From Halichondria panicea (lineage: Eukaryota > Porifera > Demospongiae > Suberitida > Halichondriidae): a DNA stretch of 64,000 bases. The stretch spans positions 95,001 to 159,000 of the forward strand of contig NC_087389.1 of assembly GCF_963675165.1 (NCBI RefSeq), read 5' to 3'. The notes beneath the pieces were generated by a model. That model saw only the letters and a program-made list of their open reading frames with translations, made no database searches and was not told the DNA's origin. Both the position numbers and the translations under genes were made by a program. Shown piece by piece: positions 1 through 64,000 of the stretch; position 1 is the first letter of the stretch, and every line of letters starts with the position of its first letter.

Positions 1-60
1 GGTCAGGCCGTTCAGATACGGCTTGGGGTTCAATGGCATAGCCTGGAGTGTGTGGGCCAT
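1..60 (-). CDS. SNRPF: Small nuclear ribonucleoprotein F (Sm-F), N-terminal fragment
   Basis: The first 20 codons read on the minus strand give MAHTLQAMPLNPKPYLNGLT, after which the gene leaves the window. The segment PLNPKPxLNGLT matches the start of the Sm-F protein (human MSLPLNPKPFLNGLTGK). Sm-F is one of the seven Sm proteins that form a ring on spliceosomal U snRNAs in the nucleus. The start is taken at 60. A second in-frame ATG at 39 would give an N-terminus closer to the human length, so the true start is undecided. The gene is divergent from the EGF-domain gene at 484. The call rests on a short stretch only, but that stretch is very characteristic. Confidence 0.8.
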   Translation of the reverse strand, partial: MAHTLQAMPLNPKPYLNGLT

Positions 61-483
61 AGTGTGAACCAACACAGCAGATCTGAACTAACAACTTACT
101 GTAGTCATACTTGCACTGTTGTATGTAGGGGTACTTGGAGTTCAAGAGATGTGAAGAAAACCTCCTTTTGGCTTGAGCTTCTCGGTCTGCCACGTGCTGT
201 CTATTGTGATTAGGTTGATTAGCAAGCGAAATCCCCACCTGATTAGAGGGGTCCAAAGAAGTGGGCGTTAGTTTATCCACTTCGCCTAGGAGACAGCAAG
301 GAAAACATTGGCGGGTCATCTTCTTTTGATTGTTGGCCACACGCAAAGTAGGAGCCAGAGAAGCAGTGCAGAACTAAGAGAAGCCATCTAAATCTCTTCT
401 TGCAAAGAAAAAACAGACTCTATTTTCTGCCTGGAGCTAGCTAGTTGTAGATATTTGTGGGCGTTACCTCAAGCTAAGGAAAG
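61..483. promoter_or_regulatory. Divergent intergenic region between Sm-F and the EGF-domain gene
   Basis: These 423 bases separate two gene starts pointing away from each other, so they should hold both promoters and both 5' UTRs. I see no ORF, no clear TATA box and no repeat. A shared bidirectional promoter is an inference from the arrangement. Confidence 0.4.
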
Positions 484-1727
484 ATGAAATTGAACTACAG
501 TGGTTGTCTATTGCTTGTGATGCTGGTTAGCATCGGTGCAGTCTACGCTCAGTCCGGAAATAGCACTGCATCTGCATCTGGGAGTGGCAGTGGCAGTGGA
601 GATGGTAAGTAGCTGCATTGGTAGCTTTGTTGTATGGCTTGTACAAGCTAGCAGCATGATGAGCTACACCCCCTTTAACCAATTTTTTACTCAGATGATA
701 ACTGCGAGAGCTTACAATGCAGCCATGGTTGCAATGAAACCTCCGTGGGCCCTATGTGCTACTGCCCAGGGGGTTATGAGTTGGGTGATAATGAACAGAC
801 ATGCCAAGGTGAGTTTCAAAAGTAGCTATTATAAAATACTAGCTCTTCAAGTATTCACACTTATTTAAATAGAGTGTCGTGGTGGTTACTGGGGGGTCGG
901 TTGCAGTATGATGTGTGAGTGTTCGTCAGGGGGCGCTGGTAATCCGTGCAACAATGTCAACGGAGCCTGCATCTGCAACAGTTGTTGGACTGGCACGAGC
1001 TGTGAAACTAGTAAGCTCTCTGTTAAATATGAAAATTGCTGTATGAGCTAAATAATTCCCTACACAGGTGTGGGAAGCGGTTGTTTTCTGGAATTTTTAC
1101 AGTTAGCAAATAAGGTAAGAAACATTATATAAAAACCGCAACTACGTCTACATGTATACACCTGTATAGGTGTGTTGGTGTGTCGATATCAGTCCTTGAT
1201 TTTGTCATGCACAGAGTGGAGAAATTCTTCAAAAACGGTATGGAGGAGCCTATTTCCCTACACCACACGTGGACACCATACAGGGTCTTATTGTTGATGA
1301 CTTATTGGAGCTCAACACAGCAGCCATTGTTGCTAACCCTGAGCTCACAATAGTCTCAAGAAGCGATGTAGGACAGGGAGATCTGGCCAAGGTGAGAACA
1401 TGTGCACGTGCAATCATATTCACAGCAATAATTATGATACCCAATTAATGTCTAACCATAACCATATCCGATTGTGACCTAAAAATGTCCTCATAGTGAT
1501 ACCCCCCCCCCCCATCATACACTCTCTCTCATGCCCCCCCCCCCCGTACACACACACACACACAGCTGAAATTCACGGTTGACTACACAGTGGATCGTCC
1601 AGCGGCAGAGGCAGGCCTGGCTCGTCTCGCAGACAAGGTCAAGCTGGGAGGTCTCCGGGTGACACTCATTCAGCAATTATTCACTAACACGGCTGAAGTA
1701 ACTATCAATGCTGGCACTAACAACTAA
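484..1727 (+). CDS. Small secreted EGF-domain protein, six exons
   Basis: Exons read 484-604, 695-808, 873-1010, 1068-1114, 1215-1391 and 1566-1727, all with GT-AG borders and compatible phases. The protein starts with a signal peptide (MKLNYSGCLLLVMLVSIGAV then YAQ), followed by a Ser/Gly-rich linker (SASGSGSGSG). Next comes an EGF-like domain with six Cys (CESLQCSHGC...CYCPGGY...TC), then a second Cys-rich EGF/laminin-like segment containing GxWGxxC and CxC motifs. The C-terminal ~115 residues have few Cys (pattern YxGAYFPTPHVDTIQ) and match no family I know. The product is probably an extracellular or secreted protein. No transmembrane segment or GPI signal is evident at the C-terminus (ends VTINAGTNN). 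Function is unknown. Confidence 0.75.
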
Positions 1728-2075
1728 CTAGCCAACAGCTTCTCTATTTTATAGCTGTATTTTATGATTGTGAGGTCACCTCGGCACGAACTATGTAACT
1801 AGTATGTAACACATTATTTCTAGACATTATAACACTTTTTATATGTTTTTTAAAGACCATTGTCCCTCGATATGTTTCATAGTTTTTTGCATTACAGCAT
1901 TATAATTGATGTATTGCGATGTTGTCATGGTGATAATTAAATTATTAAACATTACAGGGAGATAACATCTAATGTGCAACAATGATACGTAATTGTAATT
2001 CTGATGCACTAATTAACCATCAGCGTAAGTTCAAGTGACAGTTCAATTTAATCATGTTGAGTGAGCTAGTTGTGT
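1728..2075. other. Convergent 3' UTR region
   Basis: This A/T-rich stretch separates the stop of the EGF-domain gene (+) from the stop of HUWE1 (-). It must hold the two 3' UTRs. I see no ORF, hairpin or repeat in it. Confidence 0.4.
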
Positions 2076-5000
2076 TCAAGCCAGTCCAAATCCCTCAGGG
2101 CATTCTCTGACAGCTGTCAGGAGCATATCGTACAGTTTGTCATAAGTTGGGTACGGGGGAAGGTCAAGTTGGTTGAAACTGTGTGAGAGAGAGAGACAGT
2201 CTAAACACATGCTTGTTGTTTTGTGGTTTCTCAAAAGTAGCGGCTACAGTTACTACACACAGTCATACGTATTATGGTCAATCTACTACAAGTACAAGTA
2301 CAAGTCATGTATGTCCAACAATTATAATAACACTGCATTGCGAAAACAAGTACAAACAAGTTATTTACGTTACCAAGGGGCGGGCGTGTAACTAAGTTCC
2401 ATAACTACAGCAGCGTACACAATGAACCCACCATGTGTGAGCACAAGGCAACCTGTCAGTACACAATGAACCCACCATGTGTGAGCACAAGGCAACCTGT
2501 CAGTACACAATGAACCCACCATGTGTGAGCACAAGGCAACCTGTCAGTACACAATGAACCCACCATGTGTGAGCACAAGGCAACCTGTCAGTACACAATG
2601 AACCCACCATGTGTGAGCACAAGGCAACCTGTCAGTACACAATGAACCCACCATGTGTGAGCACAAGGCAACCTGTCAGTACACAATGAACCCACCATGT
2701 GTGAGCACAAGGCAACCTGTCAGTACACAATGAACCCACCATGTGTGAGCACAAGGCAACCTGTCAGTACACAATGAACCCACCATGTGTGAGCACAAGG
2801 CAACCTGTCAGTACACAATGAACCCACCATGTGTGAGCACAAGGCAACCTGTCAGTGGACCTGTCGTCTCTGTGGATCTGGAATTTCTGGAGTCCATTCA
2901 TCCCCTCGAGAGCGGCAAAGCCTTGTAGGGGCACTTTGGAGGTCCCGGTGACAAACTGAAGGAACCTGGCCCTGTCCGCCTGGTCAAACGAGCGAAGAGC
3001 TCTCCAGAACCACTGAATCTGGGAAAACGAAAGAAAAAGAAGGCTTACATGTACGCCCAGTAATTAAGTAAGAGATCACCAAACTACATAATTACGATAC
3101 AGTGACATTTGTATACTACATTGCACTGATGCACAGTAAAAAGCTGCTGAGAATAAGTAAAGGGCCTTTGTCAGTACAGGATGTGTTTAAGATACATGTA
3201 CCCAATGACCTTTTGCTGCTTACGTGGACAGTTTAATGCACTATGAAACCACACACTAGACTAATACACAGCAGCGTGAAGTCACATGACACACACGCAC
3301 ACACCTGTAGAGAAGTCTCGGAGTACTTGTGGTATTCAGTGTTGGCCTTGAGGTCATCAATATCAATGGAGGGTAATCCAGATATGAGCAACTCAAGCTC
3401 CTGTTCATTGAATATAGAGATGAGGTCCTTGGGAATCACCTCGTAGAAGCCCTCGAGGAAGCTCTTGATTTGAGCTTGAATGGACCCGGTCATTTTCATC
3501 TGACAAGCCAGCTGCACATACTCCCTCTTGTTGGCCTCTGTCACAACTAGGTTTGTACCATCTGGTTTGAGCTCCTTCACCTCCGTCTTGCCGAACTCTT
3601 GAACCTGAAGTAATGGGACACAGTCACACTCACGTACTCACGAAGTTTACTACACCTTACACCACCGCATGCAATGAATATCTTGGAAAGTGTGTACTAC
3701 ACCTTACACCACCGCATGCAATGAATATCTTGGAAAGTGTGTACTACACCTTACACCACCGCATGCAGTGAATATGTATCCAGCCTGATGTACACCACCA
3801 CATGCAGTGAATATGTATCCAGCCTGATGTACCGCATTTATCATAATCTAAGGCCCTCGAAATATACGACACTTGTGTGCATGGTCTTGCCAGTTAATTG
3901 CCTAACACACATACATAGCCTAATCTCTTGCACAATCAATTCATGAAATAATTAACACCTATAAACTTACCTCTGTGGTGAAATTCAAATCGATTCCCAG
4001 GTCGCCATAGTTATGTTCCAAGAGGTAGACCATTCCCTGGTAGAAGGCGTAGTCTTCAGCCTCTATGTCAGAGAAGTGGACGGGCTTCCCGAGGATGTGC
4101 TTGTAGAAAGACCTTGTGAAGTAGCAATCGAGCAACTTGTTGTCGTATATAGCCTTGGCAATCACTCTTCCGATGAACTTGAAATAGTTGAGATGGTTAG
4201 GATTGACGTAAGACAAAGCGTTGGGAATGTAAGTCACACGGTCGCCAGAGGTGAGCTGAAACAGGGCGTAGTTTGGATTGAACATCTCCCGGGCGATAAT
4301 CAGATACCACTCGCGAAGCAGACCCCCCACATCCTGTCCCTCCTCCCCCTCAAACTGGATGTACAAATTCCCCTTGAGTTCCTCGGACGAGCGTCGGTAC
4401 AGCTCTCGGAACGAGTCCTCGAAGATGTGGTCTCGACGGATATGAACCACGATGTCATCTCTCCTCATCCCATCGTCGGTCTGATCTAGTTCGTGTCTAA
4501 AGTATCGTCTCTTGACATCAAAGTCGAGGACCTTGGTGTGATGGACAAGGACAGAGAAGGGACCCTCCGATAGTGGGATGGTGCTCTGGCGGAGGATTTG
4601 GTTGAGAACAGTGCGATGTTTTTCTGCAGTGACGGAAAATGAGATATTACATCATTATAATTATATACATTTACTTCTTTCTTTTTCAATAAATTATAGC
4701 TTTTGCATTAGATACGATGTGTGCATTATTCTAGTACTATGCATGCACACATACACTCTGTCTAAGTGTCCTCTCACCTGCAAACTTGAGGAACCTGGCA
4801 ATATCAGGGGGTAGGTGGGCATACAGGTCTATCTCCGAGTCTCCACCGGGGGTCCCAGGGACGGGGCTTATGCTATCCATGGGTGCGGGGGCGGGAGAGT
4901 CAGGGGGCATGTCAGAATCACCTAGGGTGTGGTAGGAAGCTAAACGACCCGTCCTAGTTAGCAATGATCCTCTTCTCTTTGTTGACTGTTTGAGGTCATC

Positions 5001-5367
5001 GTTTGAGTCGGCATGAACCAGAAAGAAAGCTTCGACCAGTGGTTGCAATACGAGAACAGCGTGAGAGTCTTTGGTCCTCCCCAGGGCATCCAGACAATCA
5101 CTGAGCATGCTCCATAGCTCCTCCAGCTCCAGTTGAAGACTGAGTGGTTGTAGCATGAACTTCTGACTGGAGGGAACCGAGGTGGTTGACGAGGGCTGGT
5201 CCACTTCCATTGGTCTAGAAGTGGACAATGCTTGACGTGGAGGTGCTCTACCGGGAGGGCCTCGACCTGTTGCATGGAGGAAACAACAAATTCTGGCTTA
5301 AATTACTGAACATCTATATTGTACACATGACTGTACTACATGTATTGTACACGCACACACACACACG

Positions 5368-5438
<71 letters not shown>

Positions 5439-8400
5439 ACACGCACACACGCACACACAACACACAGATACCTCGTGCTGAAGTGGTGGTCATAGTTGGC
5501 TTCCTCTGAGTTGCAATGGCAGACTGCGCTGACTCCCTCAACTGACACACCACCTTGAGCATCCTCAGGAAGAATGACTGTTGTGAGCCCTTACAGGTGA
5601 GGGGCACCATCGAGGGGAGATGAAGATCGTTGGAGTGATCAGTATGACGTTGCTGCTCCGGGGTGGCAATCGACGGCAGCACAACACCAGTCAAAATCGA
5701 TACTGTCGTCTTAGAGTCACTAGATACGCCTTCAGCTGGCTTCATGTCCATCAAAGACTCCATATTGTCAGAGAGGTTCTCAAAAAGAGTGGAAATTTGG
5801 GAGCTCAGTGTCTGGCCAATAGCTTTGACCCCTTCAAGTAGAATGACTAGAATCTGTTCTCTGGTTTCAATTGAGCATTTTGAGAGATTTGTTAAGAGTG
5901 ATGTGGCATCTTCCAATCCATCCTCGCTGCACCGACCAGATATCAGTACACTCACGACCGTCCTGAGAAGGTGTGGACTGATCAGAGATAAATCTTTATT
6001 GTCTTGGGACTCATTTTTTATCTTTTCGTCCATCTTTTCGTCCATCTTTTCGTCCCCTTTGGCTTGTGAAGGGTCAGGGCCAATAACTTGAGAGAGTTTG
6101 GATGGAAATAGTATTTTTCTGACTAGACCAGTTTTGGGAATGGCTGTCGAAGCATAGTTCAGTACTCGAAGGAGCTTGTCGGTCAGAGGGATACTGTCTT
6201 TGAAGATGTCTTGCGAGAACAGAGAAATCAGTTGCCCGAGAATGGAAGATTCAAATAGCTCAGCATCGGAGTTGAATTGGGCGGGGTCTGTGTATTGGAA
6301 CAATCTCAGGACACTCCTACTCTTGCGGCTAGACAAATTGTCCAATTTTAGCAGCGTATTCCAAAACTTGCTCACTACTCGTTGCTGATCAGTTTCGACA
6401 GCTGGCGATTTCGTGGAGACAGGTAGCAGCTCGGCAGGTAGGAAACTTGATTGGAATTGTCTTGCTAGAAACACTAACAGATCGAGAACATTGTTACAAA
6501 TGTTTGTACTTGCTAGAGGATGGATCTTGACGGAGGGATTTGCTCCAGCCTTTCTCGGCTGCTCAACTTGAAAGACTTGTGTGTGAGATCCCAGGGCAGC
6601 GCTGATGCTGATATTGAGCCAGTGTGGTGAGTTGGGGTGTGGAGATGGAACAATGCGAGGTCCTGAAGTTGAAGGTTCTTCTGTTTGTGAGGTAAGCATC
6701 GGTGGCATTGGACAAGGGACCCTAACAAGAGGATGTTGAAGCTTCCTAATAATCTCTAGCAAGCTCGACAGAACCCACGATCTGGTAGAGATGTGTTGGC
6801 AAACGTTTTTGATGATTCTATGCAGTCTGTTGATATGTATACGATTATGGTCCAAGAATAGTGGCACCAGGATACACACTAGAGACTCGGGGGCAAGCAT
6901 CTGCTTGCTGTTGGGCTCTCCTTTAGCTGCAGCTTGTGCGGCCAGGGCTCGTCTGTCAGGTCGGTACGTGGGCATATCGATGAGAGCATACGGATTGAGA
7001 TTCACAATCGCATAATGAAGGCCAGCTGCTTCGAATGAGTGATGAGAAAATGGGTGTGGTACGCCTGAGTTAGTGCCAGAGCCCCCGGCACCTGAGGCCT
7101 CTGCACGGATATGAGCTTCTTCCATCATTCGTTCCAAGAAGGCGTCTCTCTGAGCTTGCATTTGTCGTCTCCGAGATTCTCTGTCCTGTTGTAGACGTCT
7201 TGCTTCATTGGCTAGGTCATCGGGAAGATGTCCGAAGGAGCTCTCGTCGAGATCTGAGAGAATGGTACGTCGGAGATCAGAGGGGAGGTTTCGAAAGAAG
7301 GATGAGTTATCGAGTGGATCAATGGGGTCCATGCTTCCTTGCTGTCTTACTCTCTCCAGTCGTTCTTGTTGAATCACCTGCACACACAAACACAATACAA
7401 TTATCACATGACCTACACAGGAGAACTTGTGTAATCACATGACCTACACAGGAGGACTTGTGTAATCACATGACCTACACAGGAGGACTTGTGTAATCTG
7501 AAGTACATGCATGCTGTACTGCGCACAAAAATGAATTTGTAAAGCTTTTAAAGTTCTTCTAATCAGCTTTTGTATAGCACACATGTGTAATGGTATCAGA
7601 GACAAACACTAAGAAGTTATATTTACATAAACACACTCGTAAGAGCACTCACCTCAGACTGTATGGTGGGAGGGAGGGCAGACAGGAACTCGGGACTAAT
7701 ACTGCTCTGAAACGGTGCCTCTACTTCTTGTTGTTCCGAGGGAGGCTGTCTCACCCGTTCCTCTCGACGATGCTGAGCCAGCACTTCGTGACGAATGGAC
7801 AGTGGTAGAGCAGCTAAGAATGTCGGGTCAATGGCGCTACTCTCAGGAGTCTCCTGTGATGATGCACCCTCTGCTGGGGGTGGTGTGGTGTTGCTAGCGG
7901 CGATGGATAGAGAGCCGGCAGCAACAGTAGTGGGTGTGAGCATATCGGATGGGAGACTAGAAGATGCGCCTTGGGGGGACGGGGTTGCCATAGTAGCAGT
8001 GGCGCTGGAGTGGGGGTGATCGTGTAGAACAGTTGCTTGTAAGTTATTAGATGTTGGTGTAGAGGCCACAGTGTTAGAGGGAAGTTGGAGGCTTGATAGC
8101 AAAAGAGGAGCCAGTGTATCTGATGGGCTAGGAGATTGCTGCGACTGGCTGCTTGAAGGGGGTGTGGCCCGTTGCATTGCATCAGTAGCACGTGTGTTCA
8201 CTCTTGCCGAAGCACGGGCTAAAGAATCGACGACTGATGCGAAATCTTGCGCCAGATAAGGACTGCCCTCGTTTGTTGAAGAGCTTCTACTGACAGGATG
8301 TTGTGCAAAGAACGAGTTGACTTGAGAGGCAATATCGGGGGCATCACTATTGACTGGTTCTGTTACTATGTTGTCTCCTGCTGACTGCTCCTCCATGCTC

Positions 8401-9092
8401 TGTACATCGCCCAGTGTGAAGGAGTCTTGTGGGGAGGGCTCAGCCAGTGATAGGGGACGAGCATCTTGTATGACTGGAGTTCGAATAGCAGACTGACTGT
8501 TTGTAGGTGTTTCAGATGTTGAATTGGTGAGCTGCAATTAGAGAGAGAATTGGTACTCTAAATATCTATGCACAATTGACATGCACAGTACAAGCATCTA
8601 CCAAGTATGTACGAGCAATACTGGCCATAATTATACCACCAAAAAATTAGCATAAAAATGGGATCATAAAGTGGCATCACAAGAATTGGGTACATTCAAA
8701 ATGAAAGCACATGCCTCGGTGGAAGCTAAGTAACTGCATACAAACTGAAAGAGTGGGTAATGATGGACCATAATTATTGTTAAAAACGATTGATGCCAAA
8801 AGTTCAAGTCTGGCTACATCAGCAGAGCCTTGCAGCTCTCTGCTCACTTTTGCAGCTACCAATAGCTAGCGTTGTGGTGCAGAGCTAACTACTAAGTAGA
8901 GTAGCAACACTTGGTGAACAAGTTTGGCTACGGACTCTTCTGAAAGGCTGCAATGGCATTCCAAGTAAGCAAAACTATTGAAAACGAAGCATTATTTAGC
9001 AAATCCACGAATTAAAATCCAAGAAAACATGACTAGAAGCCTATACTTGCACTTCATTGATCCTTGAGCAGCTGTAGCAGTCCACACACACG

Positions 9093-9171
<79 letters not shown>

Positions 9172-12100
9172 CCGTATGCCTCGCTTGCGCATGCGCACCG
9201 AGGCATAATAATTATCTTATGCATTCACTAAAAACGTACACAATACTGAAATTGGTAACTAGTATGTATATATACCTCTCCAATGCTTGTTGGTGGTGGT
9301 GGTTGAGAGGAGGGCGTGTCAGTAGTGGGCGGGGTCGGTGCTCCAGCTACAGCCGATAAGAATGTGTAGAGTGGGTCTTCTCTGTTTGTTGCAGCAAGTG
9401 ATGCTACGGCAGATTCTTGTGTACCATCGAATGTCGCCATGATCGGGTGGGCGGAGTTACTTGCAGTCGTCGTAGTTATGAGTTGTGACGAAACAGCTGT
9501 CGAAGCGGCCACTGAAGAGGCAGCTTGAGTAGACATGATGGATGATGTAGCATTAGAGACCTGATCCCTTGCTTCAACCACGCCTTCCATTGCAGTCACT
9601 TCTTCGTCCCTCTCTGTCAACTGCTCTCTAGTGCTACGCACAGCTGCCACTGTTTGAGCGAGAGCGTCTGCCACTTGCCTAAGACTCGAACGAAGTTGGT
9701 CCACGGACGTCGATGCATCGCGAGGACTAGAGGGTGTGGCTTGATCCGAGGGGTGAGGGGCATTGGGGGGGACATTTGTTGTATTTGGTTCTGAACGAAA
9801 GGTGATAGTTCGCGTAGCGGTGACTGTTGATGTAGGGGGTGTGGCCATTGCAGGAGAGGGTGTGGCTACAGCAGAAGCAGCAGCGGTGGTGGTTGTGGTG
9901 GTAACAGTACTTGTGCTAGTTGTGCTTTGTTGAGAGGTAGACGCTGGTGTAGTCGTTGTTGTTGTTGTTGTTGTTGTTGCCGTGGAAGCAGTGCTTCGAT
10001 TGTTGCGTCGTCGTGACGAAGAAAAAAGTTCTTCATCAGATGAATTTTGTGGATTACATTTCAGGAAGATGGCACCCCACGTTGCTTTGATAGAGTCTCT
10101 TAATTCGTGCATACAATGAACAGTGGCAGGGCCATCGATGATCGCACTTGTCTCCTCCCACCGTCCGAGAGCGTTCTGGATAACAGGCGATTCCAACTCT
10201 TCTTGAACAGACTGTTCCCGGGAGCTCGGCGATTCTATAATTATGGGGGCAAGAAGTCATCAAAATATAACAAAACAACATCAGGAGCGGAAAGTTCACA
10301 AGAAACTAACATTACAGTGACACAAAATTCGGATCAACGGTACTAAAGTTATGGCTGTTGTTCAACTACACCCCTACTCGTTTCAACAGCCTTAACTTGA
10401 GTATCGTTGATCCAATGTCAAAAATTTTCTAATTTTCTGAAAGCTTAGAAAGAGACCTTTCAAATGATGTGTTGCAATCCAAAATTTCGTGCGGGCTCAA
10501 ATTTGTCATTTTTCGGCCTTGGACAAATTGATATCTCTCAAATATTACTTTTGATGACATCATTTGAACTATTTTTTTCTAAGCTTTCAGAAAATCCTAA
10601 AAATTTGACATTGGATCCACGGAATTCAAGTTATGGCAGCCGAAAGAATCCCTAAACCATTGAATGAATCGAGTTGTAGTTGAACATCTTTCAACAGCCT
10701 TAACTTGAGTATCGTTGATCCAATGTCAAAAATTTTCTAATTTTCTGAAAGCTTAGAAAGAGACCTTTCAAATGATGCGTTGCAATCCAAAATTTCGTCC
10801 GGGCCCAAATTTGTCATTTTTCGGCCTTGGACCATGGGCTATTATTCATGGTATCGCCAAATTGGTATCTCTCAAATATTACTTTTGATGACATTATTTG
10901 AACTATTTTTTTCTAAGCTTTCAGAAAATCCTAAAAAATTTGACATTGGATCCACGGAATTCAAGTTATGGCAGCCGAAAGAATCCCTAAACCATTGAAT
11001 GAACGGAGTGTAGTTGAACATCTTTCAACAGCCTTAACTTGAGTATCGTTGATCCAATGTCAAAAATTTTATAATTTTCTGAAAGCTTAGAAAGAGACCT
11101 TTCAAATGATGTGTTGCAATCCAAAATTTCGTCCGGGCCCAAATTTGTCAGTTTTCGGCCTTGGACCATGGGCTATTATTATCCATGGTATCACCAAATA
11201 GGTATCTCTCAAATATGATTTTTTATAACACCATTTGAACTATTTTTTTCTAAGCTTTCAGAAAATCCTAAAAAATTTGACATTGGATCCACGGAATTCA
11301 AGTTATGGCAGCCGAAAGAATCCCTAAACCATTGAATGAACGGAGTGTAGTTGAACATCTTTCAACAGCCTTAACTTGAGTATCGTTGATCCAATGTCAA
11401 AAATTTTATAATTTTCTGAAAGCTTAGAAAGAGACCTTTCAAATGATGTGTTGCAATTCAAAATTTCGTCCGGGCCCAAATTTGTCATTTTTCGGCCTTG
11501 GACCATGGGCTATTATTCATGGTATCGCCAAATTGGTATCTCTCAAATATTACTTTTGATGACATCATTTGAACTATTTTTTTGTAAGCTTTCAGAAAAT
11601 CCTAAAAAATTTGACATTAGATCCACGGAATTCAAGTTATGGCAGCCGAAAGAATCCCTAAACCATTGAATGAACGGAGTGTAAGTTGATCAATGGTTCG
11701 GGGACTCTTTCAGCTGCTCTAACTTGAATTCCATCGATCCAATTTCAACAATTTTTTGATTTCTGAAAGCTTAGAAAGATACTTTTCAAATGGTGTCATC
11801 AAAGTTCATATTTGAGATATGAAAAAATTCTGTCAATCCAGCCCAATACCATGGATACCATGGTCTAAGGCCGAAAAATGACAAATTATGGCCCCAACCA
11901 AATGTTGGATTGAAACACATCAGTTGAAAGGTCTCTTTCTAAGCTTTCCGAAAATCATAACATTTTTGACATTGGATCAACAGTACGAAAGTTAATGGCT
12001 GTTGAAAGATGTTCAACTACAACCCCCCCTCTCCGTTTAATCAAAGGTTGTACGAGGTAAGTACATACGAAGCACTGTCTGTTGTCATGTGATCACAAAC

Positions 12101-15100
12101 ACTTACGTCTCATTCTCTGAGCTCCAGAGCTACCCACTCCATACACGAGTCCATCGTTGCTACCGGCAGCCACGCTGATGTGAGCCAACAGCTGATGCAT
12201 AGCCGACTCTGGTTGCTCTGACGACTGTGAGCCTACTCCCCCGATGGGCATAGGGGTCTCAAAGGAGACGGCCGATCCTAACCGCACCCTCTGGGCCAGC
12301 TGTGACGAGTGATCGCTCGTCCGTGTCAATAGCGGGTGTCGAAGAGGGATGGTTTGTCCGGTGAATGATGTCACCGACGAGTCAAGGTCTGTTGAGTTGT
12401 GCTGTCCGGGACGTGTGTGGAGGGAGCGTGTGTACGAGGTACCACCTGCCGATCGGCCATCCGTGACCTGTATCTCTCCGTCTTCTGGACAAAATAGAGA
12501 ATGAAGATTAAAAAAGTGCAGTCAAGCATTTACTACATTGTTCGGAACTAATAATTAGAGAACCAAGAGTTATAAATTATTTCTCTGCAGTATAGGGGGA
12601 TCTTAACTTTCCCTTTTTCTCAGATTGCATCGCACAATTATGTGTACATTGCATTTACGGAATGGCTTGGCTTTCATTATACACTCTCACAAATGTAGTC
12701 AAGTGCCAACGTAACTATAGGGGAACATCTAGATCAAACATTAACATCTGATCACTTACGAACTCCCCAGGGCATGTCGATGAAGTAATCCATTTCCTCG
12801 TTGATATCATCCTCAAAGTCATAATCCAATTGGAGCACGTCCTCTCCCTCGAGATCAGAGTCATCTTCCTCTTCCTCTTCCTCCATGTACGAGATGTCAC
12901 CCTCCCCCTGGGACTGGGAGGGGTTGAACGAGTCGTCAGCACCAGTGTTGTCCTATAATAATAATAATAGAGTAACAATTACGCACTTACACACATGCGC
13001 ACACCAATATACAACTGTACATGCATACACTAACTGTATGGAAGATCCTATTTAAGAAACAAAACAGTCAGTCTATATATACGTGATTATCCCAGAGATC
13101 ACTATCGGATCCAATTCCCTCAAAGTCTGTCTATACCTTCTTGTATTGTACCACACTCACTCACCCCATGAACCTCTGAGTCCTCAAGGCTCTGTCCCTC
13201 GTCACTACCTTCCGCATCTTCCACCTCCGTGTCCTCGTCATCACTATGGGAACTGTCCGTGTCGCTGAGGTCAGAGTCCACTTCAAGATGGGAGGAGTCA
13301 AGCTGGCTCTCATCAAACTCATCATCTTCAACCTGAGAGGGCAGGCAATACATTATAATCATGGATACTGTATAAAAATGGCCTCCGAGCAGCAATAAAA
13401 AACAGTTTCTGATGTAAATAATAGGAAGAGCATTACACTACAAATAAAATAATTGTTTGGCTGTAGAAACACGTAATAATTCCTGTACACGTATAGTAGC
13501 CGTTAACTATGCTTGTCCCACAAACAACAAGGTCACATGACATGACACACAGGACACACCTCTTCCCCTGCCGAGTTGCATCCATCTTCCAACACATCCA
13601 CCTCATCATCATCATCGTCCTCAAGGTCAGAGTCCGTGACCTCGTCACTGATCCCTCCTTCCTCCACCATCATGTCTGCCGAGTGTTCCCCTCCGTCAGA
13701 GAGGCCATCATCTCCGTCAACCTCAGCAGATTCTGGCAATAGTATTATTGTACTCAAATTATCATTTCAACACGTACTGCACATGTACATGTAGTCACAT
13801 GATCACCGTAACATGAATATATGTACTGTACGTGAATTCAATCGTTGATGGGCACAGATGGGAAGGTAATTTACAATGTAATTCACTAGACAACAAATTG
13901 GCCCAAAGAGCTTTAATAAGTTAATGATGGAACGAGAAACTCAACTTTTAAAGTACACGTATAAACATGTACAATCAAACAGACCACACACCTCTTTGCT
14001 GTCTGTGAACACGCCCAATGCCATGAGCCAGACTGGCAACAGTGTTCAGGATGGGGTCCCGATCTGTCTCCATGGCAATATCAGGCTCCTCCCCCTCCTC
14101 TTCGTCCTCCAAAGGCACCAAACTCTCGTGAGTTGCATCAAGATGTGCTTCTTCAGATAAGTCTTGGCTTGACGGTTGACTGATAGCAGCAGCAGTACTT
14201 GTGGCTCCGGCTACGACAGCTGGTGAGGAAGTAGCCACTTCCCCACTTCGAGGCAGCTGGCTTGCGTTCGTAGTCGATGCTCTGTTCACCGGTTCACTCG
14301 ATGCTTCTGGAATTGATGTGTTTGGTTTGACAATGTTTGTGGTTTGCCGTGAGGTGGTGGCTACTTGATTCACGACTCGTGTGAGTGCCTCCAAAGGTTT
14401 GAGGATTCCATTCAGAGTGAGTGGGAGAAGAGAACTTGTGAGATCTAGGTGGTATAGCGCTCGAGTCATGTCAGATATGATTCCTTTTCGAATGAGAAGA
14501 CGTGCAAATTGGCCTGGATTCACGGGGCCACGAGTCACCAGTACGTTGTAATCAGTGACCAATCCTAGGAGACCCGTTAATGACCGAATTCTATTGTGCT
14601 TGGTCAGAGATTCAGGGAGACAGAGTGCCCTACTCAATGCTGCTTTGAACTCTACAACGAGGATGTTGATTACTTCAGGCTTGTAGTTAGCAGTGGCTAT
14701 ACAGTGAACGAAAGATTTGGCAAGTTTTGCGAGATTTTGTATTCTGCTGTTTGAATTTGATGAGCTGGGTATGAGAAAATCGAAGATGAATGCTAAGATT
14801 GTCATTTCTTTCGGAGGCTGTCCATTAATTGAGATAGCTCGAGAACTTGAAACTATCATGGGACCACATTGAGGATACGAATCGAGTGTTTCCGCTAATA
14901 ATTTGAGAGTGGCTGCCTTGGACAGTAATGGCCGCTCGGTGAGCTGTTCCCCTTCCGATTCTTTCTTTCCAGAGCTCAAACCAATGCCGGGATCCTCGAT
15001 TGGACTTGAGGAATTTGTGGGATTACCGGAACTACTGGTCTGTCGTGAGGGGTGATCCTCTCCGTCTATTGTCAAATCATCATCATCATCGTCAAATCTT

Positions 15101-18100
15101 CCAGGCTGATTCCGTCTAAATGAAGTGTCTCTATTTCTTCGAGTTCCTCTGAACATTCTCGGTACGGCGACATCTTCGACCCTGCCCTCGTCTGTTTCTG
15201 TGCACGACTGTGTGTCGCCAACAAAAGGATCGGAGCAAAGATGGTCAATGAGCAAGTTGATAATGGATGATTGGCTAGGGGTCAAAGGTGCTTCAGGGAT
15301 TTTGTTGGGACCAATATAATCTAGGTATGTGGGGGTGGGCCTCTGAGAGACGAAGTACGATTCAGAACGAGGAACTTTAGATTTGACTCGTAGGGTGGAC
15401 GTACAGATACTTGTCAACATGTCTTCATTGCGACTGGCTATGGGTGCCAGTCGCCTCAAAACGTAGTGGTAGTCTTTCATCCCGTTTCCAGTGGGTCTGA
15501 CCTCCTTGACAATGCTCGAAGGAGTGGTGAGGCATGACTTCACAATGTATTGCATAGTTCTTTTCATAGTGTCCTGATCTTCAATACAGTGCCGGAAAAT
15601 GTTTACCGCCAGCGGAGAGAAACCTTTGAAACCAGACTTTGTTTTTAACGAGAGAATGGCCTGGGGCCCTCCGGCTTCTATGAACAGGGTGCTTCCAGTA
15701 GCTTCACGAGTGAATCGTAGGCATAGCCTCAGGGTGGCATTGAGGGTGTCAGGATCGATTGGGGCTGACAGCAGGCGGACACAGTACTTGAGGCATTTAT
15801 GTGAATTTTCTTCAGTGATTTTACAAGGAGCTGCACTGCCATCTTCGTGAATTTTGAGTACATACGGTATTACTGGGGAAAAAACGGGATCATAAACCTC
15901 AACAAATTGAATTCATTGATCTACCTGGTTCCTCTTTATCAAGCTCTTCTTTCTTTTTGTATCTTCTACTGTTCCTGGCTACTTCAAGACGGATGACGGC
16001 TCTAATAGCACCTGTTTCTGTATTGACCTGCAAAGAAAAATAGTAGTTACCCAATAAGTAAAGGCTGGCAAAATAAGATGGGAGCATCTGCACTGATGGC
16101 CGAGTGGTTAAGGCGTTGGACTCGAAATCCAATGGGCTCTGCCCGCGCAGGTTCGAATCCTGCTCAGTGCGAATTTTTTTTCTTCTTTTTCATTATAATT
16201 ATCACAAATTTTCTAGAGGCTTAATTTTCATGGATTTCGTGGGTTAGAATCCTATATACAAGAAAATTGAAAGTCCATGAAAATTGTTCTTTAATTTAGA
16301 GTTACCTGCTATAACACACACAAAATATAAGTGCCTCGAAAATTTCGCGCTATACAGTACATGTACAATTAGAACATTCTGAAGCATACCTGTAACATAG
16401 GATCAAACATGACTACGTTCCGAAAACTTTCATAACGTGATCTGCCAGAACGAACACTGCACGAAAGAGAGCAACACAGTTACAACGTAAACAAAACAAA
16501 TTTCGCGGCTGCATATAAAACGCAAAGTTGAGTAATCACACCTGTAGCAATAATCCCCATTCAAATAGGACTTTTCCAGACATTGCCCCAGGTCATGTGA
16601 GTAGGAGCACCACCTGCTGTTCTCAAACCACTGCCACACAACTATGCAGTCCTGTTGAAAGTTAAAACAAGATAACAATATCCGACAATCTTTGCATGTG
16701 GCTTACATCTCTTTCTGGTCTCCACCATTTTGCAATCTTCATTGTCTTTCCCCAGATATCAATGAAAGTGAGGAGAGCTTGCAGCCATTTTGGAGTAGCT
16801 GGAACATGTAGCTTGTCAGACTCCATGTTGGCGTCTGGTGCACACAGAGTGTTAATGTTGCCTTGGCTCACATCCAACAGCTGTATAGCGGCAGCTAGGA
16901 ACTTGGGTTCACACACCACCCTAGCACAGGGGACTGGCATCTCCTGTACAAGTGTATGCATGGGTACATACATGGGTCATACATGCATACACAGCAATAC
17001 ATAATACACGTACATACATAGTAAATGTACGTGTTATCCTACGGCTAGAGAGAGGGAAAAGGCTCTCTAGCAAAAAAGGAAAACTATAATTATAGGCTTA
17101 GAATTCGTACACTATACACATACAGATATACACGCGTACATTTTTGACCTCTAACCTCAGAGTAAAGGTTTTGCACATAAAAGTCATCAATACAACAGAC
17201 TACCCACTCGAACATGCTGAACACATGTGCACAACTAACAGACCTCCATGATCATTGAGAGCAGCTGCAGCTGACAAGCCAGAGGCTCCATTATCAGTTT
17301 CTTGGGTTTGACATACTGTTTAGACATTACATCTTGAGACATCTTCTCCACTGATTGCAGTATCTAAACAAACGAAAAATATACATCACAAAATGCCAAC
17401 TACATATACAACCAACAGTAACATGTACACTTGAAATAGTTTAATACTATATCAACAGGTGGCTGTTGTATGACAGCTAGTACTCACCGTGTTCTTGACC
17501 CTCTCCAGTCCCTGACACCACCACCCGTCTCCGTTCCTCTTCGCCATGCTCACAATGAGGTCGCACACTCGTGACACACACTCGGGCACCACCGATCCAA
17601 GCTCAATCGAACTGGGCAACAGAACATTACTAAAGTCCTCCAATATTGACTTATCCATGGCTCTCAGAGCGTTGTATTCCTTCTCTTTCTCTTCGGCTTC
17701 TTGTCGCTCTCGCTCTTCGTCCTCTTCCTTTTTCCTTGCCTCCTCTTGCTCACGCTCGGCCTTCTGCTCCTCCGTTTCTGTTTCTTCGTTAGCAAGGGAG
17801 AGAGCTATAGCTCGTGATATGGCTTCTTCCTCGCTCAAACCAGCCATGTTGGAATCTCGACTCTACAGCATTGCAAAGAGGAACACAAATTAACAAATGA
17901 TAGCTGCAAGCAAATACATGATTTCTACTACTTGTACTGGATCTAATGTATAACTGTTCTACATATCCCTCTGCCATATCCAAGGGAAAGCCCCAGTATG
18001 TACGCTACAGGCACTACACACTCCTACACCCACCTCAGGGAAAGCCCCAGTATGTACGCTACAGGTACATACACTCACTTCAGTTGCAGGATGAGAGAAT

Positions 18101-21100
18101 ATCCACTCCATTGCTGCGTTGAGCTCATTCCCACACGCCTCCAGGGCTTCCTCCGCATGTGCCCTAGCGAAACCCATATCGCACAGCTGTTGGAGATGGT
18201 GGGGGTCCACCTTGGGCGGTGCTGGGGGTTCGTTAGCCTCCCTTTCACGCCGGGCAGCTTCTTGTTTCTCCTTTTCTTCCTTCTCTTTCTTAGCTCGATC
18301 TTCGGCCTCCATTTCGGCTCTGACTCGGGCCAGCTGCGACAGAGGGTCCTCTCTCTTATCAGCTGCAATATACTCGTCTAGTTTCTTCTCCATTGGCTCC
18401 TCTGAGCGGTAGAAATGGCGAATGCTGGCTAGTAGGAGCTCTATAACTTTGAGGGTAAGTTTTGAGAGGCGGGGGGAGTCCCACAGTGCCTTCAAGCACG
18501 GTAGAATGGCCTGGACAGAAAAAAAAGATGTTGAAACTTAAGATTTGATTGAAAACACAGCCTAAAAAGTTATATTGCATCCAAAACAAGCTTTCATTGA
18601 GGCCATTTGCATTAATTCATCTCTTTCCTCTCATCAAACTAAATGCAGAGTAACCATTACATGTACGTACCTTTTGTGTTCTAACAAAGAAGTCCAGTGG
18701 ATTGAACATGGGGTTGTAGACGAGCCTCTTGTTGTCTGTCTGTTCGTGAGGGGGGACTGCCATGTAGTGATTGGAGCTGATCACGGCCGAGGTGTTGAGG
18801 AACTTCTCGGCTAGATTTAGCCACGCCTCCAGAAAGTCTACGCTGCTACCTACAAAAGATTAATTTGTACACTGATACACTGCTCAGTTCTTGGTACATG
18901 TACCTACAACTTGTACAATAATAACACTATGATCCCACACGTAGGCCTAAGAGTGTACGGTCCCACACGTAGGCCTAAGAGTGTACGGTCCCACACGTAG
19001 GCCTAAGAGTGTACGGTCCCACACGTAGGCCTAAGAGTGTACGGTCCCACACGTAGGCCTAAGAGTGTACGGTCCCACACGTAGGCCTAAGAGTGTACGG
19101 TCCCACACGTAGGCCTAAGAGTGTACGGTCCCACACGTAGGCCTAAGAGTGTACGGTCCCACACGTAGGCCTAAGAGTGTACGATGCCACACGTAGGCCT
19201 AAGAGTGTACGATCCCACACGTAGGCCTAAGAGTGTACGATCCCACACGTAGGCCTAAGAGTGTACGATCCCACACGTAGGCCTAAGAGTGTACGATCCC
19301 ACACGTAGGCCTAAGAGTGTACGATCCCACACGTAGGCCTAAGAGTGTACGATCCCACACGTAGGCCTAAGAGTGTACGATCCCACACGTAGGCCTAAGA
19401 GTGTACGATCCCACACGTAGGCCTAAGAGTGTATGAGGACTGTTCCCTACCATACAGACTGGTCCCCTCCTCTTCCTCGTTGATGACCTTCAGGGCAACG
19501 TGGAATGTGCTGCAGGGAACACACAACTGTGCATGATATGACACCACATGATATGACACCACATGATGACTCTGATTGTTGTCATATAAACAGCATAATT
19601 ATACATACATGCTGTACATGTAGGTTCATTCATGTTATAAAAGGCATACATGTCCATGTAAGCACACACACACACCCACGCACACACACGCACACACACG
19701 CAATGCTCACTTAATGAATGCCTCCAGGCCAGACTTTTTGTCAAAGGAAAACAAGATCATGTGATACACCTGCTTGTGTTCATCGAACAGTAGTAGCTCA
19801 CAGAAGTCAGCTGCATACATCTTGAAAGTCATCCTGGAATGCGAGGTCATTGATTAAAACGTTGGTTGTCACTGCCTTGAGTTTTGTGTGTGTCTATAGC
19901 CTCCTTTGACTACTATCGAATATCTATTGACCCCACTCCACACAACACAGACATTCACACAAACAAATACCAGGCTAGAGCCCCTCAGTTTATGCAGCCT
20001 TGGACTTCTCCCATGCTCATCAAAGATACGACTGCACTCTTACACTCCTACAGTACACACAGTAACTCACCCATTAAAGAGCCAGTCCTTGATGGGTGAC
20101 CTCATAGCTTGCTCACATTTGCTCGGCGAGGGTACCTCCCACTGCAAGCTCTCCACAAGCAGTAACGTCACTTTGTCACAGATCTGCAATGCATCCTCAG
20201 ACGGAGCTACGTAGGGATCGTCCCTGAATCGGCTGCGATGGGGATTGCGAACCAGAGGGGTGATGGATATTCGTATAAGTAGGTTCATGAACTCTGCTAG
20301 CGAACGGCCAACTTTTGATGTGATGGTCAGTAGAGGTGTGATATGTTTGAGCGAGTCTACCAGCAGCTGCGGCTGGTCACATGACATGTTTCCACCCGCT
20401 GGAGAGAGTTTGGAGATCACCTCCTCTGATAATAAAGTACTGGCAGAGGAGTCGGCGTCTTTTGTCGAGGAAGAGGTGTCCATATTTTCTACATCCGATT
20501 TTTTCTCTCGTTTCTTCTTTTCTTCGTCTGCTGCCACTGCTAACAAGATGAATACCTCCCACACGAGGGCACGGTACAGTTGTGATAGCTGCCCCAGTAC
20601 CTCCTTTCCCAAGACAGAGGCAAACTGCTTCAGGCAAGCTTCTCTCGTCTCAAGCTGATAACGAGGGAAGAATTAAATGAGTGAGAGAACTCAGTACAGT
20701 TATAATAATTATACATGTACAAGTGAAAGTATTACAGGTTTCATGCCAGTGTTAGAAATTACTCACTGCCATTGACCAGACATTTAATTACAATGACCAC
20801 GCATTCCTCCATGTGTTCTTCCGTGTGTCCGATTAGTATGACCACAGTCAATAATCTAACACTGCATGCTATACACGCACAGCAGACACCATGCACATAC
20901 ACACACATGTACATGTACACTCACATTAGTATAAGAGGTGCAGCAGGCCTTGAAGAAGTAGACAAACAGCTGCATGAAAGAGTTGGCAATGGCGAGCTTG
21001 TGAAGGAGTGGACTGCCCTGGGGGGTCTTGATGGCCTCAGGCACATTGGAGAGGGGCCCCACCTCCTCCAGCAGAATAGACTTGGAAGAATTGGGGGAGT

Positions 21101-24100
21101 CTAGAAACACACTGAGGTCTTTGAGCACTGAGGAGAGTTGCCCAAGACACTCGGCTAACAGGTCCGATGGGCTGGCAAGGTTCTGGGGGGGGGGGGGGGG
21201 GGGTGACTATAGGAGAAGGCAATCATCTAGCTACAAATTAATGGTTTTTGGTATATTCTAAACACGGTACTTCACTACTAAACACATGACATGTAACTGA
21301 ACATGTACGTGTAGTAATAGACTCACTAGTATTCCTCTGCAGGTGCTACAGAGAGCATTGAAGCCGTGGGATGAGGGGAAGTCAACAGGGAGGGTGGGCA
21401 GAGCGAGCAGCTGGATGAGTGGCTTGAGACCACCCTGCTTGCTGAACTCTATCACATGATCCTTGGTGGAGTTATTTGTAAGGATAGCGTCAAGGAAACG
21501 AATCTGTAGAGGGAGGACAGTTGGATTGTATACAATGCTGGCTTCAAGTTAAACATCTGCTTCTACTGAGATACGCATAAAATAACAGAGTGAGCAACAA
21601 TAGGAAAACCTTGTACTCACCACGTTGATGACATATTCAGTGAGTAGTTGACCTCTCTTGTCAGGTCCCGCCTCATCTGAGGGGGAGTCCCTATCCGCCC
21701 CCTCTCCACCATCCTCACCACCCTCACTCTCCTCATCGTCATCGTCCACGTCCGAGTCAGCGCTCATGTGATCATCATTCAGTGGGTCCACGGTGGACAT
21801 CTTCCGACCACCCCCTGCCATCGAGGGCTTGTTTTTCTCTGACACACTACCCATAGAGAGCAGGATCTTCAACAACTACACAGGAAATGTCAGAGTACAT
21901 GTACACGCATGTGCAATCAATTTCAAATTACAGCTACATGTAGACGAGAACTACTAGCTCTGTACACGTACAGTATAGTACAGTACAGTACAGTACAGTA
22001 CAGTACAGTACAGTACAGTACAGTACAGTACAGTACAGTACAGTACAGTGCGTGCAGAAATTACTTTTGTAAGGCACTACATTTTGTATAACAATCTGCT
22101 ACTGGCAAGTATTTACTTAGCATGTGTTTGTTGACAATATAGAGTCACTTGTAGTACTTCACTCACCCTAACGAGAGCAGCAATGACGTTGACCCTGAGG
22201 GCTGGTTGATGTCTCATGAGCTCGTCCATAGCCACGCCCAGAATGGATGCAGTATCACCTAACTCAGCCCCTTTCTTTTTGCGCATTGCTGGCAAATATT
22301 CAGGTGATATAAGCACACTGAAGAGGTGATCGAAAGGCTCAGCTGCGATGAAGCTTTGCAGACCTCGTGCATTGAGGCACATGGCACTGAGGATGTTGGG
22401 TAGAGAGGATAGAACTTCTCGAGTAGCTGGTATACGTTTCGTGATGACAGAGTTGAGCACCACTCCAGGTAGGCCGTTGTCTTGGAGAGAGGACAGCTGT
22501 GATGGCTCTTGGAAGATGAACACAGTTGTCAGCTCAGTTGCTGGAGGAAGAGTCGTGGATAATGTTTGCTACTTTAATTACGTGGTTATACTTACAGTCA
22601 AACAAAAGAGAATGTAAAATCAGTACCATAAAATCTGATAAATACAATGTGGTTTTGTATAATGTAAATGAAATCTGATAAATATACATTGTGGTTTTGT
22701 ACCACACAATAGTTGATAACCTCATCAAAGCAAAAAGACAGAGATGGTTGGCTAAAATTATACTGTTCCAGTCATTTCCAGGCCAAGAGAAGACCATCAT
22801 TCATGGCCAACTATGCTAACGACTGGCCACACTTTAGCATTGCATATTGCACGACCAGGTCATGGTACAGAGACACCATACTGGAGATACCACACAATGC
22901 AACCAACCACACAGCTGCTGCTATACTTGAAACAATACAAGCACTTTCACATGTATACATACAAGGATACACCATTACCTCACAGCTCCAGAAAATAAAG
23001 TTATCCAATTTACATATTCAGATTAGAACCGCCTACCCCTAGCCCTCAAGCTCAAACCACTTACCCTCGGGGACCTAGTGACGCTTCATTTATCGTGGTC
23101 TATATCTGACATATAAGCACATAATATTTACTTTACCTGGTAAGTAGATTGAGGAGCCGTAGTACTCTGCATTGCTTACAATGTGCTTTAGTGATTTTGG
23201 CAGAGAAGAGTCAACAACTGCATCAACACACAACAGAACAAGATCAACATCAGCACATACAGAGGAGCAATGCACAGTACCAAAGGAGCAATAAAAAGTA
23301 CGTAGTGGTAGGCAGTCATGTATTTATTTAGACGTGTAACAATCACATGATATGCTGTTTAACATAAAGCTGGTACAAAAGAGAGGACGAATGAATGACG
23401 TACAGTTTCTTATATTCTCAGCAAACGTTGCCTCGGGAACTGCTTTCTTCAAGAAGTTGAGTATTGATTTGATGAGTGCTGCTCTCTCTGGCATGCAGGA
23501 TACCTCGGCCAAACCCTCTGCCTCGCCCACTTCCATGGATGTATCAGTTTCCATGACAGCAGAGTCATCAGCTGATGATGATGGAGCTGGGAGAGAGTCT
23601 GCATGGGGAGAGTATAGGTTCAATATACCACTGTGGCATAACATACAGTTAGAGGTTGCTAGTTCCTACATGTGTGTACAATTACTGGGAGCATTTCCTC
23701 ATTGTATCTCACGGAAAATGTGTATGTCTTTTCTATGAAGCTAACACATGCTTGCCACAATGCATGTACATGTACAATATAATTATACACTGTAGCTCAC
23801 CTGCATCACGCCTATTGACAGGTACTAATTCAGATGGTAAAATGATAGGGGCGTCCCCACGGCACTTATCCACCTCAATCTCGAGGCGACTAAGCATCTT
23901 GTCCCACCCTCCCAGACTGTGGAAGGCAGACATGTCGAGACCCGTCACCAGGTCAATAACACGCACGGCACGAGTCACCAGCTGCAGCAGAGAGACGGTC
24001 AAAGACTATTTGATGTTTCAGCAAGTCAGTGGAAGTGTTGTGTGAGAAAATGCAGTCATTACACACACACAAACAGTGAATATACACATTGCAATATATC

Positions 24101-27100
24101 AGCAATCAGCAAGAATTGTGTGAGAGAGTTTCCTATTCATGCAGCAACTGTTGCCATAAGCATCACTTGCTGACATGAGTGAGTCAGCAAGTGTGTATGT
24201 CATGGCTAGTACTCTGGCATAACGTTCTGCCATTGAGGTAACAGCACTTGGCAACACCACAATGAAAATGATGTATGCTAGCTCTAATTGGAACCACGCA
24301 AGCCCCCCAGGTTATATACAGTTAGACTCACTGTAATGTTCATTGGCTCAAATGCCTTCCACTCCAGCACTTGTAGCAGACTCTCCATGATACCACTGGT
24401 TACCAGGGCATCACCACCTGACATACCAGGAAACATTTGCATGGTTACAGTGCAATCAATTACACCAGAGCCTGAGAAATCTCATAAATTATGGGCTGGC
24501 TACTTAACTTAATTTACTGGGGTCAGTCTAGGTCCTAGACACACATGTACGCTGCTGCTGCTACTCACTGGTCTCGTAGGTGGCCAGGTGGTAGAGGAAG
24601 GAGAAGAGGGCGGTGTTGAAGGTGAGGGGGAACTGATCTTCCGAGGGGACAGAAGACGTGAACGAGGCCACACAGTCACGAACCAGACTGGGAAGGAACC
24701 CGTGATAGGCAGCTGCTCCCGTGGACTCGACGATAGCCATAAGTCTGGGTGAGAAATAAGGAGGTGGAGTAAGTCCTAGCTAGCAATTACCTCAGGCATT
24801 AATTACGCTCTGCACGTTACAAGCAAACATGGGCACTTACTTTGGATCTCTCTCAAGGTGTATGATGGCAGTGAGGGTCCTCAATACTGAAGCTTTGATT
24901 TCCTACACACAAAGTGTATACATACACAATTGATTATCTTGTGAGTAATTAATATTCAAAAACAAACATCAATACATCCACAATTTAAGCTGCATGCATG
25001 TTGCCATAAGCATCACTTGCTGACATGAGTGAGTCAGCAAGTGTGTATGTCATGGCTAGTATTCTGGCATAACGTTCTGCCATTGAGGTAACAGCACTTG
25101 GCAACATCACAATGGAAATGATGTATGCTAGCTCTAATTGGAACAGTGAAGTCAAAAGGTAGCTAGCTACATTACTCTTTCACTCACCATAAGACCTTTC
25201 TCTTTGGTTTCCAATACTTCAACGAGCTCCTCCACAAATCCCTCGTATATGAGAGGATCCACAATCTCAGCAGGGCCGTTTGAATACACTGAGAGGAAAA
25301 CAGCGAGACAACCTAACATCATCACCTCCAAATATTTCGGGTCAAAACCACACAAATATTACAAGGTACGTATCATTCGTAGCACTACACTGTGTACTAT
25401 CAAGTACACCTGCTTATAATTACCTGCGTAGTGTCTCAAGGCTAGCCAGCTTATTATACTCACCTAGTATAGACAGTGCCTGAAGTCTAGCCAGAATGCA
25501 CTTGAGACGTTGCTCAAAGTTGGGGAAGTTCTTGGCGAGCCGTACACGAGAGAGCAGCTGCATCTGTGCCTGGAGGGGTATCTTGTGACTGGAGGTCACC
25601 GTCCTCATGACCTCTGGGATGGTCTCTGAGCCCTCGTGAAGGTTCTCCAGGAAAATGGATGTACTGGGCTTAAGGGACTGTTGTGGGACAAAAAATCCAA
25701 ATGAATGGGATGCTTGCAGGTGGTTCAATTGCATACATTGGTCTGCATACATACATATACGCTCAAAAGTTTCCTTCCACAGAAACATTTTCTACAAGGA
25801 GTCGATTAGTCTAAGAATGCATGTAGCCGCCACTGACCTGGCCCTCTTGTTTCTCAGTCTCTGGCTGGTATTTGAAGAACACACTTGTACACGAAGCAGG
25901 GAAAGTCTATGGGAGCAAAAATACAATCAATATAATAGACAAGTTTTATCTAATTAACCACTTACTTTGATATCAGCATTGGTGCAACATTCAGCCAATC
26001 CAAACCCACTCTGCTTGCCACCCCAAGTCTAGAGAATAAGACACACCAATTGACAATACAATTACTACCGCAATGGAATGGGGCTGAAATAAAAATGTTG
26101 TGGTATGTACAATGAAACTCACCTCCCCCAGATACTCCAGGTGAGAGTTGAGACTGGAGCGTTTCTTTGCCGAGAGACGGGAGATGAAGTTAGACCTCTT
26201 GCTAAACACATAGAACAGATTAAGCGCAGCCAGCACTATCTCCAGATCAGGACATCCCAGCAGAGCAAAGAGGTGCTGGGGGGGGGAGGGGGGGGGGATT
26301 GTTAGAGTGACACTGTGTGTTTAGGTACCTAACACCATCAAAAAATGATCTCAAAAGGGCGCAAGCAAAAAAGGGAAATCCCCTGGGTTTCTCCTACTAT
26401 TATACAAGAATGTGAGTGTCGAATACAGTCAGTTTAAAGGTTACAGCACACATATTGTACTAGGTCCGTATTAATAAATTACACACATCCTGTACATGTG
26501 GTTAGTTTTGGACGGCAGCAATGGCCAATATATCAAAAGTAAGAATGACTACTCACCTCTGTCGAGTTGTAGATGTGTCTGGCATAGGAGTGCTCAATAA
26601 GGAGGGAGGTGAAGTTTAGGACAGCCACAACTTTCTCCTTGAACTGAAAGAAAATGTGTGACCATACAAGTATTCACTATTACAACAGTCTCTATAGTTA
26701 CGTGTACAGTGAGACACAATGCTTATACATAATGATGAATGACATTCACCTCAGGGTCTTTGAGTTTGGGGCACATGCATACACAGTTGATATTGGTGTC
26801 ACCAGCTGCTTCTCTGCTGGCGGCTTGCTCGAGAATCTCGTCGAAACGGTCCAGTGCATCCACCCAGTGGTACAACTCACACTGTACGGAACATGACTAC
26901 AAATTACAACACGTGTCCTTAAGGGGTGATTACTAAATACAATATCGACATATAAACTACCTTTCCATATCTCCAGACTGACACGCTCTGTAGAGTGCGA
27001 ACGAGATCTTCATCGGAACATGTCTGTAACTTTTCCGTCAGCTCTTTTGCCACGGGAGGCTATTCGGATATTACAATATGTTAAGCAGTGATCTGTATAC

Positions 27101-27165
27101 ACACTGTACAGCATAATTACCAGTTCCGACACTCCTTTTTTAGGTTTAGTTTTCTCAATCTTCAT
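2076..27165 (-). CDS. HUWE1: HUWE1 giant HECT-type E3 ubiquitin ligase, complete multi-exon gene
   Basis: The start at 27165 gives [11 protein letters not shown], like human HUWE1 MKVDRTKLKK. N-terminal DUF908/DUF913 homology is strong ([16 protein letters not shown] near 26.2 kb, [13 protein letters not shown] near 23.2 kb, [17 protein letters not shown] near 22.5 kb). A UBA domain follows ([18 protein letters not shown], ~18.2 kb), then a UIM ([16 protein letters not shown], ~17.8 kb), a WWE domain ([13 protein letters not shown], ~16.6 kb), acidic exons (12.76-13.74 kb) and a DUF4414 region (5472-7377, 7.65-8.53 kb). The HECT domain is encoded at 3971-4623 ([17 protein letters not shown]), 3305-3604, 2828-3018 (catalytic segment [11 protein letters not shown], the Cys codon split by the last intron) and 2076-2181 (ends ECPEGFGLA). 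HUWE1 ubiquitinates many nuclear and cytosolic proteins. Odd points are a Thr homopolymer near 9.97 kb and minisatellites in several introns. Confidence 0.95.
2417..2856. repeat. Minisatellite, ten identical 44-bp units, each with an exon end and splice donor
   Basis: Unit starts fall at 2417, 2461 and so on, every 44 bp, and all ten copies look identical. The unit nearest the HUWE1 penultimate exon (2813-2856) contains the last 29 coding bases (2828-2856) plus the first 15 intron bases with the GT donor. The other nine lie in the intron and repeat both parts. Confidence 0.95.
3645..3835. repeat. Intronic degenerate minisatellite
   Basis: Units of about 47 bp carry the core ACACCTTACACCACCGCATG. 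About three closely similar copies are followed by a diverged pair ending GTATCCAGCCTGATGTAC. It lies within a HUWE1 intron and touches no exon. Confidence 0.75.
5343..5467. repeat. (CA)n microsatellite next to a HUWE1 donor
   Basis: The tract is almost pure CA with a few CG interruptions. It sits only a few bases inside the intron after the donor of the exon that starts at 5472 on this strand. Length variation could affect splicing, but this is untested. Confidence 0.9.
7405..7497. repeat. Three 31-bp tandem units in a HUWE1 intron
   Basis: Three near-identical copies of a unit containing ATCACATGACCTACACAGGA follow one another. One base differs between the first and later copies (GAGAAC versus GAGGAC). 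The array is intronic. Confidence 0.85.
9085..9212. repeat. (CA)n tract followed by a small palindrome
   Basis: A long CA run ends at about 9168. It is followed by a hairpin with arms ATGCCTCG and CGAGGCAT around a loop containing GCGCATGCGC, flanked by A/T. Remnants with a similar start (ATGCCTC...GCGTAGCC) occur near 30257 and 33320, so this looks like a dispersed family. From memory, similar palindromes are common in Amphimedon. Confidence 0.7.
10345..12045. repeat. Foldback satellite array: four direct units and one inverted unit
   Basis: Units of about 307-336 bp begin near 10382, 10690, 11026 and 11358 (CAGCCTTAACTTGAGTATCG). The first unit has an internal deletion. A diverged copy at about 11690-12045 is in the opposite orientation. 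Each unit is an imperfect palindrome: the arm GATCCAATGTC...TTTTCTGAAAGCTTAGAAA returns inverted as TTTCTAAGCTTTCAGAAAA...GACATTGGATC, around a centre CCATGGGCTATT. The array fills most of one HUWE1 intron. The same family forms the array at 48888-49862. Confidence 0.9.
16090..16171 (+). tRNA. tRNA-Ser (anticodon CGA)
   Basis: An 82-base type II tRNA. The acceptor arms GCACTGA and TCAGTGC pair, and the discriminator is G. The anticodon stem TTGGA/TCCAA encloses loop CTCGAAA with anticodon CGA, which reads UCG Ser codons. A long variable arm (GGGCTCTGCCC) is typical of tRNA-Ser. The T arm is GCAGG TTCGAAT CCTGC. A and B boxes are intact, and a run of T from about 16174 is a good Pol III terminator. 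It has no intron. It lies inside a HUWE1 intron on the opposite strand. Confidence 0.96.
17990..18060. repeat. Two-copy tandem duplication in a HUWE1 intron
   Basis: AGGGAAAGCCCCAGTATGTA followed by CGCTACAGG occurs twice about 50 bases apart, just downstream of the UBA-coding exon. It does not overlap the splice site. Confidence 0.7.
18931..19434. repeat. 28-bp minisatellite, about 18 units
   Basis: The core CCCACACGTAGGCCTAAGAG repeats every 28 bases. The spacer is CGGTC in the second to ninth units and, after one CGATG unit, CGATC in the rest, so variants are segregated along the array. It begins about 25 bases inside the intron from the donor of the HUWE1 exon ending near 19450, and does not include that donor. 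Confidence 0.95.
21180..21203. repeat. Poly-G tract
   Basis: About 19 consecutive G lie in the HUWE1 intron just next to a coding exon. On the transcribed strand this is a C-rich tract. Its length may be unreliable in an assembly. Confidence 0.8.
21972..22048. repeat. (CAGTA)n pentanucleotide microsatellite
   Basis: About 15 perfect copies of the 5-base unit CAGTA lie in a HUWE1 intron. Confidence 0.9.
24151..24294. repeat. Dispersed short repeat, copy 1
   Basis: It shares about 144 bases with 25001-25144, with only a few differences. The first ~105 bases are bounded by TGTTGCCA and TTGGCAACA, an inverted pair, and contain an internal hairpin CTTGCTGAC...GTCAGCAAG. This looks like a MITE in a HUWE1 intron. 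Confidence 0.7.
25001..25144. repeat. Dispersed short repeat, copy 2
   Basis: This is the second copy of the element at 24151-24294, 850 bases away in another HUWE1 intron and in the same orientation. The similarity extends past the inverted ends, so a segmental duplication is an alternative to two independent insertions. Confidence 0.7.
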
Positions 27166-27590
27166 TGCTCATATGAGCTCACAGAAGACAAAGAAAACTC
27201 TCTTTGTAATCCAGCAGTTTCTGTATCTCTAGCTTGATGATTTGGTTGCAAGCCTCAAGGGGTAAACTGCATTGAAAGATAGCTTAGTCTTCTCTTCTTG
27301 ATCTCAATATCAAAATCGTCAAGCATGGACTTTCAATATTATTTTCACAAGCGATTAATTAGAAAGAACAATGATTAAGTCAGATTCGAGGCAGAGCCAC
27401 AGTCAAAGAATCCACGGCTTTTGTTCGAGGTATAAATCATTTTGAGGGAAAACAATTAATAATTCATTGTGCTCACCATTCAATAATGAATTTTATACAA
27501 CTAGTGGGATAATAAATAAGGGTACAAAAATGGAGGGAAAGAGAAAGTTGCTGGAAAGGGTGTACAGATCTATACAAAAATATTTCCTAG
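27166..27590. promoter_or_regulatory. HUWE1 upstream region and CLN8 3' flank
   Basis: These 425 bases lie between the HUWE1 start and the stop of the CLN8-like gene, both on the minus strand. They should hold the HUWE1 promoter and 5' UTR and the CLN8 3' UTR. I see no repeat or conserved ORF. Confidence 0.4.
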
Positions 27591-28526
27591 TTAGTTTTCT
27601 TTTTTCAACCCTTTCTTTGACTTGCTTTTCTTGGGGCTACTACCAGTAACGTCAGTCACTCCGTTTTTGCTATCACTCTTATTTTTTTGGAGTTCCGGAT
27701 GGTTCCAATCGACAGGGTTGAAGAGCTGCCCCATCTTTTTGTACGTCCAATAGGGAGTGAGAATAAAAAACTGAAGGGTGAGCTGCACGACAAGCATCCA
27801 GAAAATGGGGCGGGGCATATGGTGGTGGACATTCTCCCATTGCATATACAACTTGTAGTAAAAATATCCTTCAATCGTGGTTCGACAATGAAACAGATGG
27901 ACAAGGAGAATCTGATTGATTTTCCAGATAGGAAGATGAGCCATTCCAGCTTTCAAGAACATCCAGCACAAACATGAGAACGGAGTCGTCATCTCTAGCA
28001 GCATACCAACCACAGAGAAGAAATGAGTGGTCTCGCAATAGGCAACAGTTCCAAAGCCAAGAAGACTGAGTGTGTGATGAGCAACAAGGAACGCGTCGAA
28101 TCCTCCAAACATCGCTATTGAACTAAACAGAGCAGTGCACTCAAAGATGAAGAAGCCAACAGCTATATACACTGCGAGGAAAGAAGTCTGAGAGTTTCCA
28201 TTTACCACATCTTTTTGCAGGGTATCATCAAATGCAATGTACCAGAAGCCGATGAATGTGGAAACCAAGCCAAACAAAGCTCGAACAAATGACAAGCACC
28301 AGAATACCTTCTCTTTGGGTCTCAGCCTTGAGCGAAACGTCACAAATGTATAAGAAACAAAGTACGATGCACAGAAAACGAAGAGCGATGCAAAAAATGC
28401 CAGCGATATGACAAGAAGTTTCGTTTCAAATTTCCTCATATTTACGTCGGCCATTACGGGAAAGAAAAACACGACAGGATCAGGTGGGTTCTCCCATATC
28501 TGATGAACCCAGGTGGGGGTCTTCAT
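27591..28526 (-). CDS. CLN8: CLN8-like TLC-domain ER membrane protein
   Basis: The single-exon reading frame begins at an ATG (28526) giving MKTPTWVHQIWENPPDPV. CLN8 is an ER/ER-Golgi membrane protein of the TLC (TRAM-LAG1-CLN8) family needed for export of lysosomal enzymes. Matches to human CLN8 are clear: LVAHHTLSLLGFG (human LVIHHLFAFLGFL), LLEMTTPFSCLCWMFLKAG (human [20 protein letters not shown]), LVHLFHCRTTI and PYWTYKKMGQLFNPVDWN (human PYWTHKKTQQLLNPVDWN). Several hydrophobic membrane segments are evident. The tail is Lys-rich (KKSKSKKGLKKEN) but lacks the exact C-terminal KKxx retrieval signal of human CLN8. A TTTTGCAG just before the ATG could be an acceptor, so a further 5' exon is possible. 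Confidence 0.88.
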   Translation of the reverse strand: MKTPTWVHQIWENPPDPVVFFFPVMADVNMRKFETKLLVISLAFFASLFVFCASYFVSYTFVTFRSRLRPKEKVFWCLSFVRALFGLVSTFIGFWYIAFDDTLQKDVVNGNSQTSFLAVYIAVGFFIFECTALFSSIAMFGGFDAFLVAHHTLSLLGFGTVAYCETTHFFSVVGMLLEMTTPFSCLCWMFLKAGMAHLPIWKINQILLVHLFHCRTTIEGYFYYKLYMQWENVHHHMPRPIFWMLVVQLTLQFFILTPYWTYKKMGQLFNPVDWNHPELQKNKSDSKNGVTDVTGSSPKKSKSKKGLKKEN

Positions 28527-29079
28527 TATCTGCAAAATTCACATAATTATGAACATGCCTACACGCACATGACAGTATAGTAGGCATGTGATTGCTCATG
28601 AATACTATAGGGTAATACTATACTACTGCCTTATCCTGAATTGCCATCTAGTACACACAAGTGTACAGAAAGGTTACCTATTTATTTTAAACAAAAAATT
28701 ACTATATATATATATTTTCTGGAGTAGAGTCTTTGTGCACATACACACATTTATTTTTCACTAGCCTATGATTATTATTGATTTATAATTATATGCCTTT
28801 ATACACAATGCAAAAACTGATCAGCAAAGATCATGTGTAGATAATATAATAATGAAAAGCTCCAACAATCTCTAAGTCTTGGCTTACCACTCTTCACTCT
28901 TAGCAGAGAAGCTCCTAGCACAGATCTTGGTGTTCACGTAGTTTCCTGGAAGTCGAGGGAGAAGCTCAAGTTCAGCTTTTCTGTTGGAATGTGTGAATGT
29001 GGTTGGAGCTGTCAGTCACATGTGGCTATGCAAGCCCCACCCCCTTTGATCAGGTACTAGGTACATGTAAATAAAGAAG
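28527..29079. promoter_or_regulatory. Divergent region between CLN8-like gene and COMMD7
   Basis: It holds both 5' regions. A/T-rich sequence with a (TA)n run lies near 28702. Around 28888-28981 a minus-strand exon-like ORF ends in a stop but has no recognisable partner exons (see rejected items). No other coding signal was seen. Confidence 0.4.
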
Positions 29080-30164
29080 ATGGCACTGCACTTCAGCAGT
29101 GAGCGTCCAGAGGATCAGTTCTACACTGATTTTGGGAATCTGAACAAGTTTGGAGAAGATGTGAGTCTCATATAGGCCATCCTTGATTATAGCTTTGTCC
29201 ACCATGATCGATTGTATTTCCACTCTGTCCGACAGGCGTTTGCAGAATTGAACACTCTTGTCTTCAACTTTCTGAATGATCCACAGCAAGTGAGTTAGCT
29301 GTGAGAGGTATATATGACAGTACGCTGAATTTGTATGTGTTCACAGTCAGGTCAGTTTCTTGGTCAACTGGAGGAGTTTGCTGCTCAGAAATCATTTGGA
29401 CTAGCTGCTCTGAAGAATCTCGTCAAGACAATTCTAGTCATATCCTTTCCAACCTTTTAGCATACTGTACATTGTGTATTGACTAATCACTTGGTCTTTT
29501 GCTGGTGTCATAAGGTATATTGGTAATGCTCCTTCTTGTAGCACCTTAGGCCAAGTAGCATTTAACATTACACCCCTTGACTCGACAAACTTCTTCAAAG
29601 CCGCTCTCAAGAAGAACCTGTCTCCTGGCTATCTGAAGGAGGACCTCATTCAACTGGGTCTCTCTGAAGAAAAGGCTGCATGGATAGCTGGCAAGGTGAG
29701 AAACCACAATACAAATGGATGGAGTACACAAACCTCTTTTTTATCCCAAGCAATTTTTGTTATTAAATTGTATGCTCATTTATGGCTTATATTTCTAATC
29801 TACATTGTATTTGTCTTTAATTTATTGGTTTGTTACTCTCAGTGGAAAGCTAATCTGTTGTCCCTGTCGAGATTGGCAGCTGGTCAGTCGCTCACCGTCA
29901 ACCAACTGGTGGACATGGAGTGGAGGTTTGGAGTGACTGCCGCAGACAGTGACATGAAGAAAGTTGGCAACACTTTCCTACAACTAAAGCTGGTCCTTGA
30001 CAAGGGGGTGGGAACAGAAGAAGTCTTTATGGGCAAGTTATTATACAACTGAATTCCATTTCATTGAAGTTATTTTCTTACTTACAGAGCTGACTCTTCC
30101 TCAGTTTTACTCCTTCCTTCACCAAATGGAGAAGGCTAAAGCTAGCTTAGAATATTTAGGTTGA
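29080..30164 (+). CDS. COMMD7: COMM domain-containing protein 7
   Basis: Six exons: 29080-29160, 29236-29289, 29347-29439, 29591-29695, 29843-30032 and 30088-30164. The C-terminal COMM domain is very like human COMMD7 (LVDMEWRFGVTAADSDMKKV, then FLQLKLVLDKG and ELTLPQFYSFLHQMEKAKAS). The N-terminal helical domain contains QLGLSEEKAAW, like human TLGLSEEKATY. COMMD proteins form the Commander complex that works with CCC and retriever in endosomal recycling and modulates NF-kB and cullin ligases. Two introns are unusual. Intron 3 begins ATATCCTTT and ends AC (U12 type). Intron 5 begins GCAAGT (GC-AG). All phases close correctly with these borders. Confidence 0.93.
29440..29590 (+). other. U12-type AT-AC intron of COMMD7
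   Basis: The donor ATATCCTTT matches the minor-spliceosome consensus exactly. CCTTGAC at 29575-29581, whose A lies 10 bases before the AC end at 29589-29590, fits the U12 branch site. Exon 3 is 31 codons and exon 4 is 35 codons, both in phase 0. No GT-AG pair gives as good a protein. Confidence 0.85.
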
Positions 30165-30581
30165 CTCTTCATGTCTCACTAGTACTTGTTGGTCTCGTCA
30201 AATTGTCGTTTGTAATTGTGTTATCATGAAAACATAATCTTATGGTTAATATAATTATGCCTCAAGGCGTAGCCTCACAAGGGAGGAAGGGGATCTTTTA
30301 GCCTCGATCCAAGGCCGCACTGAAGATGCATGGCTCAATTATTTTGTGAATAGCATGTAAAAACTTTAATGTAAAATTCATTAGCTTATTCCCTCTACTG
30401 TATTTAACACTCTAATACTTTTTGAGCGAAAGCATAACATGGCAAGAGGCATTAGCACAGCGCAGCTTGCGACATTCGTTATATTATCTTTAAAGAAGTC
30501 ATTCTATGTGCAGTACGGCAATAATTCAGAAAAAAAATAAATAAGCAGAATGTATGGCCAGGAACGTGCAAAGCAAAAATA
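30165..30581. other. Convergent 3' region of COMMD7 and SLC35B4
   Basis: The two genes end towards each other here. Near 30257 is a remnant of the ATGCCTC...GCGTAGCC palindromic repeat family. No gene was seen. Confidence 0.4.
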
Positions 30582-32101
30582 TTATTCTTTCTTAGTCTTA
30601 TTGTCCATCTTTGGTAGTAGCCGGTCCAGGAGAGGGTTGAACACACCAGTGAAGAGGGCAGTCCCAGAGAACACGAGCAGAGTAGCCAGCCAGTGGGTGA
30701 TGGTGAAGGGGTTGTTGAAATAGAAGATAGAGAAGACGAGGCTAACGAATTTACGCAGTGTGACGACCAAGGTAACGATGAGGGAGGGGCACTCTGTCGT
30801 GAGAACGAAGACTCCTCGGATACAGACGTACTGAGTGATGCAGTTGCAGATAACATAGAACCACATCTTAGGAATGGTCAAAGTGTACACTAACGAGATA
30901 GGCTCTGCATGAAATGACAAAAATAAATTATGGAAAAACTGCTATAGTATTATTATAGGCCTAACCAGATGCTGAAAAGGAGATAATTCTGCTCCAAATG
31001 TTTGTTCCTAGAATCAGGAATGCTGGTAGAGGTAAAGCGTGCTGCAGAGCCAGAAAAGTTATATAGACACGATTGCATCAGTGAGCACTTACAGTATAGA
31101 ACATTGCCTCCCTCGGGTGTTTGCCATGCTCCTTGTAAAGCAATTCCTGTAATATCACGGGTATACGGAATGTTCTAAAAATAAGTCACAAACGATCGAG
31201 GTACCTGAAATATTCCCATTCTTGCCGAGCCAAACAGAGCAGTTAGAAGCATCACAATACCTGTAGAATATCGTTAATTTCTCCACTCATAATTAATGCC
31301 CACGTGTAGTCTATCTATGAGTGCACATACCAATGGTCATTGTGACGATACTGGTATAGCTTGTCTCGCTACTAGTCCCTTCATCACTGGACTCTCCATT
31401 CTAAATAAAGGGAGGGGGGACACCATTACATACAGTCATGTAAGTGAGTACAAGATGCTACATTAAATGGTGCATAAGTGTACCATGTATTGAGCTGACG
31501 CAAAGGTAGCCAGGGAAATACCAACAAAGATCATGAACACCGCAACATACTTTGATGCTGAATAACTGTGATGAAATGGAAACAATAGAAAGGACAAAAA
31601 ACACATAATCCTTTGTGTACAAACCTTTTCTTTAGTATCAATATACCCATAACCATATTCGCCACGAGAGAGCCCTGTAGGAAATAGCCGATAGGGTTAT
31701 GATGTAATCACACATTAAGAACTTACCGATCTGAAGATCATGTGCAGGGGGAGAGGTACATTGAAGTTGAGGGCGTAGTTGTTGACGATACTGACAAAGA
31801 AGTAGAACATGACCATGAAGATGTACTTGCGGATGGGGATTACTGGACGTACTCGGAAAAAGTGCGAAACAAACACAACTCCTTCCAGTGAGACAAAGAG
31901 GAACTGGAAAAACGTGATAATATTTCCAGCTCCGGGGTCATCTCTGTGCATGTGGTATATTTTTTATATTTTTTGATCGATTGCCTGATATTAAAATTGT
32001 GTAGTTGCTTACTTTATGATTAGCTCTAGAAACACAACATTTGAGCAGCATCCTAGGAACACCAGAGAGATGGCTATGAAAAGAGTTAACTTGAGCTCCA
32101 T
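30582..32101 (-). CDS. SLC35B4: UDP-xylose/UDP-GlcNAc transporter, SLC35B4 type
   Basis: About nine small exons. The first (ending at 32101) encodes LFIAISLVFLGCCSNVVFLE, matching human SLC35B4 VFAGCCSNVIFLELL. The exon near 31.73-31.94 kb encodes GAGNIITFFQFLFVSLEGVV and NYALNFNVPLPLHMIFRS (human NYALNLNIAMPLHMIFRS). The last exon (30582-30904) encodes QYVCIRGVFVLTTECPSLIV and TLRKFVSLVFSIFYF, nearly identical to human. The product is a multi-pass Golgi/ER transporter that exchanges UDP-xylose and UDP-GlcNAc for UMP for glycosylation. The C-terminus is basic (MDNKTKKE), consistent with a cytosolic dilysine-like tail. It is divergent from FBH1, with only 127 bases between the starts. Confidence 0.93.
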
Positions 32102-32228
32102 ACTCACTGAGTCACAAGTACACCTCCAGATGGTTAGGATCGTCAGAGCTGAATCAGCAAACAAACCACATGGACATGAAACTGAAACCATACCTCGAAC
32201 TCTGCTCTAGCTCTACTATTGAAGAACT
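32102..32228. promoter_or_regulatory. Compact bidirectional promoter, SLC35B4 / FBH1
   Basis: Only 127 bases separate the two start codons. Promoters and 5' UTRs of both genes must be in this space, or extend into the neighbour's first exon or intron. Confidence 0.5.
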
Positions 32229-32444
32229 ATGGAAGATGATCTGCCTTCAGCTAAAAGGATTTGCTTGACAGATCTTGAAGGTATAGGAATGCTATATCAC
32301 TGTCATTTCTCTGTTGCATGCTAGAACATGGTCTTTTATAAATTATATGCAGAACGTGTGAGGGGAGGGAGATGCAGTACACCAGAGAGGTTTGACATCA
32401 ACAGCCAGTCATGTAGTGAGTTGCTATAGCTGCTATACTGTAAC

Positions 32445-32478
<34 letters not shown>

Positions 32479-35400
32479 CTCTCTCTCTCTCTCAGTGTCC
32501 TTTATTGAAGATGTGGAGGACGAACAAGAGCAGTGGAAAGCTACTGCATCACAAAGCTCTCACCTTGACGATGAAGACAAACTCGATATCAACAACCAAT
32601 CATTTGGTGAGTGTAAAAGTTGTAATTATGAAAATTACATATGACACTCGAGACACAATAATTATTGATGCAAATTAAACAGCCATTAAAAAATAACTTG
32701 TCACTTTGTTTCGTAATTGTTACTTTGCTCACATGTAGAATCGTTCATTGAAGAGGTGGAAGAGGAGCAGTCACTGGACCCTAACAACCAGTCTTTCAGT
32801 GAGTAGCTAGCTAGGGACATACATCCATCCATACATGTACGAAATAATATACCGTATAACTTTAAAATTTGGCAGGTATTATATTTGGCATATCAGCCAT
32901 TTTGACCGACTGGGCGTTTTTTAGGTAAAATTCGCCAAATCGCCAAAGTTATATGTAAGCCACTATTTATAAAAATGTATCTCCTGACCTATACAGCATC
33001 GTTTATTGAAGAAGTTGAAGATGAGCAGCAGCAGTTAAATGAGCACGGCAGTCATTCAGTGATTATATCAGACGACTCTAAGGACTTCTCTGACTCGCTA
33101 GACGCTGAGTGTACACTCACCCTTGACCCTGGTTCCCCTGCGGGTGTAGTTAATGGACTGGTGTTCCCACGTGAGGTGCTGGAGAACATACTTGATAGAC
33201 TGGGGGCAGTGGATCTGTACACATCGGCCTGCCTCGTCTGCAAACTATGGAACAGCATTGTCGTTAACAAGGTACGTATCATGTGATTTATCATATCATG
33301 TGAATTTCAGTGCTCTTTATGCCTCGGGGCGTAGCCGCAGGTGGCATGCAATGTAATACCCCTTCAGAGGTACTTCATCTATCGTGTAAATTGATTTGGT
33401 TACTGTAATATCTATAGGAGTGTATACCTCTTCTATTAATGTTACATTACTAACAAACTTTTTATTATAGTCGTTTGCGAAATGGAAACTGATTTACCAC
33501 AAAGGAGAGTTTGAGCGTGAACCTATCACGCCATGTCTGCCTGTTCTCCATGAGTCTCTAAAGTTCGTTTATATACAGTTCATAATCTTGTGATTGTTCC
33601 TATATAATATGTACGTAGGTTTGTGAAGGAAGAGTTCTCTCGTGTGCAAGCCACCCTGAAACCTGTCCTTGTGAAGCACCCACAGTATCCCTGCATCTCC
33701 CGCATCTACGACCAATCAAATACTGAGGAAGTATGTCATTGATTAGTTTATATCTCGATCTTGAGCATCTGAACGTCATATTTACTGTGTGTAGCTGCTG
33801 CAGGTTAGTGGTTGTTTGTACTTCTCAATATTTCAACTGTGCATTGTGGTGTCTGTCAGAGTGCCGTGTAAATATACATGTAGCTATTATATTGTGACTA
33901 TGGTGCAGCTGGCCTTTTCAAATTTTAACGGTGAGCCTCGATCTAGAAGCAGCCGGGGCACAGCTATATGTACTGTTGATACGTATGGGATGAGATATAG
34001 GACAACTGACAATTCCAGGATTGTAAACACCATCTGTGGCAGCATCTTCTCACACACACACACTGTGTACTTACTCTAATTATGATGATGTCCTTTCTTC
34101 CTCCAGAAACTGACTGATCTCCAAGAGTTGGTGATGCTGGTAGCTTGCTGCAAGAGTGTCCATCAGTTGTTGGATTTGGTTCGTCTCCTCGCTCGTCCAA
34201 TGGAGGGTGGGTTCAGTAGCCCTGCCCTCTCCTACACTGAGCTCAGCGAGATCCTCTACTGTCTGGCCACACTCTTTAAAACATCACCTACAATATCGCC
34301 TCGGTGAGCGGGCTTAGATATTATCACCTACTGGTGCCGTGCAACAATGGCTATCTTTGATGGTCCACGCTTTCTACTATTTGAATCGTTGCTTTAGTAA
34401 TTTTAATGTAGCCATTTGAGGAAGATAGCTTAACAGTTTACCTGACACAGCATTTTTGAAGTGATACGTTATAGTGGTGGTGTACGTGTCGTTTCCCTTT
34501 GTATTATTCGTTTTCTTCACATACGTGTCTGTGTCTCTAAGGTTCCATTACTACCTGTACTACGTGCTGGACGTCATGGAGAGAAGGGGTGTGGTTAACA
34601 TCACCACAGAGGAGACAGACAATGGGCACACTCTCGCTGCAGCCTCTAAACTCACGAGTCAGCAGATGAAAATTGTACAGCACGGTTTCCAGAAAGAACA
34701 GACCGTCAAAGTGTTAGCCCTTGCAGGTAGTTTAAGTGTACGGCTACTATTGTAAGAATACCCAGTTCATAGAGAGCTCAACACATTAATTTTGGCTGCT
34801 CTGTTTTATAAAAATATTTCTTGGTCTCAGTACGAGCGAATGCAAACTTTGTTAGGCCTGATAGTTACGAGCTACTTAGCCTTGTGTCAAAACCAATACG
34901 AACCCCTTGCCATCATCCCCCCTCCCTATGTGTGTCACATGATGTGCAGGCACTGGCAAGACCACCACTCTCTATCACATTACCAAGGCCAACCCTCATT
35001 GCTCGTTCCTCTACTGCGTCTACAACAAGTTAGTTGAGCTTCACTCAAACAACGCTAGTGTAATAATTAATGTATCATTTTCTCTGTTTGCAGATCTGTT
35101 CAACAACATGCCTACAGCTCAATATTTTCAGACTGTAGAAATGTGGAGGCTCGCACATTCCACTCCCTTGCTTTTGAACACACTGGGTGAGTTGCTGCAC
35201 TTCTCCAAGATCTCTTTTCTTGCTGTATGTACAGTTGTCTCTGTACTATTGTTCGATATCATTGACAGCTTATTCTCTCCACGCAGGAATTGGTTCAAGA
35301 AAAAACTCGGCTCTGAATTGCAAGTGTTCTCCATTTCTTGGAATATTGACTCAGAGCGCTCTGTTTCCATGAAAATGTGTCTGGCTAGGTGTGTGAAGGA

Positions 35401-38229
35401 CACTCTCAACAACTACTTTGCCAGTGCTGATAAAAACATTGACCTGAAGCATGTCGTCAATAGCAGTGTGAGTGATTGAACTACGTGTATAGCGATTAAT
35501 GTTTGTATACTTTCATGTGTTGTGTAGCAAGGATGTACTTAATCAATTGTTGCATGCTGCAGATACATTCTCAGTATTTCAAGATTATCCGTTTAGTTTT
35601 TATAGTATACTGATTGGTTGTCAACGTGTACATGTACGTTCTATAATTATTGTCCATCAATCAGCTCACTTACCACTTTCCCGAGACTGCCATCTTGGCT
35701 GATACTAAACGCTACTGGAGACTGATGCAATCATTGGAGGAGGACAATATGAAGATAAGAATGACTCACGATGGTCAGTGCATGTACACACTGTCCATAC
35801 TCAATGTTTTAGCCTCATGAAGATAAGAATGACTCACGATGGTCAGTGCATGTACACACTGTCCATACTCAATGTTTTAGCCTCATGAAGATAAGAATGA
35901 CTCACGATGGTCAGTGCATGTACACACTGTCCATACTCAATGTTTTAGCCTCTAGATAGTTAAACGGCCATTACCTAGGCCATGTACATGTACGAGCGTC
36001 CACCCACATACAGTGTACAATTGGCAAGTTCTAATTTGCTCACAGGGTATCTGAAGTTGTACCAGTTGCAAGAACCCATGGACCTGTCTCGGTATCATGT
36101 GATCCTGGTTGATGAGGCACAGGATCTTTCACCAGGTTCTACAAGTGCTGTCAAACTAAAAATAAGGACATTTTTGTCAATGAGTTGTTTTTAGTTCATT
36201 CAACTACATTACATGTATAGGGAGACGGTGATAGCTCGCTGTAGTTGTTCATCGCACTGACATGGAGCTTTGTTTGTCCTCTTACAGCCATCACCGATAT
36301 TTTGACACGTCAGCAGACAGCAAAGGTGTTTGTGGGAGACCCCAACCAGCAGATCTATTCGTTCAGAGGCGCCTGTAATGCCCTCAACCAGATCACTGCC
36401 ACCCACACCTACCATCTCTCAAGGGTGAGCTAGATCACTGCCACCCACACCTACCTTCTCTCCAGGGTAAGCTAGATCACTGCCACCCACACCTACCATC
36501 TCTCCAGGGTAAGCTAGATCACTGCCACCCACACCTACCATCTCTCCAGGGTAAGCTAGAAAGAATACGTGTAGTGGGAGGTTTGGTAAGAGGACCACTC
36601 CCACCCGATTGTTGTCCAGTCCAGAGATGCAGTACCTCGGGTTAGGGCAAACCTCAACCTTAGTTGTAAATGTGATTGAAAAGGAAAACTTACCTCTTAA
36701 AAGTTGAAGTGTTATAGTCGAGTAATAACCGCACACAGCTTTGCCTGCGTCACAACTATTACAAGTTTCCCTTTCAGTCTTTCAGATTTGGACCTGAGAT
36801 CTCTTACGCTTGTGAGCTTGCCCTCTCCCACTTCAAGCCTGACAAACAGCAGATCCTCATCGGCACACTGAAAGATGGTGATAAACATCAAACATTAATT
36901 GATTGACTTATAATAGTATGGTTGCAGGCAGTATCACTGGTGAGAGTGTGTCTGGACAGGAGGCGGTCATTTGTCGTCTTAACGCCACCCTCTTTGATGA
37001 GGTTGTCACGGTGATCAGGGCTAGGCCACACGCTTGCATTGGGTTTGCTGGTGTGGAGTCAAAGAAGGTACCCGTATAAGCATAATACATAATCATTTCA
37101 TTGTTGTGTGCTGATTGTGCATAATTTATACTTAATATACCCTCTTCCGTTTCAGGATCTCAATAAGTATGGCTTTAACACGCTAGAGGACATTGCTGCC
37201 CTCAAGAGAGGGGAAGACGTGAAGACTCTTAAGTTCCCTGAGATAAAGTGGGGGTACAAATCCTATCGTGATCTTGTTACCAGGGCCGTGCAGTCTGGGG
37301 ACAAACCGTTGTTGGGGAAGATAAAGGTAAACGATAGATATAGCCATGCTACAGTTGTGTGTGTCGTGATAATTCTGTAGGTGTGTGATAAATATTACAA
37401 GCAAATGCCGTATCTGATGGAGCAGATCAGGAAGAGAGTCATCTTCGATTCTAACACTGCAGGTAAGTTTTTTATTTTATTAAATGTTCAAAATCTTTCC
37501 CTTCTTGCAGATGTAATCTTCTCCACCGCTCATAAGAGCAAGGGGTTAGAGTTCGATACTGTATTCGTAGCCGACGACTACACTGCTGATTTTGAGATTG
37601 AAACTGGGGGATTTGATTCTGAAGATAGTAGTTCTGCAAGGAGTGGTAATGGTGAGTGTGTGAGCATCACATGACATCACATGACATCACATGACGTGTG
37701 TTGGATGTGTCTCGCTTTTTATCTCACTGCAGTTAGAGAGGTTGAGGAAGACGAGAGGAATCTTATATATGTCGCCATGACACGAGCAAAACGCAAACTT
37801 GTCATATCCCCAACTATTCTCGGTGTGCTTAACAAGGTATGTGTATGTGTGAACGAACGTTCTCTGTCGGTAAAGTGTGAACGATTTCTGAGCTGATTGA
37901 GACATCTTTTTTATTAATAGAAATTTGAGAAGTTTTGCTTTCCAAGAGTTCCAACTGAGGTGAGTTGGTCAAATGATAGCCATTCTATGTGTATATATAC
38001 GTACATCCAACTGCACAGGCTACTAGCACCTGTGGCCAGTGTGGTGAAGGTTGCCCACTTCTGCTAGAGAAACCAACATTTATCTTGGTAAGCAGATGTA
38101 CACTTACGACATCGACACCTATTGTATTACGTGATTAATGTTTTTGCACAGAGCACCAAGGAAACGGTATCTCAGCCTCCAGGGTGTGCTTCCTGCTGTG
38201 GCGAAAGACTGTTGCAGAAAATCTGTTAA
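32229..38229 (+). CDS. FBH1: FBH1 F-box DNA helicase 1
   Basis: Many short exons. The N-terminus holds three tandem phase-1 exon repeats with the core SFIE(D/E)VE(D/E)EQ (near 32.50, 32.74 and 33.00 kb). An F-box follows (FPREVLENILDRLGAVDLYT, 33.16-33.27 kb). UvrD-type helicase motifs then appear in order: Walker A AGTGKTTTL (34.95 kb), motif Ia ARTFHSLAFEHTG (35.15 kb), THDGYLKLYQL, Walker B VILVDEAQD (36.10 kb), VGDPNQQIYSFRGA (36.33 kb), SFRFGPEISYACE (36.78 kb), AHKSKGLEFDTVFVADD (37.53 kb) and NLIYVAMTRAKRKL (37.76 kb). The C-terminal part has paired Cys (STCGQCGEGC, CASCCGE) that could bind zinc. FBH1 is an SCF-associated 3'-5' helicase that disassembles RAD51 filaments at stalled forks. 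Two exons end inside tandem repeats that copy their donors. Confidence 0.93.
35749..35952. repeat. Three 68-bp tandem units copying an FBH1 exon end and donor
   Basis: Unit starts lie at 35749, 35817 and 35885. The first unit includes the last 25 exon bases (35749-35773, ending ACTCACGATG) and the donor GTCAGT at 35774. The next two repeat exon end, donor and intron start, and lie wholly in the intron. Confidence 0.95.
36390..36557. repeat. Four 42-bp tandem units copying an FBH1 exon end and donor
   Basis: Units start at 36390, 36432, 36474 and 36516. The first carries the last 35 exon bases (to 36424) and donor GTGAGC. Units 2-4 differ slightly: the donor reads GTAAGC and the preceding bases read TCTCTCCAGG. 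Confidence 0.95.
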
Positions 38230-38444
38230 CTTTATCACTTCAGCTCAATAATTTTTTCCAAGTTATTTATCCTTGTTTTGTATTCAACAATCACTATATC
38301 TCCACAGTGCATTCCTTCTGCATTACATGTAAACTTACAGTGATAATGATATTCACAAGCAGTTGAAGGGCGGATACTGTGCAACCAGACACGAGCTGAC
38401 ACTCTAGCTATACAAAGAGAAGTACATAACGCTGAACACAGTGC

Positions 38445-41400
38445 ATGATGTCCACTCAACCTAGACCACTATCACACAAGTCAGACTCGACAGTAACTAA
38501 CAAAGTGTCTGGACAAACTGGTGCTGCTGCTATGCCTACAAAGCACAAGAAATCCAAGCGTCTCTCATGGACCCTGGGCAGAAAGAAAGCAAGAGACGAG
38601 CCTTATGTTGCAGATGGAAGTGGTGCGAGCAAGCTAGCTAGCTGACTGCATGCATGCATACACAACATCTTATTTACTTTTTCTGGCTGCATTAGCTGCA
38701 AATGAGCTCTAATTGGCTAAATTAGCCCAAACATCCAGCTAGATGTTGTAGAGTTGTAGAGAATAAAATAATACTAAGCTGCTTGATCTACCAGGTCAAC
38801 GTACATGCAAGTAATAGCTGTTTGTTCACGTACGTACAATCTCCCCTCAGGCAAGAGCACTGCTCAGAATGGGTTTGTGAATGTTGCCCTGGAGGAGGAC
38901 CATGTGGATGGCGACGTATACACAACCGATGGACCACTGCAGTCGGGAACTCAGAGCTTGCGAAGGATCAGCAACAAATCAAGGGTGAGACCCTTCATAA
39001 TACGTGCACTCCATTACCCCAGCCTCCGGTAGCACTAGTCCCTACCTCTGTGTTCAAGTGATAGCATTACCCCAGCCTCAGGCTAGTAATAAGGAATAGT
39101 GGTACATATCTAAAACAGGGAACCCAGCCAGTTAGCAAAAGCCTTTCCTCCTACTACCTGGTGGCGGCATACATTGTTATGTCTTTCTTTCTAACCAGCT
39201 CATCAGATAATATCTTAGCGACCCCACTGTGAGTGTGTTTGTACACAAGGACTGTAGCAAGGTCAACAAATATTTTACTTGTACAGACTGAGCATAATTA
39301 TATCTCATGTCAGATAGTAAAAAATAAATCTTATTCTGTTGTAATATTGTACACTTTAGATACGGTGTAAAAGCATACTACTTTATAAGTCCTTGTCATT
39401 GTGTTGTGCGGGTGTCGTATTATTATAACTGTGCAGTGTTATTGATACTCTGAGAATAGTTCAGTGACTGAATTTGAAGCACGGCTGTTTGTTTATTTTA
39501 TTGCTCCTGTTCTTGTACATATCGCATCTGTTTCTTGTGCTAGTGTAGTCTGGGTGATTTGTGCCCAATAAATCAAGTTTCACTGATTGCAAACAGCGGA
39601 TATTTGATTACACAAGGATCCTTTGTGTATCCTAATGAGCTGATGTGCCTGCTCAACCGTAGCAAACTATTGTTATCTTCGGTGAACTGTATCTCCCTTG
39701 TCCATGATTGTATCATGTTTCTTCGATTACAATGAATGATGTTATATAAACCGTGTCTGCATTAACCCCCCCCCCCCATTGTATCACAAAACACACACAC
39801 ACACACACAGTCCCCGCCATTTGCAGAGACAAACACAAAAACACAGCGTTTCACCCTCCCTCTCTTTGGCCACCTCGGTCGAGCGCAGTCTGCCACTCAA
39901 GTCAACACTCTACCACGGAACTTCCACTCCCATTCTCACTCATTCTCCAACCCGTCCAGCATGACCGACCTCTCCATCAGTCCTCCTCTCTCTCCTTCCG
40001 ACCTCCTCCGGCCACCACAGCCACCGTCCTACATGCCTGAGGCTAACAGACGACAGAGAAGAGCCTCCCTGGTGAGCTGAGTAGTCCTGCGCTAAGCATA
40101 GCATCAATAGTCATTAATTAGTAGTCCTTTTTCTGTCCTTTAGTTGTAGTAGTGGTAGACCCTCCTGAGTAACTTCATGTGGTGTTTGTGGTGACCTGTA
40201 GTGGCCCTAGTGGGTCCATGGGTAGTGTTTTGAGGTGATAGAGATTGTCACAGTGAGTAGCTATGTGGTTGATTATAACTACTTTCTGTGTTTTGCAGTC
40301 TGAGATTGGGTTTGGGAAGCTACAGACATACACCAGACTGGAAAAGCTTGGAGAGGTGAGTGTACGGTCAGTTTAGAATACCATCCCGACCTTCAAAACA
40401 AGTTACACTGCCCCCCTTCCATAGCCGCATTCCACGGCCATATCCATAGTGACCCTGTATTCATAGCAGCTGCAATGCTGACACCTTATTGCCCTCAATC
40501 TCATTCACAGTGCCTACGTAGTCAAATACCATGCCCCCCATTTAAGGCTTAGGCTAGCTCATTGCACAGTTCTCATGGGACCTCTTTGTGACACAGGGCA
40601 TGTCAACAGAAGTGGGAGGAGATAGTTGGTACGTGTGGGAGGCTGTACACAGCTGTGTCTGTCTGAAACAAGATAGCCTCTTTATAGGCCATTTAGATCC
40701 CCTTTAGCTATTATAAGTATGTGTTGTGTGCATGGAACTGGTTGCCTACGTATACAGTGGTATAATAATTATGGATTCAAGTCTCCTTATGGTATAATAA
40801 TAATTAGGGCACTTCTAGTACTTTGTCTGCATTGTATAAATATAATCATCGAATGCGAATTGTTCCAGCGCATATACTTGGCCTATATATAATGTACTTC
40901 CTACAAGTTGTGGTTTGTTTATTTGCACTGTTTATATTATTAGCTGCTTGAGCGGTGGTAGTTTGTCAGCATACACAGGAAACTAGTCGAGTCGTGGAGG
41001 GTATTTACAAGCCTCATTGAGCACGGGCAGAAAATAGTCAACTGTGCCTTGTTTATATGGAGCGCTGTAATGTAGCCGATATCAATAGTTATGTTAGTAT
41101 AATAGTGCAGGTGAAATATTGTTGTTTGTCAGTTTTCAGTCGAACTAGGATAGTGTTTCAGAGCACACAGAACAATTACCTGACTCTGTTAGTGTGTGCA
41201 TATACAGTGTGCTCTTGACCACAACACACTCACATTGTTATGGTTATACAATGCCAGTGTGACAGACAGTATTCTATGTGTGGATATCAGTGGACTAGAA
41301 TCATAGCCATATATATTGAATTCAAAGCCTATCCAGTACATGCCTGATAGTGTAGGTAGCTACACAGGTGCAGGTGTCATGGTAGCCCACTGCTGAGTTG

Positions 41401-44400
41401 GGTAGCTTATTCACGACCTCTGTTAGTAAAGGTCTGAATGAATGTTTACCTCCTCTCATCTTGTTTCTTGCAGGGCACCTACGCCACTGTGTACAAGGGA
41501 AAGAGCAGGTACGTACACAGACAGCTGTCCACCATTATACTAATTAATTGTACTAAACGCATTTTTTTCTTATAAAGATTTGCGCTTAATTTTGTCTGAA
41601 GCGTTTAAATACTCTTGCTTTTGACGTATACCCCCCCCCCACACACACACACAGTATCACTGGGAAGCTAGTAGCACTGAAGGAGATACGACTAGAGCCA
41701 GAGGAGGGTGCTCCCTGTACTGCCATTAGGGAGATCTCGCTGTTAAAGGACCTGAAGCATGCCAACATTGTGCTGCTCCATGACATCATCCACACACACA
41801 TCTCCCTCACGCTGATATTTGAACACATGGACAGAGACTTGAAACAGTACATGGACAACTGCTCTGGGATGATGAGCATGAACAATGTCAGAGTGAGTGC
41901 TTATCTCTGTACGTATCAGTGTCAGGTGACGTGAGGGCGAGCACTGTACACGGATCACACTGTTAGAGAAAGTATTGAGATTGTTTGCATATCAGTGGCC
42001 CATCTCTCAAGATACACTCTGGTGTAGTCTTTCTGTTTGTATTAATTTGAGCTGTACATGTAACTTGATTTGTTTGTAACTATCGCTCTAGTTACGCCTA
42101 TACATGTGCATGTCCTATAACAACCTATTGTCCGCGCTAGCTGTACATGACTGCTTACACATTTGAAGCATACATGCAGCCTGATTGAAACCTCTTAGAT
42201 CATGTACGCGTCTCTTGCCTGCAGCTGTTCCTGTACCAGCTGCTCAGAGGACTGGCGTACTGTCATGCAAGGAGAATACTGCACAGGTATATTCTATCAA
42301 TTATGGCTAACTAACACAGGGCTAGGTGTGGCGGTTGGCTGATAGGTGTGTGTGCATATGATAATCTGGGACAGCTGTTTGTTTGCAGTGCATAGGCCAC
42401 TTGTGGGGTACTGAGCTGCTGGCTGATTGTCTACTGTGGTTGTGTCAGATATTTTGTTGGTGTACTAGATAAACTCCACTGCCACCACAATGGACCCACC
42501 ACCATAATGGACCCACCAGCATTGTGTGTTAATTGATAAGATAACAATGCATGGGCTTACTAGTTGTGGTTCTCAGTATGTGTCATCCCCACCACCTTTA
42601 ATCCTGTTCCAAGATTTCAGTATTTAGTACTGTACATTGCATTGGGCCATCGTCTACTTCGATTTTTTTTGAGATTCACCTCTCTTACTCGATCCGTTAT
42701 CCCAAAATTATTCCCTGAATGTCATGTACGTATATGTATAGCTATGCTGTGATGTGTACGCTTATAACTCGCATGCCCCCCCCCCCCAGAGATCTGAAGC
42801 CCCAGAACCTCCTCATTGGGGAGGAAGGAGATCTTAAACTGGCCGACTTTGGTCTAGCCAGAGCTAAGTCTGTTCCAACCAAGACCTACTCCAATGAAGT
42901 AGTCACTTTATGGTGAGCTATTATAGCTAGCTGCTAGAGGTTTTAATTCTACTCTGTACTTCCATTCATTGACTATAATTATGCATGCACAGTTCACAGT
43001 TGGTAAGGGCCTCAAATCCATAATGTATAGGCGCTGATATTCCATGTACTTTCTCTGTTCTATTAACAAATAGCTACCCATTATGTGAAGCGCATGGTTT
43101 GAATCGTATATGCAGTGAGTATAAATATAATAGGGGATATAAATTGTAACACTGTTTTATACCCCCCTTCAGGTACAGACCCCCAGATGTGTTGTTGGGC
43201 TCCATCGACTACTCAGACAACATTGACATGTGGTACGTACATGGAGTACATGTGGTATGGGGGGTACAAAATTCCTTATAGCCCCCTTTCCTAGCTATAG
43301 GGGGAGGATATGACTCAATGATTATCGATGCCACACTGATCTATTATCTCACCGTATCAATATCTCTGTTGACCACATTTCACTGACTGTGTGTAGGGGT
43401 GTTGGTTGTATCTTCTTTGAGATGGCGTGTGGGCGGCCCATGTTCCCAGGCTCAAACACGGAGGAGGAACTCTTACTCCAGTGGAAGGTATTGTTGCTAT
43501 GGATGCCTTTGTGTGCTATGCATGTATATAGCTACAGGCATTAATTTTGATCATGTATATTCTGTTAGAGGTAAAGGGACCTAGCTATTTGTATTGCCAC
43601 TCTCCTTAAGGACTTTAGAAGACCGTTTTGTGCTTTCATATTAAATTTTTAGCTGCAGCCTTTAATTTGTGTAGACATTTGTTTCAGTATTCTACCAGAT
43701 ATGACATATTGTGTTCACCAGCTATGACACCATGGATACGTGTGCTATGACACCATGGATACGTGTACGTACTCACACACTCGTTATAATAATTGTTTCT
43801 TATTCGCTGTGTAGGTTCTAGGCACTCCCACGGAGACCAGCTGGCCGGGGATCACCAAGAACAAGGAGTTTGAGTCGGCCATGTTCCCAATCTTCCACGC
43901 TGACCCCCTCACCACTCACGCCCCCCGTCTGGCATCAGAGCACGACGCCATTGACCTTCTCGAGCAGCTGCTGCGGTTCGAGTCCAAGAACAGAGTATCG
44001 GCTCTAGAGGCGATGAGGCATCCTTACTTCGAGTCACTGGGACCAGGAATACAGCAGCTACCCAACAGTGAGCTGTTGTGTGAATTAATTTGTCTGGCCT
44101 TCAATTAAAATAAGCATTCCCTATAGTATTATAGTATTTACTTTTAATTATATGTAACTAGCTAACTAACTACAGCAGATATAATTATAGAGCCCCGGCC
44201 CCTCTTCTACTTTCAAAAAGATAAGACATCCTGTACTTAATTACTTGCTAATAAATTATTAATTATCCAGTTGTAATCTCTCTCCCCCCCTCCATAGTTG
44301 TCTCCATATTCACACTACCCGAATGTACCCTCTCTGTTAACCCCGGTCAAAAAACACCCAACTCCATAGCAACGGATTCAAGATACAGCAGAGGTCGGTA

Positions 44401-44489
44401 ACAAATCGACATCATTAATTTTATGGACTTAATTCATATTTACGATACATTTTTTTTCTACAGATCGAAGAAAGAGCACTGTTTATTGA
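38445..44489 (+). CDS. CDK17: PCTAIRE cyclin-dependent kinase (CDK16/17/18 type)
   Basis: The N-terminal exon (38445-38619) encodes [14 protein letters not shown], resembling CDK17 FKRRLSLTLRG. The second (38851-38984) ends [11 protein letters not shown], like the RRIS phospho-site region. The next exon ends at about 40071 with [16 protein letters not shown], near-identical to human RRASLSEIGFGK. Its 5' border is uncertain: in-frame acceptors exist before 39811 and 39889, and an alternative start ATG lies at 39961. The kinase domain has [13 protein letters not shown], catalytic-site Lys in VALKEIRL, the PCTAIRE C-helix (41.72 kb), [10 protein letters not shown] (42.80 kb), LADFGLARA and [13 protein letters not shown]. 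The C-terminus (DRRKSTVY) resembles human NRRQSMLF. These kinases bind cyclin Y/CCNY-like partners and act in neurite growth, vesicle traffic and spermatogenesis. Symbol is by family; CDK16 or CDK18 are equally possible. Confidence 0.88.
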
Positions 44490-44754
44490 TGTAGTTGTCA
44501 TAGTTACAAGCCTCATACAATCGACAGAACCATCACAACTATACTGGTATAGTTTTTTATTGTGTAAAATTGTTTTATTTAATTTTTTCATGTTCTTTTG
44601 CGTCCAATGCTTTTTTCTATGCCCCTTTATACCGTATGCTATTATACACTTGTTATTATTATTGATGGAATGAAACATTGAGAGAATAATTATGAGCATG
44701 ATGAAATAGACTCGGAAGATGAATATGCACGGTTACTGATCATTATTTGCACGG

Positions 44755-47407
44755 TTACTGATCATTATTCGTGAGGTTCATATAGTGGAGGATACTCGAC
44801 AGTGCAATGCACAAAGCTTGTATTGGTGAGAATGGAGCTTGAAAGTCCAAACAGTATTGCTTTGTGTCCGCCTTCCCAAACTGCAGAGCCTGTAATTATA
44901 CACAACAACAAAATAAAGCAGTGAAACTAATGTGTCACTATGACATAGTTATGCATGAGCTATATACACTGAATGAAAAACATGCAGCTATTAATTGATA
45001 GAAACTACGACTGTTGTTGTCTGGGTGGACAAACCCTGGGCGGGACATAATTCCACTGATCAATATATATATAGCATGAAGGAATATTTGCTGACACCAT
45101 TCACCTCTGTAGAATTAATGGCACCGTAGCACATTGTATCTTTACACACTTCTCTAAATAACTAACTATACATATATATGTAGCTAATACATTCATGTGT
45201 GTGGTTTGTACCAAGCACTGTACTTACCACTTGGTCGTTGTGCTCAATCTGAAAGTTCTTGATGGAGTCTCAGCTCACTCGACCCCCAAAGTCTAACTCG
45301 TAGATTTGAAAGGCAGCGTTCCATTCTGCCTGTTTAGATACAAGTATCAGTGCCTCCACCTCAGTGCCCGCATCTCCAGCCTTGGGCAAAACCACGGACA
45401 CCCTCATCGGCCTGCATTTGATGTAGTTAGTGCTGATATTGACTGAGCCAAGGAAACCATTTTGGAACTGGGGGTTGCTGGTTTGGAATCGGAAACGATT
45501 TGAAATGCTGTTCCCTTCCACTTCGGCTAGGACAGTTTTTTTGCGAGTGTTTCGGGCAGTAGCAGCAGGAGAGGACTGCATGGTATCCATGACTCCGTGT
45601 ACTGGATTGAACATCGACCACACTCTCCTTAGAAACGATGGTCTACTTCGAGCAGCTGAGATCTCAACTCCCCTAGTGATAATCTCTCGGCCCAATCTTT
45701 GTCAGTATCGTTTACCTGCGAATGGCTGCAATCGAATGCTGGCTCGATGATATAGCTGGTCTGAACAGAGGCTCTTTTGCCAAGCTTTTTCCTTGATTGA
45801 AGGAGTGGGATGTACTGATTAAAGTGCTCTAGTTGAAGAAGATAGCCGTCATCAGAGGGTTCAAGTATACAGTGTAATGGATGATTCGGAGGTACAGGCT
45901 CGTACAGACGTGCCATAATATCAGCTCTTCCAATATCATAATAATTCTGCAGGGAAGGAAACAAAATTGTTTATTATTATAATAGTAATCGCTTAGTGTT
46001 ACGGTATACAAATAAAGTTTATGCACACAGCTAATAATTAGGTTACTCGAGATTACTGTCATGAGTGGTTCATTGATTTTGGTGAGGCGATTGATCTCTT
46101 GAGTGGGTAGAGGAAGGAGATGGATTCTCGCATCTTCTCCCTCACTGGCAATCTTGGACATGATGGCGTGTCGACACAGATACTCGAGGGAGGGCAGCGA
46201 TTGGTCCACCTTCAAGGTGTAGACGTGTGGGCCACAGCTCAGTATCACACTGGAATCCTGGAGCCCCCACAAAACATTCAGTTTTTTTCATTTGAAACTG
46301 TAAAATGGTGATATTAAGTTTGTTGAAAGTAGATATATTAGCAAGAAATCAAATTAGCACATTCTAAGTGTTAGATATGCCAACCTGTGATGTGGGCAAT
46401 ATTGGAAGGTCTTTTGACACTGTGAACACAACGTCTCCCTGGGTGTTGAGGAAGCCAGCAATGGGTTCGGACCTCCTGGTGTAGCCAATCACTACCAGTA
46501 GAGACTGGTCTAAGTTCCATGCAGCTGTACCATCCACAATCCCAGTGTTGCTACAGACACGTTCTGTGCGGCCGGGAGTTTGAAAAAAGACACAGTCTCC
46601 GTTTCTCAGATATGTGGATAACTTTTGACTCGGGTAGGAAAGGCTGTCTTCATTCTGGCACTGGAGTACTGGGCCGTGCCAGTGCACTGTTTGAACAGGA
46701 CCTCCTTGGTTGATGGTCATGGTTGTCACTGTATACGTATTTCCACTGTCGGCTGGGCGGACGGCAATCACTTCTCCATGGGACGTACCAAAGGCAATTC
46801 TAGTTCCTGGTTGGTTCCACGAGCCAACTAGTAAACCTGGCCTTCTTAGATAGGGAAGAAGCGGTGGCCTCTATTTGAACAGAGAAGAGGGTCATGCCCG
46901 TTACTGTAGAGTAGGACATGATGGCCTTTCCTGGCACAAGCAACGAGGTAGTAACCACATGGACTCCACTGTATGTCAGTGATGGGAACAGCTGTATTGA
47001 TCTGGAGCTTGTACGCTAGTATATTGGCACGGTTCATCCACACGATGATGCAACCACGGGAATCGTAGCTTGAAAGTCGCATTTCACTAGGCATCCATCG
47101 AACAAGTTGCACCTATGGGCACAAGCAATATTTATGGTGATGCTCTCTCTACATTATATCACACCTCTCCAAGGTGTCCTCTTAGAATAAAATGTGATTT
47201 GTAGAGGCCCTCCTCTTCCTCCTCTGGATCCAGTGCAACCAGTTCTCCGCTCCTAGCTTGGTAGCTCACCCAACTGATGCCCAGGGTGCCATCACTGCAG
47301 CCACTGGCAAGCCAGCCTCCACTGCTGTCTCTTGCCTCCTTCCAGTCAGTCAGTAGGATGTTGCTGCTGCAAGTTCCCTCTAGTCTGGCTCCAGACGCCC
47401 ACATCAT
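44755..47407 (-). CDS. TULP4: TULP4-like tubby superfamily protein with in-frame TGA
   Basis: The start at 47407 gives MMWASGARLEGTCSSNIL. WD40-like N-terminal repeats follow: WLASGCSDGTLGISWVS, LRGHLGEV, LVRWMPSEMRLSSYDSRGCI and ITDIQWSPCGYYLV, in the order of human TULP4. The tubby C-terminal domain includes NRFRFQTSNPQFQNGFLGSV, WNAAFQIYELDFGGRVS and then NFQIE, and the last exon reads LQFGKADTKQYCLDFQAPFS (human MQFGRIDGNAYILDFQYPFS). A TGA at 45270-45272 interrupts the frame between GGRVS and DSIKNFQIE. The conserved sequence continues after it into the last exon (stop 44755-44757). Vertebrate TULP4 is a putative CUL5 substrate receptor and phosphoinositide-binding protein. The TGA could be a sequencing error, a polymorphism, a real truncation or readthrough. 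Confidence 0.82.
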
Positions 47408-47637
47408 CTGCTAGCTTGTAGTTTGCTTGTACTTAGCTTGTATTTAGCTTGTTCATATCTTGTAGACATGTAGCTTGTTCAAGGGCTGGTATTATTTTTA
47501 GTGTGAATTCTTTCTTCTTCCAGCTCCACCCAAAATCATTTTGAATAATTATTGAACAGCATGACAAATAAATTATATGTTTAATCTGTAATTACGAATG
47601 GAAACGTAATGCATAAAAAAAATGCATAAAAAAGTGT

Positions 47638-50600
47638 TTAAATGTCAAACTGGAGCATTTTGTCAAAATCATCGAACACTTGTCCAATTTCTGATCTGTC
47701 CATGGGAGGTGGGTCTACTTTGGTCTTCTCTGTGGTCCTTAGCAACAGTGAAGGGTTGGACACACACCGCACCTCAAATACGTACTGGCCAGCTGAAGGA
47801 AACAAGATAAATGATTGAGATATGTTAGGAACAGTGATGTTGAACATACCTGGCTCAATAGTCAAGCCTTTGAAGGTGGCTCGCGATTTGTACCCATTAT
47901 TCTTGGCTATGAGTGGCTGTACTGTTCTTCCACGTAACCTTCCACCTCCTAATAAGACATTGTGCAATCAGTTAGCTCACAAGAGTGTGCATCATGCACT
48001 CACCATGCACAAGTATTTCCAGGTCACCGACAACGTAGGGATTGCTGAGTACAGAGATTTCAGGAAGCTGCAACAGAGAGAGAATGAGAGATTGAATACG
48101 GTACATCCACAGTAATTATTATAGAGCAGTCTCACCTGTTTATCACAAGACGTCCTGACCACTGGCGGCACTTCCCACCACAGATTAGTGGGCTGGCAGA
48201 CTAGTAAGGAACACAATACCTTATACAGCATAATTATAGTACCAACTCACATTTCTTCTTGAGCTGTGAAGCTTCTTGCAGCAGCAGCCTCTGATGGGAG
48301 GGGTCAGATACAACGTCCATGAGGTCCATACGACTGAGAGTAGCCAACTCACTCAGCTGGTTGAAACCCTAGAGAGAGAGAAAAACAAGTTGTCACGTAA
48401 GTCAATTGAAATCCTAGTCAGACAATATATACTCACCCTCAGGACAAAACTCTTGAGGTACTGCTGTAGACTCATTTGGTCAAACCAGTCCAGCACAGAC
48501 TTCTCTGCATGGGGAATCAGTGCAGTGATCGATGTATGGAGCTAGAGTGGACTCCATCAATATACTTACCCACACCAAAGAACTGGATCTCAGACAAGCA
48601 CGTTGTGGGGTCTCCAAAATTGTCAGCTACTATGAGCTTCCAACACTGTGTGAGTGCAGTGTCATGCATCAGCGTTCAATTAAGAGTTACAGTTAAAAAC
48701 ATCCCAAGAGTAGACCATGTACATTCTATTTGTACTTATTAGCTCACTCTGGCTGTCTCGTAGAATCCTTTGAAGTCCTGAGATTCCGAGGGGTCGCACA
48801 TCTCCTCTGACCCTACACCCTCCGCTTTGAACTTTTGCACATGTCGCCAAGATCCACTACACACCAGAAAGGGTCAAAAAATGAATGGTGTATCGTTGAT
48901 CCAATGTCAAAAATTTTATAATTTTCTGAAAGCTTAGAAAGAGACCTTTCAAATGATGTGTTGCAATCCAAAATTTCGTCTGGGCCCAAATTTGTCATTT
49001 TTCGGCCTTGGACCATGGGCTATTATTATTCATGGTATCGCCAAATTGGTATCTCTCAAATATTACTTTTGATGACACCATTTGAACTTTTTTTTTCTAA
49101 GCTTTCAGAAAATCTTAAAAAATTTAACATTGGATCCACGGAATTCAAGTTATGGCAGCCGAAAGAATCCCTAAACCATTGAATGAACGGAGTGTAGTTG
49201 AACATCTTTCAACAGCCTTAACTTGAGTATCGTTGATCCAATGTCAAAAATTTTATAATTTTCTGAAAGAGACCTTTCAAATGATGTGTTGCAATCCAAA
49301 ATTTCGTCCGGGCCCAAATTTGTCATTTTTCGGCCTTGGACCATGGGCTATTTATTATCCATGGTATCGCCAAATTGGTATCTCTCAAATATTACTTTTG
49401 ATGACACCATTTGAACTATTTTTTTCTAAGCTTTCAGAATATCCTAAAAAATTTGACATTGGATCCACAAAATTCAAGTTATGGCAGCCGAAAGAATCCC
49501 TAAACCATTGAATGAACGGAGTGTAGTTGAACATCTTTCAACAGCCTTAACTTGAGTATCGTTGATCCAATGTCAAAAATTTTATAATTTTCTGAAAGCT
49601 TAGAAATAGACCTTTCAAATGATGTGTTGCAATCCAAAATTTCGTCTGGGCCCAAATTTGTCATTTTTCAACCTTGGACCATGGGCTATTATCCATGGTA
49701 TCGCCAAATAGGCATCTCTCAAATATGACACCATTTGAACGATTTTTTTCTAAGCTTTCAAAAAATCCTAAAAAATTTGACATTGGATCCACGGAATTCA
49801 AGTTATGGCAGCCGAAAGAATCCCTAAACCATTGAACGAACGAGTGTAGTTGAACATCTTTCAATGTCAGCTAGATGCATAGCAATGCTGTATGCAAATA
49901 CCTGAGTGAATCGCTGCACTCGATCATGAAGTTGAGAATCATCTTTGGGTTATCCCTACATAATCATGAACACAGAGTATAGTTAATAAACACGAATATG
50001 TACATGCAGTATGAAGGTTGTGTAGTCCCTTAACATGATTCACCAATATTGAGGGTTTCCTCTAGAGAAAGGGTACACAGATATATACCTACCATCCCGC
50101 TATCCTGACTCCGGTGAGAGTGTACTCAGAGCCGAGGTCTACAGCCACCCAGTTGTATGCACCAGCTGCAGGTATCTTCCAGTAGCTGATGGGATCATCT
50201 GTGCATGGACACTTGATATGAGTTAATAAAATGAATGACCCTTTACTATAATTATTGCCAGGTAAAGAGTCATCTCATAAACAAACGAAAAACATAGTGA
50301 CTCAAGGTAAAGGGTCATCTCATAAACAAACGAAAAACATAGTAACTCAAGGTAAAGGGTCATATTAATAACAAACTCATAGTGACTCACTGTCCAACAG
50401 GCAGGTGGGTGGGTGCTGCTTGGTCCATGCACTGCAGTAGTCTGGAGTGGGTTGACACCATTCAGCCTTGTTCTTGAGCAGTGGATATGTGACTGTGCAC
50501 AACAGAATAGTGCATGGTAGTTACTAGGAAGTAAGTCTATGGTAGTTGCATGCACAACACAACACAACATACAGCTGCTAACAGTACTGAACGTATGTAG

Positions 50601-53600
50601 CATATGGACACTTACTGAAAAGATCGGCTGAAACTTTTTCTTTTGGAGAATCGTGAGTCTGTTGTGACTGTTTGAAATGTATACAATAATTATAACATGT
50701 AATTTAAAGCAAGACTAAACATTATAAAGCTCATAGAAAAAACACATTAATGTTAGTCTACTTAGAGAATAAATCATTAGTGGACACATAATATATAATT
50801 TTAGTGCTTATTAGTGCCTAAGAAGACAGAGAAGAGTTTAATGGTATTCACCTTTGGCACTCTGAGTGGCTTCCCACGCTGTTGAACAAACATGGAAATG
50901 AATTCATCCCTCTTGGCCTCTGGATGCTGTTTAGCTATGCTGATGGCCGTCTGTGTGTGGGTGGTGTGGGTGGTGTGTGGGTGGGAGAAATGCAAGGTAC
51001 AAGTGTACTTGGTCTAGAATTATATATTAGCATGAGAGTGTTAGGGTTTAATGGTAGCTATAGAGATATACACAGGTGTGTGGGTGGTGTGTGTGTATGG
51101 GTGGTGTGGGTGTGTGTGTGGGTGGTGTGGGTGTACCTGTCCATTGGAGACTTGTTGGGTCGGGTCTCCTCCAAACTCCAACAACAGCTGTGCCACATTT
51201 TTCCTAAGTATTTAGAGGGAGTACAGTACATGACCTAATATGCTAACACACCAAGTCCTTAATTAGATATCAATACACACAAGTCCTTGTAAGGTGATTA
51301 GCAGAATTAGCTGAGCTCACCTGAAGTATCTGATGGCTTCGTGCATGGGAAACGTGCCTGAAATGAGAGAAATTGTTAATTCTTCACTCATGCTTGACGA
51401 ATGTTGGTGTAGTCAAGTAAGCAGTACGTATCCAACGATGCTCACCTTTGTTATGATCAAAGATATTTGGGTCCATTCCAGCCTCCAGTAAGATCTCTAT
51501 GATCTCCTTACGACCTATATAGAGAGAAAGTGATGTAAGCTAGGGTCAGTCTTAGTATGCAATGACATACTATGATACAGTCCTGGGATATACCATCCAA
51601 CATCATTAGATATAAATTATTGCTCAGTTTGGGCTACCTTAATTGTTAGAAACAAAGAAGTAGTTGTTTGGTGAATGCATTGTAGACTAACCATTCTTTG
51701 CTGCCTCGATGATGGGTTTGGTCTGCTTGAGTGTACGAACATCAGCATCAATCAGCAGTGGCACTGCATCTGTGTGTGTGTATGTATGTATCAGTATAAA
51801 TTATCTTTTGAGGATTAAGCCTATTATCAGTAAGCCCCTCAAGAAAATAAATAACACTGCTAAAGGCTAACCTGAAAACAATAATTTGCTATCTTTCATA
51901 CTGACAACTCACCTATTTTGTTGAATCTGACGGCAAGGTCAAAGGGCGAATCTCCGGCCATGTTAGTGACGAGCACGTTGCAGTTATGTTGCAGAAGCTT
52001 GTTGATGGTGAAGGTCTTACCAGGAGGGCAGTACTGACAGGCATAATGCAGGGGAGTATTCCCTTCACGATTGGCTATTTCTGCCTATAGAGAGATTAGT
52101 GTTAATGACACTAATATCAATATTGACAGTATTCCCATGACACTATCAAGGACCACTACACCACCATAAGGGTACCACTACACCACTACATCACCATAAG
52201 GGCACTACACCACCATAAGGGTACCACTACACCACTACACCACCATAAGGGTACCACTACACCACCATAAGGGTACCACACATCACCATAAGGGTACCAC
52301 ACATCACCATAAGGGTACCACACATCACCATAAGGGTACCACTACACCACCATAAGGGTACCACACATCACCATAAGGGTACCACACTGTCATTGCAGTA
52401 CAATGTATGAAATCACTTGAGATAAGTTTTGGAGCATCTCAGAAGCTCTGTACGTATGTCTTCCATCCACACTTACCAGAGCTCCGTTAGCCAGTAGTAG
52501 GTCAACAATGTCTGAGCGATTGTGCCAGGCAGCAAAGTGGAGGGCAGTGTTCCTAATATATAGTAACAGGGAGGAACAGGGAGGAGTGAACATTAAAAAA
52601 CAGTCATTAATTTGTCGTTATGAGGTAGGGACACAATTAAAAGTTGGCAATATCTCGAATTGGTAGTATCAGTTTATCCCTAACACGGCAACCACTATAA
52701 GAGGTGTGTGTAGTGTTGTATGCTATGGTGCTCTAACACGGCAGTCACTATAAGAGGTGTGTGTAGTGTTGTATGCTATGTGTACGTAACTGGCAGCTAG
52801 CACACAACTACACATTGGCTTAGGCTCACACTGGCTTAGGCTCACACTGGTACTGAACACTGGTACTACACACTGGCTTGGGCTCACACTGGTACTGAAC
52901 ACTGGTACTGAACATTGGCTTAGGCTCACACTGGTACTACACATTGGCTTAGGCTCACACTGGTACTACACACTGGCTTAGGCTCACACTGGCTTAGGCT
53001 CACACTGGTACTGAACATTGGCTTAGGCTCACACTGGTACTACACACTGGCTTAGGCTCACACTGGCTTAGGCTCACACTGGTACTGAACATTGGCTTAG
53101 GCTCACACTGGTACTACACATTGGCTTAGGCTCACACTGGTATACTACACACTGGGTTAGGCTCACACTGGTACTACACACTGGCTTAGGCTTACACTGG
53201 TACTACACACTGGCTTAGGCTCACACTGGCTTAGGCTCACACTGGCTTAGGCTCACACTGGCAGTATAAATATTATACGTTACTAACAATAGCTAATTAT
53301 TATCCACTTAGCAACTCATAATAATACTAAAATTAGCACACAAAACAAGTAGGAGTGTTGATTGAAGGAGAGGACATACCCTTGATTGTCCATGGTGAAC
53401 AGCTCTGCAGAATACTGCAGGAGAGTGTAGACCACGTCCTTGTGTCCATGCAGTACAGCTAGCATGAGTGCAGTGGAGCCAGTGTCATCACGATAGTCAA
53501 CATTGATGCTAGAGGACTGCTTCTTGTTCTGGATCACCAGAGGAGGGGGGGAGTCGGAGAGACCATCACTCAACTTGTCAGAGGAGAGCAGTTTCTGGAG

Positions 53601-54110
53601 CTTGGACTGTCCCTTGAGCAGTTGCTGCAGGACAAATGCTGATGCACTACATTGTACATGGGTGGCAATTGGTTTTACAGTTTATGCAGGTGACTGATGC
53701 ATCATCTATACAGGTGCATTTAGTTAGCAGTTAAAATAAGCAGTGAGAGTGTCTTGCTAGTAAATGAGTCACTGTTGTTTCAGTACGTACACATCTACTG
53801 GTCACAAACATTGTAGAGACTATTCATTGTTTTTGTATTTTCCGGTAGGACAGTGGTGAAAATCTATAGCTAGTTTTGCTACTTGGAACCAATGACTTAC
53901 TATATCCAAAATACAGTGACACACTTTTAATAGCTAGCTTAGTAAATGAACACTAAACTTGCTAGAGCTAGCTAGCTCTACTACCTGTGGGGCCTAGTGC
54001 AGTGGCTAGCTGTGCAGTGTGGGTATATTAGTTTATTACTATTCACTCACCTCCACTTTACTATTGTTTCCAGCTGAAGCTGCCTCTAACAGTTGTGTTT
54101 CTTTCCCCAT
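47638..54110 (-). CDS. Ankyrin-repeat, F5/8C (discoidin) and SAM domain protein
   Basis: About 17-20 short exons. The start at 54110 gives MGKETQLLEAASAGNNSKVE, with no signal peptide. Ankyrin repeats follow (TGSTALMLAVLHGHKDVVYT, NTALHFAAWHNRSDIVDLLL, NTPLHYACQYC, KPIIEAAKNG...RKEIIEILLEAG, MHEAIRYF...VAQLLLEFGGD) between about 53.6 and 51.1 kb. A discoidin-like domain lies near 50.5-48.7 kb (SYWKIPAAGAYNWVAVDLGS, LTGVRIAGW, GSWRHVQKF, CWKLIVADNFG, LSEIQFFGV). A SAM-like domain comes next (VLDWFDQMSLQQYLKSFVLR, then LSELATLSRMDLMDVV, ~48.5-48.25 kb). A C-terminal region of unknown fold ends LQFDI. I know no vertebrate protein with this order. An intracellular scaffold is an inference from the lack of a signal peptide. 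The intron at about 48856-49902 is almost wholly satellite DNA. Confidence 0.82.
48888..49862. repeat. Foldback satellite array, three units
   Basis: Three direct units of about 332 bp of the same palindromic family as 10345-12045. Each has the TTTTCTGAAAGCTTAGAAA arm and its inverted counterpart around CCATGGGCTATT. The array sits in the intron that splits the discoidin-domain codons CSDSL / SGSWRH. Confidence 0.92.
50252..50388. repeat. Three ~45-bp tandem units beside an exon
   Basis: The unit contains AAAGGGTCATCTCATAAACA and ends ATAGTGACTCA. The last, shortened unit abuts the donor of the exon starting near 50390, and its end ATAGTGACTCA includes bases of the intron start. The coding part itself is not copied. 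Confidence 0.8.
51069..51136. repeat. (GTGTGGGTG)n low-complexity tract
   Basis: Irregular repeats of GGGTGGTGTGGG lie in an intron of the ankyrin-discoidin-SAM gene. Confidence 0.7.
52150..52385. repeat. Minisatellite with CACCATAAGGGTACCAC core
   Basis: About ten imperfect units of roughly 20-24 bp sharing CACCATAAGGGTACCA lie in an ankyrin-region intron. Confidence 0.85.
52700..53265. repeat. Compound minisatellite in an ankyrin-region intron
   Basis: A short duplicated block (GTGTGTAGTGTTGTATGCTA, twice) is followed by many 16- to 30-bp units built from GGCTTAGGCTCACACTGG, GTACTACACACT and GTACTGAACA in mixed order. The mixed order suggests repeated unequal exchange or slippage. Confidence 0.85.
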
Positions 54111-54365
54111 GCTATATACAGTATAGTACAGTGCAGTAGTACAGTGCAAGTGATGTCTAGTCTGTATTCCTCTGCTCTAAGATCAAGAAGGGCGTGACCA
54201 CTCATTAGATTCCCAGGCCGTTTTTATCTGATTGTAACGATACAGGAAGCTGATGTAGCTGACGGTATGTTAGAGAAACATTGGCCTGGAATATAAGGGA
54301 TTTCCCGTGGTACTTCCCCTCAAAAACAAGCCAGAGAGTTCAGACAAGAACAAAACGAGAACAAA
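54111..54365. promoter_or_regulatory. Divergent promoter region, ankyrin gene / NADAR gene
   Basis: 255 bases separate two opposite start codons. Short GTACAGT repeats lie at the ankyrin-gene side. No TATA box is certain. Confidence 0.4.
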
Positions 54366-56025
54366 ATGAGTGCTAGTGCAAGTGAGAAGCGCTCACTATA
54401 TCTTCAAGCTAAGCAGAAAATAGGAGAGCTAGGAGTAGTGGAATTCTTTAGGTCTCTGCTTGCCTTGGACAATGTGTACGAAGGAGAATCTAAACTGTGT
54501 GTGCAATGTCACTCACACATCTCTCCTGACTTTGACTTTTGCTCTTCACACTGTGAAATGAAGTACTGGGATGAGTTCAACCATCAGTACACCTACCATT
54601 CAGGTATAATTACTTGCACTATTTGATGCAGTACTATTTAATGAATCTACTTGCAGGGGAGACTCCACTGTGCAAATTTCCCAGATGTTTCAAGACTTGC
54701 TTCGTTGAGAATTACGGTCGTGTTCATGATTATTGCAGCAAATCTCACGCTGGAGAACACCAAAAGATGAAAGAAGCAGCTGAAAGACAGCAACACACTT
54801 CCAGAAACCGGAGGGGAAAGGGTCACTCGTGGAGAGGAGGCCATCAACTAGGAGGTGGAAGTGGAGGTGGAGGTGGAGCCAGAGGTGGAGCCAGAGGTAG
54901 AGGTGGAGGTGGAGGTAGAGGTGGAGGTGGCGGTGGAGGTGGAGGTGGCGGTGGAGCAGGGACGTCTCAAGCTGGGTATTATCAGCAAGGTATGTCAGGG
55001 TGTCATACAGGGGGGAAAGGGGGGATATCCCCCCCCTAGCTCCAATTTCCCCCCCTTTCAATTATGACTGAGTGTCCATAGCTGGGTATTGAAATAACGG
55101 TTGACCTTTTTTTAGCAACATTTTCTGGTTACTTTTCTCATTTCCCCCCTCTACTTCAAAATCCTGTATGACACCCTGTATGTAGCTACTTAATTGTTTG
55201 TAGTCACTTTTTTCTGCTCCATATATAGGGCATACACGAGGAGGTACCAACTATTCTCACTGCTCGGATAGTCATGGAACAATCTATTTCTATAATCGTG
55301 GCGAACCATACTACGAGTTTACTAACTTCTTCCCTGGTGCTGCATTCAGTCTTGATGACAGTGAATGGCCTACTACTGAGCACTATTTCCAAGCCCAGAA
55401 ATTCGTTGGTACACCTTACGTCCACAAGATTCGGAATGCCTTTGGGCCACGAGATGCTTTCGAATTGTCCCGCAATCCAGCTATCTCTCGCTGGAGGAGG
55501 AGCGATTGGGAAGATGTCAAGAAGGATGTGATGAGAAAGGCTCTTTTCGCTAAATTTACTTCCCACCCAATTTTGAAAAATAAGCTTCTTGATACTGGTA
55601 AAAGAGAGCTTGTTGAACGATCTCCACATGATAGCTACTGGGGAGACGGTGGTGATGGTACAGGAGAGAACCATCTTGGAAGACTTCTCATGGAACTGAG
55701 GGAAAAGCTGCAAGGTGGTCAGTACAAGGATGTGGAACGAGATGGTATGCAAGCAGGAACGAGTTGTGGCGTTCCATCATATAACAAATTGACGAGGAAT
55801 CCATTACGTGACAACACACAATGTAAAGTAGAAGATGAAGTTGAAGACATGGATTATGAGAATACTGGGTTTCCAACTGGGTCACTGGTGTTACTAGATG
55901 ATTCGAATGAAAACGCACCTGACTATCCACCGCTTCCAACGCATTTCAATGGGAAACCATTAATACCCTCCCCATCACCTACAACCCCTGTTGCTGGTGC
56001 TGATGCTGATGCCGTTGGCACTTGA
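54366..56025 (+). CDS. Zinc-finger-like RGG protein with C-terminal NADAR (YbiA) domain
   Basis: Three exons: 54366-54603, 54657-54989 and 55229-56025. The N-terminus has a Cys/His cluster (CVQCHSHISPDFDFCSSHC), then the cluster's shared finger (CKFPRCFKTCF...GRVHDYCSKSHAGEH), then a long Gly/Arg-rich linker (~50 residues, mostly GGG with RG). A NADAR domain (DUF1768) begins near residue 205: SDSHGTIYFYNRGEPYYEFT, SEWPTTEHYFQAQKF, RNPAISRWRRSDWEDVK, VMRKALFAKF, SPHDSYWGDGGDGTGENHLG and LLMELREKL. Bacterial NADAR domains act as hydrolases that strip ADP-ribose from guanine or handle riboflavin precursors. Which applies here is unknown. The RGG linker suggests nucleic-acid binding. A MITE has landed in intron 2. 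An AATAAA at 56168 follows the stop. Confidence 0.88.
54996..55178. mobile_element. MITE with 16-bp inverted ends and TATGT target duplication
   Basis: The left end CAGGGTGTCATACAGG and right end CCTGTATGACACCCTG are perfect inverted copies. Both flanks read TATGT. The left TATGT is part of the intron donor GTATGT of the NADAR gene. The inside holds runs of G and C (GGGGGGATATCCCCCCCC). No ORF is present, so it is non-autonomous. Confidence 0.9.
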
Positions 56026-56167
56026 ACTAAGGACTGTGTTAGCTATATTGTGTAGCTAGTCTGTATATGTGTGTTGCTGTAAGTTAGTATAGTCATAGAT
56101 AAACTATGGTACAGTGTATAATTGTACATGTGTACAGTGTTGTTGATTGATAATGCTGATTGAGCAA

Positions 56168-56173
56168 AATAAA
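56168..56173 (+). terminator. Polyadenylation signal AATAAA
   Basis: A canonical AATAAA lies 143 bases after the NADAR stop and 71 bases before the next start codon, showing how tightly the cluster is packed. Confidence 0.6.
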
Positions 56174-56244
56174 CATTTAGGGGATATCCCATTATAATTA
56201 GAAGTTGATGATCACTTATATTTCACACAAACTTCTACGGTACT

Positions 56245-57887
56245 ATGAGTTCTCCTGTTACTGACTCAAGAGGTGTGCTCAGGGGAAGGTGTACCAGTTG
56301 TAATTGCTCTGGGTATCAAGGTGGAACTGCTGGACTGAAGTGCAGCATCTGCACACACCCACCAGGGAAGCATCAGAACATCACACCAGGATTTGCTGCC
56401 CAGACCTATGGTAAGCATTGAAGTGTTATAATCACTCGTTCTATAATGTTACTACTATAATTAAAGTTACTACAGGTTCAAGCCGACCAAGCAATACCAG
56501 CGATGCTCATGGTGGATACAGTTATCAAAATGTATATCGGGTAATACCGTAAGCGTTCCAATTATAGAACCAGCCTCGGGTAGGACGCCCTCTTTTATAA
56601 CGCCCATATACCACAAATAAAATCTTTTTTTTTGGTACATGTTTCTAGAAAAATAATTATTTTTTACTGGTTTTATAATTAGAACGTTTACGGTAACTAG
56701 ATCTAGGTGTTTACTTTTTTTGTACAGCCTCCAGAAACAGGTCCATGCAGTGCAAACAACTGTAACAAGCCTTGCTACTATGATCCGAGTGTTGGGGAGT
56801 TTGACTACTGCAGTCCATCGTGTAGAGACAAGCACTTGCTGCCCAAGGAAAAAAAGAGTCTACAAGATGATCTCAAAGCCTTTGAATATCAGGTGAAGTT
56901 ACCTGTATCTGGTGGTGAAAAGCGTGGAATTGGAGCACACACAGCTGGTGGAGAGTCAGAGTATCAATCAACTCAAGCATCAGGAGGGAGGCATTCTTAT
57001 AGTAGTGCTGTGTCATCAGGTAGCCAAGCAACTACAAGATCCTCCAGCTCAGGCAAAGCCCATAATATTTCCCCAAATGTTAGTGAGTGTCTTGTTACTA
57101 CAGGAAGGCAGACGACAATCAAAGTGTTTTTTCAAAAGAGTCCATCAAATGATATTGGCCTCATTGTCAGTGAAGAGATATACAGATGTGACACATTTTC
57201 TGGGGTATGCCATTATACTTTTGATCAGTCAATGTACATATTTTGTATAATGCAGCTGCTGGTGCTTGGATTTGAGTACAATACTAAAGCTGAATACCTG
57301 ATTACTACGAATGAAGTACGTGTGCTGGATGTGATCACTTCATTGAATGACAAAAAAATCAGCCCGTTAACCTATAAAGAAGAAGCAACAAAGAATAGGT
57401 CATGTTCTCTGGAACTGAAAAGATGGATTTCACTTCCTCAACTGAAGCCACTTATGGACAAAGGTACTTTTGACATGCCTGAAATCAATTTATTGTTTTT
57501 GTTTTTTACAGCCGAATTCTCCAACCCAACAGCTCTTGTTGCTGTAATGAATCCAAAAGATTATCCCAATTGTTCCACTGCAAAAGGATTTGGACTGGGA
57601 ATCACTGTAAGCCATGACTGTTGCACATACTTCTTCTGTATTGATCATTCGTTTCTTAACAGTCTCTTCTTAGTACCACCTCTGTGGTTTCTGTGACAGC
57701 AAACACACCAGCACGATTCAGCAGACTAGAGTATGGAGATGAGATAATAGCCTATGGGTTTGTGAAGAAGAACAAGCTAGAAATTGGGAAGGATGCATTG
57801 AGTCTGACGACCAATCTGGAAGAAGCTGCAAAAGATGGAAAAACACTTGTCCTAGTAGTTAAGAGACCAGTGATAATTAACTTGTAG
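56245..57887 (+). CDS. Cys-module protein with PDZ-like domains
   Basis: Exons are 56245-56410, 56476-56540, 56728-~57204, ~57256-57465, ~57513-57627 and ~57661-57887. The N-terminus MSSPVTDSRGVLRGRC starts the first shared module (CTSCNCSGYQGGTAGLKCSI, then CTHPPGKH). The second shared module follows (CSANNCNKPCYYDPSVGEFD, then YCSPSCRDKH), then a Ser-rich linker. The C-terminal half has one probable PDZ-like domain (STAKGFGLGIT...VSVTANTPARF...YGDEIIAYGF...KTLVLVVKRP) and, before it, a weaker copy (TIKVFFQKSPSNDIGLIVSE ... SLELKR). No catalytic domain is seen. It may act as a scaffold for the neighbouring ADP-ribosylation proteins, which is inference. The last acceptor was chosen as CTTAACAG because the TTCTTAG just after it breaks the frame. 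Confidence 0.75.
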
Positions 57888-57955
57888 ATTAAGAATAACT
57901 GTGTCAAAGTGAAACTATATAATTATATGATTAGTAATAATTGTGTATAAAGAAG

Positions 57956-60220
57956 TCATTTGAATGTAATAACAAAACGTGGTAAATCATGAGCAGGGTT
58001 CTTCATCACTACAATGTCCCCATGTTTTGTATGATGAGTTCCAGTCTGTCCTAGCAACAGTTCATTCAGTAGTAGCTTCTTTCCACTCTTGCAGTAGCCG
58101 AGAGGAATGGTGGGAGATGTTGCGAAGTATTCCCCGGCACCATAGGCTTGGCCATTTCTCTTCTTTTGGTCATAGCCAGTAGTACAAATACTGTCGATAT
58201 TACTCTCTGCCGTTCCATGAAATGCAAGGCAAGTGTTTCTTTGGCTAGTGGGTAGAGACATCATTGCGCTCCTAAATTTATTGAATAAAGCACCTCCAGG
58301 CTTAGCGTGGTCGTTTTCTTTCATTGAGGCAACTTTGAGATTCGGGAATTTCTGGAGAAACTTTTGAACTTCCGGCATACTTGTAAGAATCCTCGCTGCA
58401 AATTGAATACAATAGTAGTAAAATAAAATTGTTAAGCCAGCTCTATATAATATTCATTATACCATCTCTGTTGGGGGCGTCCTTCTGTGCATGGTCTAGA
58501 CAACAGTAGTCATGGACTGTCCCTCCCTCTGTTTTCCTTCTGTTAGTGCATCCAGGTAGGCCACACTGATCTTCAACCTTATCAGCTGTAGCTGCAGGCA
58601 CAGGCATCACAAGTTATAACAACACCACCCATTCTATATCATGTATTATCAAGTATTCTAAAACAGCAGGAGTAACTTCTTGGTAAGAGTATACTAGGGA
58701 CTTTCCCAGGGGAATTTTCAGTGATTTTATCAAACCACACATAGTGGCCAGATAGCTGACAGGGACTCTCCCAGGGGAATTAAACCAATAAACAGGTGAC
58801 CCAACAGTTAAAACCAATCCTAAAATAAAGGTGACACAACAGTCCACTCTTCACATACCATAAATGCCTCTCCTCTTCCCCTCATCAGCATGGCTCTTCC
58901 CACAGTAGTCATAGGTGGCCCCAGTACTGCTGTCCACAAACTTGGGCTTCTGACAACCAGGGATGATGCACGATGAGCTGTCCTTAGGCCCAGCTTGAGA
59001 TGCAGTGGTAGTTCCAGCAACTGGTGGTGGAGCTGTGAAAAACTATAATCAAGGCTATAAATGCAATGAAACTTACTTACCCACAAGCCCTTGTTGCAAT
59101 CCAAGATTAGCATGTGTTCTCCCACAATAGTTCTCAAAAGGCCATGTATGTTTATTACAGCCAGGTAGTAGACAGTGTGTAACTCCTTTCACCACTTGCT
59201 GGTTCACCTCTACATGCAGGTACATACACAGTGAAACGTACAAGATGTTAGCTTACGTTGCCACAGAGCCTGTCTCCTCTGGTGCTCCATAGCATGAGTG
59301 ATACCACAGCACTCATGCACCGTACCACTCTCATCAACATAGCATGCATTTGGGCACTCAGCAATAGCACATGTGGCCCTTGATGTGGGTACAACAGGAG
59401 CCTGTACTGGAGTTGGTAGTGCTGCACCATCTTGGATATTCGCTGTAATAAGCATTAGCAAAACTACTAGATAGAGTTGAAGCTTACGTAATATTCCTCT
59501 CATCTTCCCCTCTTGGGCATGCGTCTTCCCACAGTAGTCATGGAGAACTCCAGTGCCACTGTCCATATACTTAGGCTGGAAACACTCGGGGATAATGCAC
59601 AGGGAATTGTCCTGTACGCCTTGTGCCACGGAGAACATACTTGAATCTATAGAGGGAGAAATAAATGGAATGGGTGAGTTTATAATTATAGGCGTACACT
59701 CACCTTGATAAAAGTTCTCTTCATATTGATTTCCATGCCCAAATTGATTATCTTCAAACATTCTCATACTTGCAGTCATTATATGAAAATGACAGTGTAT
59801 GCTTTCCATGCCCGAATTCAAGTCGAAGTCAACCGTCTGATTACAGTTGGGGAAGCCACATAATGATGATATTGGGGACGACTGAATGTTCAGAGGAGAT
59901 GCAAATGAGTTAGAAATTGGAAGAGCGACATGACTCTGATCCGTACAAGTGTTTCGGGTAGAAGTGTCTCGGATAAAAGTGTCTCCTTGCTGTGATTGCA
60001 GGGACTGGTCCAGCCTAGAGTGTCCTGCAGGACGACAGCCACATTGGGAGCACTTGAGACCACTGCTAGGGGGAGTGTAGCCTCCACAGCTAGAGCAATT
60101 CTTGCACCTTCCTCTGGAGATTCCACGGGCATCATCCATCAAGTCTCTCTCACTCTCTCTAGCTCTAGCTCTCTCGATCTCTCTCTTTCTTGCATGTAGA
60201 TCTACTCTGTGTGAAGTCAT
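57956..60220 (-). CDS. PARP-like ADP-ribosyltransferase with repeated Cys/His fingers
   Basis: The start at 60220 (MTSHRVDLHARKREIERARA). Module A follows (RGRCKNCSSCGGYTPPSSGL, then KCSQCGCRPAGH). Then come finger modules of type C-x4-C...HDYC-x3-HA, one per exon: CGFPNCNQTVDFD (59704-60220), CIIPECFQPKYMDSGTGVLH (59487-59646), CAIAECPNACYVDESGTVHE (~59.25-59.44 kb), CLLPGCNKHTWPFENYCGRT (~59.09-59.21 kb), CIIPGCQKPKFVDSSTGATY (~58.86-59.03 kb) and CGLPGCTNRRKTEGGTVHDY (~58.46-58.59 kb). The C-terminal exon (57956-~58396) holds a PARP fold: CLAFHGTAESNIDSIC, AYGAGEYFATSP and DIVVMKNPAHDLPRFVITF. His and Tyr of the NAD-binding site are present. The third position aligns with Asp rather than Glu. 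It likely transfers ADP-ribose to an unknown target. Confidence 0.85.
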
Positions 60221-60337
60221 ACAATGCCAATGGGAAGCCCCCTCTTATGTAATGCTATTGGCATGTCTATTTATGCGTACCTTAACCTATTAACTCGAGC
60301 TAGCTCTACGTCTACTATACTAAACAAAGTCTCTAAG
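60221..60337. promoter_or_regulatory. Very short divergent promoter between two PARP-like genes
   Basis: Only 117 bases separate the start codons of two paralogous genes transcribed away from each other, implying shared regulation. An in-frame ATG at 60224 would extend the plus-strand protein, but the MSSxxDSRG start shared with the gene at 56245 supports 60338. Confidence 0.5.
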
Positions 60338-62080
60338 ATGAGCTCCAACACTGATTCCAGAGGTGTACGGAGAGGTGATTGCAATTGCCCTCAATGTGAC
60401 TGTGACCAGTATGATGGAGGAACTGAAGGAATGAAATGCAATTACTGTGGTCACCCTCCTGGAAAGCATGTGAACATGAACACAGGCATTGCTTCTTTGG
60501 CACCAACAACTACTTCGTTCTTACCATCTAGCTCTTTCCATTCTACTATGGTTATGGATGATACCAAGTTCCCTAGTACCCAGAGTCAACCTTGTTTTGA
60601 TCTCAACACGGGCGTAGATGTACAAGATGGTTACAGCCCCCAATTTACTGACCACTCTGCACCCGATCAATCGACTATGTCGATGTCACCTCAAAGAGCT
60701 GTGCAATCACCACCGAGTCAATTTGATATTATGTCTTCCATATTACGAAGTCCCTTCAAGCGGCCACGACCAACTACTGCTCCCCCACCAGCATTACGTT
60801 CACCTGCACCTCAGCTAGCCCTAGCCCGTATGTTACTCTAATAATTTTATATAAAATTAATGATTAAATTATATTCCTATGCTTACAGTTCCACTTGACC
60901 AGCATTGTAAGCTCAGTGGATGCTCCAGGTGGTCGTGTACATGACTGTTGTGGGAGAAGACATGCGACAGAGTATGCCAAACAAAATTGTAAAGTTCTCA
61001 TGCTGTAACAGTACTTGTCATACTCTTTAGACATACTTCTATAGGTGAAATTACATCCGAGTTGCAATGCAAGACTCCTGGATGCTATAAACAGAGGTAC
61101 CCAAATGGCCAAGGAGGACATTTTGATTACTGTGCCAAATATTGTCGTGACAGTGGAGGCAAACCACAAGGGTCAATGCTTGCTTCAGGTAAGAGCTACT
61201 AAATGTGTACATGTTATAATACTATAAATTTATAGCTTCAATGCCGGACATGGCTCTGACAGGCGGATATGGTATCTGTCAGTTCCCTCAGTGTGCAAGA
61301 CCCAAGTACTGTGATCCTGCCAATGGGAGGGTGCATGACTTCTGTAGGAGATCCCATGCTTACCAAGCCAGAGTGCAAGGTACTTATTGCTGTGATGTAG
61401 ACTTATTATTATGTAGCTCTTGGGTATTTCCCAGGTGATTCCCCAAGTGATTCTCCAAAATGATAGTGGCCATTGTTATTAATGTGTCATGCTTTTGTTA
61501 TTCATACTTCTCAGGAATCACCACTAGCACTGCTGTGAATATCAGAGTAGCCACTGCACAAGAGCTCTCCACAATTGCAGGGAAGTTCAAGCAGTCATGG
61601 GCTAGTGCAAAGGGGGCCTGTCCACCAGTTTCATTTGTCTACATCATCAGTAACTCACAACTCACACAAAGATGGACCACGTACAGAAATGGGTTACAGA
61701 AGAAGGACGTTGAAGAGTACTACCATGGTACTAAACTGACATGCAACATTACAGCGACTTCAACTCTGTGCAACGATCAACATTGTGGTGCATGTGGTAT
61801 CTCAAACACTGGACTGGATCGAAGATGCATTCAAAAGAACATCAAGTTTCAGAGGTTTGGTCATGGCTTTTACCTCGCTCCTAATTCATCAAAATGCCAT
61901 GACTACACCCAAGGATGCTCCTCGTATAGAGCTATGCTGTTGTTTGATGTTTGTCCCGGAAATAAATCCAACCTCAAGAAAGACGATGCAAAATTAAAAG
62001 CACCACCTCAAGGATTTGATTCTGTTTATGGACGGAAAGGAGTCCGCTTGAACTATGTTATGGTTAGAACATGGGCATGA
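60338..62080 (+). CDS. Second PARP-like Cys-module gene, with a broken finger exon and truncated end
   Basis: Exon 1 (60338 to ~60828) encodes MSSNTDSRGVRRGDCNC and module A (CDQYDGGTEGMKCNYC, GHPPGKH), then a Pro/Ser-rich linker. Exon 3 (~61046-61190) has CKTPGCYKQRYPNGQGGHFD, then YCAKYC. Exon 4 (~61237-61379) has CQFPQCARPKYCDPANGRVH, then DFCRRSHA. Exon 5 (61515-62080) has a PARP-like domain (SFVYIISNSQLTQRW, EEYYHGTKL, CGACGISNTGLDRRC, RFGHGFYLAPNSSKCHDY, FDSVYGRKGVRLNY). The His and Tyr motifs are present. The frame stops (VRTWA) inside a palindromic element before the usual last strand carrying the third catalytic position. A remnant exon (60889-60988) is frameshifted; skipping it joins exons 1 and 3 in phase 1. 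The gene may be degraded or a non-catalytic variant. Confidence 0.75.
60889..60988 (+). pseudogene. Frameshifted finger exon remnant
   Basis: It is bounded by TTACAG and GTAAAG and is 100 bases long, so it cannot keep the phase-1 frame of its neighbours. One frame reads DQHCKLSGC (front half of a finger) and another reads VDAPGGRVHDCCGRRHATEY (back half). The two halves meet at the 9-base word GTGGATGCT, which is read in both frames. Confidence 0.7.
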
Positions 62081-62175
62081 GGTATCTATGTGTTATAGTG
62101 TCCCAAAGCTCGAGGGCTTTAGCCCGAGGGATGAGGGACACTATAACCATAGATACCGAATGCACATGTTCTAAC
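62063..62175. mobile_element. 113-bp foldback (MITE-like) element at the PARP-like gene end
   Basis: Perfect inverted ends GTTAGAACATG and CATGTTCTAAC enclose further paired blocks GGTATCTATG / CATAGATACC and TATAGTGTCCC / GGGACACTATA. The loop is Gly/Cys-rich (CTCGAGGGCTTTAGCCCGAG, itself palindromic). The stop codon of the preceding gene lies in its left arm. A clear target-site duplication was not found. Confidence 0.85.
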
Positions 62176-63136
62176 TGATTTAGATCCCAAAACCTATTGG
62201 CTACTAGAAATGCACTAGCTTAGCAACAGTCAACCTATATAAACAGCCAACCTAGCAACTGCATCATTATTCTTTTGAAAACTAATATCTGAAGTTGGCA
62301 TCTCTGTGTCTCTACTAAGTCTCTATTCAAGTCAACCCTGTTCCTCCACCTCAGTTTGATGGACAAAATTATAGTCCTAGCTAGCTCCACCCACAAAACA
62401 GAAACAACCAGCTCCTCCCCCAGTTTTGCAGCAAACAAGCCCAGCACACTTCCCAAGAAACGAGCGGCTCGTACTACTCTCACAAAGCGAAAGGAAGACA
62501 CCTAAGCTATAATTTGCAGCAAACAAGCCCAGCAAACGAGCGGCTCCTATACTACTCTTGAAAAAAGCGAAAGGAACTTTAGGAAGAAGCCAAAGCTAGA
62601 ATCCCAGCACTTCCATACATCCAGCTCCTCCCCCATGCAGCCTTGCAGCAAAAAAGCACAGCACACTGCCCAAAAAACGAGCGTCTCCTACTACTCTCGA
62701 ACAAAGCCAAAAAAAAGAAACTAGAGCTTCTCTCTTTCATTCTAGTTCTGTTATTATATTGCATCTAGCTACAATAATTTTTATGTTATTACATGTGTAT
62801 CTTCTTGTAAATCACAATACAATGTACAATGTTGTAGTTTGTAGCCCAGAGCAATCTATAGTACCCGGTACTATAGCTCATAGTTCCCTGCTAAATACAC
62901 TCAAATGGGATCTAAGAAGAAATAGTAGTGTACAACGCTGATGCTGCCCTTCCAAAATGTATTATTGTGTACCAAAAAGACAGTATAGGGAAAATAGCAA
63001 CAGGATAGCACTTTTCATTTTTTCAGTAGCATAGCGTAATACAGTAGAAGTTTTTTCTATACAAAAACATTGTGTGAGCTGTATTATACATTGTCCTCCA
63101 AAATGCACTCATGCTAATAGCTAAGACTTCATCTAG
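62081..63136. repeat. Convergent intergenic region with a degenerate repeat
   Basis: Past the foldback element, 62360-62715 holds about three imperfect copies of a ~110-150-base unit. Shared words are TTGCAGCAAACAAGCCCAGC, AACGAGCGGCTC and TACTACTCT followed by AAAGCGAAAGGAA. No coding potential was found. The rest, to the stop at 63137, is A/T-rich 3' flank. Confidence 0.65.
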
Positions 63137-64000
63137 CTAAGAGTTCATCTGTGATTGCATAAAGCACTGGTCACACCAGCCCTTCCCTGGGTTAGCTTGT
63201 TTCACTCGACACTTGGAGCACATCTTGCCACCAGCTGTCGCTGGCATGGACTGAGTAGAAGGGCCCAGGGGCATAGATCCACCAGAATGGGAGATAGGCA
63301 AACTATCATATGGTAGCATCGGAGGGCCTTGTCCTTGCATTTTAGAGTAGTAGCTCATGGCCCCACGTTTATCAGTAGAGGAAGGCCCACTGGAAATAGC
63401 AGATGATCCTGGTGGCTGTCTGTAAGCCCTTGGAGAGCTGCTGCCTTGTTGAGCTGCATGATTAGAATAAGTAGCAAGATTATAAAAAATAAAACCCACA
63501 CCTGTCTTCGTGGCAGCAACCTTCTGTTGGTGAAAGGATGATTGAAGTTCATTGAACTTCTTAGCACATGTCCTGCTACAGAAATCGTGGATCTTGTCAC
63601 CTTCTCTTCGTTTTGGAAAAGTACATCCAGGACATTTACAAGTTCCATAAGTTACTAGCTGAAGAGGTTGTTCATGAGCGTCATATCTTGGTTCGAACCC
63701 GGAGGCGCCCTGGGCCTGGGACATCATCTGACCAGACGTCACGGGTGCACCCGGTTGCTGAGGACGAGGCTTGCGTACTGCGAGTGAAACAAAGAACTAC
63801 GTTAGAAAAACGTAGATAGCTGGTGATAGATTTACATACAGAAATGATATAGAAACACATACGGACATGTCACATACGATGACAACCATAGCTAGCTAGC
63901 TATACGTATATACATACGTTTATCAGCTCCAGCGTGCGTATGAGCAGGGCAGCCACAGTATTCACAGTCAGTGTAGCTGTTTGGATCCTCAGACTGGTAC
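63137..64000 (-). CDS. Cys-module protein, partial (5' part outside window)
   Basis: Exons at 63137-~63453, ~63502-~63779 and ~63918 onward. The furthest upstream part in view reads SYTDCEYCGCPAHTHAGADK, which resembles the end of module A in the neighbouring genes (KCxxCGxPxxH). A finger follows (CKCPGCTFPKRREGDKIHDF, then CSRTCAKKF), then a Ser/Pro/Gly-rich linker and a C-terminal CSKCRVKQANPGKGWCDQCF. No PARP or NADAR domain lies in the visible part. It belongs to the same paralogous group. Whether a catalytic domain exists cannot be judged here, but the C-terminus visible has none. Confidence 0.7.

What the first reader, a model, noticed from the sequence alone, without database searches (positions are those of the whole stretch)
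54366..64000. Candidate ADP-ribosylation gene cluster built from shared Cys/His modules
Five neighbouring genes share module A (RGxCxxCxC...KCxxCxHPPGKH) and/or module B (CxxPxCxxPxYxDxxxGxxHDYCxxxHA). They combine these with NADAR (54366), PDZ-like domains (56245) and PARP-like transferase domains (60220 minus, 60338 plus). NADAR domains reverse guanine ADP-ribosylation in bacterial DarT1-type systems, while PARP-fold domains write it. A co-located writer and eraser with a common targeting finger would be a self-contained signalling or defence module. I do not know a described animal system of this form.
Basis: partly seen in the sequence, partly recalled or inferred. Interest (0 to 1): 0.9.

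Follow-up and report, generated by a model that had tools for sequence, protein, structure and literature searches.

The report
Sponge ADP-ribose writer–eraser gene cluster
In a marine sponge, genes for enzymes that probably attach an ADP-ribose tag and genes for enzymes that probably remove one lie side by side, most share the same small finger-like parts, and they appear to carry immune-type control switches, which suggests a reversible tagging system, possibly for defence.

Summary
The window lies in the sponge Halichondria panicea (C13:95001-159000). Seven genes (N1-D-P1-P2-Z-P3-N2) form a unit present three times over about 57 kb. N1 and N2 carry NADAR; P1, P2 and P3 carry PARP domains. 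Fingers A/B have no Pfam name; B is modelled treble-clef-like. P2/P3 belong to a tankyrase-like family with a nearly invariant H-Y-E triad and Cys4 insert; NADAR pocket residues are conserved. Finger fusions recur in other demosponges. Of 46 NADAR-bearing contigs of 5 kb or more, 13 match a PARP-bearing contig in exact length (chance 0.02). P3 and N2 are head-to-head, 124-136 bp apart, in all three units, across two tandem kappaB-like sites; four of five unit-1 promoter stretches hold such a site (P 1e-6 against flank density, 4e-4 against density inside the unit). Several copies are broken; the window's P2 holds an 851-bp mobile element. A writer-eraser locus is well supported as anatomy. That NADAR removes what these PARPs write, and that the role is defence, is inference. 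The PDZ claim and a DarT1-type relationship are unproven.

The parts
54366..56025 (+). Gene N1: B-like finger, module B, Gly/Arg-rich linker, NADAR domain (exons 54366-54603, 54657-54989, 55229-56025)
   Evidence: Splice model; Pfam NADAR E 8.3e-39; RefSeq protein P0035 (LOC135346153) agrees over the first exons up to the Gly-rich linker
54297..54306 (.). kappaB-like site GGGATTTCCC, 69 bases before the N1 start
56181..56190 (.). kappaB-like site GGGATATCCC, 64 bases before the D start
56245..57887 (+). Gene D: module A, module B, region with weak PDZ-like similarity
   Evidence: Model; PDZ_2 E 0.072, 13.8 vs 27 bits; LMO7 chain E 0.17
57956..60139 (-). Gene P1: module A, five module B fingers, C-terminal PARP domain (weakly PARP12/13-like)
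   Evidence: Model; fingers; Pfam PARP E 3e-10; closest solved chains PARP12 E 0.0031 and ZAP/PARP13 E 0.0078
60140..60337 (.). 198-base spacer between divergent P1 and P2, with kappaB-like site GGGAAGCCCC at 60232-60241
   Evidence: in unit 3 P1 and P2 are over 8 kb apart
60338..63008 (+). Gene P2: module A, module B fingers, tankyrase-like PARP domain; this copy is interrupted
   Evidence: Copies 2 and 3 carry the catalytic-Glu motif without the insertion; this copy has the insertion, lacks the first part of the first B exon and has a 1-bp indel in the exon before PARP
62058..62908 (.). 851-base dispersed repeat (mobile element), with an imperfect palindrome of about 113 bases at its left end, inserted in the catalytic-Glu motif of P2
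   Evidence: more than 30 near-full-length copies listed, 92-100% identical (40 of 509 candidates scored)
63137..64000 (-). Gene Z (C13:158137-159182, start beyond the window end): two module A, one module B, C-terminal CxxC..CxxC motif, no enzyme domain found
   Evidence: Model; no Pfam family over cut-off

Best explanation
This is a tandemly amplified ADP-ribosylation locus, apparently linked in other sponges too. Each unit encodes ADP-ribosyltransferase-fold proteins (P2 and P3 tankyrase-like, P1 PARP12/13-like), NADAR ADP-ribosyl hydrolases (N1, N2) and two finger proteins without a known enzyme domain (Z, D). Writers P1/P2 and erasers N1/N2 carry the same small fingers, so the likely mechanism is that the fingers bring both to one kind of target (a nucleic acid or a common partner): the PARPs tag it and NADAR removes an N-linked, probably guanine-linked, tag. 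P3 (writer) and N2 (eraser) would share one short two-way promoter with two kappaB-like sites and so be induced together, most likely by NF-kappaB in an immune or stress response. Shown here: anatomy, domain membership, family conservation of catalytic residues, repetition in three units, head-to-head arrangement, enrichment of kappaB-like sites. Indirectly shown: linkage elsewhere (contig lengths). Inferred: zinc binding, target binding by the fingers, enzyme activity, shared substrate, NF-kappaB control, defence role.
Against: No activity, expression or binding data. NADARs tested in print do not reverse PARP10 uracil adducts or RNA phosphate-end adducts, and I know of no tankyrase-like PARP that modifies guanine, so writer and eraser may not share a substrate. 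P0035 and P0101 score above cut-off for the riboflavin-intermediate N-glycosidase model TIGR02464. Many copies carry damage: P2 u1 (insertion, 1-bp indel), P3 u2 (10 bp), P1 u3 (2 bp), D u3 (stop), P2 u3 (5-bp indel in exon 4), N1 u2 (1 bp) and N1 u3 (74 bp) in the linker exon. P3 has no canonical A or B. kappaB-like sites were noticed before they were tested, also occur outside promoters in the unit (5 of 10), and are missing at Z u1 and P2 u3. N1's first B-like finger is poorly modelled. The paper on the LPS response of this sponge holds none of the words PARP, ADP-ribos or NADAR.
Confidence: 0.47

Rival explanations
1. NADAR as repair or counter-toxin: the PARPs signal in immunity on protein targets, and the NADARs undo guanine ADP-ribosylation inflicted by microbial toxins. 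The genes are clustered because they are induced together, not because they share a substrate.
For: Known NADAR specificity is guanine-ADPr on DNA and RNA; PMC11833690 suggests protection against toxic attack (passage); kappaB-like promoter sites fit induced defence.
Against: Does not explain why finger B is fused to both enzyme types, in Halichondria and in Geodia, which points to a common target or partner.
Confidence: 0.26
2. Metabolic or housekeeping role: the NADARs clean up reactive intermediates (riboflavin- or NAD-related), and their neighbourhood to PARPs reflects old linkage plus tandem duplication.
For: TIGR02464 above cut-off for P0035 and P0101, 127.4 and 124.9 vs 73.7 bits; YbiA is the closest solved sequence to P0035.
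Against: Animals are not known to make riboflavin (general knowledge, not tested here); finger fusion and Gly/Arg-rich linker do not suit a metabolic enzyme; NADAR exons on C4 have no module B within the two 9.9-kb stretches fetched there.
Confidence: 0.11
3. Self-toxicity module: the tankyrase-like PARPs act as toxic effectors and the NADARs as built-in antitoxins, an animal counterpart in logic of DarT1-NADAR.
For: Head-to-head writer-eraser pair in three units; NADAR is the antitoxin in DarT1 systems; N2 has no out-of-frame indel in the compared parts of its copies, while P3 u2 and P2 u1 are broken.
Against: No toxicity data; the writer fold is PARP; N1 copies u2 and u3 are themselves damaged; P3 u1 and u3 have no out-of-frame change between them (dN/dS 0.23).
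Confidence: 0.11

Closest known systems
DarT1-NADAR toxin-antitoxin operon (bacteria)
   Same: ADP-ribosyltransferase gene next to a NADAR hydrolase gene; key NADAR residues conserved
   Different: Writers here match PARPs (tankyrase/PARP4, PARP12/13); NADARs have Glu at the catalytic position (YbiA subtype); shared fingers; introns, tandem units, kappaB-like sites; animal genome
Tankyrases (PARP clade 4)
   Same: Catalytic domain fold and H-Y-E triad
   Different: No ankyrin or SAM domain found; a Cys4 insert directly after HGT instead of the tankyrase zinc motif; A/B fingers in P2
PARP7/12/13 zinc-finger antiviral PARPs
   Same: Several small fingers before a PARP domain; P1's PARP is weakly closest to PARP12 and ZAP/PARP13
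   Different: Fingers are not of the CCCH type; no WWE domain listed in the Pfam scan of P1
YbiA-type NADARs (E. coli YbiA, Phytophthora NADAR)
   Same: Domain, catalytic Glu, ADPr-pocket residues
   Different: Fused to module B (and in N1 to a Gly/Arg-rich linker); linked to PARP genes

Membership tests
NADAR superfamily, YbiA subfamily | NADAR domain over the curated cut-off | tested here: met
   133.9 and 127.4 bits vs 35.1
NADAR superfamily, YbiA subfamily | E43/K50/E125/D130/W133-type residues, Glu (not Asp) at the catalytic position | tested here: met
   E 40/40, K 40/40, E 38/40, D 39/40, W 40/40 in A5; reference residues, matched by spacing, not by a direct alignment to that structure
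NADAR superfamily, YbiA subfamily | Guanine-ADPr hydrolysis | not testable with these tools
   needs an assay
Riboflavin-intermediate N-glycosidase (TIGR02464) | Score over the equivalog cut-off | tested here: met
   P0035 127.4 and P0101 124.9 vs 73.7 bits
Riboflavin-intermediate N-glycosidase (TIGR02464) | Place in a riboflavin pathway | not tested
   pathway genes were not searched
PARP (ARTD) family, P2/P3 | PARP catalytic domain over cut-off and H-Y-E triad | tested here: met
   52.8 vs 26.7 bits for P3; family triad 77/78, 77/78, 75/78
Tankyrase (PARP clade 4) | Tankyrase-like catalytic domain | tested here: met
Tankyrase (PARP clade 4) | Ankyrin repeats and SAM domain | tested here: not met
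   in the P3 model Pfam finds PARP and nothing else over cut-off; P2 was not scanned as a whole
Tankyrase (PARP clade 4) | Tankyrase zinc motif (CHCC, recalled) after the Y-containing loop | tested here: not met
   that stretch of tankyrase 1 aligns to a gap in the family profile
DarT-NADAR toxin-antitoxin | DarT-type transferase | tested here: inconclusive
   best matches are tankyrase and PARP4; DarT was not compared directly
DarT-NADAR toxin-antitoxin | Toxicity relieved by NADAR | not testable with these tools
   needs an assay
PARP12/13-like (P1) | PARP domain closest to PARP12/13, third catalytic residue not Glu | tested here: inconclusive
   E 0.0031 and 0.0078; third residue not resolved
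PDZ domain (gene D) | PDZ profile over cut-off | tested here: not met
   13.8 vs 27 bits; LMO7 chain E 0.17
FCS/MYM or other known treble-clef fingers (module B) | Named Pfam finger family over cut-off | tested here: inconclusive
   Z protein 14.7 vs 22.4 bits for zf-FCS; of 37 B copies 3 match zf-FCS at E 1 or better, best 0.00038, and 4 match a TRASH domain, best 0.008 (no cut-offs shown)

The most novel reading that the evidence does not exclude
An NF-kappaB-inducible animal base ADP-ribosylation system: tankyrase-like PARPs, steered by a new treble-clef finger family, ADP-ribosylate guanine in nucleic acid, and finger-matched NADARs, one of them made from the same two-way promoter, reverse it: an animal counterpart of DarT1-NADAR built from different writers.
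Probability: 0.17. Interest if true: 0.93.

Novelty: new variant of a known kind. Interest (0 to 1): 0.8.

Why it matters
What animal NADARs do is stated to be unclear in PMC11125620 (passage). This locus ties them to PARP-family writers by genome position, common fingers and, for one pair, a short shared upstream region, and so supplies concrete enzyme pairs and a possible inducer to test. If writer and eraser share a substrate, it would be a PARP-based, reversible base ADP-ribosylation system in an animal. Even if they do not, a finger family common to PARPs and NADARs in an amplified, kappaB-marked locus would add a candidate branch to early animal immunity.

Tried and rejected
PDZ domains in D: only sub-threshold matches, not claimed. 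Viral or prokaryotic relatives of the tankyrase-like PARP: 15 and 26 stretches matched a pattern, none a relative by tblastn. Solved relatives of module B by sequence: best E 0.64; the fold searches were filled by the PARP domain, so they say nothing about the finger. Splicing out the insertion in the window's P2: judged by eye on the junctions, no frame-keeping pair seen; not computed. NADAR structure model (P0035): mean pLDDT 70.0, most of the NADAR part above 90, first B-like finger about 40-51; no fold search was run with it. Immune-response paper of this sponge: no mention of PARP, ADP-ribos or NADAR (word search of the main text). I first took the inserted element to have inverted ends; one search shows an imperfect palindrome at its left end instead. 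My first kappaB probability used flank density only; one search gives the weaker figure from inside the unit.

Limits of counts: the NADAR homologue search scored only the 7993 candidates sharing most words and the P3 search listed 120 of 152 hits, so linkage counts are lower bounds. Linkage is inferred from identical longest-contig lengths in the result tables, not from DNA that was read; left out were the two Halichondria NADAR rows (P0035, P0101), PARP row P0005 (no length given) and the 32 unlisted hits. Below 5 kb one length match was found and chance matches are expected there. B modules were seen by regular expression in 14 of 34 PARP hits and 12 of 87 NADAR hits. dN/dS used the exons that could be mapped, not every exon of every copy.
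Full report
Where it is. The window is C13:95001-159000 of a 131-Mb genome. The organism is Halichondria panicea: two NADAR proteins named for it have a longest contig of exactly 6,571,531 bases, the length of C13. C13 coordinates below are window + 95000.

What is there. N1 (149366-151025 +) has a B-like finger, a module B, a Gly/Arg-rich linker and a NADAR domain. D (151245-152887 +) has A, B and an unproven PDZ-like part. P1 (155139-152956 -) has A, five B fingers and a PARP domain. P2 (from 155338 +) has A, B fingers and a PARP domain. Z (159182-158137 -) has A, A, B and a CxxC pair. P3 (160616-159701 -) has Cys-rich N-terminal motifs and a PARP domain. N2 (160742-162015 +) has B and NADAR. 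P3, N2 and the first part of Z are outside the window. Self-comparison and exon mapping show the order N1-D-P1-P2-Z-P3-N2 three times between about 149.3 and 206.5 kb. Unit 3 has over 8 kb between P1 and P2 and extra pieces of D and Z; in unit 2 over 3 kb separate the first two exons of N2. RefSeq protein P0101 agrees with N2 except for two residues at the first splice junction; P0035 agrees with N1 over the first exons only.

State of the copies. All 14 copy comparisons give dN/dS below 1 (0.23-0.79; D the most relaxed). Of 28 indels, 22 are multiples of three. Damage: the window's P2 has an 851-bp element inside the motif that carries the catalytic Glu, a 1-bp indel in the exon before PARP and lacks the start of its first B exon; P3 of unit 2 has a 10-bp deletion, P1 of unit 3 a 2-bp indel, D of unit 3 a stop, P2 of unit 3 a 5-bp indel in exon 4, and N1 of units 2 and 3 out-of-frame indels in the Gly-rich linker exon and no match to the first part of exon 1. 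The element has more than 30 near-full-length copies (92-100%) listed in the genome, one on C10 at 100%, so the insertion is probably recent (40 of 509 candidates scored). Its left end is an imperfect palindrome of about 113 bases.

Elsewhere in the genome. All listed matches of the P2 and D queries lie on C13 at 151-206 kb; of the 32 P1 matches, 28 lie on C13 at 151-201 kb and 4 on C1. B core hits: 12 of 16 in the cluster, 2 in transposed 3' pieces of P1 on C1, and 2 others, as many as the control gives. NADAR matches outside the cluster lie only on C4 (4 of 10), with no module B found by regular expression in the two 9.9-kb stretches fetched there.

Other organisms. Finger-PARP proteins occur in Ephydatia, Geodia, Amphimedon and Dysidea, and finger-NADAR in Geodia. 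Comparing longest-contig lengths of PARP hits (138) and NADAR hits (78), 14 coincide (shift control mean 0.54, max 5); at 5 kb or more, 13 of 46 NADAR contigs coincide, against a mean of 0.02 and a maximum of 1 when lengths are shifted by 1-500 either way. One is only 5,927 bases long, so the genes would be close neighbours there. This is an inference from result tables. No relative of the tankyrase-like PARP was confirmed in viral or prokaryote contigs.

Control regions. P3 and N2 start codons face away from each other across 125, 136 and 124 bp in units 1-3. All three spacers hold GGGGAATTCCC followed by GGGGAACTCCC. N1 (GGGATTTCCC), D (GGGATATCCC) and the P1/P2 spacer (GGGAAGCCCC) also carry matches to GGGRNWYYCC, a kappaB consensus recalled from general knowledge. 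Four of five unit-1 promoter stretches have a site. From the density in 104 kb of flank (10 sites) this has probability 1.2e-6, and none of 3000 permuted motifs reached three promoters. Inside unit 1 such sites are commoner (5 of 10 outside promoter stretches, 0.42 per kb); with that density the probability is 3.6e-4. Z in unit 1 and P2 in unit 3 have none within 300 bp. I saw the sites first and tested afterwards. Rel-homology exons are present on C6. Sponge NF-kappaB is reviewed in PMC13042239 (passages).

Mechanism. Writer and eraser made together, and carried by the same finger family to the same target, is the simplest reading. The weak step is substrate identity: NADARs reverse guanine adducts (PMC11543638, PMC11833690, PMC11125620; passages), not PARP10's uracil adducts (PMC13036486; passages) or RNA phosphate ends. 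So either these PARPs modify guanine, or these NADARs have another specificity, or the two act on different substrates. The riboflavin-glycosidase model also scores over cut-off.

In print. Searches for NADAR with ADP-ribosylation, sponge, PARP/fungal, Porifera, invertebrate/PARP/antiviral, and for PARP or ADP-ribosyltransferase with sponge terms, listed no paper whose title or abstract start describes such a locus; I saw listings, not full texts. PMC11125620 names Porifera among animals with NADAR and calls the role of animal NADARs unclear (passages). Surveys of PARPs (PMC4245714, PMC2964712; passages), of tankyrases (PMC9688111; passages) and of viral NAD-ADPr systems (PMC9503650; passages) showed nothing like it in what I saw. 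Only open-licence papers are held.

Verdict. Observation confirmed and extended; writer-eraser cluster well supported as anatomy; defence and a shared substrate remain inference. New variant of a known kind.

Noticed in passing
62058-62908: 851-bp dispersed repeat with an imperfect palindrome of about 113 bases at its left end; more than 30 near-full-length copies at 92-100% identity, probably recently active.
   Followed up: partly
L051 and L052 (C1:2996956-2997552 and C1:10825222-10825843): Dispersed copies of the 3' end of P1 (last B finger plus PARP exon), 87-89% identical DNA; duplicated gene fragments.
   Followed up: partly
P0019, Ephydatia muelleri EMCRGX_G002386: The same tankyrase-like PARP domain in one protein with SH3 and SH2 domains (Pfam accessions), close in gene number to two other such PARPs.
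   Followed up: no
C13:202764-203647 (minus) and C13:203702-204195: Inverted degenerate copy of D and a fragment of Z between Z and P3 in unit 3; sign of turnover.
   Followed up: no
P0035 (LOC135346153 isoform X3): The RefSeq NADAR model seems to join first exons of unit 1 with a NADAR exon unlike that of unit 1: a chimeric prediction or splicing across units.
   Followed up: no
C15:690-770 kb: A separate group of six PARP-domain loci in the same genome.
   Followed up: no
10381-11796 and 48890-49864: Block repeated with a period of about 310-340 bp, shared by two places in the window (about 92-94%) and, inverted at 76-79% identity, by C13:247.8-249.7 kb.
   Followed up: no
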